From Burkholderia metallica (GTDB lineage: Bacteria; Pseudomonadota; Gammaproteobacteria; Burkholderiales; Burkholderiaceae), in the NCBI RefSeq assembly GCF_902832845.1, contig NZ_CADFDB010000001.1:1426001-1490000 (forward strand): DNA of 64,000 nt. The letters are read 5' to 3'. The notes under the pieces are model-generated. The model saw only the letters and a program-made list of their open reading frames with translations. It ran no database searches and was not told the DNA's origin. The number at the start of each line of letters is the position of its first letter. Position 1 is the first letter of the stretch. Positions 1 to 64,000 of the stretch are shown here, piece after piece. The translations under genes were made by a program, and so were the position numbers.

Positions 1-198
1 CATCACGAGGCCGACGAACGGGTGCAGGATCCGCGTCCACTGGCCGCCGCCGAACAGCGCGGTCAGCCAGAACATCGACGGATGGAACAGCGCGAGCCCG
101 GACAGCGCGAGCAGCACGAACGTGATCGCGGTGATCCAGTGATTCGTGCGCTCGTTCGGCGTGTAGCGGACGATCAGGTTGGGGTCGTCGTGCTTCAT
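1..198 (-). CDS. fdnI: Formate dehydrogenase gamma subunit (cytochrome b556), N-terminal part only
   Basis: Only the first 66 codons are inside the window; the gene runs off the left edge. The product is the membrane b-type cytochrome that takes electrons from the FdnH iron-sulfur subunit and passes them to quinone. What is visible is a short cytosolic start, an ERTNHW segment typical of the family, and a first membrane helix at about residues 21-38. Its ATG overlaps the fdnH stop codon (ATGA), so the two are translationally coupled. Family and position agree fully; the rest of the protein cannot be assessed. Confidence 0.9.
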
Positions 199-1109
199 TT
201 CGCGTCCTCCTTGATGCGTCGCGCCTCGGCGCGCGCGGCGGCTTCCTCTTCGTCACTCACCTCGTTCGGACCGACGCGGACGTAGTGGAAGAACCCGGCG
301 AGCGCCGTGAGCGCGAGGCCGGCGACCGCGAGCGGCTTCGCGATGCCCTTCCACAGCTTCACCATCGGGCTGATCGACGGGTTGTCGGGCAGCCCGTGGT
401 ACAGCGACGGCTTGTCCGCGTGGTGCAGCACGTACATCACGTGCGTGCCGCCCACCCCTTGCGGGTCGTACAGCCCCGCATGCTCGAAGCCGCGCTCCTT
501 CAGGTCCTCGATCCGCTCGGCCGCGTGCTGCTTCATGTCCTCCTTGGTGCCGAACACGATCGCGCCCGTCGGGCAGGTCTTCACGCAGGCCGGTTCCTGG
601 CCGACCGCGACGCGGTCGGAACAGAGCGTGCACTTGTACGCGCGATGATCCTTCTTCGAGATCCGCGGCACGTTGAACGGGCAGCCGGTCACGCAATAGC
701 CGCAGCCGATGCAGTTCTCCTCGTGGAAATCGACGATCCCGTTGTTGTACTGCACGATCGCGCCCGGCGACGGACACGCCTTCAGGCAGCCCGGATCCTC
801 GCAGTGCATGCAGCCGTCCTTGCGGATCAGCCACTCGAGGTCGCCCGCGGGGTTCTCGTATTCGGAGAACCGCATGACCGTCCACGAATGCTCGGTCAGG
901 TCGGCCGGGTTGTCGTACACGCCGACGTTGGTACCGACTTCGTCGCGCAGGTCGTTCCACTCCATGCATGCCGTCTGGCATGCCTTGCAGCCGATGCACT
1001 TCGATACGTCGATCAGCTTCGCGACGCTCCCGGTCACCGGTTCGCGCACCGTGGGCGGTGGCGTCGTGGTGGCCGAGACGCGCTTGATATCCAGCGATTG
1101 CAATGCCAT
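195..1109 (-). CDS. fdnH: Formate dehydrogenase iron-sulfur (beta) subunit
   Basis: This 304-residue electron-transfer subunit carries electrons from the molybdenum/selenocysteine alpha subunit to the cytochrome b subunit. It has several ferredoxin-type cysteine clusters. The first is C-x2-C-x2-C-x3-C at residues 38-48, and further CxxC groups lie in the [24 protein letters not shown] and CTLCSDR segments. A single membrane anchor lies near the C terminus (about residues 250-272), as in E. coli FdnH/FdoH. It sits 10 bp downstream of fdnG and overlaps fdnI by 4 bp. E. coli homologues are about 300 residues, so it appears complete. Confidence 0.95.
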
Positions 1110-1119
1110 CTCTTTCCCC

Positions 1120-4100
1120 TTACGCCTTTTCGACCTTCACCAGAAACGACTTGAATTCCGGTGTATAGGAGTTGCCGTCGCCCACGGACGGAGTCAGGGT
1201 ATTGGCGAGATAGCCGGGCTTCGTCAGACCCTTGAAGCCCCAGTGCAACGGGACGCCGACCGTCTGGACCTTCTTGCCGTCGACCGTCAGCGGCTTGATC
1301 CGCTTCGTGACGAGGGCGACCGCGACGATGTAGCCGCGCTTGGACGACACCTTCACGCGCTCGCCGTGCGCGACGCCGACTTCCTTCGCGAGATCTTCGC
1401 CGATCTCGACGAATTGCTCGGGCTGGATGATCGAGTTCAGCCGCGCATGCTTGGTCCAGTAGTGGAAGTGCTCGGTCAGCCGGTACGTCGTCGCCACGTG
1501 CGGGAAGTCTGCCACCTTGCCGAACGACGCGCGGTCGTCCGGGAACACGCGGGCAGCCGGGTTGTTCAGCGCCTGCGGGTTGTTCGGGTGCAGCGGGTTC
1601 GCGTCGAGCGGCGTCTCGAACGGCTCGTAGTGCTCGGGGAACGGACCTTCGTTCATCCCCGCGCGCGCGAAGAAGCGTGCGACACCTTCGGGATTCATGA
1701 TGAACGGCCCCATCCCGTTTTCGGGCGATTCGTCCACCTTGAAGTCCGGCACGTCGGCGCCCTTCCACGCGCTGCCGTTCCAGCCGATCAGCTTGCGGGT
1801 CGGGTCGAACGGCTTGCCGGCGACGTCGCACGACGCGCGGTTGTACAGGATCCGCCGGTTCGCCGGCCACGCCCACGCCCAGTTCAGCGTCTGGCCGATG
1901 CCGGTCGGGTCGGAGTTGTCGCGCCGCCCCATCTGGTTGCCGGCCTGCGTCCATGCGCCGCAGAAGATCCAGCAGCCGCTCGCGGTCGTGCCGTCGTCCT
2001 TCAGCTGCGCGAACCCGGCGAGCTGCTCGCCCTTCTTCACGAGCGTCTTGGTCGGGTCCTTCGGATCGGGCAGATCGGCGAGCGCCTTCCCGTTGAACTC
2101 CATCGCGAGCTCTTCGGGCGTCGGGCTTTCCGGGTTCGCGTACGGCCAGGTCAGGTTGACGATCGGGTCCGGATACTTGCCGCCGTCCGTCTGGTACATC
2201 TTGCGCATGCGCAGGAACAGCCCGGACATGATCTCGAGGTCGCTCCGTGCTTCGCCCGGCGGCTCCGCGCCCTTCCAGTGCCACTGCAGCACGCGGCTCG
2301 AACTCACGAGCGAGCCGTTTTCCTCCGCGAAGCAGGTGGTCGGCAGACGGAACACCTCGGTCTGGATCTTCGACGCATCGACGTCGTTGTAGTCGCCGTG
2401 ATGCTTCCAGAACTCGGACGTCTCGGTCGCGAGCGGATCCATGATCACGAGCCACTTCAGCTTCGCGAGGCCGGCCGCCGTCTTCACCTTCGACGGCGCC
2501 GCCGCGAGCGGGTTGAAGCCCTGGCAGATGTAGCCGTTCATCTTGCCGGCGTTCATCAGCTCGATCGCCTGCATCAGGTCGTACTGCTTGTCCAGCTTCG
2601 GCAGGTAGTCGTAAGCCCAGTTGTTCTCGGCGGTCGCCGCATCGCCCCACCACGACTTCATGAAGCTGACGTGGAACGCCTTGTAGTTCTTCCAGTAGCT
2701 CAGCTGGTTCGGCCGCAGCGGCAGTTGCACGCGCTTCTTCAGGTAGCCGTCGAAATCCTGCTCGGCCTGCATCGGCAGCGTCATGTAGCCCGGCAGCAGG
2801 TTCGACATCAGCCCGAGGTCGGTCAGCCCCTGGATGTTCGAGTGGCCGCGCAGCGCGTTCATCCCGCCGCCGGCGATGCCGATGTTGCCGAGCAGCAGCT
2901 GCACCATCGCGCCGGTGCGGATGATCTGCGCGCCGATCGAGTGGTGGGTCCAGCCGAGCGCGTACAGCACCGTGCCGGCGCGGCCGGGAACCGCGGTGGT
3001 CGCGAGCATCTCGCACACCTTCAGGAATTTCTCCTTCGGCGTACCGCAGACCTGCTGGACCATGTCCGGCGTATAGCGCGCGTAGTGCTGCTTCAGCAGG
3101 TTGTACACGCAGCGCGGATGCTGCAGCGTCGGGTCGACCTTCACGAAGCCGTCGTCGCCGCGCTCGTAGTCCCAGCTCGACTTGTCCGGGTACGCGTGCT
3201 TCTCGGCGTCATATCCGGAATAGATGCCGTCGTTGAACGCGAAATCCTCGCGCACGATGAACGAGAAGTCGGTGTAGTTCTTCACGTACTCGTGCTGGAT
3301 CTTGTCGTTTGTCAGCAGATAGTTGATGACGCCGCCCAGGAAGACGATGTCGGTGCCGGTGCGGATCGGCGCGTAGTAATCGGCCACCGAGGCCGTACGC
3401 GTGAAGCGCGGGTCGACGACGATCAGCCGCGCCTTGCGGTGCGCCTTCGCCTCCGTCACCCACTTGAAACCGCAAGGATGGGCCTCGGCTGCATTGCCGC
3501 CCATCACGAGAATCACGTCCGCGTTCTTGATGTCGACCCAATGGTTCGTCATCGCTCCACGGCCAAACGTCGGGGCAAGACCTGCCACCGTCGGGCCATG
3601 TCAGACACGCGCCTGATTGTCGAATGCGAGCATCCCGAGACTGCGGACCGTCTTGTGCGTCAGGTAGCCCACTTCGTTGCTGCCGGCCGACGCGGCCAGC
3701 ATGCCGGTGGTCAGCCAGCGGTTGACCTTCGCCCCGTCTTCCGCCGTCTCGACGAAGTTCGCGTCGCGGTCGGCCTTCATCAGCTTCGCGATGCGGTCGA
3801 GCGCGTCATTCCACGAGATCGGCTCCCACTTGTCCGAGCCGGGCGCCCGATACTCGGGGTGCGTGAGGCGGTTCGGGCTGTGGATGAAGTCGATCAGGCT
3901 CGCGCCCTTCGGGCACAGCGTGCCGCGATTGACGGGGTGGTCGGGATCGCCTTCGATATGGATGATGCTCGGCTGCGCGTTCTTCGCGCCGTCTCCGAGG
4001 CTGTACATCAGGATGCCGCAACCCACTGAACAGTAAGGACAGGTGTTGCGCGTTTCGACGGTGCGCGCCAGCTTGTACTGTCGGACTTCGGCGAGCGCTT

Positions 4101-4191
4101 CGGACGGCGAGAAGCCCATCAGGGCTAGACTCGATCCGGCAAGCGACGTAGCCGTCACCTTCAGGAACTGGCGCCGGGACATTTGTAGCAT
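1120..4191 (-). CDS. fdnG: Formate dehydrogenase alpha subunit, selenoprotein with in-frame UGA
   Basis: This is the catalytic subunit that oxidises formate to CO2 using bis-MGD molybdenum, selenocysteine and one [4Fe-4S] cluster. An apparent stop codon TGA at 3601-3603 separates two open frames, but it falls exactly where the family has selenocysteine. Residues before it read DNQARV and those after read [20 protein letters not shown], as in E. coli FdnG. Read through, the protein is 1023 residues with Sec at 197 (E. coli FdnG has 1015 and Sec196). The start at 4191 gives a Tat signal (SRRQFLK, then a hydrophobic stretch ending ALA), so export to the periplasm is expected. The 4Fe-4S cysteines are in CPYCSVGC and LCPKG. 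An earlier in-frame ATG at 4254 would put a non-signal extension before the Tat motif. Automatic gene callers may split this gene in two. Confidence 0.95.
3557..3603 (-). promoter_or_regulatory. Bacterial SECIS element for selenocysteine insertion in fdnG
   Basis: Starting at the UGA codon, the transcript can fold into the bacterial SECIS shape. A lower stem forms from CATGGCC (3600-3594) and GGCCGTG (3564-3558) with one G-T wobble. An upper stem has CGG paired to CCG, a single bulged T at 3587, then GGCA paired to TGCC, closing an apical GGTCT loop (3582-3578). The bulged U and the GGU of the loop are the SelB contacts in the E. coli fdhF/fdnG elements. All these positions are visible directly. 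Function requires selA, selB and selC elsewhere in the genome. Confidence 0.85.
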
Positions 4192-4234
4192 GGCTGGTCT
4201 CGGCGTTATTGTGGGGGTGGGGAAACTGAAAGGA

Positions 4235-4263
4235 ATTATAGACAGTTCGCGCAACTATGTTCG
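4235..4263 (-). promoter_or_regulatory. Candidate sigma-70 promoter for fdnGHI
   Basis: A perfect minus-strand TATAAT (4240-4235) lies 44 bp upstream of the fdnG start. A poor -35 (CGAACA, 4263-4258) sits 17 bp further up. A weak -35 with a good -10 often means an activator is needed. No SD sequence stands out before fdnG. The assignment rests only on sequence match. Confidence 0.4.
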
Positions 4264-4288
4264 AATCCTCGGATCAATACCGAATTGT

Positions 4289-5266
4289 ATGATTACCAAC
4301 GATGATCCGCGTTCCGCGCGCACCCGAACCGTCATGAAACGACCGATCACTTCCGAAGCCAGCCGTCTCGCCCAACGACAGGCCAACTGGGCCCTCACCG
4401 CGTTCAAGCGCTTTTCGGCCGACCGCTGCTCCGCGATGGCCGCGGGCATCGCATTTTTCTCCGCGTTCTCGCTCGCGCCGATGCTCGTGATGGTGATCGC
4501 GGTGGCCGGCTGGTTCTACGGCGACGATGCCGCGCGCGGCCAGGTGTTCGAACAGGCGCACCAGTTGATCGGCGACGATGCGGCGGCCAGCATCCAGACG
4601 ATCGTGCAGAACGCGCACCGCGCGGGCGAGCGCGGCGGGCTCGCCACCCTGATCTCGTTCGCCGCGCTCGCGATCGGTGCGTCGGCCACCTTCGCGTCGC
4701 TCAGCGCCGCGCTCAGCGTGATCTGGCCGGCCACCGAAAACCGCTGGTCGAGCATGCTCGGGCTCGTGCGCGTGCGGCTGATCTCGTTCGGGCTCGTGCT
4801 CGGCGTCGCGTTCCTGCTGATCGTGTCGCTCGTGCTCGACACCGCGATCACGTTCGTCGGCACGTGGCTGCTGGGCAATTCGCCGTATGTGGTCGTCACG
4901 AACCTCGTGCAGTTCTTCGTCGGCATCGCGGTGCTCGCGGGCGCGTTCGCGTCGCTGATGAAGTTTCTGCCCGATGCGCGCGTCGCATGGCGCGACGCCG
5001 CGATCGGCGGCGTCGTGTCCGCGATCCTGTTCTCCGGCGGCAAGAAGCTGTTCGCGCTGTACCTCGCGCACGCGGGCACGGCGAGCGCGTTCGGCGCGGC
5101 GGGATCGTTCGCGGTCCTGCTGATGTGGCTGTACTTCTCCGCGATCGTGTTGTTGCTCGGCGCGGAATTCGCGGCGGCCCGGGGCAACGCGCATCGGCCC
5201 GCCGGTGCCGCGCAGGCGGCGCCCGTTCGAGCCGACGGGCTCGACGTTCGCAACGGCGACGATTGA
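4289..5266 (+). CDS. YihY/BrkB family inner-membrane protein
   Basis: This polytopic membrane protein of about 325 residues belongs to the YihY (virulence factor BrkB, formerly called RNase BN) family. Its transport or other function is not established. Conserved features are the SAMAAGIAFFSAFSLAPMLV segment early on, five or six further hydrophobic helices, and a C-terminal GTASAFGAAGSFAVLLMWLY motif. A short hydrophilic tail follows. The start is uncertain: ATG 4289 gives 325 residues and ATG 4334 gives 310; neither has a strong SD. It is divergent from fdnG and has no operon partner. Confidence 0.85.
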   Translation: MITNDDPRSARTRTVMKRPITSEASRLAQRQANWALTAFKRFSADRCSAMAAGIAFFSAFSLAPMLVMVIAVAGWFYGDDAARGQVFEQAHQLIGDDAAASIQTIVQNAHRAGERGGLATLISFAALAIGASATFASLSAALSVIWPATENRWSSMLGLVRVRLISFGLVLGVAFLLIVSLVLDTAITFVGTWLLGNSPYVVVTNLVQFFVGIAVLAGAFASLMKFLPDARVAWRDAAIGGVVSAILFSGGKKLFALYLAHAGTASAFGAAGSFAVLLMWLYFSAIVLLLGAEFAAARGNAHRPAGAAQAAPVRADGLDVRNGDD

Positions 5267-5670
5267 TTCGCTTCGCTCCCGACACTGCTGGGCACCCCTG
5301 CACAACCCGTCCACCGCTTGCAACCACGCGACCCGCCGCGCAATCGCGCGGCGTTGACACGCTCTTTACCTGCGTGCGTAATCGTCGCTGCAACCGCAAA
5401 CGTTTGCATGCGCCTTTTTCCGTGCGGCAACGGGCCAAAACAGGCTACCCGCCGCGATGCGCACCGTCCGTTGAAACAATCGCACCGCAACAATTGTCAA
5501 CTATTTCAAAAATGGGAATAGTCGTTGATGTGCTTGATATATATGGACTTTTTCCCGCTGTTACCTTTTCGAGACACTTTATTTTTTAAGCTTTCTTGCG
5601 TGTATGGCACTGAGCTATTCTCCAATCCGCAACAAATAACGATGAATCACTTGCGTGGAGAAACTCAACG
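5267..5670. other. Intergenic region before the porin gene
   Basis: This 404-bp stretch has no convincing ORF. The left half is GC-rich and the right half (from about 5490) AT-rich. It contains one good plus-strand promoter candidate (5354-5382) and a weaker one nearer the porin (TTGTCA 5494-5499, 17 bp, AATAGT 5517-5522). The porin SD, GGAG at 5657-5660, is 10 bp before its ATG. If the upstream promoter is used, the porin mRNA has a leader of about 280 nt. Confidence 0.5.
5354..5382 (+). promoter_or_regulatory. Candidate sigma-70 promoter upstream of the porin
   Basis: TTGACA (5354-5359, perfect) is followed by 17 bp and CGTAAT (5377-5382, four of six matches). It faces the porin gene, whose start is 288 bp downstream. 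This is the best sequence match in the intergenic stretch, but no transcript evidence is available. Confidence 0.35.
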
Positions 5671-6831
5671 ATGAAGAAACTTGCTCTCTCGACCCTCTCG
5701 CTCGCCCTGCTGGGTGCCGCTGGTGCCGCTCAGGCTCAGTCGAGCGTGACGCTCTACGGCGTGATCGACACGTCGATCACGTACGTTCACGGCAACGCCG
5801 GTCAAGGTAACAATTCGTGGTCGATGGGTAGCGGCAACCTGCAAGGCAGCCGCTTCGGCCTGAAGGGTTCCGAAGACCTCGGTGGCGGCCTGAAGGCGAT
5901 CTTCCAGTTGGAAAACGGCTTCAACTCGGCATCGGGCGCACTGGGCCAGGGTGGCCGCATGTTCGGTCGCCAGGCTTTCGTCGGCCTGGAAAGCAGCCAG
6001 TTCGGTACGGTAACGCTGGGTCGTCAGTATGACCCGCTCGTCGACCTGGTTCAGGCAGTGACGGCCGACAACTACTTCGGCAGCGTGTTCGCCACGCCGG
6101 GTGACGTCGACAACAACGACAACAGCCTGCGCGTCAGCAACGCGATCAAGTACACGTCGCCGGTGTTCGGCGGCCTGCAGTTCGAAGGCATGTACGCGCT
6201 CGGCGGCGTCGCCGGCTCGACCGGCAAGGGCCAGACGTGGGCCGCAGCCGCAGCGTACAACAACGGCCCGCTCGGCGTGGCTGCAGGTTACTTCCACGCA
6301 AACAACGCATCGGCGCTCACCGCTGGCAAGCGCAGCGGCTGGACCGGTACGTCGGACGCAATCTTCGACGGCGACTCGGGCACGACCTTCATCAACAACG
6401 CGTTCACGTCGTCGACGTCGATCGGCATCGCGCAAGTGGCCGCCCAGTACGCATTCGGCCCGGTGACGGTCGGTGCCGGCTACAGCAACGCCCAGTACAA
6501 GGCTGACGGCGCGTCGACGTTCGGCACGAACCAGAAGTACAACACGGGTCGCGGTTTCGTCACGTACCAGGCATCGGCACCGCTGCTGCTGGGCCTCGGC
6601 TACATCTACACGAAGGGTAGCGGCGACAACAACGCCAAGTACCATCAGGTTTCGCTCGGTGCGGACTACTCGCTGTCGAAGCGCACCGACGTGTACCTGG
6701 TCGGCGCATACCAGCATGCAAGCGGCCACAACGCCGACGGCAGCGATGCTCAGGCATCGGTTGGCTCGTACGGCATCGCCGGCAAGAGCTCGCAGGAAAT
6801 CGTCGCACTCGGCATGCGCCACAAGTTCTAA
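5671..6831 (+). CDS. General outer-membrane porin (Gram-negative porin, OpcP/Omp32 type)
   Basis: This 386-residue trimeric beta-barrel porin allows passive diffusion of small hydrophilic solutes. The signal peptide is about 22 residues (MKKLALSTLSLALLGAAGAAQA), and the mature protein begins QSSVTLYGVIDTS, the standard start of burkholderial porins. The PRLQ-like constriction-loop region cannot be pinned exactly, but the barrel repeat pattern (for example FGLKGSEDLGGGLKAIFQLE) is clear. The protein ends in MRHKF, with the C-terminal phenylalanine needed for BAM recognition. It is monocistronic, with an intrinsic terminator following. Codon use is biased to highly expressed codons compared with its neighbours. 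Confidence 0.95.
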   Translation: MKKLALSTLSLALLGAAGAAQAQSSVTLYGVIDTSITYVHGNAGQGNNSWSMGSGNLQGSRFGLKGSEDLGGGLKAIFQLENGFNSASGALGQGGRMFGRQAFVGLESSQFGTVTLGRQYDPLVDLVQAVTADNYFGSVFATPGDVDNNDNSLRVSNAIKYTSPVFGGLQFEGMYALGGVAGSTGKGQTWAAAAAYNNGPLGVAAGYFHANNASALTAGKRSGWTGTSDAIFDGDSGTTFINNAFTSSTSIGIAQVAAQYAFGPVTVGAGYSNAQYKADGASTFGTNQKYNTGRGFVTYQASAPLLLGLGYIYTKGSGDNNAKYHQVSLGADYSLSKRTDVYLVGAYQHASGHNADGSDAQASVGSYGIAGKSSQEIVALGMRHKF

Positions 6832-7236
6832 AAACGAAGTATCCGGTGTGCATGGCGTCTCCGACGCCCTGCCGCCGACCTGGAAAGCCAGTCACCGGTT
6901 TCGGCCGTGGCTGGCTTTTTTTCGTCCGTCGCCGGCAGCCAGCCCGGCACCCTCTGCACGGGCCGCCGCGCAAAAAACGGTCCCGATGTACCTCGGCCGA
7001 CCGGCAGCGGCACCTGGCGCCCGCAACGCGTGCGCAGCCGCCTTTCCGGATGTCCGCGCAGGTCGCCATTTCTCCTCGCGACGACTACCATCCGCACTGT
7101 CGGCACCCACGGTTCATCCGGTGTGACGATTGTTTGCTCCGCATGTCGATTTCGGCGAGCGTCGTCCGTCGTATCGATGGCGGCACATGGTTCGCCCCAG
7201 TCCCATACAGACAGAGAGACAGACAGGAGCTTCGTC
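6832..7236. other. Intergenic region between porin and VOC gene
   Basis: This 405-bp stretch holds the porin terminator at its left end and no ORF that looks real. ORFs in other frames are arginine-rich and lack family resemblance. Near the right end (7206-7226) is a short run of ACAG/AGAC units, followed by the SD of the next gene (AGGAG, 7225-7229). Confidence 0.5.
6884..6922 (+). terminator. Intrinsic terminator of the porin gene
   Basis: AAAGCCAG (6884-6891) pairs with CTGGCTTT (6911-6918). The stem runs straight into a T-rich tract. It lies 53 bp after the porin stop. Confidence 0.85.
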
Positions 7237-7710
7237 ATGACGATTCAAAAGATCACGCCTTTCCTGTGGTATTCGACGGAAGCCGAAGAAGCCGCGGCCT
7301 TCTATGCGGGCATCTTTCCGGATTCGCGCGTCGTGCGCGTCACGGCGGTGCCCGGCGCCGAAGGCACGCGGATGGTCGAGTTCGAGCTGTTCGGGCAGCC
7401 GTTCTTCGCGATGAGCCACTCGCGCACCGAGACGTTCAATCACGCGATCTCGCTGCTGGTCAGTTGCGCCGATCAGGCGGAACTCGACCGCTACTGGGAC
7501 GCGCTGATCGGCAACGGCGGCACCGCCGACGCGTGCGGCTGGCTGCGGGACCGCTACGGCGTCTCGTGGCAGATCGTTCCGGAGACGTTGATCCCGATGG
7601 TGTCCGACCGCGATACGGTCAAGGCCACGCGCGTGGCCGCCGCGATGATGCAGATGATCAAGCTCGACGACGCCGCGCTGAAAGCCGCCTACGCCGGCAC
7701 GGCGAGCTGA
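7237..7710 (+). CDS. VOC family protein (PhnB / 3-demethylubiquinone methyltransferase-like fold)
   Basis: This 157-residue protein has the glyoxalase/bleomycin-resistance/dioxygenase (VOC) fold of the PhnB subgroup. Typical features are ITPFLWYSTEAEEAAAFYAGIF at the start and FMAMSHSRTETFNHAISLLVSC-like text in the middle. The line WDALIGNGGTADACGWLRD and YGVSWQIVPETL complete the second half. These proteins are often annotated as 3-demethylubiquinone-9 3-methyltransferase, but the true substrate is unknown. The start is fixed by an AGGAG at 7225-7229. The ORF extends upstream in the same frame to 6907, but that part crosses the porin terminator region and was rejected. Confidence 0.9.
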   Translation: MTIQKITPFLWYSTEAEEAAAFYAGIFPDSRVVRVTAVPGAEGTRMVEFELFGQPFFAMSHSRTETFNHAISLLVSCADQAELDRYWDALIGNGGTADACGWLRDRYGVSWQIVPETLIPMVSDRDTVKATRVAAAMMQMIKLDDAALKAAYAGTAS

Positions 7711-7848
7711 CGCAGCACGCCGCACCGCGCATGCGCGAAGGCGCGCCGGGCCGCTGACAGATGTCGGGCGTGCGGCTCCGACGGCATGCGCGTGCGGTTG
7801 CCGTGCGAAGGCCCCAACGATCCCGATCGGTGCCGGCCCGCACGTCGA

Positions 7849-8789
7849 TCACGTTCGCGGCATCTGCCGCTGCGTCGACAGCAGCATCGATTCGGCCGTT
7901 CGCCACTCGTGGCCGATGAATGCGGCGAGCGGTTCGCCCGACAGGATCGCCGCGTGTTCGTCGCGGAGAACAGGCGGCGCGTGCGGCCACCACCACCGGC
8001 CGGTACGTTTCCGGCAGGCGCTCCCAAGCACCCCCGTCGCGGCGACGTCCTTGGGCGCGATCCTGCCAGTCGCGGCGCTGTACCCGATGCGTGCGAGCGC
8101 AAGCACCACATTGCGCTCGTCACTGCACCGGTCTGGTTCGGCATTCCACTGCGCGACCGTCGCGAGCAGCACGGTGGAGAAATCGCACGTGCGCACCGGT
8201 TCGAGCGATGCAATCGCCGGCGTGCTGGCCGGCACGACACTGTGCCAACACACCTTCGTCAACAGGATCGCAAGATCGTGATCGACGAGCCGCGGTTCGA
8301 CGATGCCGGCTCCCAGGTCGCGACGCAGCCACTCGCCGAACTGCCGTTCGCGCCGCGCCGGATGACGCCACGGCACGGCACGACTTCATCGTGCGCGACG
8401 GCGGTCGCTTCCAGTGCGCGCACGCCGCCGTCGCGGGCGGACGGCGCCGACAAGGCAAGCAGGTCGAGCATCAGCGCATGTCGCGCCGGCTCGTCGGCTC
8501 GTCGGCTCGTCGGCCGAACCGACACGGTCGCCAGCAGGTCGATGTCGCTGCGCGGTTTCAGGCCGCCGTCGAGCGCCGACCCGAACAGGTGTATCGCCTT
8601 CAACGTCGCGCCGAGATGCCGCTCGATCGTGCGGCACGCCATGGCGACCTGGGCGGCGATTTCGTCGGGAATGGATGCGGTCACGATGCGCGTGTCTCGC
8701 GATGCGCATGCAACGGGCGCAGCGAGCGCGACGGGCGCCTGCGAATCGACCGCGAACCCGGGCGAGGATAGCGATTCGTCATCGCGCAT
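7849..8789 (-). pseudogene. Decayed aminoglycoside nucleotidyltransferase (aadA-like), several frameshifts
   Basis: The remnants match the ANT(3'')/AadA family across almost its full length, but in three frames. Frame one (8789 down to about 8381) carries the nucleotidyltransferase motif HLFGSALDGGLKPRSDIDLL. At 8371-8380 the sequence TGCCG is duplicated in tandem, which moves the reading frame. The continuation PWRHPARRERQFGEWLRRDL, DLAILLTK, DERNVVLALARI and GRIAPKDVAA is then in a second frame. Near 8000-8030 the expected LPETYRPVVVAARAA is in a third frame, after which the second frame resumes (DEHAAILSGEPLAAFI). At least three shifts are therefore present. The likely original start is a GTG at 8684 (VTASIPDEIAAQV). 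An 8-bp triple repeat lies inside it. Not expected to make active enzyme. Confidence 0.85.
8488..8511. repeat. Three tandem copies of GGCTCGTC inside the aadA-like pseudogene
   Basis: The 8-bp unit GGCTCGTC occurs three times without interruption. It lies where intact AadA proteins have a short VR-LDE loop, and the local translation carries about five extra residues. The unit length is not a multiple of three, so copy changes shift the frame. Confidence 0.7.
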
Positions 8790-8901
8790 GCGCGGCCCGT
8801 CATCCCGGCTGCGCCACGCGCCGAACCGGCCTTCCGCCGGACCACCGCTTCACCGCTTCACCGCTTCTCTGCTTCTCCGCCGCGCGATTTGCGCAGCGCA
8901 A

Positions 8902-8934
8902 TAAAAATCCCCGCACGCTTTCGCGTACGGGGAT
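8902..8934 (-). terminator. Intrinsic terminator of the HU-like gene
   Basis: A 12-bp stem (8907-8918 with 8923-8934, one mismatch, TTTC loop) is followed on the minus strand by a T-rich run. It is 51 bp after the stop of the HU-like gene. Confidence 0.8.
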
Positions 8935-8985
8935 CGTCGGACATCGCAGCGGCTGCCGAATACATTCGGCAGCCGCCGGGCGGCA

Positions 8986-9435
8986 TTACGCTGCCGCGTC
9001 CTTCAGCTTCTTCAGCGCACGTGCCTTCACGCGCACGCTGGCCGGCTTCGCCGGGAACCAACGCTCTTCGCCCGTGAACGGATCCTTGCCGAAGCGCTTC
9101 TTCTTCGCCGGCACGACTTGTGCCGTGATCTTCAGCAGACCCGGCAGCGTGAACTCGCCCGCGCCCTTCTTGTGGACCGAGCCCAGCACGACGTTCTCGA
9201 GTGCGACGAGCACTGCCTTGACTGCCTTCACTTCGACAGCTGCGCGCTCAGCGATGTGCGTGGCGAGCGATGCCTTCGTGAACTTGTCCTTCAGCGGCGT
9301 CGGAGCGGCCGGTGCCGCCTTCGCGACAACCTTCTTCGCCACTACTTTCTTCGCGGGCGCAGCCTTTTTGGCAGCCACTTTCTTGGTCGCCGGTGCGGCA
9401 GCCTTCTTGGCCACCTTTTTTGCGGAAGTCGCCAT
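8986..9435 (-). CDS. HU-family DNA-binding protein with histone H1-like Lys/Ala-rich N-terminal tail
   Basis: This 149-residue nucleoid protein has about 45 N-terminal residues of Lys/Ala/Pro repeats (KKVAKKAAAPATKKVAAKK, PAKKVVAKK), resembling bacterial H1-like tails. They are followed by an HU/IHF fold: LKDKFTKASLATHIAERAAV, then GAGEFTLPGLLKIT, then an arm with GKDPFTGEERWFPAKPASVRVKA. HU alone is about 90 residues, so the tail is a true addition. The start at 9435 is preceded by GGAG. The frame opens 11 codons earlier, but with no SD. It probably compacts or organises DNA. It is divergent from the acyltransferase gene to the right. Confidence 0.9.
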   Translation of the reverse strand: MATSAKKVAKKAAAPATKKVAAKKAAPAKKVVAKKVVAKAAPAAPTPLKDKFTKASLATHIAERAAVEVKAVKAVLVALENVVLGSVHKKGAGEFTLPGLLKITAQVVPAKKKRFGKDPFTGEERWFPAKPASVRVKARALKKLKDAAA

Positions 9436-9692
9436 GTTTCTCCTACCAGGTGTGGTCGTTGGATACACGAAGCGTGCAACGCGCGCGCTTCAACGCCGGA
9501 TTCTACAAGCGCCTTGACGCTTCGTGCAGTACTTTTATGCGTTTTCCCGGGGTTTCCCGCAGGTTTTTTTGCATGCGGCCGCGTTCATCGACGCTCGAGC
9601 ATCGAAAAACGCCTTCACGTAGGCACCCGAACGCGAATTACGTTCGATATTTGCGCACCTATACTGGGCGCGCTCAATGCCCGGATGCCTCC

Positions 9693-10811
9693 ATGCGCGA
9701 AGCCAGATACGTCAAAGGACTCGACGGCCTGCGAGCCCTCGCCGTCATCCTCGTTTTCCTGTCCCACAAAGGCCACGTCCTTGCCGTCGACGTCGGCAAG
9801 CTCGGCGTGTGGACGTTTTTCCTCATCAGCGGATTCCTGATCGTCGGCGAGCTGCATCGCAATCGCCAGGCCGTCGAGTGCGGCACCATGACGCGCCGCC
9901 ACGCGTTCGCGCTGTTCCTCGCGAAGCGCGCGCTGCGGATCTTTCCCGTGTACTACCTGCTGCTCGCCGCGCTCGCGATCGCGCACGCGCTGTTCTACCA
10001 GCGCGGCGTCAATCTCGGGCTCGCGTGGCACGCGGCGTTCCTGTCGAATTACTGGATCGGTGTCGTGAAGGACGGCTGGCCGGGCTCCACGTCGCACTTC
10101 TGGAGCCTCGCGGTTGAACAGCAGTTCTATCTGATCGCTCCGCTCGCGCTGCTCGCGGTGCCTGCCGCGCGACACGTCGCGCTCGGCGTCGCGGCCGTCG
10201 TGCTGTGTGCGTTCGCGCATCTCGCGCTCTACCTGTGCGACGCGTCGCCGGTGCTGATCTACGCGTTTTCCCCGTGGAATTTCGCGCTGATCGCGCTCGG
10301 CGGCGTCGGCGCGATGGCGCTCGCCGATCGCGGCACGGCCGTCGTACGGCGCGCGCCGCCCGGCTGGCTCGGCGCGGCAGGCGTCGTGTTCTTCCTCGTG
10401 CTGCCCGCGTGCACGGCGCTGCCCGACACGCTCGCGGGACTCGCGGATCTCGGCCTGTCCGCGTCGCTCGGCGCGCTGCTGCTGTGGATCGTCCGCAAAC
10501 CCGGGCATCCCGTCGTCGCGCTGCTCGACCGGGCGCCGCTCGTCTATCTCGGCACCATCAGCTACGGCTTCTACCTGTTCCACAACCTGATTCCGGCGCG
10601 CTTCGGCGTGCTGCCCACGCACGTCGCACATGTCGCGATACCGGAAATCGTGCGCGACACGCTGCCAGAGATACTCCAGTTCGCACTCGCCGTGCTGCTC
10701 GCACACCTGTCCTGGCGCTATCTTGAAAAGCGGCTGCTCGATTTCAAGAAGCCGGTCGCCGCGATGCTGGCCCGGCATTTCGTCGCGCGGCCGAGCACGT
10801 CGGCGCGTTGA
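9693..10811 (+). CDS. bceU: Acyltransferase 3 family protein, bce-II cluster (BceU-like)
   Basis: This 372-residue integral-membrane O-acyltransferase (OafA/NolL type) is predicted to transfer acetyl groups to exopolysaccharide. The family start is clear: KGLDGLRALAVILVFLSHKG, then LGVWTFFLISGFLIVGEL. It continues through about ten hydrophobic helices, with the SHFWSLAVEQQFYLIAPLA motif near residue 130. The start ATG at 9693 follows GGATGCCTCC. The longer upstream frame is not conserved-looking. The name follows the published bce-II cluster, which has three acyltransferases (BceO, BceS, BceU); the symbol is by position and family, not by sequence comparison. Confidence 0.85.
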   Translation: MREARYVKGLDGLRALAVILVFLSHKGHVLAVDVGKLGVWTFFLISGFLIVGELHRNRQAVECGTMTRRHAFALFLAKRALRIFPVYYLLLAALAIAHALFYQRGVNLGLAWHAAFLSNYWIGVVKDGWPGSTSHFWSLAVEQQFYLIAPLALLAVPAARHVALGVAAVVLCAFAHLALYLCDASPVLIYAFSPWNFALIALGGVGAMALADRGTAVVRRAPPGWLGAAGVVFFLVLPACTALPDTLAGLADLGLSASLGALLLWIVRKPGHPVVALLDRAPLVYLGTISYGFYLFHNLIPARFGVLPTHVAHVAIPEIVRDTLPEILQFALAVLLAHLSWRYLEKRLLDFKKPVAAMLARHFVARPSTSAR

Positions 10812-10901
10812 ACGCCGCACGGACGCGGCGGCAATCGAACGGGAAAACCGCGATTCGGGCCGCGCGCGCAAGCTGACGATCGACCGACGCGGTTTCGCGC
10901 C

Positions 10902-10933
10902 GTCGTGGCGTCGTGGCGTCGTTGCGTCGTGGC
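10902..10933. repeat. Four tandem copies of GTCGTGGC
   Basis: Four 8-bp units follow each other, the third with one change (GTCGTTGC). The repeat is non-coding and lies 90 bp after bceU. It is a possible slippage site useful for strain typing. Confidence 0.7.
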
Positions 10934-11198
10934 GTCGCATTATCGACCGGCCCCGGCGCAAACCGTGCGGTCGAACGTCGACGTTCAGCGCATCGCGCTA
11001 CCGGACCGCACCGCCGGCCCGATCACTCTGCCGCCCGCTGCGGCACCGGCTTCAGGCGTGGCATTCGTTCCCGTCGGAACACCCCGCTTCGCACGCGGCA
11101 CGGCACGCCCAGCCGCGCAAACCCGCCACCCTGCACGCCGACGGCGCGCGCCAATCACGCATCTGCACCACGATCACGCATCCGCGCCCCGCACACGC

Positions 11199-11230
11199 AA
11201 AAAAGCCCCGACGCGCGAGCGGCCGGGGCC
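11199..11230 (-). terminator. Intrinsic terminator of galU/bceT
   Basis: On the minus strand a GGCCCCG...CGGGGC stem is followed by TTTTTT (11204-11199). It lies 43-74 bp after the galU stop. Confidence 0.8.
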
Positions 11231-11272
11231 AACGGAACAACCACCACCTGAAACAACGGAGCGCGCGGCCGC

Positions 11273-12160
11273 CTAGGCGACAGCAGCCAGCGCGGGCAAG
11301 CAGGTACGCAGATACGCCTCGAATTCGCGGCTTACTTCCGGATGCTGAAGCGCGAGCTCGACGGTCGCCTTGAGATAGCCGAGCTTGCTGCCGCAGTCGA
11401 AGCGCGTGCCGTAGTAGCGATACGCGAGCACCTGCTCGTTCGCGAGCAGCGACTGGACCGCATCGGTCAGCTGCAACTCGCCGCCGGCGCCCGGCTTGAG
11501 CTTGCGCAGGTGATCGAAGATCGTCGGCATGAACACGTAGCGGCCGACCACGCCGAGATTCGACGGCGCATCCTCGGGCGCGGGCTTCTCGATGATGCCC
11601 GACAGCTTGATGATGTCCTCTTCCCATTCGCGGCCTTCGACGACGCCGTACGAACGGCTGTCCTCGCGCGGGATCGTCTCGACCCCGATCACCGAGCTGT
11701 GATAGTGGTCGAACACGTCGACGAGCTGCTTGAGCACCGGCTGTTCGCCGTGCAGCAGGTCGTCGGCGAGGATCACCGCGAACGGCTCGCCGTGCACCAG
11801 CTTCTCCGCGCACAGCACCGCGTGACCGAGGCCGAGCGCTTCCGGCTGGCGCACGTAGAAGCAGTTGACATGGCTCGGCTTGATGCCGCGCACGAGCTCC
11901 AGCAGCTTTTCCTTGCCGCGCGCCTCGAGTTCGGCCTCGATCTCGTACGACTTGTCGAAGTGATCCTCGATTGCGCGCTTGCTGCGCCCGGTGACGAAGA
12001 TCATCTCGGTGATACCGGCGTTGATCGCTTCCTCGACCGCGTACTGAATCAGCGGCTTGTCGACGACGGGCAGCATTTCCTTCGGGCTCGCCTTCGTTGC
12101 CGGGAGGAACCGCGTGCCGAGACCGGCAACGGGGAACACGGCCTTGGTGACTTTCAACAT
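11273..12160 (-). CDS. bceT: UTP--glucose-1-phosphate uridylyltransferase (bce-II copy, BceT)
   Basis: This 295-residue GalU-type enzyme makes UDP-glucose from UTP and glucose-1-phosphate, a precursor for cepacian sugars. The nucleotide-binding start [22 protein letters not shown] is intact, as are [16 protein letters not shown], the [15 protein letters not shown] segment and the late [15 protein letters not shown] signature. The length equals the family norm. It lies inside the exopolysaccharide cluster and is transcribed alone on the minus strand. A second housekeeping galU is expected elsewhere. galU is a safe alternative symbol. Confidence 0.93.
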
Positions 12161-12390
12161 GTTCGCATCCTGATTGCGTTGACTGCGCCGCGTCGACCTG
12201 CGACCCGGCGCGATTGTGTTCCGAACGGCATATCGAGAATCGACGGTACGGCCAATTCGACTCCGCTCATTTTCGATATGGACTGATTGCCCAATGATTC
12301 CGGAAAAAATATAATCCTTTCAACCCGGTCGACATTACCGAACCGAGTGCCGAGGCAGAAACAAATTACCGATTTTCCAGATACAAATTC

Positions 12391-12534
12391 TTACGATTCG
12401 AATTCCTCGATATAGGGCACGCCGCCCCGTTCGAGACCCGGGCGAATCGGCTCGTTCTTCAGCGCCTCGCGGTACGCCGACAGCACGGCCATGACCAGCA
12501 GTACTGCAGCGCTCGCGATCCAATGCATGTCCAT
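12391..12534 (-). CDS. Small membrane protein, 47 residues, unknown function
   Basis: This small gene has a strong SD (AAGGAG, 12541-12546), an ATG at 12534 and a TAA at 12391-12393. The product begins MDMHWIASAAVLLVMAVLSA, one membrane helix, followed by a charged tail YREALKNEPIRPGLERGG and VPYIEEFES. Third codon positions are GC-rich as in real genes here, while the flanking DNA is AT-rich. It lies between bceT and bceS in the exopolysaccharide cluster, in bceT orientation and 230 bp upstream of bceT. I do not recognise a family. A 62-codon ORF overlapping it in another frame is arginine-rich and lacks these features. Confidence 0.7.
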   Translation of the reverse strand: MDMHWIASAAVLLVMAVLSAYREALKNEPIRPGLERGGVPYIEEFES

Positions 12535-12751
12535 CTTGCCGCTCCTTGCATCAATCAACTGGAGCTTCAAACTATCAGAAAAAAATCGGTAAATAATTGA
12601 CCCGTGTCGCAGAACCGCTTTCTGAACGCGATTGAACCATGATGCGGAATACCGATATTTCAGGGCGAGATTTTTTTATTCATTGATCGAATTCTTGCGC
12701 ATTACGATTGAATGAAACTTCCCGTCCATCCGTCGCAAGGAATCGAATCGC

Positions 12752-13927
12752 ATGCAAGCTTTCAGCGGATCGTCTCTGGCCGCGCCGCCCGTCGCCGATC
12801 ACAAGGAACACGTGATCGACGCGATGCGCGGCTTCGCGGCGCTGCTCGTCGCCTATTTCCACTGCCGGCAAGTCGTCTGGGTCGGGATGCAGGGCTTCCA
12901 TCACGCTTACGGCCATGCGCTCACCCCGGGCGCGATCGCCGGCTACCTGACCTTCCCGTTCGCGTGGGGCTCCGCCGGCGTGCCGATCTTCTTCGTGATC
13001 AGCGGCTACTGCATCCACCGCAACGCGGCGCTCAAGCTCGCCGCCGATCCCGCGTACCGGCTCGACGCGCCGAACTTCTGGGTGCGCCGGTTCGCGCGCA
13101 TCTACCCGGTGCTGCTCGCCGCGCTGCTGTTCACGCTCGCGCTCGACTCGGTCAGCCTGCAGATCGAGCCCGTCAGCCACAAGATCCGCGACGTCGGCCT
13201 CGTCGCGTTCCTCGTGAACCTGTTCTCGCTGCAGGGCGTCGCCGGCTACACGTACGGGTCGAACGGCGCGCTGTGGACGCTGTCGCTCGAAGTGCAGTTC
13301 TACGCGATCTACCCGCTGCTGTTCGCGATCCGCCGGCGCATCGGCATGCCGGCGGTCGTGGCCGCGGTCGCGCTCGTCAACGTCGCGTCCGCGTGGCTGC
13401 TCGAACGGCACGACCTGCAGTTCTTCACGTCGTACTGGCTGTCCTGGACGATCGGCGCGTGGATCGCCGACGTGCGCGCGCAGCAGGCGCACGGCACGGC
13501 CACCGTGCCGTCGCGCGCGTGGTACGGCGCGGCCGCCGTGCTGCTGGCCGGCGGCTGCGGCGCATTCCATTTCGGTCAGTACGGCGCATTCCAGCTGTGG
13601 TCGGCCGGCTTCGCGTGCTTCCTGTACCGCGCGCTCGCCCGTCCGCCGCGCCCGACGCCGCCGCTGCGCGTGCTGAGCTGGTTCGGCGACTTCAGCTATT
13701 CGCTGTACCTGATCCACCTGCCGCTGTTCGTCTGCCTCGGCTCGGTGCTGTTCCATTCCGAGCTGCAGTTGTCGATCTGGCCGTCGTTCGCGTTCATGGC
13801 CACCGCGATTCCCGTCGCGTACCTGTTCTACCGGATGTTCGAGCGGCCCGCGATGACGTGGTCGGCCAGCTTCAAGCCGACCCGATCCGCCCGCGTCGTC
13901 GCGCCGGCGCCCGAACGGGCTGCCTGA
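12752..13927 (+). CDS. bceS: Acyltransferase 3 family protein, bce-II cluster (BceS-like)
   Basis: This 391-residue membrane acyltransferase probably acetylates the cepacian repeat unit. Family marks are IDAMRGFAALLVAYFHCRQVV, then GSAGVPIFFVISGYCIHRNAAL, RRFARIYPVLLAAL and NGALWTLSLEVQFYAIYPLLF. About ten hydrophobic helices follow. The C terminus is a short hydrophilic tail. ATG 12752 is the natural start; a frame opening at 12712 belongs to a different reading frame. The symbol is assigned by cluster position, so BceS and BceU could be exchanged without direct comparison to the reference cluster. Confidence 0.85.
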   Translation: MQAFSGSSLAAPPVADHKEHVIDAMRGFAALLVAYFHCRQVVWVGMQGFHHAYGHALTPGAIAGYLTFPFAWGSAGVPIFFVISGYCIHRNAALKLAADPAYRLDAPNFWVRRFARIYPVLLAALLFTLALDSVSLQIEPVSHKIRDVGLVAFLVNLFSLQGVAGYTYGSNGALWTLSLEVQFYAIYPLLFAIRRRIGMPAVVAAVALVNVASAWLLERHDLQFFTSYWLSWTIGAWIADVRAQQAHGTATVPSRAWYGAAAVLLAGGCGAFHFGQYGAFQLWSAGFACFLYRALARPPRPTPPLRVLSWFGDFSYSLYLIHLPLFVCLGSVLFHSELQLSIWPSFAFMATAIPVAYLFYRMFERPAMTWSASFKPTRSARVVAPAPERAA

Positions 13928-13950
13928 ACCGGCTGGCGCGCTTTCTCGTG

Positions 13951-13985
13951 CCCCCGCGCGACGTGATGCTGCGCGGGGGTTCTTA
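13951..13985 (+). terminator. Terminator hairpin after bceS
   Basis: CCCCCGCGC (13951-13959) pairs with GCGCGGGGG (13971-13979), followed by TTCTT. The T tract is short, so efficiency is uncertain. It begins 24 bp after the bceS stop. Confidence 0.6.
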
Positions 13986-14246
13986 CATGGTCTGAACGCG
14001 TCGGTGCGCCGCGTGGGTGCCAGGGGCTGGCCGCCGGTGTTACGGCCGCGCTACGGACCGCCTGGGCCGTCCCGGAGCGACGTTCGCCGCGCGGGACTGC
14101 TTGCACCACCTTCTTGCACCAACCTCTTAGGCCAACCTCTCGCAACATCCTCACGCATCGCCCGCCCCCAATCGACGCGCGCCCGGGAACATGCTCGCCC
14201 CCCACAACAAACCCGCGCCCCACTCACCCGACAAAAAAACCACACT

Positions 14247-14287
14247 GAAAAACAAAGCCCCCACGCAGCACACCGCCGCATGAGGGC
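14247..14287 (-). terminator. Intrinsic terminator of the bceP-bceQ-bceR operon
   Basis: On the minus strand GCCCTCATGC (14287-14278) pairs with GCGTGGGGGC (14266-14257), ten pairs with two wobbles. The T-rich TTTGTTTTT follows. It starts 25 bp after the bceR stop. Confidence 0.8.
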
Positions 14288-14311
14288 CCGTTTCCCGCCG
14301 GCTCGCGCCGC

Positions 14312-16777
14312 CTACCGCTTCTTCGCCTTCGCGGCCTTCGCCGTATCCGCGAGGATCTTCTCGACCCGCTCCACGTAGGTCTCGGTGCCGAACCGGCGCA
14401 CCGCCGTCGCGCGCCCGCTCGCAACGAGTCGCTCACGCAGCGCGCCGTCGCGCTTCAGCGTACCCAGCGCATCGGCCAGCGCGGCCGCATCGCCCGGCGC
14501 GCAGAGCAGCCCGTTGTCGCCGTCCTCGATGATCTCGACGACGCCGCCCGCGCGGGCCGCGACGACCGGCCGGCGCGCGAGCATCCCCTCGACGATCACG
14601 CGCCCGAACGGCTCGGGCGTGATCGACGTATGCGCGACGACGTCGACCGCCGTCATGCACGCGGCCACGTCGCGCTGGAACCCGAGGAAATGCACGCGCT
14701 CGTCCATCCCGTGCCGGGCGACGATTTCGTGCAACTGCGCCGCATAGTCGTCCTCGCCGAACAGCGGCGCGCCGACCAGCACCACGTGCATGTCGGGATG
14801 CCGCGCGGCGGCCTCCAGCAGCACGTGCTGCCCCTTCCAGTGCGCGAGGCGGCTGAACGAGCCGACGAGCCACGCGTGCTCGGGCAGCCCCAGCCGCGCG
14901 CGCAGCGCAGCCTGGCTGACGCCTTCCAGCGCATCGAACGGCTCGGCCGAAATGCCGTTGAACACGACGTCGACGTGCTGCGGCGTGAAGCCCGTCAGCG
15001 CGCGGAACGCCTGCGCGGACGCGTCGGAATTCGCGATCACGCGCGTGACGCCGAGCCGCGCGCAGTACTTGATCGCCAGCAGTTGCTTGCTGCCGAAATG
15101 GTCGGTGCTGACGATGTCGCGCAGATGCCACACCACCGGCTTGCGCGCGAGCCGCCCGGCGAGCGCGGCCACCACCATCGCGCGCTGCGTGTTCGCATAG
15201 ATCACCTCGGCCCGGCGCGCACGCCGCGCGACGTCGCGCACCAGCCGCGCGAGCTGCTTCACCGCGCCGAACGACACGCCGCCCTGCTTGCGCACGCCCG
15301 CGAGCGCGCCCTGGTCGACCACGTCGACGCGCGCGCCGATCTCGTCGAGCGCCGCGCGGAACGGGCCGTCGTCGAACAGCAGCACGTCGGCGTTCGCGCG
15401 CATGTGCTTCATGATCTCGAGCAGCGACAGCTCCGCGCCGCCGAGCACGCCGCTCTGGTCGAGCACGAGCGTCGCCGGGCCGCGCGCGGCCGGCATCGGC
15501 GCGACGGCCGTGCCGCGCTGCGCGGTCGAGCCGGGCAGCGTGGCCTCCACATAGTCGAGAAAGCGCCGCCGGAACGTATCGGCGGAGAACCGCTCGGCGT
15601 TCGCGCGGCACGCGTGCGGCGCGAAGCGCTGCGGCGCGCGCTCGAAATCGTCGACGGCCGCGACGATCGCGTGCGGCGTCTGTTCGTCGAAAAAGAGCCC
15701 GGTCGGGTTCAGGCTCGACTGCGGATCGAGCACGGTTTCGAGCGCACCTCCCTTGCCGTACGCGATCACCGGCGTGCCGCACGCCTGCGCCTCGACCACC
15801 GAAATCCCGAAATCCTCCTCGGCCGCGAACACGAACGCCTTCGCGCGCCGCATCCGGTCGTGCAGCACCGCGAACGGCTGGTAACCCATGATCTCCACGT
15901 TCGGGCCGGCCTTCGCGCGGATCTTCTGCATCTCGGGGCCGTCGCCGATCACGACGAGCTTGCGCTCGGGCGTGCGCGAAAACGCGTCGACGATCAGGTC
16001 GATCTTCTTGTACGGCACCATCCGCGACGCGGTCAGGTAGAAATCCTCCTTCTGCGCGTTCAACGAAAACGCGTCGACGTCGACCGGCGGGAAAATCACC
16101 GCCGCGTCCCGGTGGTAGACCTTCTTGATCCGCCGCGCGATGAACGCGGAATTCGCGACGAAGCCATCCACCGCATTCGCGGTGCGCGTGTCCCAGTTGC
16201 GGATGTAATGCAGGATCATCCGCGCGAGCAGCGATTTCGGCCCGTGCGTGAGGTTCGACTGTTCCAGATACTGGTGCTGCAGATCCCACGCATAGCGGAT
16301 CGGCGAATGCACGTAGCTGATGTGCACCTGGTCCGGCCCCGTCAGCACGCCCTTCGCGACCGCGTGGCTGCTCGAGATCACGAGGTCGTACTCGGACACG
16401 TCGAGCTGCTCGATCGCGAGCGGCATCAGCGGCAGGTAGCTGCGATATTTGGTGCGCGCGAACGGCAGCTTCTGGATGAACGACGTCGTCACCCGCTTGC
16501 CGCGCACGAACGCGCGATCGTCGAGGAAGTCGACGAGGCTGAACAGGTCCGCGTCGGGAAAGCACGCGACGATCTGCTCGAGCACGCGTTCGGCACCGGC
16601 ATAGGTGACGAGCCAGTCGTGGACGATCGCCACGCGCAGCGCGCGCGCCGGCTGGCGCGCGGCGGCCCGCTCGGCCGGCCCGGGCCGGCGCAGTGCGGCG
16701 GCGTCGCCGGCTTCGGCCACGGCCGCATCGGCGGTGGCGAGATTCAATACGGCGTGTTCCGCCAGATCGCGATTCAT
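14312..16777 (-). CDS. bceR: Glycosyltransferase with two fused GT4-type domains (BceR-like)
   Basis: This 821-residue cytosolic glycosyltransferase is made of two GT-B/GT4 units. Unit one (about residues 45-415) starts LRVAIVHDWLVTYAGAERVLEQI and has the C-terminal donor site EDFGISVVEAQACGTPVIAYGKGG. Unit two (about 430-815) starts LVLDQSGVLGGAELSLLEIM and has TPEPFGRVIVEGMLARRPVVAARAGG. Single-domain family members are about 370-400 residues, so this is a natural fusion that could add two sugars in series to the lipid-linked cepacian unit. The start at 16777 has GAGGAAAA upstream and overlaps the bceQ stop (ATGA). The open frame continues to 18106, but that part is antisense to bceQ coding and not real. 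Confidence 0.9.
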   Translation of the reverse strand: MNRDLAEHAVLNLATADAAVAEAGDAAALRRPGPAERAAARQPARALRVAIVHDWLVTYAGAERVLEQIVACFPDADLFSLVDFLDDRAFVRGKRVTTSFIQKLPFARTKYRSYLPLMPLAIEQLDVSEYDLVISSSHAVAKGVLTGPDQVHISYVHSPIRYAWDLQHQYLEQSNLTHGPKSLLARMILHYIRNWDTRTANAVDGFVANSAFIARRIKKVYHRDAAVIFPPVDVDAFSLNAQKEDFYLTASRMVPYKKIDLIVDAFSRTPERKLVVIGDGPEMQKIRAKAGPNVEIMGYQPFAVLHDRMRRAKAFVFAAEEDFGISVVEAQACGTPVIAYGKGGALETVLDPQSSLNPTGLFFDEQTPHAIVAAVDDFERAPQRFAPHACRANAERFSADTFRRRFLDYVEATLPGSTAQRGTAVAPMPAARGPATLVLDQSGVLGGAELSLLEIMKHMRANADVLLFDDGPFRAALDEIGARVDVVDQGALAGVRKQGGVSFGAVKQLARLVRDVARRARRAEVIYANTQRAMVVAALAGRLARKPVVWHLRDIVSTDHFGSKQLLAIKYCARLGVTRVIANSDASAQAFRALTGFTPQHVDVVFNGISAEPFDALEGVSQAALRARLGLPEHAWLVGSFSRLAHWKGQHVLLEAAARHPDMHVVLVGAPLFGEDDYAAQLHEIVARHGMDERVHFLGFQRDVAACMTAVDVVAHTSITPEPFGRVIVEGMLARRPVVAARAGGVVEIIEDGDNGLLCAPGDAAALADALGTLKRDGALRERLVASGRATAVRRFGTETYVERVEKILADTAKAAKAKKR

Positions 16778-18240
16778 GCTGTTTTCCTCGCATTGAGACG
16801 GACAAACAGGTCGCGCACGAGTGCGCGCAACCCCGGCGTCATCGTGAGCGACCACGCGACGTTCAGCACCAGCACGACCGCGCACATGCCGATCGACTCG
16901 CCGAGCCCCGGCCACGCCTGCGCGAGCAACAGGCTCGCGAGCAGGAAGGCCAGGTGCGCGAGCATGTCGAGCACGATCGCGCGCATCCGGATCGCCGACA
17001 GATACAGCAGCACGCCGTAGTCGACGAGCGCGCGCGCCGCGACGACCACCGCCGCGCCGATCAGCCCGAAGTGATGGATGCCGAACCACAGCCCGCCGAC
17101 GAAGAACGGCATCTCGACGAGCCCGGCGAATGCCGCGCGGGCCGGGTTGACCTGCGACTGGATCAGGATTCGCGTGACGCTCGCCTGGCCGACGAGCCAT
17201 ACGCTGATCACCAGCACGCGGCCGACCGGCGCCGAGTGCGCGGCGAGGTCCGCGCCGACCCACAGCGTGAGAAACGGCGCGAGCGCGAAGATCGCGACGA
17301 TGCCGACCGGCGTGAACACGCCGTTCAGGAATTCGAGCGACTGGCGCGCGAGCGCGTCCGCATGATCGCGGCCGACCGCCGACAGGCGCGGAAACAGCGT
17401 GCGCACCAGCGCGTTCGGCAGCATGTTCAGCCGCGTGACGAGGTTCTGCGGCACCGTGTAGTAGGTGACGAATTTCGCGCCCATGCCGGCGCCGAGCATC
17501 ACGCGGTCGAGCGTGTCGGCGATCATGCTCGTCGTGCTCGCGATCAGCATCCAGCCACCGAAGTTGAACAGCCCTTTCGCGGTGCCCCACTGCGGCGGAT
17601 CGATGCGCCGGATGCCGAGCACCTTGATGCTGGCGTGGCCAAGCATCACCGCCGCGACCAGCCGCGCGACGACGGCCGCGGCGAGCACCGTCTGCAGGTT
17701 CGGCGCGATCCACCACGCGGCGCCGAGCGGCAGCAGCTGGAACAGGAACGTGCCGATCGTCTGGTTCGTGTTGAACACGCCGAACCGTTCGGCGCCGTTG
17801 ATCGCGCCGGCGAACACCCACGACACGTTCGCGAGCGGAATCGCGAGCGCGAGCCACGGCAGCGCGAGATACACCTCGTGCTGCATCGCCGCCGACACCT
17901 TCGTGAAGTACGCGGTGTAGACGAACGCGCCGAAATAGATCAGCAGCCCGCCCGCGATGCCGGTGCCGAGGTTCAGCCAGAATGCGCTCCAGAACACGCG
18001 CGCGCTTTCGTCGGCGTTGCCGCTCGCGAGCGCCTTCGAGATGTGGTTCTGCGCGGCCATGCTCATCCCGAGATCGAGGATCCCGAAATAGCCGATCAGC
18101 GTCCATACGAGACTCACGACACCATAGCGTTCGACGCCGAGCGCGTGAATATAGGCGGGCACCGTCACCAGCGACACGAAGGTCGGCAGGATCAGCCCGA
18201 TGAAGTTGATCGAAACGTTCTTGAGTATGCCTTTGTCCAT
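16774..18240 (-). CDS. bceQ: Polysaccharide repeat-unit flippase, Wzx/RfbX type (BceQ-like)
   Basis: This 488-residue MOP-superfamily transporter is predicted to flip the undecaprenyl-linked repeat unit to the periplasmic face. It begins MDKGILKNVSINFIGLILPT and holds about 12-14 hydrophobic helices. The family-type phrases GLFNFGGWMLIASTTSMIAD and LDRVMLGAGMGAKFVTYYTVP lie mid-protein. The start at 18240 is 26 bp after the bceP stop, and the end overlaps bceR by 4 bp. These three genes therefore form one operon: secreted protein, flippase, glycosyltransferase. Confidence 0.9.
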   Translation of the reverse strand: MDKGILKNVSINFIGLILPTFVSLVTVPAYIHALGVERYGVVSLVWTLIGYFGILDLGMSMAAQNHISKALASGNADESARVFWSAFWLNLGTGIAGGLLIYFGAFVYTAYFTKVSAAMQHEVYLALPWLALAIPLANVSWVFAGAINGAERFGVFNTNQTIGTFLFQLLPLGAAWWIAPNLQTVLAAAVVARLVAAVMLGHASIKVLGIRRIDPPQWGTAKGLFNFGGWMLIASTTSMIADTLDRVMLGAGMGAKFVTYYTVPQNLVTRLNMLPNALVRTLFPRLSAVGRDHADALARQSLEFLNGVFTPVGIVAIFALAPFLTLWVGADLAAHSAPVGRVLVISVWLVGQASVTRILIQSQVNPARAAFAGLVEMPFFVGGLWFGIHHFGLIGAAVVVAARALVDYGVLLYLSAIRMRAIVLDMLAHLAFLLASLLLAQAWPGLGESIGMCAVVLVLNVAWSLTMTPGLRALVRDLFVRLNARKTA

Positions 18241-18266
18241 GCTTGTGCCTTGTATGACGCCGCCCG

Positions 18267-20507
18267 TCACGGTTTCCAGCGGTACATCAGTACCTTGCCG
18301 CGCGCGTCTTCCTCGACGAATACGAGGTACTCGCCGTTCTCGCGCCGGAACGCGCTGATGCCGAACGGCACGTCGACCCAGCCGGATGCCTTGCCGACTT
18401 CGGCGCCCGGGCTCATCACGCCCACTTCCTTGCCGGTTTCCTTGTCGTACACGTGGATCTTGCCGACCGGCTCCACCCCGAACAGATAGCGGCCCTCGAC
18501 CGTGATCCCGATCAGGTCGAAAATCGGCTTCGCATCGAGCTGCCACGGCAGCGCGACCTGGTAGCGCACGACCGGCGAGCCCGTCGACCACTTGTCGAAG
18601 CGCACCAGCACGCGGCCCACTTCCTTGTTGATGCCCGGCTGCGGCGGTGCGTCGGCCGTGTAGCCGGTCGCGTACAGCGTGTCCGTCTGCGCGTCGTAGA
18701 TCGCGCGGCGCAGTTGCGTGAACGGCTGCGGCATCGGGTAGGTCGTGACCTTGTCGTACGCGTAGACCGGGTTGCCCGCCTTGTCGACGCCGCCGTAGCG
18801 GAAGCGGTGGATGCCGCGCACGTCGCTCGTGCGCCAGATGTCGCCCTTCGTGTCGACCCACCAGCCCCAGCCGCCCGCCTTCGCCTTGCCCGTCGTGTTG
18901 ATTTCGAACTCGTCGGCGTCCAGCCGGCCGTTGCCGTTCGCGTCGCGCCACAGCCAGTCGCCGCCCGGCGGCTTGTTCGGCACGTTGTCGACCGGCCGCG
19001 CGCGGCCCGCGATCAGGCCCGACGGAATCGCCACCTCGCCGTCGCGCTTCGCGTCGAAGCGGTAGATCTTCAGGTGATCGGCGTACATGTCGGTCAGGTA
19101 CAGGAACGTGCGGCCGTCGACGCGTCGCGCGATCGGCATGCCCGGCCACTGGTCCGTATGGAACACGGGGTCGTCCGGATACTTGAAGCGGTTCGACAGG
19201 AAGCCGACGTATTTCCAGTCCTGGCCCGGCGGCTTCGACAGGTCGAGCTCGAAGCGTTTGTTGCCCGTATACACGCTGTTCGGCCGCGCCGGGTCGAGCC
19301 ATGCGCCGTCGACGAACAGCAGCCCCTGCACCTGCCAGCGCAACTTACCGTCCGGCGTATAGCTTTCGAGCACCGCGCCGAGCCCGGCGCCGATCGTGTC
19401 GTGGCGCGGCCCGATCCCGTTCATCGACACGTAGACGTTGCCCGCCCGGTCGACGCCGACACCCGTCAGCCCGTTGAAACGCTGCGGCCCCGGCCGGCCC
19501 GGCACCGGGCCCGCGAAGATGCCGCCGCGCTCGCCGAGCGCGCTCGACTGCGCATAGCCGTTGCTGCCTTTCGAGAAGATCAGGATCTGCTGGCGCGGGC
19601 CGTTGTCCGCGACCAGCACGCGCCCTTTCGCGTCGACGGCCACGTCCACCGCATCGGTGCCTGCCGGCAGCGCGGGCGCGTCGTCGAGCTTGCGGCCGTC
19701 CGCGCGCACGTGCACCAGGTGCGCGGGCCCGTTGATCGTGTCCGTGAGCAGCCACAGCGTGCCGTCGCCCGCGAGCGCGAGGCGGCCCGGCTCGTGCGCG
19801 CTCCACGTGCCCTTGCGCTGCATCGTTTCCGCGTCGAACACGTCCACGGCGTCGCGCGACGGATTCGTCGCGAACACCGTCTTGTCGTCGGCCGCGAGGC
19901 CGCCGACTTCCGCCTTCTGCTCGCCCACTTCCGAGCGCGCGGGCGCCGTCACTTCGTTCATCACCATGAAGCTCGCGGCCATCCGCGCGCGGCCGGCGTC
20001 GGCGCGACCGCCCGGTGCCACCTGCGGCGCCGCGCGGAACGGCGCCGGCTGCTTCATGTCGCCGATCGTGCGCCGCGAGATGCCGAACCACTGCTTGCCC
20101 TTGTCCGGCCAGATGCCGGGCGACTGCAGGTGGCCGCGCTCGTTGCCGACGCCGATCGCGACATACGCGTACTTGCTGTTCACGGCGATCGCGCTGCCGC
20201 CGAGGTTGCCCCAGCCGTGCGTGCCGCCGGCGAAGCCGAGCATCTTCCCGTCCTGGTAGACGCTCGCCTCGGCCCCGCTCTCGTCCCACGGCGCATTCGT
20301 ATACACCTTGCCTTCCGGCGTCACCGCGATCGCGCGGATGTCGATCTGCGTCCAGCTGCCGTCGCCATAGCCGAACGTATTGCCGATCCACGACGTCGTC
20401 GCGGGCAACACCGTTTCGGCCGGTACGGCGCTCGTGAGCAACGTCGCGCATACCGTCATGCCTACCAGAATCAGACGTCGCAATGCGCTTCTCCAGACTG
20501 AATGCAA
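18267..20507 (-). CDS. bceP: Secreted beta-propeller-like protein of the bce-II cluster (BceP-like)
   Basis: This 746-residue exported protein has a signal peptide of about 30 residues (RRLILVGMTVCATLLTSAVPAE). The body is built of NHL/PQQ-like beta-propeller strands: IRAIAVTPEGKVYTN, GRLALAGDGTLWLLTDT, VDVAVDAKGRVLVADN and LTGVGVDRAGNVYVSMNG. A DANGNGRLDADEFE segment at about residue 527 looks like an EF-hand calcium loop. I recall no enzymatic activity assigned to the cluster's unknown-function gene. The repeats suggest carbohydrate or calcium binding in the periplasm or outside. It is first gene of the bceP-Q-R operon, divergent from bceO. Confidence 0.85.
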   Translation of the reverse strand: MHSVWRSALRRLILVGMTVCATLLTSAVPAETVLPATTSWIGNTFGYGDGSWTQIDIRAIAVTPEGKVYTNAPWDESGAEASVYQDGKMLGFAGGTHGWGNLGGSAIAVNSKYAYVAIGVGNERGHLQSPGIWPDKGKQWFGISRRTIGDMKQPAPFRAAPQVAPGGRADAGRARMAASFMVMNEVTAPARSEVGEQKAEVGGLAADDKTVFATNPSRDAVDVFDAETMQRKGTWSAHEPGRLALAGDGTLWLLTDTINGPAHLVHVRADGRKLDDAPALPAGTDAVDVAVDAKGRVLVADNGPRQQILIFSKGSNGYAQSSALGERGGIFAGPVPGRPGPQRFNGLTGVGVDRAGNVYVSMNGIGPRHDTIGAGLGAVLESYTPDGKLRWQVQGLLFVDGAWLDPARPNSVYTGNKRFELDLSKPPGQDWKYVGFLSNRFKYPDDPVFHTDQWPGMPIARRVDGRTFLYLTDMYADHLKIYRFDAKRDGEVAIPSGLIAGRARPVDNVPNKPPGGDWLWRDANGNGRLDADEFEINTTGKAKAGGWGWWVDTKGDIWRTSDVRGIHRFRYGGVDKAGNPVYAYDKVTTYPMPQPFTQLRRAIYDAQTDTLYATGYTADAPPQPGINKEVGRVLVRFDKWSTGSPVVRYQVALPWQLDAKPIFDLIGITVEGRYLFGVEPVGKIHVYDKETGKEVGVMSPGAEVGKASGWVDVPFGISAFRRENGEYLVFVEEDARGKVLMYRWKP

Positions 20508-20959
20508 CAGCGACCGGCGTCCGCCGCGGACTGCCGCCGGCGCACGCTGTCGCTAAATAGGTTTCAAACGTCGCGATGCAGGTTACAAGCAAAAATAATC
20601 ACAAGAAATTTGGAAATATTTGGGGATGTTTCCGCCTGAAATATCGAGCCGGAACAAGCGCGCAAAGCCGCTCCAAAACGGCAATAACGACCGCCTTTTC
20701 GCGTTCCAGTCTGTAGAAAATGCCGCTTCTCGACGCCAGTCGGGGCTCGCCCGGCAGTGGCCTTTCGTCCGCCGACCGAAATGACCGGCGATTTAATGTG
20801 GGCCATCAGATAAATGACGCGCGTTTTTTTGCCGATTTCTTTTCCCTAGAATCGATTTCGATTCGATATTTCATTTAATGGCATGCATTACGTTCACGTT
20901 CACGCATCGGAAGTGCGACACGCCCCGGCTCACGCCGCGCGTCGCGAAGGAGCGGCGCG
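20508..20959. other. Divergent promoter region bceP / bceO
   Basis: This 452-bp AT-rich region between divergent operons is the likely control region of cepacian synthesis. An inverted repeat, GAATCG-ATTT-CGATTC, lies at 20849-20864, about 100 bp before bceO. No clear sigma-70 pair was found, and no coding frame is plausible. The bceO SD (GGAG) is just before 20960. Confidence 0.5.
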
Positions 20960-24052
<3,093 letters not shown>

Positions 24053-24107
24053 ATCACGCGCGGCGCACGCGCGAACGTGGTGCGCCGGACGACCTCGCGC
24101 GACGCGG

Positions 24108-24143
24108 AAAAAACCACGGGCCGCCTGTTTCGCAGGCGGCCCG
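24108..24143 (-). terminator. Bidirectional intrinsic terminator bceM / metZ
   Basis: A perfect 11-bp stem, CGGGCCGCCTG (24117-24127) with CAGGCGGCCCG (24133-24143), is followed on the minus strand by GTGG and then TTTTTT (24113-24108). It sits between the converging bceM and metZ genes. Confidence 0.85.
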
Positions 24144-24194
24144 TTGCCGTTGATACGTCGATGCGTTCCTACGTCTGCGAACGCCCCGCGCCGC

Positions 24195-25385
24195 TCAGCC
24201 TTCCAGGCCGCGCGCCAGATCGTTACGCAGGTCGCCCGCGTTCTCGAGCCCGACCGACAGGCGGATCAACCCTTCGGTAATCCCCGCGGCCGCGCGCGCT
24301 TCCGGCGTGATGCGGCCGTGCGTCGTCGTCGCCGGATGCGTGATCGTCGTGCGCGTATCGCCGAGGTTGCCGGTAATCGAGATCAGCTTCGTGCTGTCGA
24401 TCACGCGCCATGCGTTCGCGCGCTGCTGCTCGGGCGTGTCGCCCTTCAGCTCGAACGACAGGATCGCGCCGCCCGCCTTCTGCTGACGCTTCGCGAGTTC
24501 GTGCTGCGGATGCGACTCGAGGCCCGGATGAAACACCCGCGCCACCGCCGGATGCGAATCGAGCCAGCGCGCGATTTCCAGCGCGTTCGCCGATTGCTTC
24601 TCGACGCGCAGCGACAGCGTTTCCATCCCCTTCAGCAGCACCCACGCGTTGAACGCCGACAGCGTCGGGCCCGCGCTGCGCACGAACGGGAACACCTTGC
24701 CCATGATGAATTCCTTCGAGCCGACCAGCGCGCCGCCGAGCACGCGGCCCTGGCCGTCGAGGAATTTCGTCGCCGAATGCATCACGACGTCGGCGCCGAG
24801 CTTCAGCGGCTGCTGCAGCACCGGGCTGCAGAAACAGTTGTCGACGACGAACAGCGCGTTCGCGGCCTTCGCGATCTTGCCGATCGCCTCGATGTCCGCG
24901 AGCTCGGTCAGCGGATTCGACGGCGTCTCGAGGAAGAACATCTTCGTTTCCGGCCGCACGGCTTCCTTCCATGCGTTCAGGTCGGTCGGGTCGACGAAGG
25001 TCGTCGTGATCCCGAACTTGCTGAAGATCTGCGAGAACATCCCGAGCGTCGAACCGAACAGGCTGCGCGAGCTGACGAGGTGATCGCCGGCCTGAAGCGC
25101 CGCCATCACGACCGACATGATCGCGGCCATGCCGGACGCGGTCGCGATGCATGCCTCGCCGCCCTCGAGCGCCGCGAGACGCTCCTGGAACATCGTGACG
25201 GTCGGGTTCGTGAAGCGCGAATAGGTGAAGTAGTCTTCCGAATTCGCGAAGCGCTCGGCCGCATCGGCCGCGCTCTGGAAGCAGAAGCTCGACGTGAGGA
25301 ACAGCGCTTCCGAGTGCTCGTTGAAGTCGCTGCGCAGCGTGCCCGCGCGCACGGCAAGCGTGTCGAAGTTGAGGGAGTCGTCCAT
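24195..25385 (-). CDS. metZ: O-succinylhomoserine sulfhydrylase
   Basis: This 396-residue PLP enzyme of the Cys/Met metabolism family makes homocysteine from O-succinylhomoserine and sulfide. Characteristic text includes YFTYSRFTNPTVTMFQERLA, ATASGMAAIMSVVMAAL and the PLP lysine at residue 207 in HSATKFLDGQGR. The NLGDTRTTITHPATTTHGR segment marks the C-terminal half. The start at 25385 gives the usual MDDSLNFDTLAVRAG beginning; the 22 codons upstream overlap the terminator leader. The gene is preceded by a SAM-II-like riboswitch and terminator, so expression should fall when SAM is plentiful. Confidence 0.95.
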   Translation of the reverse strand: MDDSLNFDTLAVRAGTLRSDFNEHSEALFLTSSFCFQSAADAAERFANSEDYFTYSRFTNPTVTMFQERLAALEGGEACIATASGMAAIMSVVMAALQAGDHLVSSRSLFGSTLGMFSQIFSKFGITTTFVDPTDLNAWKEAVRPETKMFFLETPSNPLTELADIEAIGKIAKAANALFVVDNCFCSPVLQQPLKLGADVVMHSATKFLDGQGRVLGGALVGSKEFIMGKVFPFVRSAGPTLSAFNAWVLLKGMETLSLRVEKQSANALEIARWLDSHPAVARVFHPGLESHPQHELAKRQQKAGGAILSFELKGDTPEQQRANAWRVIDSTKLISITGNLGDTRTTITHPATTTHGRITPEARAAAGITEGLIRLSVGLENAGDLRNDLARGLEG

Positions 25386-25445
25386 GTTTCGTTTTCCGTA
25401 TTCGATGGCCGCGCGCGTGGCGCGAACCCGGTCAAACCCAGGGCA

Positions 25446-25483
25446 AAACAAAAAGCCCGCTATGCGTCGGCATCAGCGGGCTT
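25446..25483 (-). terminator. Riboswitch-linked intrinsic terminator upstream of metZ
   Basis: A 9-bp perfect stem, AAGCCCGCT with AGCGGGCTT (25483-25475 and 25461-25453), is followed by TTTTTGTTTT on the minus strand. It lies 60 bp before the metZ start and 50 bp after the aptamer. It can act both as the purF-side terminator and as the off-switch for metZ. Confidence 0.85.
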
Positions 25484-25529
25484 CGGTGCGGTACGACAGC
25501 GATCGACTCGGGCCGGTTGCCACCGGCCT

Positions 25530-25588
25530 TCGCTTTAGCTGTTTGGGGAAATCGCCCCGCGTCCGCAAGCTGATATCAAATCGACGCA
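25530..25588 (-). promoter_or_regulatory. SAM-II-like (SAM-alpha) riboswitch controlling metZ
   Basis: The minus strand shows the SAM-II order. Stem P1 is GCGTC (25587-25583), then the conserved GATTTG, ATATC, AGCTTGC, and the P1 partner GACGC (25563-25559). A small GGGG-CGATTT-CCCC hairpin follows, then AAACA and the conserved GCTAAAGC (25539-25532). GCTT in the P1 loop can pair with AAGC of the last segment to make the pseudoknot. These conserved blocks agree with the SAM-II class, known mainly from alphaproteobacterial metA/metX/metZ leaders. The context (metZ) fits. A covariance-model search was not possible. Confidence 0.8.
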
Positions 25589-25630
25589 AGGCCACATCGT
25601 ATCACGCGTCGACGAAAGCGTGCGCCGGTG

Positions 25631-27163
25631 TCACTCGACCGACAGCTGCAGGTTCATCTGCGAGCGTTCGGTGTCGCCGGCCGTGTCGCGATCGGCCTGC
25701 GACGCCGGCGTGAGGCGCGCGCGCTCGATCGCGTCGAGATACTCGGGCGTCACGTCGCCGGTGATGTAGTTGCCGTCGAAGCACGACGCCTCGAAGCGTT
25801 CGAGCTTCGGGTTGATGTCGCGCACCGCGCGGCGCAGATCGTCGACGTCCTGGTAGATCAGGTGGTCGGCGCCGATGATCTTCGCGACTTCCTCGTCGGT
25901 GCGGCCGTGCGCGACGAGTTCGCCGCGCGTCGGCATGTCGATGCCGTACACGTTCGGGAACTTCACCGGCGGCGCCGCCGACGCGAAGATCACCGATTTC
26001 GCGCCCGCATCGCGCGCCATCTGCACGATCTCATGCGAGGTCGTGCCGCGCACGATCGAATCGTCGACGATCAGCACGTGCTTGTCCTTGAACTCGATGC
26101 TCATCGCGTTGAGCTTCTGGCGCACCGACTTCTTGCGCACGGCCTGCCCCGGCATGATGAACGTCCGGCCGACGTAGCGGTTCTTGAAGAAGCCTTCGCG
26201 GTACTCGACGCCGAGCTTCGCGGCGACCTGCATCGCGGCCGGGCGCGACGAATCGGGAATCGGCATCACGACGTCGATCGGCACGTTCGGCAGCTCGCGC
26301 TTGATCTTCTCGGCGAGATAGTCGCCCATGCGCAGGCGCACGTTGTAGACGGGCACGCCGTCGAGGCACGAATCCGGACGCGCGAGGTACACGTATTCGA
26401 ACATGCACGGATTCAGCGTCGGCTGTTCCGCGCATTGCTGGCTGTGGAAGTTGCCGGCCGGGTCGATGAAGATCGCCTCGCCCGGCTGCACGTCGCGCAC
26501 GAATTCGAAACCGATGCCCTCGACGGCCACCGACTCCGACGCGACCATCCACTCGGTGCCGTGTTCGGTTTCGAGCTTGCCGATGCACAGCGGGCGGATG
26601 CCGAACGGATCGCGGAATGCGAGCAGGCCGTAGCCGGCGATCAGCGACACGATCGCGTACGAGCCCTGCAGGCGGCGATGCACGCCCGAGACGGCCTTGA
26701 ACACCGACGCCGGATCGAGCTCGAGGCCCGTGGTCGACAGTTGCAGCTCGTGCGCGAACACGTTGAGCAGCACTTCGCTGTCGGAATTGGTATTGATGTG
26801 CCGGCGGTCGATCCGGAACATCTCGTCCTTCAGTTGCTGCCAGTTCGTCAGGTTGCCGTTGTGCGCGAGGATGATCCCGAACGGCGCGTTCACGTAGAAC
26901 GGCTGCGCCTCGGCTTCGCTCGACGCCGAGCCGGCCGTCGGGTAGCGCACCTGGCCGATGCCGTAGGTGCCGGGCAGGCTGCGCATGTTGCGCGTGCGGA
27001 ACACGTCGCGCACCATGCCGTTCGCCTTGTACATGTGGAAATTGCTGCCGTCCGCCGTCGCGATGCCCGCCGCGTCCTGACCGCGATGCTGCAGCAGCAG
27101 CAGGCTGTCATAGATCAGCTGATTGACCGGGGATTGGGAGATAACGCCTACGATGCCGCACAT
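25631..27163 (-). CDS. purF: Amidophosphoribosyltransferase
   Basis: This 510-residue enzyme catalyses the first committed step of purine synthesis, PRPP plus glutamine to phosphoribosylamine. The class II glutaminase nucleophile is Cys2 (MCGIVGV). The glutaminase domain covers about residues 2-235 with LLLLQHRGQDAAGI and FGIILAHNGNLTN. The PRPP site VLIVDDSIVRGTTS is at 363-376, and FMPIPDSSRPAA-type text precedes it (299-310). Length and both domains are complete. It lies 51 bp after cvpA, the classic cvpA-purF pair. Confidence 0.97.
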   Translation of the reverse strand: MCGIVGVISQSPVNQLIYDSLLLLQHRGQDAAGIATADGSNFHMYKANGMVRDVFRTRNMRSLPGTYGIGQVRYPTAGSASSEAEAQPFYVNAPFGIILAHNGNLTNWQQLKDEMFRIDRRHINTNSDSEVLLNVFAHELQLSTTGLELDPASVFKAVSGVHRRLQGSYAIVSLIAGYGLLAFRDPFGIRPLCIGKLETEHGTEWMVASESVAVEGIGFEFVRDVQPGEAIFIDPAGNFHSQQCAEQPTLNPCMFEYVYLARPDSCLDGVPVYNVRLRMGDYLAEKIKRELPNVPIDVVMPIPDSSRPAAMQVAAKLGVEYREGFFKNRYVGRTFIMPGQAVRKKSVRQKLNAMSIEFKDKHVLIVDDSIVRGTTSHEIVQMARDAGAKSVIFASAAPPVKFPNVYGIDMPTRGELVAHGRTDEEVAKIIGADHLIYQDVDDLRRAVRDINPKLERFEASCFDGNYITGDVTPEYLDAIERARLTPASQADRDTAGDTERSQMNLQLSVE

Positions 27164-27214
27164 GGCATGTCCTTCAGAATGACAAAATCGGTTCCGTCCT
27201 GCCCGGCCGCGTCG

Positions 27215-27709
27215 TCACACGCGTACGTACTGGGCCATGCCGTCGGGCAGGAGCTGCTTCAGCTCGTGCACGCCCTGTTCGGCAATAGGACGCAATAGCG
27301 CATTGCGCCAGAATTCCTGTTTGGGCAGTTCGGTCAGCCCGGCCGCCGCGACCAGCAGCACCACCAGCACGCAGCCGCGGACGAGCCCGAACATCATGCC
27401 CAGCGAGCGGTCGACGCCGCCCAGGCCGCTCGCCTGCGCGATCCGCGACAGCAGCGCGTTCGCCACGCCGGCGACCAGCACCACGCCGATCACGATCAAC
27501 GCGAAGGCGATCACCCACTGCGTCAGCGCACCGCCCGGCCAGTTCGCCGGAATGTACGGCACGACCAGCCCGACGTAGCGGCCCGCGATCACGATCGCCG
27601 CAATCCAGCCGATCAGCCCGAAAATCTCCGATACGAAGCCGCGCCACGCGCCGCGCAGCGCCGACAACGCGATCACCGCCAATACAGCGTAGTCGAAAGC
27701 CGTCAGCAT
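27215..27709 (-). CDS. cvpA: CvpA family membrane protein
   Basis: This 164-residue inner-membrane protein of the colicin V production family has four predicted helices. Family text includes FDYAVLAVIALSALRGAWRG, FVSEIFGLIGWIAAIVIAG and GGVDRSLGMMFGLVRG. It is linked to purF in many proteobacteria, but its molecular role is not known. It lies only 6 bp after the SPOR protein gene, so the two are co-transcribed. Confidence 0.93.
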   Translation of the reverse strand: MLTAFDYAVLAVIALSALRGAWRGFVSEIFGLIGWIAAIVIAGRYVGLVVPYIPANWPGGALTQWVIAFALIVIGVVLVAGVANALLSRIAQASGLGGVDRSLGMMFGLVRGCVLVVLLVAAAGLTELPKQEFWRNALLRPIAEQGVHELKQLLPDGMAQYVRV

Positions 27710-27715
27710 CGTGCG

Positions 27716-28537
27716 TTACTGCGTCAGACCGGCTTCGCGCACCTTCGCGATCGCGGCGGACGCCGCCGCGCGATCCGCGAACGGGCCTGCACGCAACAGT
27801 GTAGCCGTGCTGCCGTCCGCCTGCTTGCGATGCTCGACATATGCGGGCACGCCCGCCGATTTCAATTTGGTCGCCCACGAACGGGCCGTCGCGTCGTCCT
27901 TGAACGAACCGAGCTGCACCGCGAAGCGCGCACCGGCCGGCGACGCCGGCGACGACGCGTCGCCGCTGTCCGGGCTCGCGGTGTCGGCGTTCGCGACGGG
28001 CGCGGGCTTCGGCGTGGCCGGCTTTGCCGCGGGCGCGGCCGGTTTCGGCGCGGGCTTCGGCGGCGTCACGCTCGCCGTGGTCGTGGTATCGGGCCTGGCG
28101 GCCGGCTTCGGCGCGGGCGCCGGCGCGGCGGCGACGGCCGTATCGGATGCCGGCGGCTCGTCATGTGCGACGCCGGCCTGCACGTCGGACGACTCGTCGT
28201 CGCGCGGCGCGACCGCCTGGTGCGCGGGCCGGTTCGGGATGTCGATCGCGATGTCGTCCGTCACCGGCTTCGGGTGCGAGTCGAGCACCATCGGCAGCAC
28301 GATCACGGCGGCGACGACGAGCGCGATCGCGCCGACGAGGCGACGGCGCGCGCGTTGCTTTTCTGGAAGGGTCGGATCGAGGAGCAGTGCGTCCGATTCC
28401 GGACGCTCGGTGCGGCGCGAGCGTCGCTCGACGCGTTCAGTGGTGCGCTCCGTGCGCACGTTCCGGGAGGTCCCGGTGCGACCGCCGCGCCGCGGAGGCG
28501 CGTCGTCGTCTTTTTTGCCGAACGAGAAAATTCCCAT
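27716..28537 (-). CDS. SPOR-domain membrane protein (DedD-like)
   Basis: This 273-residue bitopic protein has a cytosolic Arg-rich start (about 65 residues) and one helix, RRLVGAIALVVAAVIVLPMV, at about 64-84. A long Pro/Ala-rich periplasmic linker leads to a C-terminal SPOR domain (about 195-273): RFAVQLGSFKDDATARSWAT, LLRAGPFADRAAASAAIAKV. SPOR domains bind denuded septal peptidoglycan, so a role at the division site is likely. Its place between folC and cvpA matches dedD of E. coli. Confidence 0.88.
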   Translation of the reverse strand: MGIFSFGKKDDDAPPRRGGRTGTSRNVRTERTTERVERRSRRTERPESDALLLDPTLPEKQRARRRLVGAIALVVAAVIVLPMVLDSHPKPVTDDIAIDIPNRPAHQAVAPRDDESSDVQAGVAHDEPPASDTAVAAAPAPAPKPAARPDTTTTASVTPPKPAPKPAAPAAKPATPKPAPVANADTASPDSGDASSPASPAGARFAVQLGSFKDDATARSWATKLKSAGVPAYVEHRKQADGSTATLLRAGPFADRAAASAAIAKVREAGLTQ

Positions 28538-28566
28538 GTATGGCTGAGTCCGAAACTGCCCGTCAG

Positions 28567-29877
28567 TCAGTGTTGCTGCGATTTACGGTAGGCCAGCACG
28601 CCGGCAACCGTATGGAAACTGCCGAAAACCACGATTCTATCATTCTCGGATGCTCTTTTTAGCGCATCGCGAAACGCTTCCGCGGGCGACGCGTAGCGCG
28701 TGACGCTCGAATCGGGCCCCTCCTCGACGCCGGCCTTGCGCAGTGCGGCTTCGAGCTGCTCCGCGGACGCCGCGCGCGGCAGCGGCAGGTCGGTCACGCA
28801 CCAGTGGTCGATCTCGCCCTTCAGGTGCTGCAGCACGCCGTCGATGTCCTTGTCGTGCATCGCGCCGAACACCGCGTACGTGTACGGGAAGAAGCCCATG
28901 TTGCCGAGGTTCTGCTCGAGCACGGCCGCCGCGTGCGGGTTGTGCGCGACGTCGAGCACGATCGCCGGCTTGCCGGGCAGCACCTGGAAGCGCCCGGGCA
29001 GCTCGACGTTCGCGAGCCCGAGCCGGATGTCCTGCGCGGACACCGGCAGCACCGGACGCAACGCTTCGAGCGCGGCCAGCGCGGCCGACGCATTGATCAG
29101 CTGATTCGCGCCGCGCAGCGCCGGATACGCGAGCGCCGGGTAGCGCTTCTCGCGCCCGAGGTAGCTCCACTGCTGGCGCTCGGCGCCCGCCTGCGCCTCG
29201 TAGCGGAAATCGCGGCCGACGAGCCACAGGTCGGCGCCGATCGCCTCCGCGTGGTCGATCAGCGTTTGCGGCGCGGCCGGATCGCCGCAGATCGCCGGCT
29301 TGCCGGCGCGGAAGATCCCGGCTTTCTCGAACGCGATCTTCTCGCGCGTGTCGCCGAGGTATTCGGTATGGTCAATGTCGATGCTCGTGACGATCGCGCA
29401 GTCGGTATCGATGATGTTCACCGCGTCGAGCCGGCCGCCGAGGCCGACCTCGAGGATCACCGCGTCGAGCCCGCGCGACGCGAACAGGTGCAGGATCGCG
29501 AGCGTCGTGAATTCGAAGTACGTGAGCGATACCGGCTCGGACAGCGACGTGCGCGCCGCTTCGACGGCCTCGAAGTGCGGCAGCAGTTCGTCGTCGGTGA
29601 CGTTCTGCCCGTTCACGCGCGCGCGCTCGTTGAACTCGAGCAGGTGCGGCGACGTGTGGCAGCCGACCTTGTAGCCCGCGCGCACGAGAATCGTCTCGAG
29701 GAATGCACAGGTCGAGCCCTTGCCGTTCGTGCCGCCGACGGTGATGACGGGGCACGCGAATTCGAGCTGCAGCGCCGCCTTGACCTGCCCGATGCGGGTC
29801 AGGCCCATGTCGATGCCGACCGGGTGCGCGCGTTCGAGATGCGAAAGCCACGCGTCGAGAGTGGGAAAAGTGCTCAT
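28567..29877 (-). CDS. folC: Bifunctional dihydrofolate synthase / folylpolyglutamate synthase
   Basis: This 436-residue Mur-ligase-like ATPase adds glutamate to dihydropteroate and to folates. The P-loop TVGGTNGKGSTCAFLE is at about 46-61. YFEFTTLAILHLFASRGLDA, LEVGLGGRLDAVNIID and SIDIDHTEYLGDTREKIAFEKAGIFR are typical family blocks, as is VLDVAHNPHAAAVLE in the C-terminal domain. It is complete. The order accD-folC-dedD-cvpA-purF is the usual one in proteobacteria. A terminator lies between accD and folC, so partial read-through or a separate promoter is implied. Confidence 0.96.
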   Translation of the reverse strand: MSTFPTLDAWLSHLERAHPVGIDMGLTRIGQVKAALQLEFACPVITVGGTNGKGSTCAFLETILVRAGYKVGCHTSPHLLEFNERARVNGQNVTDDELLPHFEAVEAARTSLSEPVSLTYFEFTTLAILHLFASRGLDAVILEVGLGGRLDAVNIIDTDCAIVTSIDIDHTEYLGDTREKIAFEKAGIFRAGKPAICGDPAAPQTLIDHAEAIGADLWLVGRDFRYEAQAGAERQQWSYLGREKRYPALAYPALRGANQLINASAALAALEALRPVLPVSAQDIRLGLANVELPGRFQVLPGKPAIVLDVAHNPHAAAVLEQNLGNMGFFPYTYAVFGAMHDKDIDGVLQHLKGEIDHWCVTDLPLPRAASAEQLEAALRKAGVEEGPDSSVTRYASPAEAFRDALKRASENDRIVVFGSFHTVAGVLAYRKSQQH

Positions 29878-29911
29878 CGGTTCAAATCTGGATCGGGACC
29901 GCCACTACGCC

Positions 29912-29955
29912 AAAAAACGAAGCGCGCCGCCTGACGCTGAAGCCAGGCGACGCGC
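29912..29955 (-). terminator. Intrinsic terminator between accD and folC
   Basis: On the minus strand a 12-bp stem, GCGCGTCGCCTG with CAGGCGGCGCGC (one wobble), ends in TTCGTTTTTTGG. It is 23 bp after accD. It would separate trp-accD transcription from the folC-purF genes. Confidence 0.75.
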
Positions 29956-29977
29956 AGTGTGCACAACCTCGCGCCGG

Positions 29978-30850
<873 letters not shown>

Positions 30851-30912
30851 CGTATGGTTTCCTGTTCCGTGGCGGGCCGGGCCAACCGGCCCGTTCCCGC
30901 TTCCTGTTGTGT

Positions 30913-31728
30913 TTATCGCGCCCTCTTGCCCGCGCCGTCCAGGGCGGCGCGCAGCTCGGCGATGAAGGTCTTCAGCGCGGCGGCGGCGCCTTCCGGCGCG
31001 GCGCTTTCGAGCAGCTGCACGAGGCGGCTGCCGATCACGACGGCGTCCGACACTTCGGCCACCGCGCGCGCCGTTTCGGCGTCGCGGATGCCGAAGCCGA
31101 CGCCTACCGGAACCGGCACGCGCGACTTGATGGCCGGGATTTTACCCGCAATGCTCGAAACATCCAGATTTCCCGCGCCGGTCACGCCCTTGAGCGACAC
31201 GTAATACACGTAGCCGCTCGCGATCTTGCCGACGTCGGCGATGCGTTCGTCGGTCGACGTGGGCGCAAGCAGGAAGATCGGATCGATCTGCGCGGCGCGC
31301 ATTTTCTCGGCGAACACGCCCGCCTCTTCCGGCGGATAGTCGACGACGAGCACGCCGTCGACGCCGGCCGCCTGTGCTTGCTCCGCGAACGCGTCGACGC
31401 CCATCCGCTCGATCGGGTTCGCATAGCCCATCAGCACGACGGGGGTTTTGGGGTCGGTTTCTCGAAAGCGCTTCACGTCGGCGAGCACGCTCTTCAACGT
31501 GACGCCGCGCGCGAGCGCGCGCTCCGACGAGCGCTGGATCACGGGGCCGTCGGCCATCGGGTCCGAGAACGGCACGCCGAGTTCGATCACGTCCGCGCCG
31601 CCTGCGGCGAGCGCGTGCATGAATTCGACGGTTTTCGCGGGATCGGGGTCGCCGGCCGTGATGAACGGGATCAGGCCCTTACGGCCTTGTTCGGCGAGCG
31701 CGGCGAAGGTCTGCTGAATACGGGACAT
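30913..31728 (-). CDS. trpA: Tryptophan synthase alpha subunit
   Basis: This 271-residue TIM-barrel protein cleaves indole-glycerol-phosphate and passes indole to TrpB. The catalytic Glu49 and Asp60 lie in [32 protein letters not shown] at the start and [16 protein letters not shown] late in the sequence are family signatures. It is separated from trpB by the DNA methyltransferase gene, which is unusual outside Burkholderia and relatives. Confidence 0.97.
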
Positions 31729-31774
31729 GGCAATTTTCCTGGATGCGTTGCGTTCGGCGATGCGGCGGCGCGAT

Positions 31775-32626
31775 TCACGCGCACGCCGGCGCGGCGAGCG
31801 CGTTCACACGCTCGTGCGCGATCGCACAATAGCTTTCGTTGATCTCGTAGCCGACGAAGTCGCGCCCCTGCCGTGCGCAGGCCACCGCGGTCGTGCCGCT
31901 GCCCATGAACGGATCGAGCACGCGGCCGCCCGGCGGGCAGCTGGCGAGCACCATCCGCTCGATGATTTCCAGCGGTTTCTGGGTCGGATGATCGACGCGC
32001 TCCGCGTGCTGCCGGTGCAGGCGCGAGACCGACCAGACGTCCTTCGGGTTGTAGCCCATCTCCAGCCACTTGCTGCCTTCGAACAGCTTGCGCGAGCGGG
32101 CCTTCTTCGTGTCGGCGTCGTACGGGATGCGGACCGGATCGAGATCGAAGTAATACGCTTTGGAAACCGCGAAAAAGCCGATGTTGTCGTGCACCGACGT
32201 GAAACGGCGCGTCGTGCCGCCCATGCTCGGCACGCGTCGGTCCCAGATGATCTCGTTGACCATCGTGAGCTGCGTCTTCAGGAAACTGAAGATTTCCGGC
32301 GCGTACTGCCACGTGCAGAAGATGTACATCGACCCGCTCGGCTTCAGCTTCGGAATCGCGAGCTCGAGCCACGCGCGCGTCCACGCGAGGAAATCGTCGC
32401 CCGAACGCTTGTCCGAGTCGTTGCCGTAGTCCTTGCCGAGCCCGTACGGCGGATCGGCGACGATCAGGTCGATCGACGCGTCCGGCAGATGCACGGCATC
32501 GGTCAGGAAATCGCGGTTGTGCAGTTCGATCCCGGACGGCAGCGCGCGCGGCACGGCAGCGGCGGGCTGAACCGCCTCCGCGTCGCTCGCGGCGCCGCCG
32601 CCCGGTTCTTCGATCAGGTCACGCAT
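31775..32626 (-). CDS. Orphan DNA adenine methyltransferase (beta class) inside the trp operon
   Basis: This 283-residue N6-adenine methyltransferase has the DPPY motif at 58-61 ([14 protein letters not shown]) ahead of the SAM-binding motif [16 protein letters not shown] near 235-250, the order of the beta class. [14 protein letters not shown] between them is also typical. No restriction endonuclease gene is near, so it is an orphan enzyme likely used for epigenetic control. Position and family correspond to B. cenocepacia BCAM0992, which I recall was reported to methylate GTWWAC and affect motility and biofilm. It lies 9 bp after trpB and 46 bp before trpA. Confidence 0.9.
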
Positions 32627-32635
32627 CGGTCGGGG

Positions 32636-33829
32636 TCAGAGCTCGATGCCCGATCGCTCGGCGACCGTGTGCATGTCCTTGTCGCCGCGGCCCGACAGGT
32701 TGACGAGCAGGATCTTGTCCTTCGGCAACGTCGGCGCGAGCTTCACGCCATACGCGATCGCATGGCTCGACTCGAGCGCGGGGATGATCCCCTCGATCCG
32801 GCAGCAGTCGTGGAACGCCTTCAGCGCTTCGTCGTCGGTGATGCCGACGTACTGCGCGCGGCCGCTGTCCTTCAGCCATGCGTGCTCGGGGCCGACGCCC
32901 GGATAGTCGAGGCCCGCCGACACCGAATGCGTCTCGATGATCTGGCCGTTCTCGTCCTGCAGCAGATACGTGCGGTTGCCGTGCAGCACGCCCGGGCTGC
33001 CGGCGATCAGCGACGCCGCGTGATGGCCCGTGTCGAGGCCGTCGCCGGCCGCTTCGACGCCGATCAGCTGCACCGACGTGTCGTCGATGTACGGATAGAA
33101 GATGCCCATCGCGTTCGAGCCGCCGCCCACGCATGCGATCACCGCATCGGGCTGCCGGCCGGCGAGTTCGGGCATCTGTACCTTGCACTCGTCGCCGATC
33201 ACGCGCTGGAAGTCGCGCACCATCATCGGGTACGGGTGCGGGCCCGCGACCGTGCCGATGATGTAGAACGTGTTCTCGATGTTCGTGACCCAGTCGCGCA
33301 TCGCTTCGTTCAGCGCGTCCTTCAGCGTGCGCGAACCCGATTCGACCGGCACGACGGTCGCGCCGAGCAGCTTCATCCGGTAGACGTTCGCGGCCTGGCG
33401 GCGCACGTCTTCCGAACCCATGTAGACGACGCACTCCATCCCGAAGCGCGCGCAGATCGTCGCGGTCGCGACGCCGTGCTGGCCGGCGCCCGTCTCGGCG
33501 ATCACGCGCTTCTTGCCCATGCGCTTCGCGAGCAGCGCCTGGCCGATCACGTTGTTGATCTTGTGCGCGCCCGTGTGGTTCAGGTCTTCGCGCTTCAGGT
33601 AGATCTGCGCGCCGCCGAGCGTCTCGCTCCAGCGCTGCGCGTGGTAGATCGGCGACGGGCGGCCGACGAAATGCTTCAGCTCGCGCTCGAATTCGGCGAC
33701 GAAACCGGGGTCGTTCTGGAATTTTTCATACGCCGCGCGCAGCTCGTCGAGTGCGTGAACCAGCGTCTCGGCGACGAACGTGCCGCCATACGGGCCGAAG
33801 TGGCCGCGATCATCAGGAAGGTTGTACAT
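32636..33829 (-). CDS. trpB: Tryptophan synthase beta subunit
   Basis: This 397-residue PLP enzyme condenses indole with serine. The PLP lysine is Lys90 in [58 protein letters not shown] and [17 protein letters not shown] are standard. Length equals the E. coli enzyme (397). It is 55 bp after trpF. Confidence 0.98.
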
Positions 33830-33884
33830 GGTGTCTCTCTCGATCGGTCGGTGCGCCGCGCTTTCGGGGCCGCACCGGCTTGCA

Positions 33885-34586
33885 TCACCCGGCGTCCGCT
33901 TCGCGCACCGCGCGTACGAACGCCGCCATCCGGGCGTGATCCTTCACGCCCTTCGCGCCCTCCACTTCGATGCCACTCGAGACATCGACAGCAAACGGGC
34001 GCAACTGGCGAATCGCATCACCGACGTTTTGCGCGCTCAAGCCACCACTCAAAACGGCCCGATGCGCGAGCTCTGCGGGAATAAGAGACCAATCGAAGAC
34101 CTTGCCGCTACCGCCGTAATCCGGCACCAGGGTGTCGAACAGGAGGCCGCGCGCTTTCGAATAACGAAGAGCCGATTCTACCAAATCGGACGGCTGCGTC
34201 GAGGGGCCGACGCGCACCGCGCGCAGCCACGGCAGCCGTGCCGCGCGGCCGAGCGCGTCGCACTGCTCCGGCGTCTCGTCGCCGTGAAACTGCAGGAGCG
34301 TGAGCGGCACGTCGCGCACGACGGCCTCGATCTCGGCTTCGGTCGCATTCACGAACAGCCCGACCACCGACACGAACGGCGGCGCCAGGCTCGCCAGCTC
34401 GGCCGCCTGCGCGATCGACACCGCGCGCGGGCTCTTCGGGTAGAACACGAGACCGATCGCATCGGCGCCGAGCGCCGCCGCGTGCAGCACGTCGTCGGGG
34501 CGCGACAGCCCGCACAGCTTGATGCGCGTGCGCGGCGGCAGGCCGGTCGCGGCGGGGGTCGAAGAAGACACGGCGTGATCCGTCAT
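33885..34586 (-). CDS. trpF: Phosphoribosylanthranilate isomerase
   Basis: This 233-residue TIM-barrel enzyme of tryptophan synthesis carries the catalytic cysteine in [19 protein letters not shown] and the aspartate in [31 protein letters not shown] and [18 protein letters not shown] are further signatures. The start at 34586 overlaps the truA stop (ATGA). The frame continues upstream into truA antisense-like text and was not used. Confidence 0.95.
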
Positions 34587-35395
34587 GATTGAGGGTCCAG
34601 ATCGGCCCAGACGCTGCTCCACGGCACGCTGCCGAGCTGCGCGGGCGGGACGGCGAATTCCGCCGGGTAGCCGACGTGGGCGAGGTACAGCCCGTCGGCC
34701 ATGAACGTGGGCGCTGCGAGCGTGCGGTCGCGCCCGGCCAGCACGTCGGCGAGCCAGTCGGCCGGATAGCGGCCGCGACCGACCGCCACGAGGCAGCCCA
34801 TCAGGTTGCGCACCATGTGATGCAGGAACGCGTTGGCGCGGAAGCGGAAATGAATGAAATGCCCCGCGCGCCGCACGTCGATCTCGTACAGGTGTTTGAC
34901 CGGCGTCTTCGACTGGCATTCCGACGACCGGAACGACGAGAAATCGTGCTCGCCGATCAGGTGCGCGGCGGCAGCGCGCATCGCGTCGTCGTCGAGCGGC
35001 GTATGGATCCAGCCGGCGCGCCCCGCCAGCATCGGCGAGCGCACCGGATGCACGTACAGCGCGTAGTAATAGGTGCGCTCGAACGCGGAGAAGCGCGCGT
35101 GGAACGTCTCCGGCATCGGCTTCGCCCATTGCACCGCCACGGTCGACGGCAGGAACGCGTTGGTGCCGCGCACCCACGAGAACACCTCGCGATCGAGGTC
35201 GGTATCGAAGTGCACGACTTGCCCGAGCCCGTGCACGCCCGTGTCGGTCCGCCCGGCCACCGTCGTATGCAGCGGCACGCGCGCGAACTCGGCCAGCGCG
35301 TGTTCGAGCCGGTCCTGCACGGTCTTGCCGTGCGGCTGCGCCTGCCAGCCGCAGAACGCCGCGCCGTCGTACTGAATGCCGAGAGCGATCCGCAT
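34583..35395 (-). CDS. truA: tRNA pseudouridine(38-40) synthase
   Basis: This 270-residue enzyme converts uridines 38-40 of the tRNA anticodon arm to pseudouridine. The catalytic aspartate is at residue 51 in [39 protein letters not shown] and [14 protein letters not shown] are family blocks. The ATG at 35395 overlaps the fimV stop by one base; a GTG one codon earlier is also possible. It is in the common fimV-truA-trpF series. Confidence 0.94.
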
Positions 35396-37554
35396 CACGC
35401 TTCGTCCGCCAGCTTCGCGAGCAGCGCGCGCGCATCGTCGCGCGTCGCGGCGTCGTTGGCATCGACCACTTCCTGCAGCAGCGTCCGCGCGCCGGACAGG
35501 TCGCCCAGCTCGACGTATTCGGCCGCGAGGTCGAGCTTGTTGCGCGCGATGCGGGCAAGCTCGTCCGGCGTCAGCGCCGGCAACGCGGCGCCCGGCGTGG
35601 CCGGCAGGTCGAGATCGAAATCGAGCTTCAGCGCGCCGAACTGCGCGCCGCCGAGCGGCGCCAGCGACGACGGCGCGCCCGGGCTGCCCGCGTGGCCGGC
35701 AGGCGTCGGCGCGTCCGGCTCCCAGTCGATCTCGTCGTCCTGGTCGGCCGGATGTTCCGGGGCCGGATCGATCGAGCCAATCGGCGGGCGCTGGGCGGCT
35801 TGACCGTTAGTTGCAATTCCATCGGTGTCGGACGGCGCTGCCGGCGCGGCAGACCCGTCGGCCGCCAGCGAAGGCTCGTCCGGCGTGCGCGGCGGCAACG
35901 GCATGTCGAGGCTGTTGAGCGCGCTGATCGCGTTCTGCATCAGCGCGGCATGCTGCGCGTCGGCGGCTGCGGGGGCGGCTGCGGCGGGGGCAATTGGCGT
36001 CTCGGCGGGCTTTCCCGCAAGCTTTTCCACCGGCTCTTCGGCAGCCACCTTTTCTTCCGGCTCGACATCGTGCGGCACCCGAGCCGCGTCGCTCGCGAGC
36101 GGCTCCGCGGTGTGCGCCGTCGGCAATTCGGGCGGCTCGTCGTGCAGTTTCGCCGCTTCCGGCGCCGGCGGCACAGCCGTATCCGGCGTCTCGGCCGGCT
36201 GCGCCGCTGCGGCCACTGCCGCGACAAGGCTCAAGTCGGAAGCTGCGTCGCGCGAGACCGGCGTCTCGGGCCGAATCGGCAGTTCCGGCTCGACGGACGG
36301 CGCGGCTTCGGTTTCCGCCACCGCAGTCGCGGCACCGCCCGCTGCGGCTGCCGTCGTACCCGCGCCCGTATCCGCATCGTCCGCGCGCCGGCCTTTGCGG
36401 CGCTTGCGCCACGCAAAACCTGCCGCGAGGACGATCATGGCCGCGCCGGCCAGCGCGGCCGGACGCCAGTCCATCTGCTCGGTACGGGGTGCGGGTGCCG
36501 CCACCGGCGCGGCCGGTTGCGCGGGCGCCGCTACCGATGCCGGCTGCACCGCGCTCGCGGCGACGCCGGACGCGGCTTCGCCTGCCGTCGGCGCGGCAGC
36601 GGACGCACCCGCATCGTTCGCGGCCGGGCGCGGCGCAACAGGTGCCGGCGCGGGAGCCGGTGTGACCTCGTTCGTCGTGGCCGGCTTGCCGATGCCGTGC
36701 TTCTGCAATTCCATCAGCACGCGATTCTTCAGCGCCAGCAGTTGCTGCAGGCTCGACGGCCGCGGCTGCGACGCACCCGCGACGGGCGCCGCGCCTGCCG
36801 GTTCGCCGATGCCCGAAACCTGGCTGCCCGAAGTAGCGGGCGGAACCGCGGCACCGCTCGCGGTCGACGGCACCGACTGGATCGCCCCGCTCCACACGTG
36901 CGGACCGCTTGCGCCAGAGACAGGCGCCGCCGGCTGCATGCTGACGACAGCCGATGCACCGTTCGCAGCCGAAGCGCCGACCGACGCCGACGCCAACGCC
37001 GATGCCGACGCACCGGCGGCCGTCGCGACGCTTGCGCCGCCCGGCGCCGCATGCATGGCCGACGCCACCGGCGCGGGTTGCACGGCCGAGCCCGGATGCG
37101 GTGCGGACGCAGCGTGCTGTGCGAGCGCCGTCCCGCCCGATGTGGCAGCGGGCGCGGAAGCCGCCGCCGTAGCCGATGCGGCCGACGCGGCGGCCGGCAC
37201 GAGCGCCGCGCCTGTCGCGTCGAGCGCCGGCACGGTCAGCGTCGCGCCGACTTTCAGGCGGCTCGCGTCGCGCTTCATGAACGCCTGCGGATTGGCGTCG
37301 AACAGCGCGCGGCCGGCACGGGCGAGCACAGCGGGATCGTGCGATTGCGTGGCGGCCTTCGCGATGTCGTTCAGCGACTGGCCCGGCTGAACCGTGACGG
37401 TGAGCGGCACTGCACCGCCGGCAGCGGACGCCGGCAGCTCGCCGGTGCCGGCCGCCCAGGCCGATGCGGTTGCGCCGAGCGCCAGGATCGCCAGCGCGCC
37501 ACGCACGGCGCGCGACAGACGGGACTGGCGCGGAAACAAGGAAATTCGGGACAT
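35395..37554 (-). CDS. fimV: FimV/HubP-like polar protein
   Basis: This 719-residue inner-membrane protein has a signal peptide of about 34 residues and a LysM-like peptidoglycan-binding segment at about 50-110 ([18 protein letters not shown]...KVGATLTVP). A very long Ala/Pro/Ser-rich periplasmic linker follows. One helix ([20 protein letters not shown]) is followed by basic KRRKGRR. An acidic cytosolic region ends in the FimV C-terminal domain, [20 protein letters not shown]...[10 protein letters not shown]. FimV proteins organise type IV pili and polar machinery. The low-complexity linker makes the length variable. Confidence 0.88.
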
Positions 37555-38371
37555 CGTTGGCTCTATCGCCGCGCGCGGGCGCGGCTCGGATTCGCGGTTG
37601 AAAGCGTCAAAAAGTTGCCGCAGAAATGCAAAAGCGTCGCGTGGAACGCGACGCTTTCGGCGGGTCTGTGCGTCGTAACCGCGTAGTTTACTTCACACGA
37701 TCGCGTTCGGGCCGAATTCGTCGCCGACCGGCGCAACCGGCCGCGGTCGCGCGTCGGCGCGGCCGGCGATCGGGCTACGTCGACACGCGGATGCGCACGC
37801 TGCGACCCGCGCCGTCGATCGATCGGAAGCGCACCGCGCCCGCAGCCGAAAAACCGCCCGACCGCATCGCATTCCGAACGCGTGCCGCGGCTGCGGGCGC
37901 GATGGCGCGCCATGACCGGAAAATCGGGCACGCCTGCTCAATAATTCACGCTTCCCGCCGTTAATGGATTAACGATCTCCAATCAGAATAAATCCGGACA
38001 TTCACCAACCCCATTCAAATCCATTTCAATTGATCGATAAGAGGCCAACTCCCCTCTCTTATCGTCGGATTGAACGCTCACACCGCAAAACCCCCGACCC
38101 ACAAGGCTCTCCAGCCTACCCCCGCTCCATTGTTCGCACGAAATCAATCATTTCGACAGCAATTCAATTACATTACACAAAATTACACAGATCGAATAAT
38201 TGCCGTCGTTACGATCGTCTTCAAACAAGAATCGGCGCAGTTCGACCCTCGCACCCGCTCCTGCCGTCGATGCGGGCGTGCAGTCGGCCGGGGTGACGCC
38301 GCGAGGTGCCAGGGAGGCATCGCGCAGTCGCACGACTGCATTTACTCACCAGCTCGTTACGGGGATCGAAC
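37555..38371. other. Long intergenic region between fimV and the orphan flgE
   Basis: This divergent region of 817 bp is the longest gene-free stretch in the window. From fimV outwards it contains a perfect terminator-like hairpin (37628-37655) and a GTTTAC site at 37686-37691. A GC-rich stretch (37700-37920) follows, with coding-like codon use but no start codon I can support. An AT-rich stretch (37940-38220) comes next, with phased ATTACA repeats and a weak sigma-28-like box (ATCGATAA, 38033-38040). No known protein family was recognised in any frame. Confidence 0.5.
37628..37655 (-). terminator. Perfect hairpin with T-rich 3' side on the minus strand, upstream of fimV
   Basis: AAAGCGTCGCGT pairs with ACGCGACGCTTT around a four-base centre. 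On the minus strand the hairpin is followed by TTTGCATTTC. It stands about 75 bp before the fimV start with no annotated gene upstream on that strand. It is either an attenuator in the fimV leader or the end of a small RNA. Confidence 0.55.
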
Positions 38372-39616
38372 ATGGGCTATCAACAGGGCTTGAGCGGGTT
38401 GGCCGGCGCGGCGAACCATCTCGACGTGATCGGCAACAACATCGCGAATGCCAACACGGTCGGCTTCAAGCAGGGCCGCGCGAACTTCGCGGACATGTAC
38501 GCGAATTCGGTCGCGACGTCGACCAACACGCAGATCGGCATCGGCACGCGGCTCACGTCGGTGCAGCAGCAATTCGGCCAGGGAACGATCAACACCACGA
38601 AGTCGTCGCTCGACATCGCGATCAACGGCAACGGCTTCTTCCAGATGTCGAACAACGGCGTGACGACGTACTCGCGTGACGGCGTATTCCACCGCGACAA
38701 GAGCGGCGCGATCGTCGACGCGCAAAACCGCAACCTGATGGGCTATGCGGCAGGCCCCGGCGGCGTGATCAACACCGCGGCGACCGTGCCGCTACAGGCG
38801 CCGACCAGCAACATCGCGCCGCAGGCGACGACGAAGATCACCGGCCAGTTCAACCTGAACTCGCAGGACAAGGTGCCGGCCAAGACGCCGTTCAGCGCGG
38901 GCGACAACACCACGTACAACTACAACTCGTCGATCCAGGTGTACGACACGCTCGGCGGCGCGCAACAGGTGTCGATGTACTTCACGAAGAACGCGGCGGG
39001 CAGCTGGCAGGCGTACGCCGGCGTGCAGGGCCAGACGCCGACGAATCTCGGCACCGTCACGTTCGACGCCTCGGGCCGGATCAGCTCGACCACGTCGGCC
39101 GCCACCGGCCAGCCGACGCCGAGCGTCGGCCAGTTCGCGTTCTCGATCCCCAACGCATCGGGCGGCGCCAATCCGCAGAATCTGACGCTCGACCTGAGCG
39201 GCACGACGCAGTTCGGCGGGAAAAGCGGCGTGAACAATCTCGCGCAGGACGGCTTCGCGAGCGGCACGCTGACGACGTTCTCGATCGGCACCGACGGCAA
39301 GCTGACCGGCAATTACTCGAACGGCCAGAGCACGGTGCTCGGCCTGATCGCGCTCGCGAACTTCAACAACCCGAACGGGCTCGAGAACATCGGCGGCAAC
39401 CAGTACGTGGAAACCGCCGCGTCGGGCGTGCCGCAGATCTCCGCGCCGGGCAGCACGAACCACGGCACGCTGCAGGGCAGCGCGCTGGAAAACTCGAACG
39501 TCGACCTGACGACCGAGCTCGTGAATCTGATCAAGGCACAGCGCGATTACCAGGCGAACGCGCAGACGATCAAGACCCAGCAGACCGTCGACCAGACGCT
39601 CCTGAACATGCGCTGA
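38372..39616 (+). CDS. flgE: Orphan flagellar hook protein FlgE
   Basis: This 414-residue FlgE/hook-type protein has the flagellar rod/hook N-terminal signature: LSGLAGAANHLDVIGNNIANANTVGFKQ. The D1/D2 body includes SSLDIAINGNGFFQMSNNG, and the heptad C terminus is LENSNVDLTTELVNLIKAQR then YQANAQTIKT and VDQTLLNMR. Length is like E. coli FlgE (402). No other flagellar gene is near, so it is a separated copy or the sole hook gene moved out of its cluster. A GGGGAT lies 10 bp before the ATG at 38372. The open frame starts at 38306, but the family begins at 38372. Confidence 0.92.
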   Translation: MGYQQGLSGLAGAANHLDVIGNNIANANTVGFKQGRANFADMYANSVATSTNTQIGIGTRLTSVQQQFGQGTINTTKSSLDIAINGNGFFQMSNNGVTTYSRDGVFHRDKSGAIVDAQNRNLMGYAAGPGGVINTAATVPLQAPTSNIAPQATTKITGQFNLNSQDKVPAKTPFSAGDNTTYNYNSSIQVYDTLGGAQQVSMYFTKNAAGSWQAYAGVQGQTPTNLGTVTFDASGRISSTTSAATGQPTPSVGQFAFSIPNASGGANPQNLTLDLSGTTQFGGKSGVNNLAQDGFASGTLTTFSIGTDGKLTGNYSNGQSTVLGLIALANFNNPNGLENIGGNQYVETAASGVPQISAPGSTNHGTLQGSALENSNVDLTTELVNLIKAQRDYQANAQTIKTQQTVDQTLLNMR

Positions 39617-39626
39617 CCCGCGCATG

Positions 39627-39674
39627 AAAAACGCGCCGCGCCGGCCTCGATATCGTCAAGGCCGGCGCGGCGCG
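39627..39674. terminator. Bidirectional terminator flgE / asd
   Basis: A perfect 16-bp GC-rich stem (39632-39647 with 39659-39674) lies between converging genes. On the minus strand it is followed by TTTTT (39631-39627), so it is a strong terminator for asd and may stop flgE transcripts as well. Confidence 0.85.
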
Positions 39675-39720
39675 CAGTCTGGTGCAACGCGGCCCGCGGA
39701 GCGCGGGCCGGAAGCGGGCT

Positions 39721-40842
39721 TTACTTGTCGAGCAGGATGCGCAGCATGCGGCGCAGCGGCTCGGCCGCACCCCACAGCAGCTGGTCGCCGACCGTGAACG
39801 CCGACAGGTATTCACCGCCCATCGCGAGCTTGCGCAGGCGGCCGACCGGCACCGTCAGCGTGCCCGTGACGTTCGCCGGCGACAGGTCGCGCATCGACGC
39901 TTCACGCTCGTTCGGCACGACCTTCACCCAGTCGTTCGCCGACGCGAGGATGCCGTTGATCTCGTCGAGCGGCACGTCCTTGTTCAGCTTGATCGTCAGC
40001 GCCTGCGAATGGCAGCGCATCGCGCCGATCCGCACGCACAGGCCGTCGACCGGAATCGAACCCGGCTCGCCCATGGCCGGCTTGCCGAGGATCTTGTTGG
40101 TTTCCGCGCCGCCCTTCCACTCTTCCTTCGACATCCCGTTGCCGAGATCCTTGTCGATCCACGGGATCAGCGAGCCGGCGAGCGGCACGCCGAAGTTGCT
40201 CGTCGGCATCGCATCGCTGTTCATCGCGGCCAGCACGCGGCGGTCGATGTCGAGGATCGCGGAAGCCGGATCGGCGAGCTGCGCCTGAACCGCGCCGTTC
40301 AGCGTGCCCATCTGCGACAGCAGTTCGCGCATGTTCTGCGCGCCCGCGCCCGACGCGGCCTGGTAGGTCATCGCCGTCATCCAGTCGACGAGGTTCTCGC
40401 GGAACAGGCCGCCGAGCGCCATCAGCATCAGGCTGACCGTACAGTTGCCGCCGATGAAGTTCTTCGTGCCCTTGACGAGCGCGTCCTTGATCACGTCGAG
40501 GTTGACCGGATCGAGGATGATGACCGCGTCGTCCTTCATCCGCAGCGACGATGCCGCGTCGATCCAGTAGCCGTTCCAGCCGGCCGCGCGCAGCTTCGGG
40601 AACACGTCGTTCGTGTAGTCGCCGCCCTGGCACGTGATGATCACGTCGCACTTCTTCAGCTCGTCGACGTTGGTCGCGTCCTTGAGCGTAGTCTCGTTTT
40701 TCGCGAACGACGGCGCTTTGCCGCCCGTGTTGCTGGTGCTGAAAAACACCGGTTCGATCAGGTCGAAATCGCCCTCTTCCTGCATGCGCTGCATCAGGAC
40801 GCTGCCGACCATGCCGCGCCAACCTACGAGACCTACGTTCAT
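39721..40842 (-). CDS. asd: Aspartate-semialdehyde dehydrogenase
   Basis: This 373-residue NADP-dependent enzyme sits at the branch to lysine, diaminopimelate, methionine, threonine and isoleucine. The NADP site is [18 protein letters not shown]. The catalytic cysteine is Cys134 in [11 protein letters not shown], and the histidine is in [16 protein letters not shown]. It is of the Gram-negative enterobacterial-type subgroup by length (E. coli 367). The start at 40842 is standard; upstream codons in the frame are not conserved text. A Thr/Ile-rich small ORF ends 81 bp before it. Confidence 0.97.
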
Positions 40843-40879
40843 GACTAACCCTTTGATGGAGCTTCCCCGCCATTTCCGT

Positions 40880-40986
40880 CCCCGCTGTGACCGCGCGGGG
40901 AAAAAGGCGGGCACGACGGACGATCAGCGTTTAATGATCGTTTTCGTGGTAATGGTTTTCGTGATGACGATGGCGCGCGCACCCGC
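40880..40986 (-). promoter_or_regulatory. Candidate transcription attenuator before asd
   Basis: The minus strand around the small Thr/Ile ORF can form several exclusive pairings. GCGGGTGC (40986-40979) can pair with GTGCCCGC (40914-40907), directly followed by CTTTTT. The short arms ACGATCA and TGATCGT pair around the leader stop codon. CCCCGC pairs with GCGGGG (40900-40880). The first pairing plus the T run resembles a terminator, while the second lies within its loop. The exact mechanism is inferred only. Confidence 0.4.
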
Positions 40987-41043
40987 ACGGGCAGTGTTGC
41001 CGTGGAGTTTCAAGACCGGGGAGATCAGGGATTTAAGCGCCAT
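40924..41043 (-). CDS. Putative Thr/Ile-rich leader peptide upstream of asd
   Basis: This 39-codon ORF starts at ATG 41043 (MALKSLISPVLKLHGNTARA) and ends in IVITKTITTKTIIKR before TGA at 40926-40924. The last 15 codons hold five Thr and five Ile, as in thrL-type leader peptides, and the next gene is asd, which feeds Thr and Ile synthesis. It lies 98 bp downstream of leuB and 81 bp before asd. No clear SD is visible, which lowers confidence. An alternative is chance composition opposite a non-coding strand. Confidence 0.6.
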   Translation of the reverse strand: MALKSLISPVLKLHGNTARAGARAIVITKTITTKTIIKR

Positions 41044-41141
41044 CGTTCGAGTCTACACAAAGCCGGTGGCCCGCACAACGACCAACCGCACGCGAACCGG
41101 CCGATTTCGCGGCCTGTTCGCGCCCTTTCTACATGCTTGCG

Positions 41142-42209
41142 TTACAGCGCCGCGACCACCGCGTCGCCCATTGCCGTCGTACCGACCTGCCGGCAGCCCG
41201 GCGTCGCGATGTCGCCCGTCCGATAGCCCTGTTCGAGCACCGTTTTGACCGCGCGCTCGATGCGATCGGCCTGCTCCGCGCGATTCAGCGAGTAGCGCAG
41301 CATCATCGCGGCCGACAGGATCGTCGCGAGCGGATTCGCGATGCCCTTGCCCGCGATGTCCGGCGCCGAACCGTGCGACGGCTCGTACAGGCCCTTGTTG
41401 TTCTTGTCGAGCGACGCCGACGGCAGCATGCCGATCGAGCCCGTCAGCATCGACGCTTCATCCGACAGGATGTCGCCGAACATGTTGCCGGTGACGATCA
41501 CGTCGAACTGCTTCGGCGCCTTCGCGAGCTGCATCGCCGCGTTGTCGACGTACATGTGCGACAGCTCGACGTCCGCGTATTCCTTCGACACGTCGATCAT
41601 GATGTCGCGCCAGAACTGCGACGTTTCGAGCACGTTCGCCTTGTCGACCGACAGCAGTTTCTTCGCGCGCTTGCGCGCTGCCTGGAACGCGACGTGCGCG
41701 ATGCGGCGCACTTCCGGTTCCGAATAGCGCATCGTGTCGAAGCCTTCGCGTTCGCCCGCGAACAGGCCGTCCGGTGCCGCGCGCACGCCGCGCGGCTGGC
41801 CGAAGTAGATGTCGCCGTTCAGCTCGCGCACGATCAGGATGTCGAGGCCCGCGACCAGCTCGGGCTTCAGCGGCGACGCATCGACGAGTTGCGGATAGCA
41901 GATCGCCGGACGGAAGTTCGCGAACAGCTCCAGATGCTTGCGCAGCCCGAGGATCGCCTGTTCGGGGCGCAGCGCGCGCTCGAGCGAGTCGTACTTCCAG
42001 TCGCCGACCGCGCCGAATAGGATCGCGTCCGCGGCCTTCGCGAGCGCGAGCGTCGCGTCGGGCAGCGGATGGCCGCTCGCCTCGTAGCCCGCGCCGCCGA
42101 CCGGCGCCTGTTCGAGTTCGAACTTCTCGTCGAGTGCGTTCAGCACCTTCACCGCTTCATTGACGATTTCCGGACCGATGCCGTCGCCGGGCAGCACTGC
42201 AATCTTCAT
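41142..42209 (-). CDS. leuB: 3-isopropylmalate dehydrogenase
   Basis: This 355-residue NAD-dependent oxidative decarboxylase of leucine synthesis is complete. [22 protein letters not shown] at the start, [34 protein letters not shown] and [19 protein letters not shown] are the family blocks. It follows leuD by 79 bp and is the last leu gene before the asd leader. Confidence 0.97.
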
Positions 42210-42288
42210 GCGAAATTCCTGACTGAGTAGGTTTTTATGGAGGCAGGCCGGCGAACGCGCCGCCGGCGCGCCCGCCCGAAAGGGGACT

Positions 42289-42939
42289 TCAGCCGACCAG
42301 CTTGGTGTTGAGCCACGGCTGCTTCACGAGGCGCTCGGCCTCGAACTGGCGGATCTTGTCCGCGTGGCGCAGCGTGAGGCCGATATCGTCGAAACCGTTC
42401 AGCAGGCAGTACTTGCGGAACGCGGTGATCTCGAACGGATACGTGCGGCCATCGCCCGTGCGCACGACCTGCGCGTCGAGGTCGACCGTCACCTCGAAGC
42501 CGTTGAACGCGACCGTCTCGTTGAACAGGTGATCGACCTGCTGCTCGGTCAGCACGATCGGCAGCAGGCCGTTCTTGAAGCAGTTGTTGAAGAAGATGTC
42601 AGCGAAGCTCGGCGCGATGATCGCGCGAAAGCCGTACTGCTGCAGCGCCCACGGCGCATGCTCGCGCGAGCTGCCGCAGCCGAAGTTCTTGCGCGCGAGC
42701 AGCACCGACGCACCCTGGTAGCGGGGCTGGTTCAGCACGAAGTCCGGATTCAGCGGACGCTTCGAGTTGTCCTGGCCCGGCTCGCCGTGATCGAGGTAGC
42801 GCCATTCGTCGAACGCGTTCGGACCGAAGCCCGTGCGCTTGATCGACTTCAGGAACTGCTTCGGAATGATCGCGTCGGTGTCGACGTTCTCGCGATCGAG
42901 CGGCGCCACGACGCCGGTATGTACAGTGAATTTTTCCAT
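42289..42939 (-). CDS. leuD: 3-isopropylmalate dehydratase small subunit
   Basis: This 216-residue swivel-domain subunit partners LeuC in the isomeroreduction of isopropylmalate. Clear blocks are [42 protein letters not shown] and [20 protein letters not shown]. The start at 42939 begins [10 protein letters not shown]; the upstream frame crosses the entericidin gene and was not used. Confidence 0.96.
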
Positions 42940-43006
42940 GATCCGTCTATCCGGTTGAAGGGCCGGCACGCGGCCGGCACACATCGACAAATTCTCGGTG
43001 GCGGTG

Positions 43007-43153
43007 TCAGTCCGCGGCGCGCTTGAGCGCGCTGCCGGCGGCGTTGACGTCCTCGCCGAAGCCGCGGACGGTGTTGCAGCCCGCGAGGCCGAAGCCCAGC
43101 CCCGCCAGCGCCAGCACGGCAACCAGCCGCGCAATGACCTTCGATGCCGTCAC
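43007..43153 (-). CDS. Entericidin-like small lipoprotein
   Basis: This 48-residue ORF with a GTG start at 43153 lies 3 bp after the leuC stop. It begins with a hydrophobic signal ([18 protein letters not shown]), then the lipobox LAGC, then [20 protein letters not shown], which matches the entericidin A/B family (CNTVxGxGxDV). It would be a lipid-anchored peptide of unknown or toxin-antitoxin-like role. It lies within the leuC-leuD operon, an arrangement I believe is common in Burkholderia. Confidence 0.8.
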
Positions 43154-43156
43154 GCG

Positions 43157-44566
43157 TTACCCCAGCTGGCGAATGTCGACGAAATGACCTTCGATCGCCG
43201 CGGCCGCCGCCATCGCGGGGCTCACGAGGTGCGTGCGACCGCCCGCGCCCTGACGGCCTTCGAAGTTGCGGTTCGACGTCGACGCGCAGCGCTCGCCCGG
43301 CTCGAGCCGGTCGGCGTTCATCGCGAGGCACATCGAGCAGCCCGGCTCGCGCCATTCGAAGCCGGCGTCCGTGAACACCTTGTCGAGCCCTTCGCGCTCG
43401 GCCTGCGCCTTCACGAGACCCGAGCCCGGCACGACCATCGCGAGCCGCACGTTCGATGCCACGCGGCGGTTCAGCTTCTTCACGACGTACGCAGCCGCGC
43501 GGATGTCTTCGATTCGCGCGTTCGTGCACGAGCCGATGAAGATCTTGTCGACCTTGATCGATTCGATCGGCGTGTTCGGCTCGAGCGCCATGTAGGCCAG
43601 CGCGCGCTCCATCGCGTCGCGCTTGACCGGATCCTTCTCGCGCTCGGGATCGGGCACGCGGCCGTCGATCGACGTGACCATTTCCGGCGACGTGCCCCAC
43701 GTGACCTGCGGGACGATCTCGGCCGCGTTCAGCTCGACCACGCGGTCGAACTGCGCGCCGTCGTCCGACTTGAACTGGCGCCAGTATTCGACGGCCTGAT
43801 CCCATTCCGCGCCGGTCGGCACGAACGGACGGCCCTTCAGGTAATCGATCGTCGTGTCGTCCACCGCGACCATGCCCGCGCGCGCGCCGGCCTCGATCGC
43901 CATGTTGCAGACGGTCATGCGCCCTTCCATCGACAGCGCGCGGATCGTCGAGCCGCCGAATTCGATCGCGTAGCCCGTGCCGCCGGCCGTGCCGATCTTG
44001 CCGATGATCGCGAGCACGATGTCCTTCGCGGTACAGCCGCGCGGCAGTGCGCCGTCGACCTTCACGAGCATGTTCTTGCTCTTCTTCTGCAGCAGGGTTT
44101 GCGTGGCGAGCACGTGCTCGACTTCCGACGTGCCGATGCCGTGCGCGAGCGCGCCGAACGCGCCGTGCGTCGACGTATGCGAATCGCCGCACACGATCGT
44201 CATGCCCGGCAGCGTCGCGCCCTGCTCCGGCCCGATGATGTGGACGATGCCCTGGCGCACGTCGTTCATCTTGAACTGCGTGATGCCGAACGCGTCGCAA
44301 TTTGCGTCGAGCGTGTCGACCTGCAGCTTCGAGACGGGATCGGCAATGCCGTGGCTGCGATCGGTGGTCGGCACGTTGTGGTCCGACACGGCCAGGTTCG
44401 CGCTGATGCGCCATACCGGACGCTGCGCCATCTTCAGCCCTTCGAATGCCTGCGGGCTCGTGACTTCATGCAGCAGCTGACGGTCGATGTAAAGCAGCGT
44501 CGTGCCGTCTTCCTCGGTGTGGACCACGTGGGTGTTCCACAGTTTGTCGTAGAGAGTCTGTGCCAT
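43157..44566 (-). CDS. leuC: 3-isopropylmalate dehydratase large subunit
   Basis: This 469-residue aconitase-family enzyme carries a [4Fe-4S] cluster. Cluster cysteines lie in [17 protein letters not shown] and in [45 protein letters not shown] and [18 protein letters not shown] are also typical. It starts the leuC-entericidin-leuD-leuB series. Upstream, a perfect minus-strand TTGACA (44693-44688) may be the -35 of its promoter, but its -10 is weak. Confidence 0.97.
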
Positions 44567-44799
44567 GGGTATGCGGGGTCGTTGTGACTACAAGCCTTGC
44601 GGATGCGGTCGATTATGCCACGCAGAACGCGTCGCGGCGCAGGCCGCGCGCGAAAAAACCCATTAAAAACAGTGGTTTGGCTGGTAGTGTCAATACCTGT
44701 ATCGGCATTACCCGGCAAACGGGGCACGCATGATCCGGGCGGCGGCGAGCGCGAAAACGCGCCGCCCGCAGCGCGCTCGCCGCACGCGGACCCGCGGGC

Positions 44800-45555
44800 C
44801 TAGCCGTTCGGATATTCGCGATTGATCAGGTCGAGCCGCAGCATCGCGAGCTGCATGCCGGCATTGCTCATCAGGTAAAGATCGCGCCGCCGCATCGCCG
44901 GCTGCTGCGCCGATGCATCGTATGCGTCCGGCAGCGACAATCCGGCCGGCACCGCCGCCTGCATCCCCGCCGCATTCGACACGCGCACGGCGATCGATGC
45001 CTGGTCCCGATGCGTGACGACGCCGACCTTGCCGAGCGCCGCGGCCGAGCCGGCCTGCCTGACGATCGCGGCGGCCACGCCGTCGGGCGTGGGGATCGGG
45101 CTGCCGGCAACCGGGGCCGGGGTCGCGATCGACGTCACGCCGGCCGTCAGCCCGTACTTCGATGCGAGCGCGCTCGCGACTTCCTGCTGCGCGAAGATCG
45201 GCACCGAAACCTTCTGTCGAAGCTGGAACACGGCGTCGGCGATCGCCTCGTTCACGGGGCCCGGCACCGGCGTGGTGCCGGATGCGGCGCGAGCGCCGAA
45301 GCTGAACGCGACGATCGTGCCGATGCCGGCAGCGTCGACGGCGGACGGCGTCCACGAGAAAAACGTGTCGAGCAGGTAGCCGGTCTCGTCGGCGGCGGCC
45401 GTCCGGTCGTTCAGCTCGTGCGTCAGCTTGCCGAGCATCTGGCGCTGCAGTTCCGCATCGGAGGCGGGGGCGTCGCTCGCGAAAGCGGGCGCAGCGGCGG
45501 CGCACGATGCGGCGAACAATGAAGTGGAGGCCAGGAAATGGCGGCGGTTCGTCAT
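44800..45555 (-). CDS. Tat-exported protein, paralogue of its upstream neighbour
   Basis: This 251-residue protein has a Tat-type signal (TNRRHFLASTSLFAASCAAAAPAFA) and no family I can name with confidence. It shares with the neighbour at 45588-46409 the segments GIGTIVAFSFGARA, PGPVNEAIADAVFQLRQ and VGVVTHRDQASIAVRVSNAAGMQAA. It also shares the end DLYLMSNAGMQLAMLRLDLI. The layout (an AIV core, a GPVNEAxADAV helix, a VGHRDxA motif) slightly resembles DUF218/YdcF proteins, a weak guess. The pair forms an operon with a 32-bp gap. Confidence 0.75.
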   Translation of the reverse strand: MTNRRHFLASTSLFAASCAAAAPAFASDAPASDAELQRQMLGKLTHELNDRTAAADETGYLLDTFFSWTPSAVDAAGIGTIVAFSFGARAASGTTPVPGPVNEAIADAVFQLRQKVSVPIFAQQEVASALASKYGLTAGVTSIATPAPVAGSPIPTPDGVAAAIVRQAGSAAALGKVGVVTHRDQASIAVRVSNAAGMQAAVPAGLSLPDAYDASAQQPAMRRRDLYLMSNAGMQLAMLRLDLINREYPNG

Positions 45556-45587
45556 GGTCACGGGATTCGAATGAGAAACGGAAGGCA

Positions 45588-46409
45588 TCAGCCCTTCGGG
45601 AACGCCTGCATCGTCGCGGTCATCGCGCGCGTCAGCATCTGCGCGTACATGTCGTGCACGAGATAGAGGCTGCGGTTGCGCGTCCACGGCTGGCCCGATT
45701 GCGGGTCGTACGTCGTCGGCAGGGGCACCTCGGCCACCGCCGCCGCCTGCATGCCCGCCTGCTGCGAGGTCTGGATGCAGCGCTTCGCATGATCGCGATG
45801 GCCGACCACCGCGACGGTGCCCATCGCCGTCGCGCCGCCCGCGCGGGACACGGCCACGGCCGCGACGCCCGCGGTGCTCAGGTACACGATCGAGCCATCG
45901 TTCGCGACCACCGGCTCGATCGACGACAGCACGTCGGTGCCCATCCCGTATTTCGACACGAGAAAGCGCGCGATCTCCCACTGCGCGTAGACCTTGACGG
46001 GCTTCAACTGGCGGATGCGGTACACGGCGTCCGCGAGCGCCTCGTTGACGGGTCCGGGATCGGGCAGCGCGGACTGGTTGCCGCCGGTGCTCGACGTATT
46101 GCCGCTCGCCGCATTCGGGCGATTGCCGAAGCTGTACGCGACGATTGCGCCGATCTGCGCGGCCGGCACCGTCGGGAGAGACCATGCGAAGCCGACATCG
46201 GTCAGCGCGGGCATGATCGCGCTGACCGTCGCCGCATCGCCGAGCTGGGCGTTCAGCTTCGCGGACATCTGTGCGGCCAGCGTCGCATCGGTGACGGGGG
46301 CCGACGCGACGTCGTCGCCACCGCATGCGCTCAGCAGCGGTGCCGCGGCCATCGCGGGCGCGGCAGCAAGGAATTTTCTACGCAAGGAAGCCGACGGGTT
46401 CAGATTCAT
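45588..46409 (-). CDS. Exported lipoprotein of unknown function, paralogue of its downstream neighbour
   Basis: This 273-residue protein begins MNLNPSASLRRKFLAAAPAM and then APLLSACGGDD, a twin-arginine plus lipobox signal, so it is probably exported folded and lipid-anchored at Cys34. The body contains QIGAIVAYSFGNRPN, PDPGPVNEALADAVYRIRQL, VAVVGHRDHAKRCIQTSQQA and YLVHDMYAQMLTRAM. The paralogue next door lacks the lipobox cysteine, so the two differ in location. The start at 46409 was chosen for the signal; the frame opens at 46451. Confidence 0.75.
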   Translation of the reverse strand: MNLNPSASLRRKFLAAAPAMAAAPLLSACGGDDVASAPVTDATLAAQMSAKLNAQLGDAATVSAIMPALTDVGFAWSLPTVPAAQIGAIVAYSFGNRPNAASGNTSSTGGNQSALPDPGPVNEALADAVYRIRQLKPVKVYAQWEIARFLVSKYGMGTDVLSSIEPVVANDGSIVYLSTAGVAAVAVSRAGGATAMGTVAVVGHRDHAKRCIQTSQQAGMQAAAVAEVPLPTTYDPQSGQPWTRNRSLYLVHDMYAQMLTRAMTATMQAFPKG

Positions 46410-46634
46410 GAGAAATACGAAACGATGCGAGCGACGCCGGCAGCCGGCCACGGCGTTGCAAATCGCGGGTTCACGGGAAATGACGACCGGGCGCGTCGAG
46501 CGGTCGGGCGAGGAGTCGCAGCGTCGACGCTCGAATCGAATCGCTGCGCATCGGTCGATTGACGCAGCGGGATAGTAGTGGGCGTTTATTAAATCGCGGT
46601 GAACCCGTCGATCGAAATCCGACGACCGTCACGC

Positions 46635-46695
46635 CGTTTCATCGATGGACGAATGCGTTTCATCCATGGCGAGCGTGTGCCGTCGTCGTTTCATC
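46635..46695. repeat. Three direct repeats CGTTTCATC spaced 21 and 31 bp
   Basis: Copies are at 46635-46643, 46656-46664 and 46687-46695. The first two extend to CGTTTCATCGATGG and CGTTTCATCCATGG. Starts are 21 and 31 bp apart, close to two and three helical turns, so all lie on one face of the DNA. They could be an operator array for the GST gene or the exported-protein operon. Confidence 0.6.
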
Positions 46696-46764
46696 GGCTT
46701 CTCCGACGACTTCTCGACCTGGGTGTTCTTCTACGGCCCCGAAGGCGGCGAGCGCAACGCATAG
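46645..46764 (+). CDS. Possible 39-residue small protein or gene remnant
   Basis: The frame starts at ATG 46645 (second ATG at 46666) and ends at TAG 46764. Its second half reads RRFIGFSDDFSTWVFFYGPE then GGERNA, which looks protein-like and has GC-rich third positions. The first half overlaps the repeats. It may be a real small protein, or the tail of a lost gene. No SD was found. Confidence 0.3.
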   Translation: MDECVSSMASVCRRRFIGFSDDFSTWVFFYGPEGGERNA

Positions 46765-46883
46765 CGCGCGGCACTTTTCCTGCCATCGCCTAGACTGTTT
46801 AATCGCAGCGGGCGGCGCGCGACGCGCGGCCGCCCGGTCGTCACGATGCCGGCGCAAGCCGGTTCAACGAACGGGAACACGGC

Positions 46884-47609
46884 ATGCGATACGAACTGTA
46901 TTACTGGCCCGAGATCCAGGGCCGTGGCGAGTACGTGCGGCTAGCGCTCGAAGCGGCCGAAGCCGACTATGTCGACGTCGCGCGTGAATCGGGGCGCGGG
47001 ATGGGTGTGCCGGCCATGATGCGGATGATGGACGGCACGAAGGCGGAATGCGTACCGTTCGCGCCGCCGTTCCTGAAGGCCGGCGATCTGGTCGTCGGGC
47101 AGACCGCGAACATCCTGCTGTTTCTCGGCGCGCGGCTCGGGCTCGCGCCTGACGACGAAGCCGGCCGGCTGTGGGTGCACCAGCTTCAGCTGACCATCGC
47201 CGATTTCGTCACCGAGATCCACGACACGCACCATCCGATCGCAAGCTGCCTCTACTACGAAGACCAGAAAGCGGAAGCCGCCGAGCGCGCCGCCGATTTT
47301 CTCGAAAACCGGCTGCCGAAATTCCTCGGCTATTTCGAACGTGTACTCGACCAGAATCCGCACAAGAGCGGCTACCTCGCCGGCAATGCCCTCAGCTACG
47401 CGGACCTGTCGACGTTCCAGCTGATCGAGGGCCTGCGCTACGCGTTTCCGAAAGCGATGAAGCGCGCGGAGCGGAAGATCGCGGGGCTCGTCGCGCTGCA
47501 CGACCGCGTCGCACTGCATCCGCCGGTCGCGCACTATCTCGAGTCGGAACGCCGCATCCCGTTCAACGACATGGGCATTTTCCGGCACTATCCGGAGCTG
47601 GACAAATAA
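46884..47609 (+). CDS. Glutathione S-transferase family protein
   Basis: This 241-residue cytosolic GST-fold protein has a thioredoxin-like N-terminal domain, MRYELYYWPEIQGRGEYVRLAL (Tyr7 likely activates glutathione). The GQTANILLFLGARLGL segment is the usual SNAIxxYL position with a changed motif. The helical C-terminal domain includes YLAGNALSYADLSTFQLIEG. The ending HYLESERRIPFNDMGIFRHY resembles fungal-type or sigma-like GSTs. It is monocistronic, and the substrate is unknown. Confidence 0.9.
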   Translation: MRYELYYWPEIQGRGEYVRLALEAAEADYVDVARESGRGMGVPAMMRMMDGTKAECVPFAPPFLKAGDLVVGQTANILLFLGARLGLAPDDEAGRLWVHQLQLTIADFVTEIHDTHHPIASCLYYEDQKAEAAERAADFLENRLPKFLGYFERVLDQNPHKSGYLAGNALSYADLSTFQLIEGLRYAFPKAMKRAERKIAGLVALHDRVALHPPVAHYLESERRIPFNDMGIFRHYPELDK

Positions 47610-47709
47610 CGCCGGTACGGCCGCCGCATCGCTTCATGCGCGGCGGCCGCATCGGCACCGGCCGCTCGATACGCGCCGGCGCCCGTTCCGCGCGCTCGGT
47701 GCCGGGCCG

Positions 47710-49242
47710 TCAGCGCGGCTGCCCGTGCTGCGTGGCCGCTGCATCGACGGCTTCGACGGAACGCGTCAGCCACGGCCCGATGTCCATCTCGTCGTAGCGC
47801 ACGAGCCGGCTCTTGTGCGCCCGGCGATACGCCCACCAGATCGCGACGAACAGCGGAATCCACACGTAGATCGACAGCACTTCCATCCAGTCGATGCGGG
47901 CCGCGAAGAACGCCTGGTAATCCTGTCCGAGCGAGATCACGACGCAGATCGCGATCGCGAACAGCGGCCCGAACGGGAACCATTTCGCGCGGTACGGCAG
48001 TTGCTCGAGCCGGTAGCCCTGCTTCAGAAATCCCTTGCGGAACCGGTAATGGCAAACCGCGATGCCGAGCCACGCGATGAAGCCCGTGATGCCGACCGTA
48101 TTCAGCAGCCACAGATAGATGCTCTGGTTGTTGGTCAGCGACGTGAGGAAGCACAGCCCGCCGACGGCCATCGTCGCATACAGCGCATTGCGCGGCACGC
48201 CGCCCGGCGACAGCGTCGCGAACATCGCCGGCGCGCGCCCTTCCGCCGCGAGGTTGTACAGCATTCGCGTGGCCGCGTAGGTGCCGGAATTGCCGGCCGA
48301 CAACACAGCCGTCAGGATCACGAGATTCATTGCGCCGGCCGCAAGCCGGAAACCCGCGTGGCTGAACACCAGCGTGAACGGACTCACGCCGATGTCGGTC
48401 ACGTCGCTCTTCAGCAGGTTCGGGTCCGTGTACGGCACCAGCAGGCCGATCACGAAGATCGCGAACACGTAGAACAGCATGATCCGCCAGAAGATCTGCT
48501 TCACCGCGCGCGGGATCGTCTTGCGCGGGTTTTCGGATTCGCCGGCCGTGATCCCGACCAGCTCGGTGCCGAGAAACGAGAAGCCCGCGATCAGCGCGAC
48601 GCTCATCATCGCGTGCACGCCGCCGACGAACGGCGCGTCGCCCGTCGTGAAGTTGCGCAAACCGACCGGATGCCCGTTGCCGATCAGGCCGGCCGCGATC
48701 AGCAGCCCGGCCGCGATGAACGCGACGACGGTGACGACCTTGATCAGCGAGAACCAGTATTCCGACTCGCCGAAGCCGCGCACCGACAGCGTATTCAGCA
48801 GGAAGATCAGCACGAGGAAACCGGCGCCCCACCAGATGCCGGGCACGGCCGGAAACCAGTAGCGCATCACTATCTGCGCGGCGACCAGCTCGATCGCGAT
48901 CGTCACGGCCCAGCTGTACCAGTAGGTCCAGCCGAGCGCGACGCCGAAGCCCTCGTCGACGTATTTCTCGCCGTAGATCGCGAACGAGCCCGACACCGGC
49001 ATCAGCGCGGCCATTTCACCGAGGCCCGTGACGACGAAATAGACCATCAGCCCGATCGCGATATACGCGGCGATCGCCCCGCCCGGCCCCGCCTGCGCGA
49101 CCGACGCGCCCGACGCGACGAACAGCCCCGTGCCGATCGAGCCGCCGATCGCGATCATCGCGATGTGACGCCCCTGCAGGCGGCGCTTCAGCGTCGTTCC
49201 GGACGGTGCGGCCGTCTCCGCTGCAGCTTGCAAAGCATCCAT
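47710..49242 (-). CDS. Amino-acid permease of the APC superfamily (AAT family, LysP-like)
   Basis: This 510-residue, 12-helix cytoplasmic-membrane transporter begins its core with LKRRLQGRHIAMIAIGGSIGTGLFVASG, the AAT signature. Further marks are GEMAALMPVSGSFAIYGEKYVD and GWTYWYSWAVTIAIELVAA. The middle holds FLGTELVGITAGESENPRKTIP. It probably imports a basic or other amino acid with protons. ATG 49242 has AGGGTG upstream; a GTG three codons earlier is less likely. It is followed upstream by an Lrp-family regulator on the same strand. Confidence 0.9.
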   Translation of the reverse strand: MDALQAAAETAAPSGTTLKRRLQGRHIAMIAIGGSIGTGLFVASGASVAQAGPGGAIAAYIAIGLMVYFVVTGLGEMAALMPVSGSFAIYGEKYVDEGFGVALGWTYWYSWAVTIAIELVAAQIVMRYWFPAVPGIWWGAGFLVLIFLLNTLSVRGFGESEYWFSLIKVVTVVAFIAAGLLIAAGLIGNGHPVGLRNFTTGDAPFVGGVHAMMSVALIAGFSFLGTELVGITAGESENPRKTIPRAVKQIFWRIMLFYVFAIFVIGLLVPYTDPNLLKSDVTDIGVSPFTLVFSHAGFRLAAGAMNLVILTAVLSAGNSGTYAATRMLYNLAAEGRAPAMFATLSPGGVPRNALYATMAVGGLCFLTSLTNNQSIYLWLLNTVGITGFIAWLGIAVCHYRFRKGFLKQGYRLEQLPYRAKWFPFGPLFAIAICVVISLGQDYQAFFAARIDWMEVLSIYVWIPLFVAIWWAYRRAHKSRLVRYDEMDIGPWLTRSVEAVDAAATQHGQPR

Positions 49243-49344
49243 AGTGTTCACCCTGATTGGATTCGAGCCCGGCGATTTGATTCGGAATGCAAATCGTCTA
49301 GCCCGGTCATTCGCGTTGATACCGGCCCTTCCCGGCCGGCCGCG

Positions 49345-49809
49345 TCACACGACGCTGCGCTTGATCGCCTGCAGTTCGGCCGTCGTCACGATCCTCTCGA
49401 TCCGGAACCGCGGGCTTTCCAGCCACACGTTCGCGATCCGCCGGTACTCGTCGAGATCCTCGCATGCGAGCCGCACGAGAAAATCGAACGTGCCGCTGAC
49501 GAGCCAGCAATCGAGCACGGCCGGATTCGCCCGCATTTCGTCCTCGAACGGCGCCTGCGAACGCCCGTGGTCGGCCAGCGTGATCTGCGCGATCACGACG
49601 ATCGGCTTGGTCGCGCGCGGCGCGTTGATCACCGCGCGGTAGCCTTCGATCACGCCGAGCGCCTCGAGCCGCTCCACGCGCGCCTGGCACGGCCGCGGCG
49701 TGAGGTTCACGAGTTCCGACAGCTTCCGGTACGAAATCCGCCCGTCGGTGCGCAGGATGTCGAGGATCCGGATATCGATCTTGTCGAGCTGCATCTTCTT
49801 GTCGGTCAT
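49345..49809 (-). CDS. Lrp/AsnC family transcriptional regulator
   Basis: This 154-residue feast/famine regulator has an N-terminal helix-turn-helix, LDKIDIRILDILRTDGRISYR then KLSELVNLTPRPCQARVERLE, and a C-terminal RAM ligand-binding domain (IVVIAQITLADHGRSQ, FDFLVRLACEDLDEYRRI). It lies 102 bp upstream of the permease and 98 bp after the dimethylargininase gene. It probably senses an amino acid and controls these neighbours. Confidence 0.93.
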   Translation of the reverse strand: MTDKKMQLDKIDIRILDILRTDGRISYRKLSELVNLTPRPCQARVERLEALGVIEGYRAVINAPRATKPIVVIAQITLADHGRSQAPFEDEMRANPAVLDCWLVSGTFDFLVRLACEDLDEYRRIANVWLESPRFRIERIVTTAELQAIKRSVV

Positions 49810-49907
49810 CCGCGTTCGCTCCGGTCGGGTCGTGGCTGGTGCGCGGAACGCCTGCCGTTCCGCGCGGGGGCCACATTATCCGGCCGAAGCGCCCGCGCGC
49901 CAATCGG

Positions 49908-50666
49908 CTAGAACCGCAGCGACAGGCAGGTCAGGCCGCCGTCCATCTTGCGGAACTCGCTCGTGTCGATCACGTGCAGCGGCATGCCGAGCGACGCGAT
50001 CGCGTCGTGCACGCGCGGATAACCGGCCGGCGTGATCAGCGTGCCGTTCACGCGCAGCGTGTTGCCCGCGTATTCGTCGGCGGCCGAAATCGCGATCCGG
50101 TGGTAGTCTGCGAACGCCGGATGCGCGGCGAGCGCTTCGGTCACGAGCAGCGTGTCGTCGCCGAGCGCGTTGACGACCGACTTGAGATGCAGGCCGGCGC
50201 CCACCGGCACCGCGACGACCGAATAGCCGTAGCGCGACACCAGCGATTCGAACGCGGCGATGCCTTCGGCGTCGGTACGGCCCGTCAGGCCGATGTAGAA
50301 GCGCTTGCCGACCTGCATCACGTCGCCGCCGTCGAGACGGCCGCCCTGCATCGGCAGCAGGTCGCGATGCGCGGCGAGCGCCGCCTCGATGTGCGCCGTC
50401 TCGCCACGCCGCGCGGGCGCGCCGGGCCGCGTGATCACCGCGAATTCCGGCGTCACGACCGCGGTGTCCTCGACGAAGTGCGAATCCGGAAACGCGTCCA
50501 GCGGCGGCAGTTCGGTCAGCTCGACGCCGAGCGTGCGCAGCGCTTCGCAGTATGCGTGGAACTGGGTGAGCGTCTTGTCGTAATCGGGCGCGCCGAGGTC
50601 GGCGGTGGTCAGGCCCGCGCCACAGGACGGCGCGGGTCGGCGAACGATCGCTTGCGTGAATTGCAT
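49908..50666 (-). CDS. Dimethylargininase (DDAH) / arginine deiminase-family hydrolase
   Basis: This 252-residue protein closely matches bacterial DDAH in length (Pseudomonas enzyme 254) and layout. Seen are MQFTQAIVRRPAPSCGAGLT, FPDSHFVEDTAVVTPEFAVI, GRLDGGDVMQVGKRFYIGLT, GLHLKSVVNALGDDTLLVT and the C-terminal nucleophile in KMDGGLTCLSLRF. It hydrolyses methylated arginines to citrulline and methylamine. A strong SD (GGAGGAG) fixes the start at 50666. The nearby permease and Lrp regulator suggest uptake and use of arginine derivatives. Confidence 0.9.
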   Translation of the reverse strand: MQFTQAIVRRPAPSCGAGLTTADLGAPDYDKTLTQFHAYCEALRTLGVELTELPPLDAFPDSHFVEDTAVVTPEFAVITRPGAPARRGETAHIEAALAAHRDLLPMQGGRLDGGDVMQVGKRFYIGLTGRTDAEGIAAFESLVSRYGYSVVAVPVGAGLHLKSVVNALGDDTLLVTEALAAHPAFADYHRIAISAADEYAGNTLRVNGTLITPAGYPRVHDAIASLGMPLHVIDTSEFRKMDGGLTCLSLRF

Positions 50667-50874
50667 CGACTCCTCCATGGTCAGCGCCACATCCGTGCGT
50701 CACACGGGCGGCTGCGTTGTGTCCGGACCATTATCGGAAGCCAATTTCCGCAATTCGCGTCGATTTCCGCTGCGCCCGCAGCCGATTGCGTCGAATTGCG
50801 CATGGCGCGCAGCGGATTCGGCACACGGCCGTTCGTCGCAGGGCGAACGGCCGTGCGCGCCTGCGGGATGCCGG

Positions 50875-52125
50875 CTACGCGCCCGGCGCGAACCCCATCT
50901 GCGAACGGCCGAGCGCCGTGAGATCGCCCTCCGCGCCGCGCCCGTCGAATTCGACCTCGAAATGATCGGCAGGGAAATCGGGCGGGCTCTCGCCGCGCAA
51001 GAACGCGGCCCGCTGGCGCCGCAGGTACGCGTCGTTCTTCGCACAACCGGGTGCGGCCGCGATGTACATCACGTTGCTGTCGCCCTTGCCGCGATGCGCA
51101 TCCTCGACCGCATGCACGACGTCGCCGTGCCAGAACACCGCATCGCCCGGCTCCATGTGCGGGATCGGCACCAGCGCGTCGAGCAGCAGCGCGTGCCATT
51201 CGGGCCGGATCGACAGCGCGCGGCCCGGGCGCGCGCCGCACAGGTCGTCGTCGGCGACGTCGTCCTGCAGCGCGCGCAACACGACGTAGGCCATCGCGTT
51301 CGCGACCGGGATCAGTTGCAGCGTGCCGTCGCCGGGCCCCTGCGGCGTCAGCGCGGTCCAGCCCTGGAACGTGCGGAACATCGAGCACACGGCCGGCGAC
51401 GGAATCTCCTCGACGTCGGGACGGAACGCCGCATCGAACGGGTCGTAATCGCGCCAGCGGCCGGCCAGCACGTGACGGTAGACCTGACGAAAATTCGCAC
51501 CGAGCCAGCGCTCGACCGAGCCGCCGTCGACGTGCGGCGACAGTCCGAGCGACGTCGAACCGGGCGGCCGGCGGCGGATCCGGTCCGCATACGCCGGCAC
51601 CTGGTCGGGATCGAAGTGCGTGCGCACGCCGTCCGCATGCCGCCACAGACGGTTCAGGAACACGCGTGCTTGCGTCAGCGCCGGCGACTGGCGCGCGGCC
51701 ACCTGCGGCTTCGACCAGTAGACGCCGTAGATCTGCGGCTTGCCCGACGCGAGGTTGCCGAAATAGCGATCCTCGGCGCGCGCATCGAGCCGCTCGGCGA
51801 AGCGGTTCGCATCCAGGTACGCGCCGATCTCGTCGTTCCAGTCGCGCGCCTGCCGCGCGTCGAACACGCCGCGGATCACGACCGCGCCATGCGTGCGGAT
51901 CGCGGCAATCGCGTGCGGATCGACGGTCCCGCTGGCGATCGCCGCGAACGGCACCACCGGGATCACGTCATGGCCGTGCGCGTGCGCGCGCCGGATCGCG
52001 TCGACCTGCCGCGCGATGTCGCCTTCCAGTTCCCGGAACGTGGCCGCGTAAGCAGGCAGGTCGGCGCGCAGCGCGCTTTTCGCGTCGCGAATCGCGGCGG
52101 GCAGGTCGTCAATCGTCAGTTGCAT
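50875..52125 (-). CDS. DUF1479 family protein (YbiU-like Fe(II)/2-oxoglutarate oxygenase fold)
   Basis: This 416-residue protein matches DUF1479. Examples are IRTHGAVVIRGVFDARQARD, AYLDANRFAERLDARAEDRY and the likely metal motif SLGLSPHVDGGSVERWLGAN (HxD). A distal histidine lies in EPGDAVFWHGDVVHAVEDAH. These residues support an iron and 2-oxoglutarate dependent oxygenase, but the substrate is unknown. It is alone on its strand, 110 bp from the VOC gene. Confidence 0.88.
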   Translation of the reverse strand: MQLTIDDLPAAIRDAKSALRADLPAYAATFRELEGDIARQVDAIRRAHAHGHDVIPVVPFAAIASGTVDPHAIAAIRTHGAVVIRGVFDARQARDWNDEIGAYLDANRFAERLDARAEDRYFGNLASGKPQIYGVYWSKPQVAARQSPALTQARVFLNRLWRHADGVRTHFDPDQVPAYADRIRRRPPGSTSLGLSPHVDGGSVERWLGANFRQVYRHVLAGRWRDYDPFDAAFRPDVEEIPSPAVCSMFRTFQGWTALTPQGPGDGTLQLIPVANAMAYVVLRALQDDVADDDLCGARPGRALSIRPEWHALLLDALVPIPHMEPGDAVFWHGDVVHAVEDAHRGKGDSNVMYIAAAPGCAKNDAYLRRQRAAFLRGESPPDFPADHFEVEFDGRGAEGDLTALGRSQMGFAPGA

Positions 52126-52235
52126 CGTGGTCTCCTCGCGGACAGGTGTCGTGATGTGCCGTCAGCGTACGATCGGCGCCCGCCCGCGAGTACCCCTATC
52201 CGGCCAACTATCGATACAATCCTGACAACCGTGCA

Positions 52236-52625
52236 TCACTCGGCGCGATGGCAGACCACGCACAGCTTGTTGCCGTCCGGATCGCGGAAATAGGCGCCGT
52301 AGTAGTCGCGGTGATAGTCCGGCCGCAGGCCCGGCGGCCCTTCGCAGGTGCCGCCGTGACGCAGCGCGAGCGCGTGGCAGCGATCGACGTGCGCGCGCGT
52401 CGGCGCGGCGAACGCGATCGTATGGCCGTTGCCCGGCTCGGGCGCGCGGCCGTCGAGCGGCCGGCCGAAGAAGAACAGCGGCCGGTCGGCGTCGGCCGGC
52501 ATCCAGCCCGACCAGCCGTCCGGTTCGCGGAATTTCAGACGCAGCCCGAGTTCCGCGAACAGCGGCGCGTAGAAATCGTAGGCGCGCGCGGTGTCGGTCA
52601 CACCCACGCAAACATGTGAAAACAT
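52236..52625 (-). CDS. VOC family protein (glyoxalase-like)
   Basis: This 129-residue single-fold VOC protein begins MFSHVCVGVTDTARAYDFY and contains HTIAFAAPTRAHVDRCHAL and the C-terminal metal-site region YYGAYFRDPDGNKLCVVCH. Metal ligands are probably His4 and a late Glu or His, but this is inferred. GGAG precedes the ATG at 52625. It is divergent from an AraC regulator with a 72-bp gap, which suggests control by it. Confidence 0.9.
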   Translation of the reverse strand: MFSHVCVGVTDTARAYDFYAPLFAELGLRLKFREPDGWSGWMPADADRPLFFFGRPLDGRAPEPGNGHTIAFAAPTRAHVDRCHALALRHGGTCEGPPGLRPDYHRDYYGAYFRDPDGNKLCVVCHRAE

Positions 52626-52697
52626 GGCATCGCTCCGTCGTGACGATCGCTCACGATCATGCCACGGCGCGATGCCGGCCCTCGCCCGGAGGCCGCG

Positions 52698-53675
52698 ATG
52701 AAACCGCAGTACGAGCACGTGACGTTCGCCCCAGGCAGTTCGATCCGCGTGTACCACCGCCAGCTCGCGCGCATCCCGTTCGAATGGCATCGCCATCCCG
52801 AATACGAACTGACGCTGACACTCAACAGCCGCGGCCGCCGCTTCATCGGCGATCACGTCGCGCATTACGCGGACGACGATCTGGTGCTCGTGCCGCCCAA
52901 CCTGCCGCATACCTGGGCGTCGAACGCCCGCATCGATCCCGATGCGCCCGAAGTCGCGCTCGTCATCTGGTTCGACGGCGACTGGGTGCGCCGGCTGGCC
53001 GACTGTTGCCCAGAATACGCGCCGCTGCGCTCGCTGCTGCGGCGTGCCGCGCCGGGCCTGCGCTTCGACGCGGATGCGGCCCGCGCGATGCGGGCGCGGC
53101 TGCCGCAGTTGCTCGATCCGTCGCCGCGCACCCGGCTCGCGGCCGCGCTCGACACGCTCGCCGATCTCGCGGAAGCCGGCGGCGAACCGCTCGCCACCGC
53201 GCACGCTTACGACCGCGCCGACGGCGCGGCACCGCCCGCCGACACGGCCGCGCCCGAAGCCGAGCGCCTCGACCGCGTGCTCGACGCGATCGACCGGCAC
53301 TTCCACGAACCGCTGCGCGTCGACGCGCTCGCCGCCGCCGCGCACATGTCCGAACGCACGCTGCAGCGCCTGTTCGTCCGGCATCTCGGTGAAAGCGTCG
53401 GACGCTACGTGCAGCGGCTGCGGCTCGCACATGCGTGCCGCCATCTCGTCGGCACCGACTGGCCGATCGCGACCGTGGCCGCGCGCTGCGGCATTCCGAA
53501 TGCCGCGAACTTCAACCGCCAGTTCCTCGCCGCCCGCGGGATGACGCCGGGCGCCTACCGGCAGTGCTTCGCGCAGCACGGGCGCGCGCCCGACGACGAC
53601 ACGCCCGCACTCGACACACGCCCGCCGTCGCTGGAGCGCGGCGCCGTGACGGACGAGCCGCGGCCGCACAAATGA
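52698..53675 (+). CDS. AraC family transcriptional regulator
   Basis: This 325-residue regulator has an N-terminal cupin sensor domain (about 1-100: FAPGSSIRVYHRQLARIPFE, WHRHPEYELTLTLNSRGRRF) and a C-terminal double HTH (about 195-300: DALAAAAHMSERTLQRLFVRH, AARCGIPNAANFNRQFLAAR, GMTPGAYRQ). The start at 52698 is chosen for GGAGG at 52688-52692. An ATG 13 codons earlier is less likely. The effector is unknown. Confidence 0.92.
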   Translation: MKPQYEHVTFAPGSSIRVYHRQLARIPFEWHRHPEYELTLTLNSRGRRFIGDHVAHYADDDLVLVPPNLPHTWASNARIDPDAPEVALVIWFDGDWVRRLADCCPEYAPLRSLLRRAAPGLRFDADAARAMRARLPQLLDPSPRTRLAAALDTLADLAEAGGEPLATAHAYDRADGAAPPADTAAPEAERLDRVLDAIDRHFHEPLRVDALAAAAHMSERTLQRLFVRHLGESVGRYVQRLRLAHACRHLVGTDWPIATVAARCGIPNAANFNRQFLAARGMTPGAYRQCFAQHGRAPDDDTPALDTRPPSLERGAVTDEPRPHK

Positions 53676-53706
53676 AAACACCCCGACGGGGTGACCCGTC
53701 GGGGTG
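53675..53706. terminator. Bidirectional terminator araC-type gene / gltA
   Basis: CACCCCGACGG (53679-53689) pairs with CCGTCGGGGTG (53696-53706). TTTT follows on the minus strand. It lies between the converging regulator and gltA genes. Confidence 0.75.
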
Positions 53707-53766
53707 TCGTGACGTTGCGTTTCGCCAGACGCGAGCGGCCTGCCGGCCGTTCGCGCCGCGCACGAC

Positions 53767-55068
53767 TTAACGTGCGTCGAGCGGCTTCGCTTCGCGCGGC
53801 GTATCGCCGATGAACAGCTGGCGCGGACGGCCGATCTTCTGCTCCGGATCGCCGATCATTTCGTTCCACTGGGCGATCCAGCCGACCGTACGTGCCATCG
53901 CGAAGATACACGTGAACATCGACGTCGGGATGCCCAGCGCGCGCTGGACGATGCCCGAGTAGAAGTCGACGTTCGGGTACAGCTTGCGCGACACGAAGTA
54001 TTCGTCTTCCAGCGCGATCTTCTCGAGCTGCATCGCGAGCTTGAACAGCGGGTCGTCGTGCAGGCCCAGTTCGTTCAGCACTTCGTAGCACGTTTCGCGC
54101 ATCAGCTTCGCACGCGGGTCGTAGTTCTTGTACACGCGGTGGCCGAAGCCCATCAGCTTCACGCCCGAATTCTTGTCCTTCACCTGCTTGATGAATTCGG
54201 GGATGTTGTCCGGCGAACCGATCTGCTCGAGCATGTTCAGCGCGGCTTCGTTCGCACCACCGTGCGCCGGGCCCCACAGACAGGCGATACCGGCCGCGAT
54301 ACATGCGAACGGGTTCGCGCCCGACGAACCGGCCAGGCGGACCGTCGACGTCGATGCGTTCTGCTCGTGGTCGGCGTGCAGGATCAGGATGCGGTCGAGT
54401 GCGCGGACGAGCACGTCGTTGACCTTGTACTCTTCGCACGGGTTCGAGAACATCATGTGCATGAAGTTCGCGCTGTACGACAGCGAGTTCTTCGGATACA
54501 CGAACGGCTGACCGATGCTGTACTTGTACGCCATCGCGACGAGCGTCGGCAGCTTCGCGATCATGCGGATCGCCGACACTTCGCGGTGACGCGGATCGTT
54601 GATGTCGAGCGAGTCGTGATAGAACGCCGACAGCGCGCCGACTGCGGCGACCAGGATCGCCATCGGGTGCGCGTCGCGACGGAAGCCACGGAAGAAGAAG
54701 TGCATCTGCTCGTGCACCATCGTGTGCTTCGTGACGGTGTCGACGAATTCCTTCTTCTGCGCTGCGTTCGGCAGTTCACCCTTCAGCAGCAGGTAGCAGC
54801 TTTCGAGGAAGTCCGCGTTTTGCGCGAGGTTGTCGATCGGGTAGCCGCGGTACAGCAGCTCGCCCTTGTCGCCGTCGATGTACGTGATCGCCGAATTGCA
54901 AGCTGCCGTCGACATGAAGCCCGGGTCGTACGTGAACTTGCCGGTCTGGCCGTACAGCTTGCGGATGTCGATCACGTCCGGGCCCATCGTGCCCTTGTAG
55001 ATCGGCAGTTCGACGCTCGGCGAGTTGTCGCTGAACGATAGCGTGGCTTTAACATCAGACGGAGTCAT
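53767..55068 (-). CDS. gltA: Citrate synthase (type II)
   Basis: This 433-residue hexameric-type citrate synthase condenses acetyl-CoA and oxaloacetate. The catalytic region is complete: [54 protein letters not shown] and [20 protein letters not shown]. The E. coli enzyme is 427. It lies after sdhE, with a 79-bp gap that contains a 13-bp tandem repeat. Confidence 0.97.
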
Positions 55069-55120
55069 GGCACATCCTCAATCGAAATAAAGAAACGGGA
55101 TTCGATAACGGGCACAGCGC

Positions 55121-55153
55121 GTTACACCTTGGCGTTACACCTTGGCGTTACAC
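55121..55153. repeat. 13-bp tandem repeat (2.5 copies) at the sdhE end / gltA leader
   Basis: The unit GTTACACCTTGGC occurs at 55121-55133 and 55134-55146, with a partial copy GTTACAC at 55147-55153. On the minus strand each unit holds GTGTAAC, and the copy nearest sdhE supplies its stop codon. Confidence 0.8.
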
Positions 55154-55420
55154 GTTGCGCAGCATCTCCAACAGCCGGTGAATGTCCGGGCTGTCTAGGT
55201 CGCCTTCTGGTTCCTTGCGCGCGAGGAGCAAGTCCATCAGGTCGTTGTCGCTCAGATCGAGCAGGCGCGACAACGCGCCTACGTCTGCATCGGTGAGGTC
55301 ATGCTCGTATCTGCCGAAGAAACGCTCGAAGACGATGTCGTTTTCCAGCAGACCCCGCCGCGCGCGCCAGCGAAGGCGCGCACGGCGGTGCGGGTCGGAT
55401 TGATGCGAATCGTCGCTCAT
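55148..55420 (-). CDS. sdhE: Succinate dehydrogenase assembly factor SdhE (FAD assembly factor 2)
   Basis: This 90-residue SdhE/SdhAF2-family protein helps covalent attachment of FAD to SdhA. The family RGxxE motif is in RWRARRGLLENDIVFERFF. LLDLSDNDLMDLLLARKEPE is also typical. It lies between sdhB and gltA. The C terminus lies in a tandem repeat. Confidence 0.93.
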   Translation of the reverse strand: MSDDSHQSDPHRRARLRWRARRGLLENDIVFERFFGRYEHDLTDADVGALSRLLDLSDNDLMDLLLARKEPEGDLDSPDIHRLLEMLRNV

Positions 55421-55435
55421 CTCGCAGACTCCCGC

Positions 55436-55499
55436 AGGGCCGCCCCAAGGGTGTCGACACCCCCTCGGGGGGCAGCGAACGCAGTGAGCTTGGGGGTCG
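55436..55499. repeat. GC-rich palindromic element between sdhE and sdhB
   Basis: The stretch AGGGCCGCCCCAAGGGTGTC continues into ACACCCCCTCGGGGGGCAGC and ends with GAGCTTGGGGGTCG. It contains nested inverted repeats (GGGTGTC-GACACCC, CCCCCTC-GGGGGG). I recall similar CCCCCAAGCT...TGCCCCCC elements scattered in betaproteobacterial genomes, but did not verify it. It fills most of the 84-bp gap. Confidence 0.5.
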
Positions 55500-55504
55500 T
55501 CATA

Positions 55505-56206
55505 TCAAACCGCGCGGCGAACCATCAGTTCCTTGATCTTGCCGATCGCCTTCGTCGGGTTCAGGCCCTTCGGGCAAACGTCGACGCAGTTCATGATCGT
55601 GTGGCAACGGAACAGACGGTACGGGTCTTCCAGGTTGTCGAGACGCTCGCCGGTAGCGGTGTCGCGGCTGTCCGCGATGAAGCGGTAAGCCTGCAGCAGA
55701 CCGGCCGGGCCGACGAACTTGTCCGGGTTCCACCAGAAGCTCGGGCACGACGTCGAGCAGCTCGCGCACAGAATGCACTCGTACACGCCGTCGAGTTCGT
55801 CGCGTTCTTCCGGCGACTGGAGGCGTTCCTTCTCCGGCGGCGGCGCGTCGTTGATCAGATACGGCTTGATCGAGTGATACTGGTTGAAGAAGTGCGTCAT
55901 GTCGACGATCAGGTCGCGCACGACGGGCAGGCCCGGCAGCGGACGCAGCACGATCTTCTGCGGCAGGTCGTTCAGGTTCGTCAGGCACGCGAGACCGTTC
56001 TTGCCGTTGATGTTCATCGCGTCCGAACCGCACACGCCTTCACGGCACGAGCGGCGGAACGACAGCGTCTCGTCCAGTGCCTTCAGCTTGACCAGTGCGT
56101 CGAGCAGCATGCGCTCATGCTGGATCTCGAGCTCGTACGTCTGCATGCGCGGCGCCGCGTCCTTGTCCGGATCGTAGCGGTAGACTTCAAAAATGCGTTT
56201 TGCCAT
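55505..56206 (-). CDS. sdhB: Succinate dehydrogenase iron-sulfur subunit
   Basis: This 233-residue subunit of complex II has three Fe-S clusters. The 2Fe-2S site is [20 protein letters not shown], and the 4Fe-4S/3Fe-4S sites are in [16 protein letters not shown] and [20 protein letters not shown]. It passes electrons from SdhA FAD to quinone. Length is normal. Confidence 0.97.
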
Positions 56207-56227
56207 TTCGGATTCCTTTGACTCGGC

Positions 56228-58003
56228 TTAGAACGTGCGCGGCTTCGGCGGCACGGATTCGACCGTCAGCGGCTTCATTTGAACCGGCTTGTAGTCGAGG
56301 CGATCGCCTTCGCTGTACCACAGCGTGTGGCGCAGCCAGTTGTCGTCGTCGCGGTGTTCGTAGTCGCTGTGCGCGTGCGCGCCGCGGCTTTCCTTGCGTG
56401 CTTCCGCCGACACCATCGTGGCGCGGGCCACTTCGATCAGGTTCTCCAGCTCGAGCGCTTCGACGCGCGCGGTGTTGAACACCTTCGACTTGTCCTTCAG
56501 GTGGATGTTGTCCACGCGTGCCGCCAGGCCGGCCATCTGCTCGACGCCTTCCTTCAGCAGCGCCGACGTACGGAACACGCCCGCGTGCTTCTGCATCGTC
56601 GCGCGGATGTCGTTCGCGACGTCCTGCGTGTATTCGCCCGAGCTCGACTTGTCGAGCTTGTTCAGGCGCGCCAGCGAGAATTCGCCTGCGTCGGCCGGCA
56701 GCGGCTTGTGTTCCTTCTGGTTCTTCACGTGCTCGACGATGTGGTTGCCGGCCGCACGGCCGAACACCACGAGGTCCAGCAGCGAGTTCGTGCCGAGGCG
56801 GTTCGCGCCGTGCACGGACACGCACGAGCATTCGCCCACTGCGTAGAAGCCGTTGACCGGATCCTTGTGGCCGCGCGACGTGCCGACGACCTGACCGTGG
56901 ATGTTGGTCGGGATGCCGCCCATCTGGTAGTGGATCGTCGGGACGACCGGGATCGGTTCCTTGATCGCGTCGACGTTCGCGAACTTCAGCGCGATTTCGC
57001 GGATCGACGGCAGACGCTTCATGATCGTCTCGGCGCCGATGTGCGACAGGTCGAGCAGCACGTGATCCTTGTTCGGACCGACGCCGCGACCTTCCTTGAT
57101 TTCCTGGTCCATCGAACGCGAAACGAAGTCACGCGGCGCCAGGTCCTTCAGCGTCGGCGCGTAGCGCTCCATGAAACGCTCGCCGTTCGCGTTGCGCAGG
57201 ATACCGCCTTCGCCGCGCACGCCTTCGGTGATCAGCACGCCCGCGCCGGCCACGCCGGTCGGGTGGAACTGCCAGAACTCCATGTCCTGCAGCGCGATGC
57301 CCGAACGCGCGGCCATGCCGAGGCCGTCGCCGGTGTTGATGAACGCGTTGGTCGATGCCGCGAAGATCCGGCCCGCGCCGCCCGTCGCGAACAGCGTGGT
57401 CTTGCCTTCCATGATGTAGACGTCGCCCGTCTCCATCTCGAGGGCCGTCACGCCGAGCACGTCGCCTTCCGCGTCGCGGATCAGGTCGAGCGCCATCCAT
57501 TCGACGAAGAACTGCGTCTTCGCTTCGACGTTCTGCTGGTACAGCGTGTGCAGCAGCGCGTGACCGGTACGGTCGGCGGCCGCGCAAGCGCGCTGGACCG
57601 GCTTCTCGCCGTAGTTCGCGGTGTGGCCGCCGAACGGACGCTGGTAGATCGTGCCGTCCGCGTTGCGGTCGAACGGCATGCCGAAGTGCTCGAGTTCGTA
57701 CACGACGTTCGGCGCTTCACGGCACATGAACTCGATCGCGTCCTGGTCGCCGAGCCAGTCGGAGCCCTTGATCGTGTCGTAGAAGTGGAAGTGCCAGTTG
57801 TCTTCGCTCATGTTGCCGAGCGACGCACCGATACCGCCCTGCGCGGCCACCGTGTGCGAGCGGGTCGGGAACACCTTCGACAGCACGCCGACCGACAGGC
57901 CCGCGCGCGACAGTTGCAGCGCCGCGCGCAAGCCGGAGCCGCCTGCGCCGACGATCACCACATCGAACTTGCGGCGCGGGAGGTTAGTTTTGATTGCAGC
58001 CAT
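56228..58003 (-). CDS. sdhA: Succinate dehydrogenase flavoprotein subunit
   Basis: This 591-residue catalytic subunit has an FAD site, [21 protein letters not shown], and the covalent FAD histidine is His50 in [32 protein letters not shown] and [18 protein letters not shown] are active-site blocks, and [20 protein letters not shown]-type text follows. It is complete and 3 bp after sdhD. Confidence 0.98.
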
Positions 58004-58006
58004 TCT

Positions 58007-58375
58007 TTACACTCTCCAGAGAATCTGCGCGGCATAGCCCGCACATGCGAGCAGCCAGACGATGGTCAGCGATTGCAGCAGCAGGCGCACACCGACGGGC
58101 TTCACGTAGTCCATCCAGATGTCGCGCACGCCGACCCATGCGTGGTAGAAGAGGGAAAGCAGCATCACGAAGGTCGCGAGCTTCATCCATTGCGCGGCGA
58201 AGATCGAGGCCCAGCCTTCGTACGAGAAGTCGTGTGCGCCGAAGAACAGGACGAGCAGAATGACCGTGTAGACCGCCATGATCGTGGCGGTGATGCGCTG
58301 CGCAAGCCAGTCGCGCAGGCCGTAGTGTGCGCCGACGACGAGGCGCTTCGAGCCGATTCGGTTGTTGGCTGCCAT
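58007..58375 (-). CDS. sdhD: Succinate dehydrogenase membrane anchor subunit
   Basis: This 122-residue anchor has three helices. KRLVVGAHYGLRDWLAQRIT is the cytosolic start. A histidine in SLFYHAWVGVRDIWMDYVKP is the likely heme b or quinone-site residue. It lies 4 bp after sdhC. Confidence 0.94.
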   Translation of the reverse strand: MAANNRIGSKRLVVGAHYGLRDWLAQRITATIMAVYTVILLVLFFGAHDFSYEGWASIFAAQWMKLATFVMLLSLFYHAWVGVRDIWMDYVKPVGVRLLLQSLTIVWLLACAGYAAQILWRV

Positions 58376-58379
58376 TTTC

Positions 58380-58796
58380 TTAGAATGCTCCGAACAGTTT
58401 GAGTGCCATGGCGATCGTCAGCGCGATCGAGACGACGAAGACGACGACGGCCGTCCGCTTGCCGCCTTCCTTCGTGACGGCGTCGTGGTTGACGTCCATC
58501 AGCAGGTGGCGAATGCCGGCGCAGAAATGGTGGAAGAAGGCCCACGACAGTGCGAGGACGATCAGCTTGACGATGATGTTGGAGAGGAAAGCCTTGAAGA
58601 CTTCGAAGCTGAGCTCGGACGTGAGGCTCTGGTCGAAGAGGAACAGCAGGAACGGCAGGAACAAGAACAGCAGCGCGCCGCTGACTCGATGGAGGATCGA
58701 CAATATCGCTGCCAGCGGCATGCGATATTTCATCGTGATATCGCCGAATCCGATGTTCCGGTATTCCGGCCTCGGCTTTCTTACTGCATCAGTCAT
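58380..58796 (-). CDS. sdhC: Succinate dehydrogenase cytochrome b556 subunit
   Basis: This 138-residue subunit has three helices. PEYRNIGFGDITMKYRMPLA is the start, followed by SILHRVSGALLFLFLPFLLF with the SxxHRxSG quinone-site motif, and FFHHFCAGIRHLLMDVNHDA with the heme histidine. It is the first gene of sdhCDAB-sdhE. AT-rich minus-strand boxes TATAAA and TAAAAT near 58830-58860 may be its promoter. Confidence 0.95.
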   Translation of the reverse strand: MTDAVRKPRPEYRNIGFGDITMKYRMPLAAILSILHRVSGALLFLFLPFLLFLFDQSLTSELSFEVFKAFLSNIIVKLIVLALSWAFFHHFCAGIRHLLMDVNHDAVTKEGGKRTAVVVFVVSIALTIAMALKLFGAF

Positions 58797-58966
58797 GCTA
58801 GACCCCTACTATGTTGTCACACTAATCCGCGATTTTAGCGCCTTTTTATATCGCGCTGCAGCGAAAGTCTGCTCTGGATAATTGCGCGAACAAGAACAAA
58901 GGCGGCCCGAAACGTGCTTCGCGAGCGTGGGATTCGCGAACGCACTCGGCTTGAGCCGATACACCG

Positions 58967-59782
58967 TCAACTCAAGTCATTCTGATAGTAGTACCCGGTC
59001 GTGACATACCAGCCGCGACGCACTTCCACCGGCCGGTCTCCGTATGTATAGGACACGCGCTCGACCGACAGCAGCGGGAACCCCGCCGGCACGTGCAGCA
59101 GGTCGGCCACCGCCGGCTCCGCCGCCACCGCGCGGATCTTCTCCGTCGCACGGATCATCCGCGTGCCGAACTCGGTCTCGAACATCGCGTAGAGCGGCCC
59201 CTTGTACTCGCTCAGCCGCTCGAACGTGAGCCCGCGGAACATCGCGCCCGGCAGCCAGATCTCGTCGAGCACCGTCGCTTCGTTCTCGAACTCCAGCAGG
59301 CGGCGCACCTGCACGACGGGATCGGCCGGCTTCAGGTCGAGCTGCCGCGCGATCTCGGCCGGCGCGCGCAGGCGGCGGCACTCGAGCAGGCGGCTGACGT
59401 GCGGATGTTCGGCGCCGTCGTCGGCCAGCAGGCGCAGGAAACGGAACTGCGCGCGATCTTCATTGTGCGTCGCAACAAAAGTACCCTTGCCCTGCCGCCG
59501 GACCACGAGGTTTTCGGCGGCCAGCTCGTCGATCGCCTTGCGCACGGTGCCCTGGCTGACCTTGTAGCGGGCCGCGAGCTCCACCTCGCTCGGGATGATC
59601 TCGCCCGGCTTCCATTCGCCGGATTCGAGACTTTGCGTGATCAATGACTTAATCTGCTGGTATAACGGGCTGAACGTCGGCGACGGCGCCGCCGCAGGCG
59701 AAGGTGCGGGATCGCTCGCGCCCGGCTGCCCTGGGCCGCCTGCGCCGGTCTGATTCGCGGTATTCGCCTGGTTCGATGTCAT
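58967..59782 (-). CDS. GntR family transcriptional regulator (HutC/FarR-type)
   Basis: This 271-residue regulator has a Pro/Ala/Gly-rich start of about 38 residues, then a winged HTH (PLYQQIKSLITQSLESGEWK, SEVELAARYKVSQGTVRKAI, RRQGKGTFVATH). A C-terminal UTRA ligand domain follows (VLDEIWLPGAMFRGLTFERL, PLLSVERVSYTYGDRPVEVR). It lies between sdh and mdh and probably regulates TCA-cycle genes in response to an organic acid. The start is uncertain (59782 or 59791). A perfect palindrome stands 58 bp upstream. Confidence 0.92.
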   Translation of the reverse strand: MTSNQANTANQTGAGGPGQPGASDPAPSPAAAPSPTFSPLYQQIKSLITQSLESGEWKPGEIIPSEVELAARYKVSQGTVRKAIDELAAENLVVRRQGKGTFVATHNEDRAQFRFLRLLADDGAEHPHVSRLLECRRLRAPAEIARQLDLKPADPVVQVRRLLEFENEATVLDEIWLPGAMFRGLTFERLSEYKGPLYAMFETEFGTRMIRATEKIRAVAAEPAVADLLHVPAGFPLLSVERVSYTYGDRPVEVRRGWYVTTGYYYQNDLS

Positions 59783-59839
59783 GGCGCGCATTTCATCACA
59801 AACCGCACTTTTTCGTCCACTCAATTTCCGCAAAACATC

Positions 59840-59855
59840 TGTCTTATATAAGACA
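59840..59855. promoter_or_regulatory. Perfect 16-bp palindrome, candidate GntR operator
   Basis: TGTCTTATATAAGACA is identical to its own reverse complement. It lies in the divergent gntR/mdh region, 11 bp upstream of the candidate mdh -35 and 58 bp from the regulator start. Its GT...AC ends fit HutC-subfamily operators. Confidence 0.6.
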
Positions 59856-59866
59856 TATGATACCGT

Positions 59867-59895
59867 TTGACTTTGCGCGTGACGGCTCCTACACT
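59867..59895 (+). promoter_or_regulatory. Candidate mdh promoter
   Basis: TTGACT (59867-59872), 17 bp, then TACACT (59890-59895). Five and four of six consensus bases match. The mdh start is 185 bp downstream. Confidence 0.45.
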
Positions 59896-60079
59896 CCCGG
59901 TCGAGCAAGGGTTCGCGGGTGCCACAGCGCGTCCCCGGCTACGTGCCACGGCCGTCTCCAGGTTCACCGCGTCTGCCATCGCGAGTCCTCCGCCCTGCTT
60001 CAATGCAACGTTACGCACAACGCGCATAGAATGGCGTTTTCGCTAGCGTCCAACGCTTCACCCGTCCTGGAGATTTTCA

Positions 60080-61066
60080 ATGGCTAAGCCCGCAAAGCGC
60101 GTTGCCGTCACCGGCGCCGCAGGTCAAATCGCTTACTCCCTGCTGTTCCGCATCGCGAACGGCGACCTGCTCGGCAAGGATCAGCCGGTCATCCTGCAAC
60201 TGCTCGACCTCCCGCAAGCCCAAGCCGCCGTCAAAGGCGTCGTGATGGAACTCGACGATTGCGCGTTCCCGCTGCTCGCGGGCGTCGTGATCACCGACGA
60301 TCCGAAGGTCGCATTCAAGGATGCCGACGTCGCACTGCTGGTCGGCGCACGTCCGCGCTCGAAGGGCATGGAGCGCAAGGACCTGCTGTCGGCGAACGCC
60401 GAAATCTTCACGGTCCAGGGCGCCGCGCTGAACGAAGTCGCGAGCCGCGACGTGAAGGTGCTGGTCGTCGGCAACCCGGCGAACACGAACGCGTACATCG
60501 CGATGAAGTCGGCGCCGGATCTGCCGAAGAAGAACTTCACCGCGATGCTGCGCCTCGACCACAACCGCGCGCTGTCGCAGCTCGCCGCCAAGTCGGGCAA
60601 GCCGGTCGCATCGATCGAGAAGCTCGCCGTGTGGGGCAACCACTCGCCGACGATGTACCCCGACTTCCGCTTCGCGACCGCCGAAGGCGAATCGCTGCTG
60701 AAGCTGATCAACGACGACGTGTGGAACCGCAACACGTTCATCCCGACCGTCGGCAAGCGCGGCGCGGCGATCATCGAAGCGCGCGGCCTGTCGTCGGCGG
60801 CATCGGCGGCCAACGCGGCGATCGACCACGTGCGTGACTGGGTCCTCGGCACGAACGGCAAGTGGGTCACGATGGGCATCCCGTCGGACGGCTCGTACGG
60901 CATCCCCGAAGACATCATCTACGGCGTGCCGGTCGTGTGCGAAAACGGCGAGTACAAGCGCGTCGAAGGCCTGGAAATCGACGCGTTCTCGCGCGAGAAG
61001 ATGGACGGCACGCTGGCCGAACTGCTCGAAGAGCGCGATGGCGTCGCCCACCTGCTGAAGAACTAA
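60080..61066 (+). CDS. mdh: Malate dehydrogenase
   Basis: This 328-residue NAD-dependent enzyme is of the cytosolic-type LDH/MDH group. The NAD site is [40 protein letters not shown] carries substrate arginines. [18 protein letters not shown] and the catalytic histidine in [17 protein letters not shown] are intact. GGAG precedes the ATG. A GC-rich hairpin follows the gene. Confidence 0.97.
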
Positions 61067-61078
61067 GCATCACGCATC

Positions 61079-61108
61079 GTGCCGGGCGGCCTTCGGGCAG
61101 CCCGGCAC
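61079..61108 (+). terminator. GC-rich hairpin after mdh
   Basis: GTGCCGGGC pairs perfectly with GCCCGGCAC around a 12-base loop, 12 bp after the mdh stop. There is no T tract, so it may be a weak or factor-dependent terminator or an mRNA-stabilising end. Confidence 0.4.
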
Positions 61109-61207
61109 GGCCCGCACCGGCTGCCGCCCGCGCCCGCCGCGCACCGGCCCAGAACGCGTCCGAATCCGATTTTCTCCCCGTTGACCCGCTCCCCTGACGT
61201 AGACGAG

Positions 61208-62215
61208 ATGGCCGCGCTCACTCCTGCACAAGTGCTGTACGACGGGGCGTCCCCGCCCCCGATCCTGCCCTGCTGCGATCACTACGCGGGCAGCGAAAAG
61301 CTGATGCGCAAGTCGCTCGCGCTGCAGGCCGAGCTGGGCCCCGTGTTCGACATCACGCTCGACTGCGAGGACGGCGCGGCCGTCGGCCAGGAAGCCGCGC
61401 ACGCGGCGCTCGTCGCCGACATCCTCGGCAGCGACGAGAACCGCTTCGGCCGCGTCGGCGTCCGCATCCACGACTTTTCCCACCCGCACTGGCGCGACGA
61501 CGTGCGCATCGTGCTGCGTGCGGCGCGCGCGCCCGCCTACATCACGCTCCCGAAAGTCGCGAGTGCCGCCGACGCGGCCGAAATGACCGCGTTCGTCGAA
61601 GGCACGCGCCGCGAGCTCGGCATCGCGCAGCCGATTCCCGTCGACGTGCTGGTCGAGACGCACGGCGCGCTCGCGCAGGCGGCGGCGCTCGCCGCGTTGC
61701 CGACGGTCGGCACGCTGAGCTTCGGGCTGATGGATTTCGTGTCCGCGCACCACGGCGCGATCCCCGATTCCGCGATGCGCTCGCCCGGCCAGTTCGAGCA
61801 CCCGCTCGTGCGCCGCGCGAAGCTGGAAATCGCCGCGGCCTGCCACGCGCACGGCAAGACGCCGTCGCACAACGTAACGACCGAGGTGCGCGACATGAGC
61901 GTCGTCGCCGGCGATGCACGCCGCGCGCGCGACGAATTCGCGTTCACGCGGATGTGGAGCATCCACCCCGCGCAGATCCGCCCGATCGTCGACGCATTCG
62001 CGCCGCGCACCGACGAAATCGCGCTGGCCGCCGAAATCCTGCTGGCCGCGCAGGCCGCCGACTGGGGGCCGACACGCCACGGTGATACGCTGCACGATCG
62101 CGCGAGTTACCGGTATTACTGGTCGGTGCTGCGCCGCGCGCGCGCCGCCGGCCAGCCCGTGCCGGCCGAGGCCGCGCCGCTGTACGGGCCGGCCGCCGCG
62201 GGCAGCGCGCCGTGA
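61208..62215 (+). CDS. HpcH/HpaI aldolase / citrate lyase beta-like protein
   Basis: This 335-residue TIM-barrel protein of the CitE/malyl-CoA lyase superfamily has GPVFDITLDCEDGAAVGQEA, PAYITLPKVASAADAAEMTA, VDVLVETHGALAQAAAL and FTRMWSIHPAQIRPIVDAFA. The acid residues in DCEDG and the VETHG glutamate are the usual magnesium ligands. It probably cleaves or forms a CoA ester of a hydroxy acid such as citramalyl- or malyl-CoA. Start ATG 61208 is chosen by homology; the open frame is longer upstream. Confidence 0.85.
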   Translation: MAALTPAQVLYDGASPPPILPCCDHYAGSEKLMRKSLALQAELGPVFDITLDCEDGAAVGQEAAHAALVADILGSDENRFGRVGVRIHDFSHPHWRDDVRIVLRAARAPAYITLPKVASAADAAEMTAFVEGTRRELGIAQPIPVDVLVETHGALAQAAALAALPTVGTLSFGLMDFVSAHHGAIPDSAMRSPGQFEHPLVRRAKLEIAAACHAHGKTPSHNVTTEVRDMSVVAGDARRARDEFAFTRMWSIHPAQIRPIVDAFAPRTDEIALAAEILLAAQAADWGPTRHGDTLHDRASYRYYWSVLRRARAAGQPVPAEAAPLYGPAAAGSAP

Positions 62216-62445
62216 GCGCGCGCCGCGGGCCGATACCCGAGTTTCATGCATGCGACGACGCGCGAACCGGATAGAGGTTTGCGAAACGACAAAAAACGTA
62301 ACGGAGCCCGAAAACCTGATATATGCACGGCCAAATAGGTGAAAATAGCGGCCGCTGCGCGCTTTCGGGGCGCGTGCAGTTTCAAACCGGCCGGCAGTTT
62401 CGATTGCCGGCCCTTGTCAACTGATTATCGAAAGGTTCTGACTCC

Positions 62446-62961
62446 ATGAAGAAACTCCTGATCGCTACCGCCATCGGCGCCTTGTCCGCCACGATGCTGG
62501 TGTCGGCTCCGAGCGCGTTTGCCCAGGGTACGGCCACGACGACCGCGAAGAAGGCAGCGGCCAAGCGCCCGGCGCCGGCCAAACGCATCATCCCGCGCAG
62601 CAAGAAAGCCCAGGCGCGTGCCGCGGCCAAGGTCGATCCGGTGCCGGAAGGCGCGGTCAAGTGGTCCTGCAAGGAAGGCCTGTCGTTCGACCTCGCTGGC
62701 GACATGAAGCGTGACCAGGTCGTCACGGTTCACTGGGCGAAGAAGAACTACAAGCTGCCGCGTCAGACCACGACGACGGGCGCCGACACGTTCTACGATC
62801 CGGCAGCAGGCTTCAAGCTGGTCGTGATCCCGACCAAGGCGATGCTGTTCTCCGATGCGAACGGCGGCGAGCGCCTCGCGGACGAATGCGTGACGCCGGA
62901 AATGGCGCAAGGCACGCCGGCACCGACGCAATCGAACGAGCTGAAGCCGGCAACGAACTAA
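62446..62961 (+). CDS. Periplasmic protein with MliC/PliC-like (C-type lysozyme inhibitor) domain
   Basis: This 171-residue protein has a signal peptide of about 26 residues ([20 protein letters not shown]...AFA) and a Lys/Ala-rich linker ([16 protein letters not shown]). The C-terminal domain begins [13 protein letters not shown]. The pattern of Cys-x-x-Gly start, [19 protein letters not shown] and [15 protein letters not shown] resembles MliC-type domains, and DEC is the second cysteine. A lysozyme-inhibitor role is inferred only. It lies just before prpD. Confidence 0.7.
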
Positions 62962-62983
62962 GCGCGTTCCCATCGGCCCCTCG

Positions 62984-64000
62984 ATGTCCGCCCCGGTCTC
63001 CAACGTCCGCCCTGCTCCGGATACGGTACTCGTCGATATCGTCGACTACGTGCTGAATGCCGGCATCGACAGCGCGCTCGCGCTGGAGACGGCGCGTCAT
63101 TGCCTGATCGACACGCTCGGATGCGGACTCGAGGCGCTGTCCTACCCTGCCTGCACCAAGCTGCTCGGCCCCGTCGTGCCCGGCACGATCGTGCCGAACG
63201 GCGCGAAGGTGCCGGGCACCTCCTTCCAGCTCGATCCCGTCCAGGCCGCGTTCGGCATCGGCGCGATGATCCGCTGGCTGGACTTCAACGACACCTGGCT
63301 CGCCGCCGAATGGGGCCATCCGTCCGACAACCTGGGCGGTATCCTGGCGACGGCCGACTGGCTCTCCCGCACGGCCGTCGCGGCCGGCCGGAAGCCGCTC
63401 ACGATGCGCGACGTGCTGGTCGCGATGATCCAGGCCCACGAGATCCAGGGCTGCCTCGCGCTCGAAAATTCGTTCAACGCGGTCGGGCTCGACCACGTGC
63501 TGCTCGTGAAAGTCGCATCGACAGCCGTCGTCGGCCGGCTGCTCGGGCTCACGCGCGACGAGCTGATCAATGCGGTGTCCAACGCGTTCGTCGACGGCCA
63601 CGCGCTGCGCACCTACCGCCACGCGCCGAACACGGGTTCGCGCAAATCATGGGCGGCCGGCGACGCGACGTCCCGCGCGGTGCGCCTCGCGCTGATCGCG
63701 AAAACGGGTGAAATGGGCTACCCGTCGGCGCTCACCGCAAAAACCTGGGGCTTCTACGACGTGCTGTTCGACGGCAGGCCGTTCCGCTTCCAGCGCCCGT
63801 ACGGCACGTACGTGATGGAAAACGTGCTGTTCAAGATCGCGTTTCCCGCCGAATTCCACGCGCAAACGGCCGCCGAGGCCGCACTGCAGCTGCACGCCCA
63901 GCTCGCCGCCGCGGGCCGCACCACCGACGACATCGGCCGGCTCACGATCCGTACGCACGCAGCCGCGATCCGCATCATCGACAAGCAGGGCCCGCTCGCC
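62984..64000 (+). CDS. prpD: 2-methylcitrate dehydratase, N-terminal part
   Basis: The first 339 codons are seen; the gene continues beyond the right edge. The product dehydrates 2-methylcitrate in propionate catabolism (MmgE/PrpD family). Visible blocks are [59 protein letters not shown] and [23 protein letters not shown] 62984 begins [20 protein letters not shown]. It lies 22 bp after the MliC-like gene and probably shares its transcript. Confidence 0.93.

Follow-up and report, generated by a model that had tools for sequence, protein, structure and literature searches.

A conserved Thr/Ile/Lys-rich leader before asd in Burkholderiaceae: a candidate ribosome-mediated attenuator with a predicted leaderless start

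Threonine, isoleucine, lysine and methionine are the end products of the pathway through aspartate-semialdehyde dehydrogenase (Asd), and asd lies at the branch to all four. Does the DNA in front of this gene in Burkholderia metallica carry a device by which its expression could follow the supply of those amino acids? The question was raised by an earlier note on a stretch of 64,000 nucleotides (hereafter the window), made from the sequence alone, in which a short ORF with abundant Thr and Ile codons was seen upstream of asd and a thrL-type leader was proposed. We have followed up that proposal at the interval between leuB and asd (40843-41141, minus strand), for which the genes and the leader are as follows.

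41142..42209, minus strand: leuB, the upstream neighbour (NCBIfam TIGR00169, 489 bits against a cut-off of 353)
40924..41043, minus strand: leader ORF of 39 codons with an ATG start and a TGA stop, no Shine-Dalgarno (SD) site, predicted to be leaderless
40930..40965, minus strand: control block, leader codons 27-38, ITKTITTKTIIK, identified by Thr/Ile/Lys enrichment, residues per codon and codon bias
40849..40854, minus strand: probable SD site of asd, AAAGGG, taken from the sequence, with AAGG- or GAGG-type sites at the same place in the aligned rows (by eye)
39721..40842, minus strand: asd, aspartate-semialdehyde dehydrogenase, with its ATG at 40842 (NCBIfam TIGR01745, 648 bits against a cut-off of 403)

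The asd frame is open upstream as far as a GTG at 40914 (window 40843-40914, minus strand), inside an arm of helix S1 described below, so that automatic annotation could begin asd at that GTG and mask the leader RNA; the length of this upstream open frame differs between species. Elsewhere in the window, a short ORF between leuC and leuD (43007-43153, minus strand) has a lipoprotein-like N-terminus, and we take it to resemble entericidin.

The sequence confirms what the earlier note had described, a 39-codon minus-strand ORF with five Thr and five Ile in its last 15 codons and a stop 81 nt before asd. Its C-terminal end reads IVITKTITTKTIIKR, and three further codons of the last 15, left out of the earlier description, are Lys. 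Thr, Ile and Lys together make up 13 of the last 15 residues, against 7 in the next best of 400 window ORFs of 15-70 aa, each read from its first start codon. The leader ORF is real and goes beyond what chance provides.

The earlier note had pointed to a comparison of relatives as a check, and both the ORF and its Thr/Ile codons are kept across genera: the leader was found in 203 of 256 asd loci with enough upstream sequence, as 160 unique sequences encoding 138 distinct peptides. The 256 loci include the same genomes more than once and amount to 219 distinct upstream regions, of which 166 carry the leader; 11 further loci without an asd start stand outside the 256. DNA of the interval, whole or partial, is present in 65/65 genomes of the genus. 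Leaders occur in nine sampled genera of Burkholderiaceae (g1, g3, g5, g8, g10, g13, g20, g24 and g25) whereas sampled loci of fourteen other genera of the family (1-4 loci each) yielded none. The 160 unique leaders encode peptides of 36-60 aa and stop 80-93 nt before asd with TGA (116), TAG (41) or TAA (3). Since related sequences are not independent, these leader counts and the codon counts below are descriptive.

Enrichment for the end-product amino acids is confined to the end of the peptide. Thr, Ile and Lys account for 78% of the last 15 residues of the unique leaders (33, 28 and 17%, respectively) versus 24% of the preceding residues (10, 11 and 3%). In a set of 30 Burkholderia-type leaders, the residue is invariant, Thr or Lys, at codons 33, 34 and 38, and codons 30, 32 and 37 show only Thr-Ile swaps. 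Codons 31, 35 and 36 each have single rows with Val, Ala or Phe; the rows that depart from Thr/Ile/Lys at these three positions and, more so, at codons 27-28 have Val, Ala, Phe, Ser, Gly or Asn. Codon usage in the control blocks (AAA in 392 of 409 Lys codons, the remaining 17 being AAG, and ATT in 329 of 671 ATT and ATC codons, with ATC in 342) is unusual compared with six CDSs of the window, in which AAA accounts for 9 of 87 (AAG 78) and ATT for 5 of 104 (ATC 99). Met, a further end product of Asd, is absent from the block. From this comparison, the Lys codons belong to the control set alongside those for Thr and Ile.

The leader body behaves differently within Burkholderia, where there is no third-position excess of variation (30/28/23 sites) and where single-base codon differences over pairs of the 30 leaders, one of which was out of register, comprise 561 synonymous and 1523 non-synonymous changes. 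This lack of protein-like constraint speaks against a role of the peptide itself. The arrangement is that of an attenuator in two respects, namely a short ORF rich in codons for pathway end products ahead of a biosynthetic gene, and control codons that are kept while the remaining peptide drifts. A possible pause hairpin, CACGG..CCGTG, was seen by eye in the alignment within the leader ORF (40986..41004, minus strand).

The region just upstream of the leader ATG holds two promoter-like elements.

41073..41078, minus strand: weak -35-like TTGTGC, 17 nt upstream of the -10-like box
41050..41055, minus strand: -10-like box TAGACT (within TTTGTGTAGACT), 6 nt before the leader ATG

The absence of an obvious SD at the leader, which the earlier note had given as a caution, was borne out across the family: none of the 160 unique leaders has an SD-like site (AGGA, GGAG, GAGG or AAGG) in the 13-nt SD region. 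Instead, a -10-like hexamer (TAGACT in 108, TATATT in 44, TACACT in 4, TAAACT in 2 and others in 2) lies 6-10 nt before the ATG, at 6 nt in 108/160. The leader filter demanded such a hexamer within reach of the ATG, and one locus (L073) fell outside the leader count for its longer gap between box and ATG, so that the constancy of this spacing is partly selection. The TTGT of the -35-like site is kept in the Burkholderia rows and is not visible by eye in the other genera, and a consensus promoter scan of the window returned none at the leader at the scan threshold. The missing SD and the nearby -10-like box fit a leaderless start, and the leader ORF would then be translated from leaderless mRNA. 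For B. cenocepacia, a mapped -10 consensus of TAnAAT and 72 genes in which transcription begins exactly at the start codon are reported (PMC4603805), and leaderless mRNAs are reported for C. metallidurans (PMC7563307). A precedent for a leaderless attenuator ORF is described in Sinorhizobium meliloti, where the trpL transcript starts at the ATG of the leader ORF (PMC7298713); the predicted start of the asd leader resembles it in this respect, whereas trpL has Trp codons, 14 aa, a transcription terminator and a different gene behind it.

The RNA between the control block and asd was then considered as a set of helices.

40920..40941, minus strand: hairpin A, ACGATCA/TGATCGT, covering the last Thr-Ile codons and the stop codon
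40907..40915, minus strand: helix S1 5' arm, CGTGCCCGC, 8 nt past the leader stop, pairing with 40886-40894
40895..40903, minus strand: helix S2 5' arm, TTTCCCCGC, pairing with 40862-40870
40886..40894, minus strand: helix S1 3' arm, GCGGTCACA, contiguous with the S2 5' arm
40862..40870, minus strand: helix S2 3' arm, GCGGGGAAG, ending 19 nt before the asd ATG

In hairpin A, the last Thr-Ile codons pair with the stop codon and the bases behind it. The hairpin appeared in 41/42 sequences folded singly (under a loose criterion), and in the rows with a TAA (L106) or TAG (L118) stop the opposite arm has changed to match, as judged by eye. The patterns of S1 (CGTGNCYGC with GCRGNCACG) and S2 (YTTCCCCGC with GCGGGGAAR) were found in 131 of 132 unique regions, one having failed the pattern. 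In these 131 sequences the two helices interleave, at 9 positions each, with a first loop (L1) of 2-5 nt, a last loop (L3) of 12-24 nt, a junction of 0 nt between the S1 3' arm and the S2 5' arm in 129/131, and 19-27 nt from the end of S2 to the asd ATG. Two interleaved helices with plausible loop lengths have the geometry of an H-type pseudoknot, which we predict here from the patterns. Eight of the nine S2 pairs are constant or nearly so, and in S1 a C-G pair is changed to U-A in 27/131, probably as one event. A pyrimidine-pyrimidine mismatch in the middle of S1 (window 40911 and 40890) is present in 128/131.

Pairing was scored on an alignment (A2) for which 26 loci without an ORF passing the promoter/ORF filter were dropped and 99 were reduced by similarity to 42, of which 39 rows were used and the near copies L040, L041 and L047 omitted. 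Within A2, 95.1% of cells pair for A, S1 and S2 together versus at most 52.2% when the arms are slid. Two rows, L085 and L105, are offset by one position at their 3' end and are scored as S2 breaks. Cells changed on both sides number 8 versus 3.3 in shuffles (2/500 shuffles reach 8), and the covariation score lies above 498/500 shuffles. Pairs with changes on both sides are 3/24, which 226/500 shuffles reach, and the 11 further pair types fall below the shuffled mean of 12.2. Such a conserved RNA leaves little room for covariation, which by itself is no proof of A, S1 and S2. RNAalifold on A2 returned helix S2 only.

The modelled energies do not settle whether the pseudoknot or nested folds prevail. 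With a generic penalty the pseudoknot averages -25.4 versus -27.0 kcal/mol for nested folds over the 131 sequences and is lower in energy in 32/131; with a stacking bonus it is lower in 90/131. Constrained folding left exposure of the asd SD at 0.52-0.56 across ribosome positions, hardly any change, and gave an S2 probability of 0.63-0.65 with a stalled ribosome versus 0.61 with the ribosome at the stop. Three other pairings were discarded: that of the S1 5' arm with asd codons 9-12, which came from single-sequence folds and looks broken by eye in the Cupriavidus-type asd; that of the control codons with the asd SD, dropped after a few rows were inspected by eye; and a nested hairpin of the S2 5' arm with the last loop, which did no better than shuffled loops in the 131 sequences.

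Among the matches listed (80 of 102), the RNA core is present in records of Paraburkholderia, Caballeronia, Trinickia, Cupriavidus, Ralstonia and Burkholderia, as well as Candidatus Burkholderia crenata and "Burkholderiaceae bacterium". The genome of B. metallica itself has one strong copy, its other covariance-model matches being weak (best E 0.35). A search of the order with stricter filters found 7/399 genomes with a match at E 0.01, six of them strong and all of these in the family. The match in genome G556 (E 0.004) was taken as chance, as it lies in an apparent helicase gene (by eye) in a genome where no asd was found. Of the 53 loci without a leader, three still carry the RNA element, and three more (L143, L166 and L167) have the different leader of family f14 described below. 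One of the first three is L073; in the other two asd is kept and the leader is broken, by an in-frame stop in L074 and by a frame change in L223 (titled a symbiont MAG). Loss of the leader with retention of asd in these two symbiont-like or fragmentary genomes is as expected for a dispensable control device. A 1.2 Mb genome (L082) also keeps asd and has no recognizable leader.

A second version of the leader may exist in another family of the order. Of 51 asd loci fetched from other families, 48 were parsed, and all three genomes of family f14 (L143, L166 and L167) carry a Thr/Ile/Lys leader whose stop lies 80-81 nt before asd; two other leader matches among the 48 look like the end of leuB and a chance ORF. 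The f14 leader RNA differs in sequence from the Burkholderiaceae element. In all three loci there is a hairpin at the control codons, together with complementary arms of the S2 type and a strong nested hairpin; arms of the S1 type were verified in L143 only. It is possibly an older or a convergent attenuator, and three sequences are only suggestive of either origin.

What kind of control could this leader exert? The earlier note had described GCGGGTGC (40979-40986) and GTGCCCGC (40907-40914), followed by CTTTTT, and these are in the window as stated. A classical transcription attenuator would use them as an intrinsic terminator that is released when the ribosome stalls, and the stem has some reality beyond the window: within the leader the GTGCCCGC arm has a perfectly matching 8-nt partner in 42/158 cases, all genera pooled, where about 6 are expected in shuffled leaders, a partner matching at least 7 of 8 positions occurs in 107/158 versus about 69, and the leader folds better than its shuffles (z -2.3). 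The stem is nevertheless far from general, and the GTGCCCGC arm is conserved far beyond its proposed partner. Nor is the T run a conserved feature, with TTTTT in 9/158 unique leaders, TTTT in 12/158 and at least five T in eight in 15/158, and a pattern scan for terminator-like sites gave none in the window. With the U tract of a classical attenuator so rarely present before the gene, a conserved terminator is unsupported and we have rejected it for the family at large; such a terminator may operate in a subset, perhaps part of Burkholderia, and as the explanation of this leader it is quite improbable. The thrL-type leader proposed in the earlier note thus stands in its kept Thr/Ile block, with Lys added, but not in its terminator as a family-wide feature.

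The lack of a conserved intrinsic terminator also agrees with Rho-dependent termination, in which a Rho loading site ahead of asd would be made accessible or inaccessible by the leader and its folds. Rho leaders under ribosome control are known in other systems, and Rho-dependent termination is the main rival for how asd output is set; the compact, structured character of the conserved region speaks against it, and we consider it unlikely. A pseudoknot that binds a metabolite or protein, with the leader peptide secondary, would account for the H-type geometry, the 0-nt junction and the S1 mismatch. It would leave unexplained why the Thr/Ile/Lys block and the -10-like box accompany the RNA in 203 loci, and an Rfam search of the locus gave no family at gathering score (up to E 5, two families only, both far below), which makes this reading improbable. 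As for a functional small protein acting in trans, 36-60 aa is long for a leader and the leader peptide peTrpL is reported to act in trans (PMC7298713), but 138 distinct peptides among 160 sequences and the predominance of non-synonymous change within Burkholderia make it very hard to credit.

We return to a ribosome-mediated attenuator that is tuned by the charging of Thr, Ile and Lys tRNAs and controls asd, to which we assign a probability of about 0.8. Comparison between species supports the ORF, the codon block, the promoter geometry, the SD absence, hairpin A and the complementarity and spacing of S1 and S2; from these we infer promoter use, leader translation, stalling, the direction of the response and, with the earlier note, a response of asd to charged tRNA levels. 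The single strong copy in the genome and the f14 leaders also speak for this reading. Weighing against it are the thin covariation, the return of S2 alone by RNAalifold, the similar energies of pseudoknot and nested folds, the flat ribosome-position model, the lack of a third-position excess in the Burkholderia leader body, the departures at codons 27-28, 31, 35 and 36, the absence of Met and the prior selection of the counted loci for a -10-like box. Transcription would start at or a few nucleotides from the leader ATG, and ribosomes would load on the leaderless mRNA, translating the drifting body (some 20-45 codons) and then the conserved Thr/Ile/Lys block. With a shortage of any of the three amino acids, the ribosome would stall at the block and hold hairpin A open; with ample supply it would run on to the stop, which lies 7-11 nt ahead of helix S1. 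Its position would select the fold of the next ~55 nt, either the S1 and S2 pseudoknot or nested alternatives, and so set asd expression. Because no conserved intrinsic terminator was found, we favour control of translation initiation by folds next to the asd SD over Rho-dependent termination or mRNA stability, and as the ribosome-position model did not separate the states, this is a preference and not a result. The fuller, terminator-free version, in which a ribosome on the leaderless Thr/Ile/Lys ORF would govern an H-type pseudoknot adjacent to the ribosome-binding site of asd and translation would integrate three end products, is put forward tentatively, at somewhat less than an even chance.

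The candidate has relatives in form among known leaders. In thrL, a short ORF with many Thr and Ile codons precedes aspartate-family biosynthesis genes, and a hairpin overlaps the control codons. The asd leader shares the Thr/Ile-rich short ORF before an aspartate-family gene and the hairpin over the control codons, but precedes asd rather than thrABC, adds Lys codons, and has neither an SD nor a conserved intrinsic terminator; the covariance model of the Thr operon leader (RF00506) had no match at the locus. In repY/repZ of IncI plasmids, translation of a leader is linked to a pseudoknot that precedes the main ORF; that system shares the leader ORF and the pseudoknot (predicted here) and, unlike the present one, is not an amino-acid gauge. 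The asd RNA motif of Lactobacillales (RF01732) is described as a conserved RNA named for asd (PMC2864571); it belongs to a different phylum and its model had no match at our locus. E. coli asd encodes the same enzyme, with the same end products, but is reported to be without a typical attenuation signal (Haziza 1982, as cited in PMC5481828). The amino-acid leaders of Rfam named in PMC3766115 at that date are His, Leu, Thr and Trp. Our literature search, which reached few subscription journals and not the principal comparative survey of attenuators in proteobacteria, found no description of this asd leader element.

If this reading is right, the simultaneous sensing of three end products at asd would be a concrete regulatory circuit, open to test, in a large bacterial family with soil, plant and opportunistic members. 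It would also extend the known leader classes by one that went unrecognized here in the Rfam release we searched, and supply a conserved example of leaderless translation serving control.
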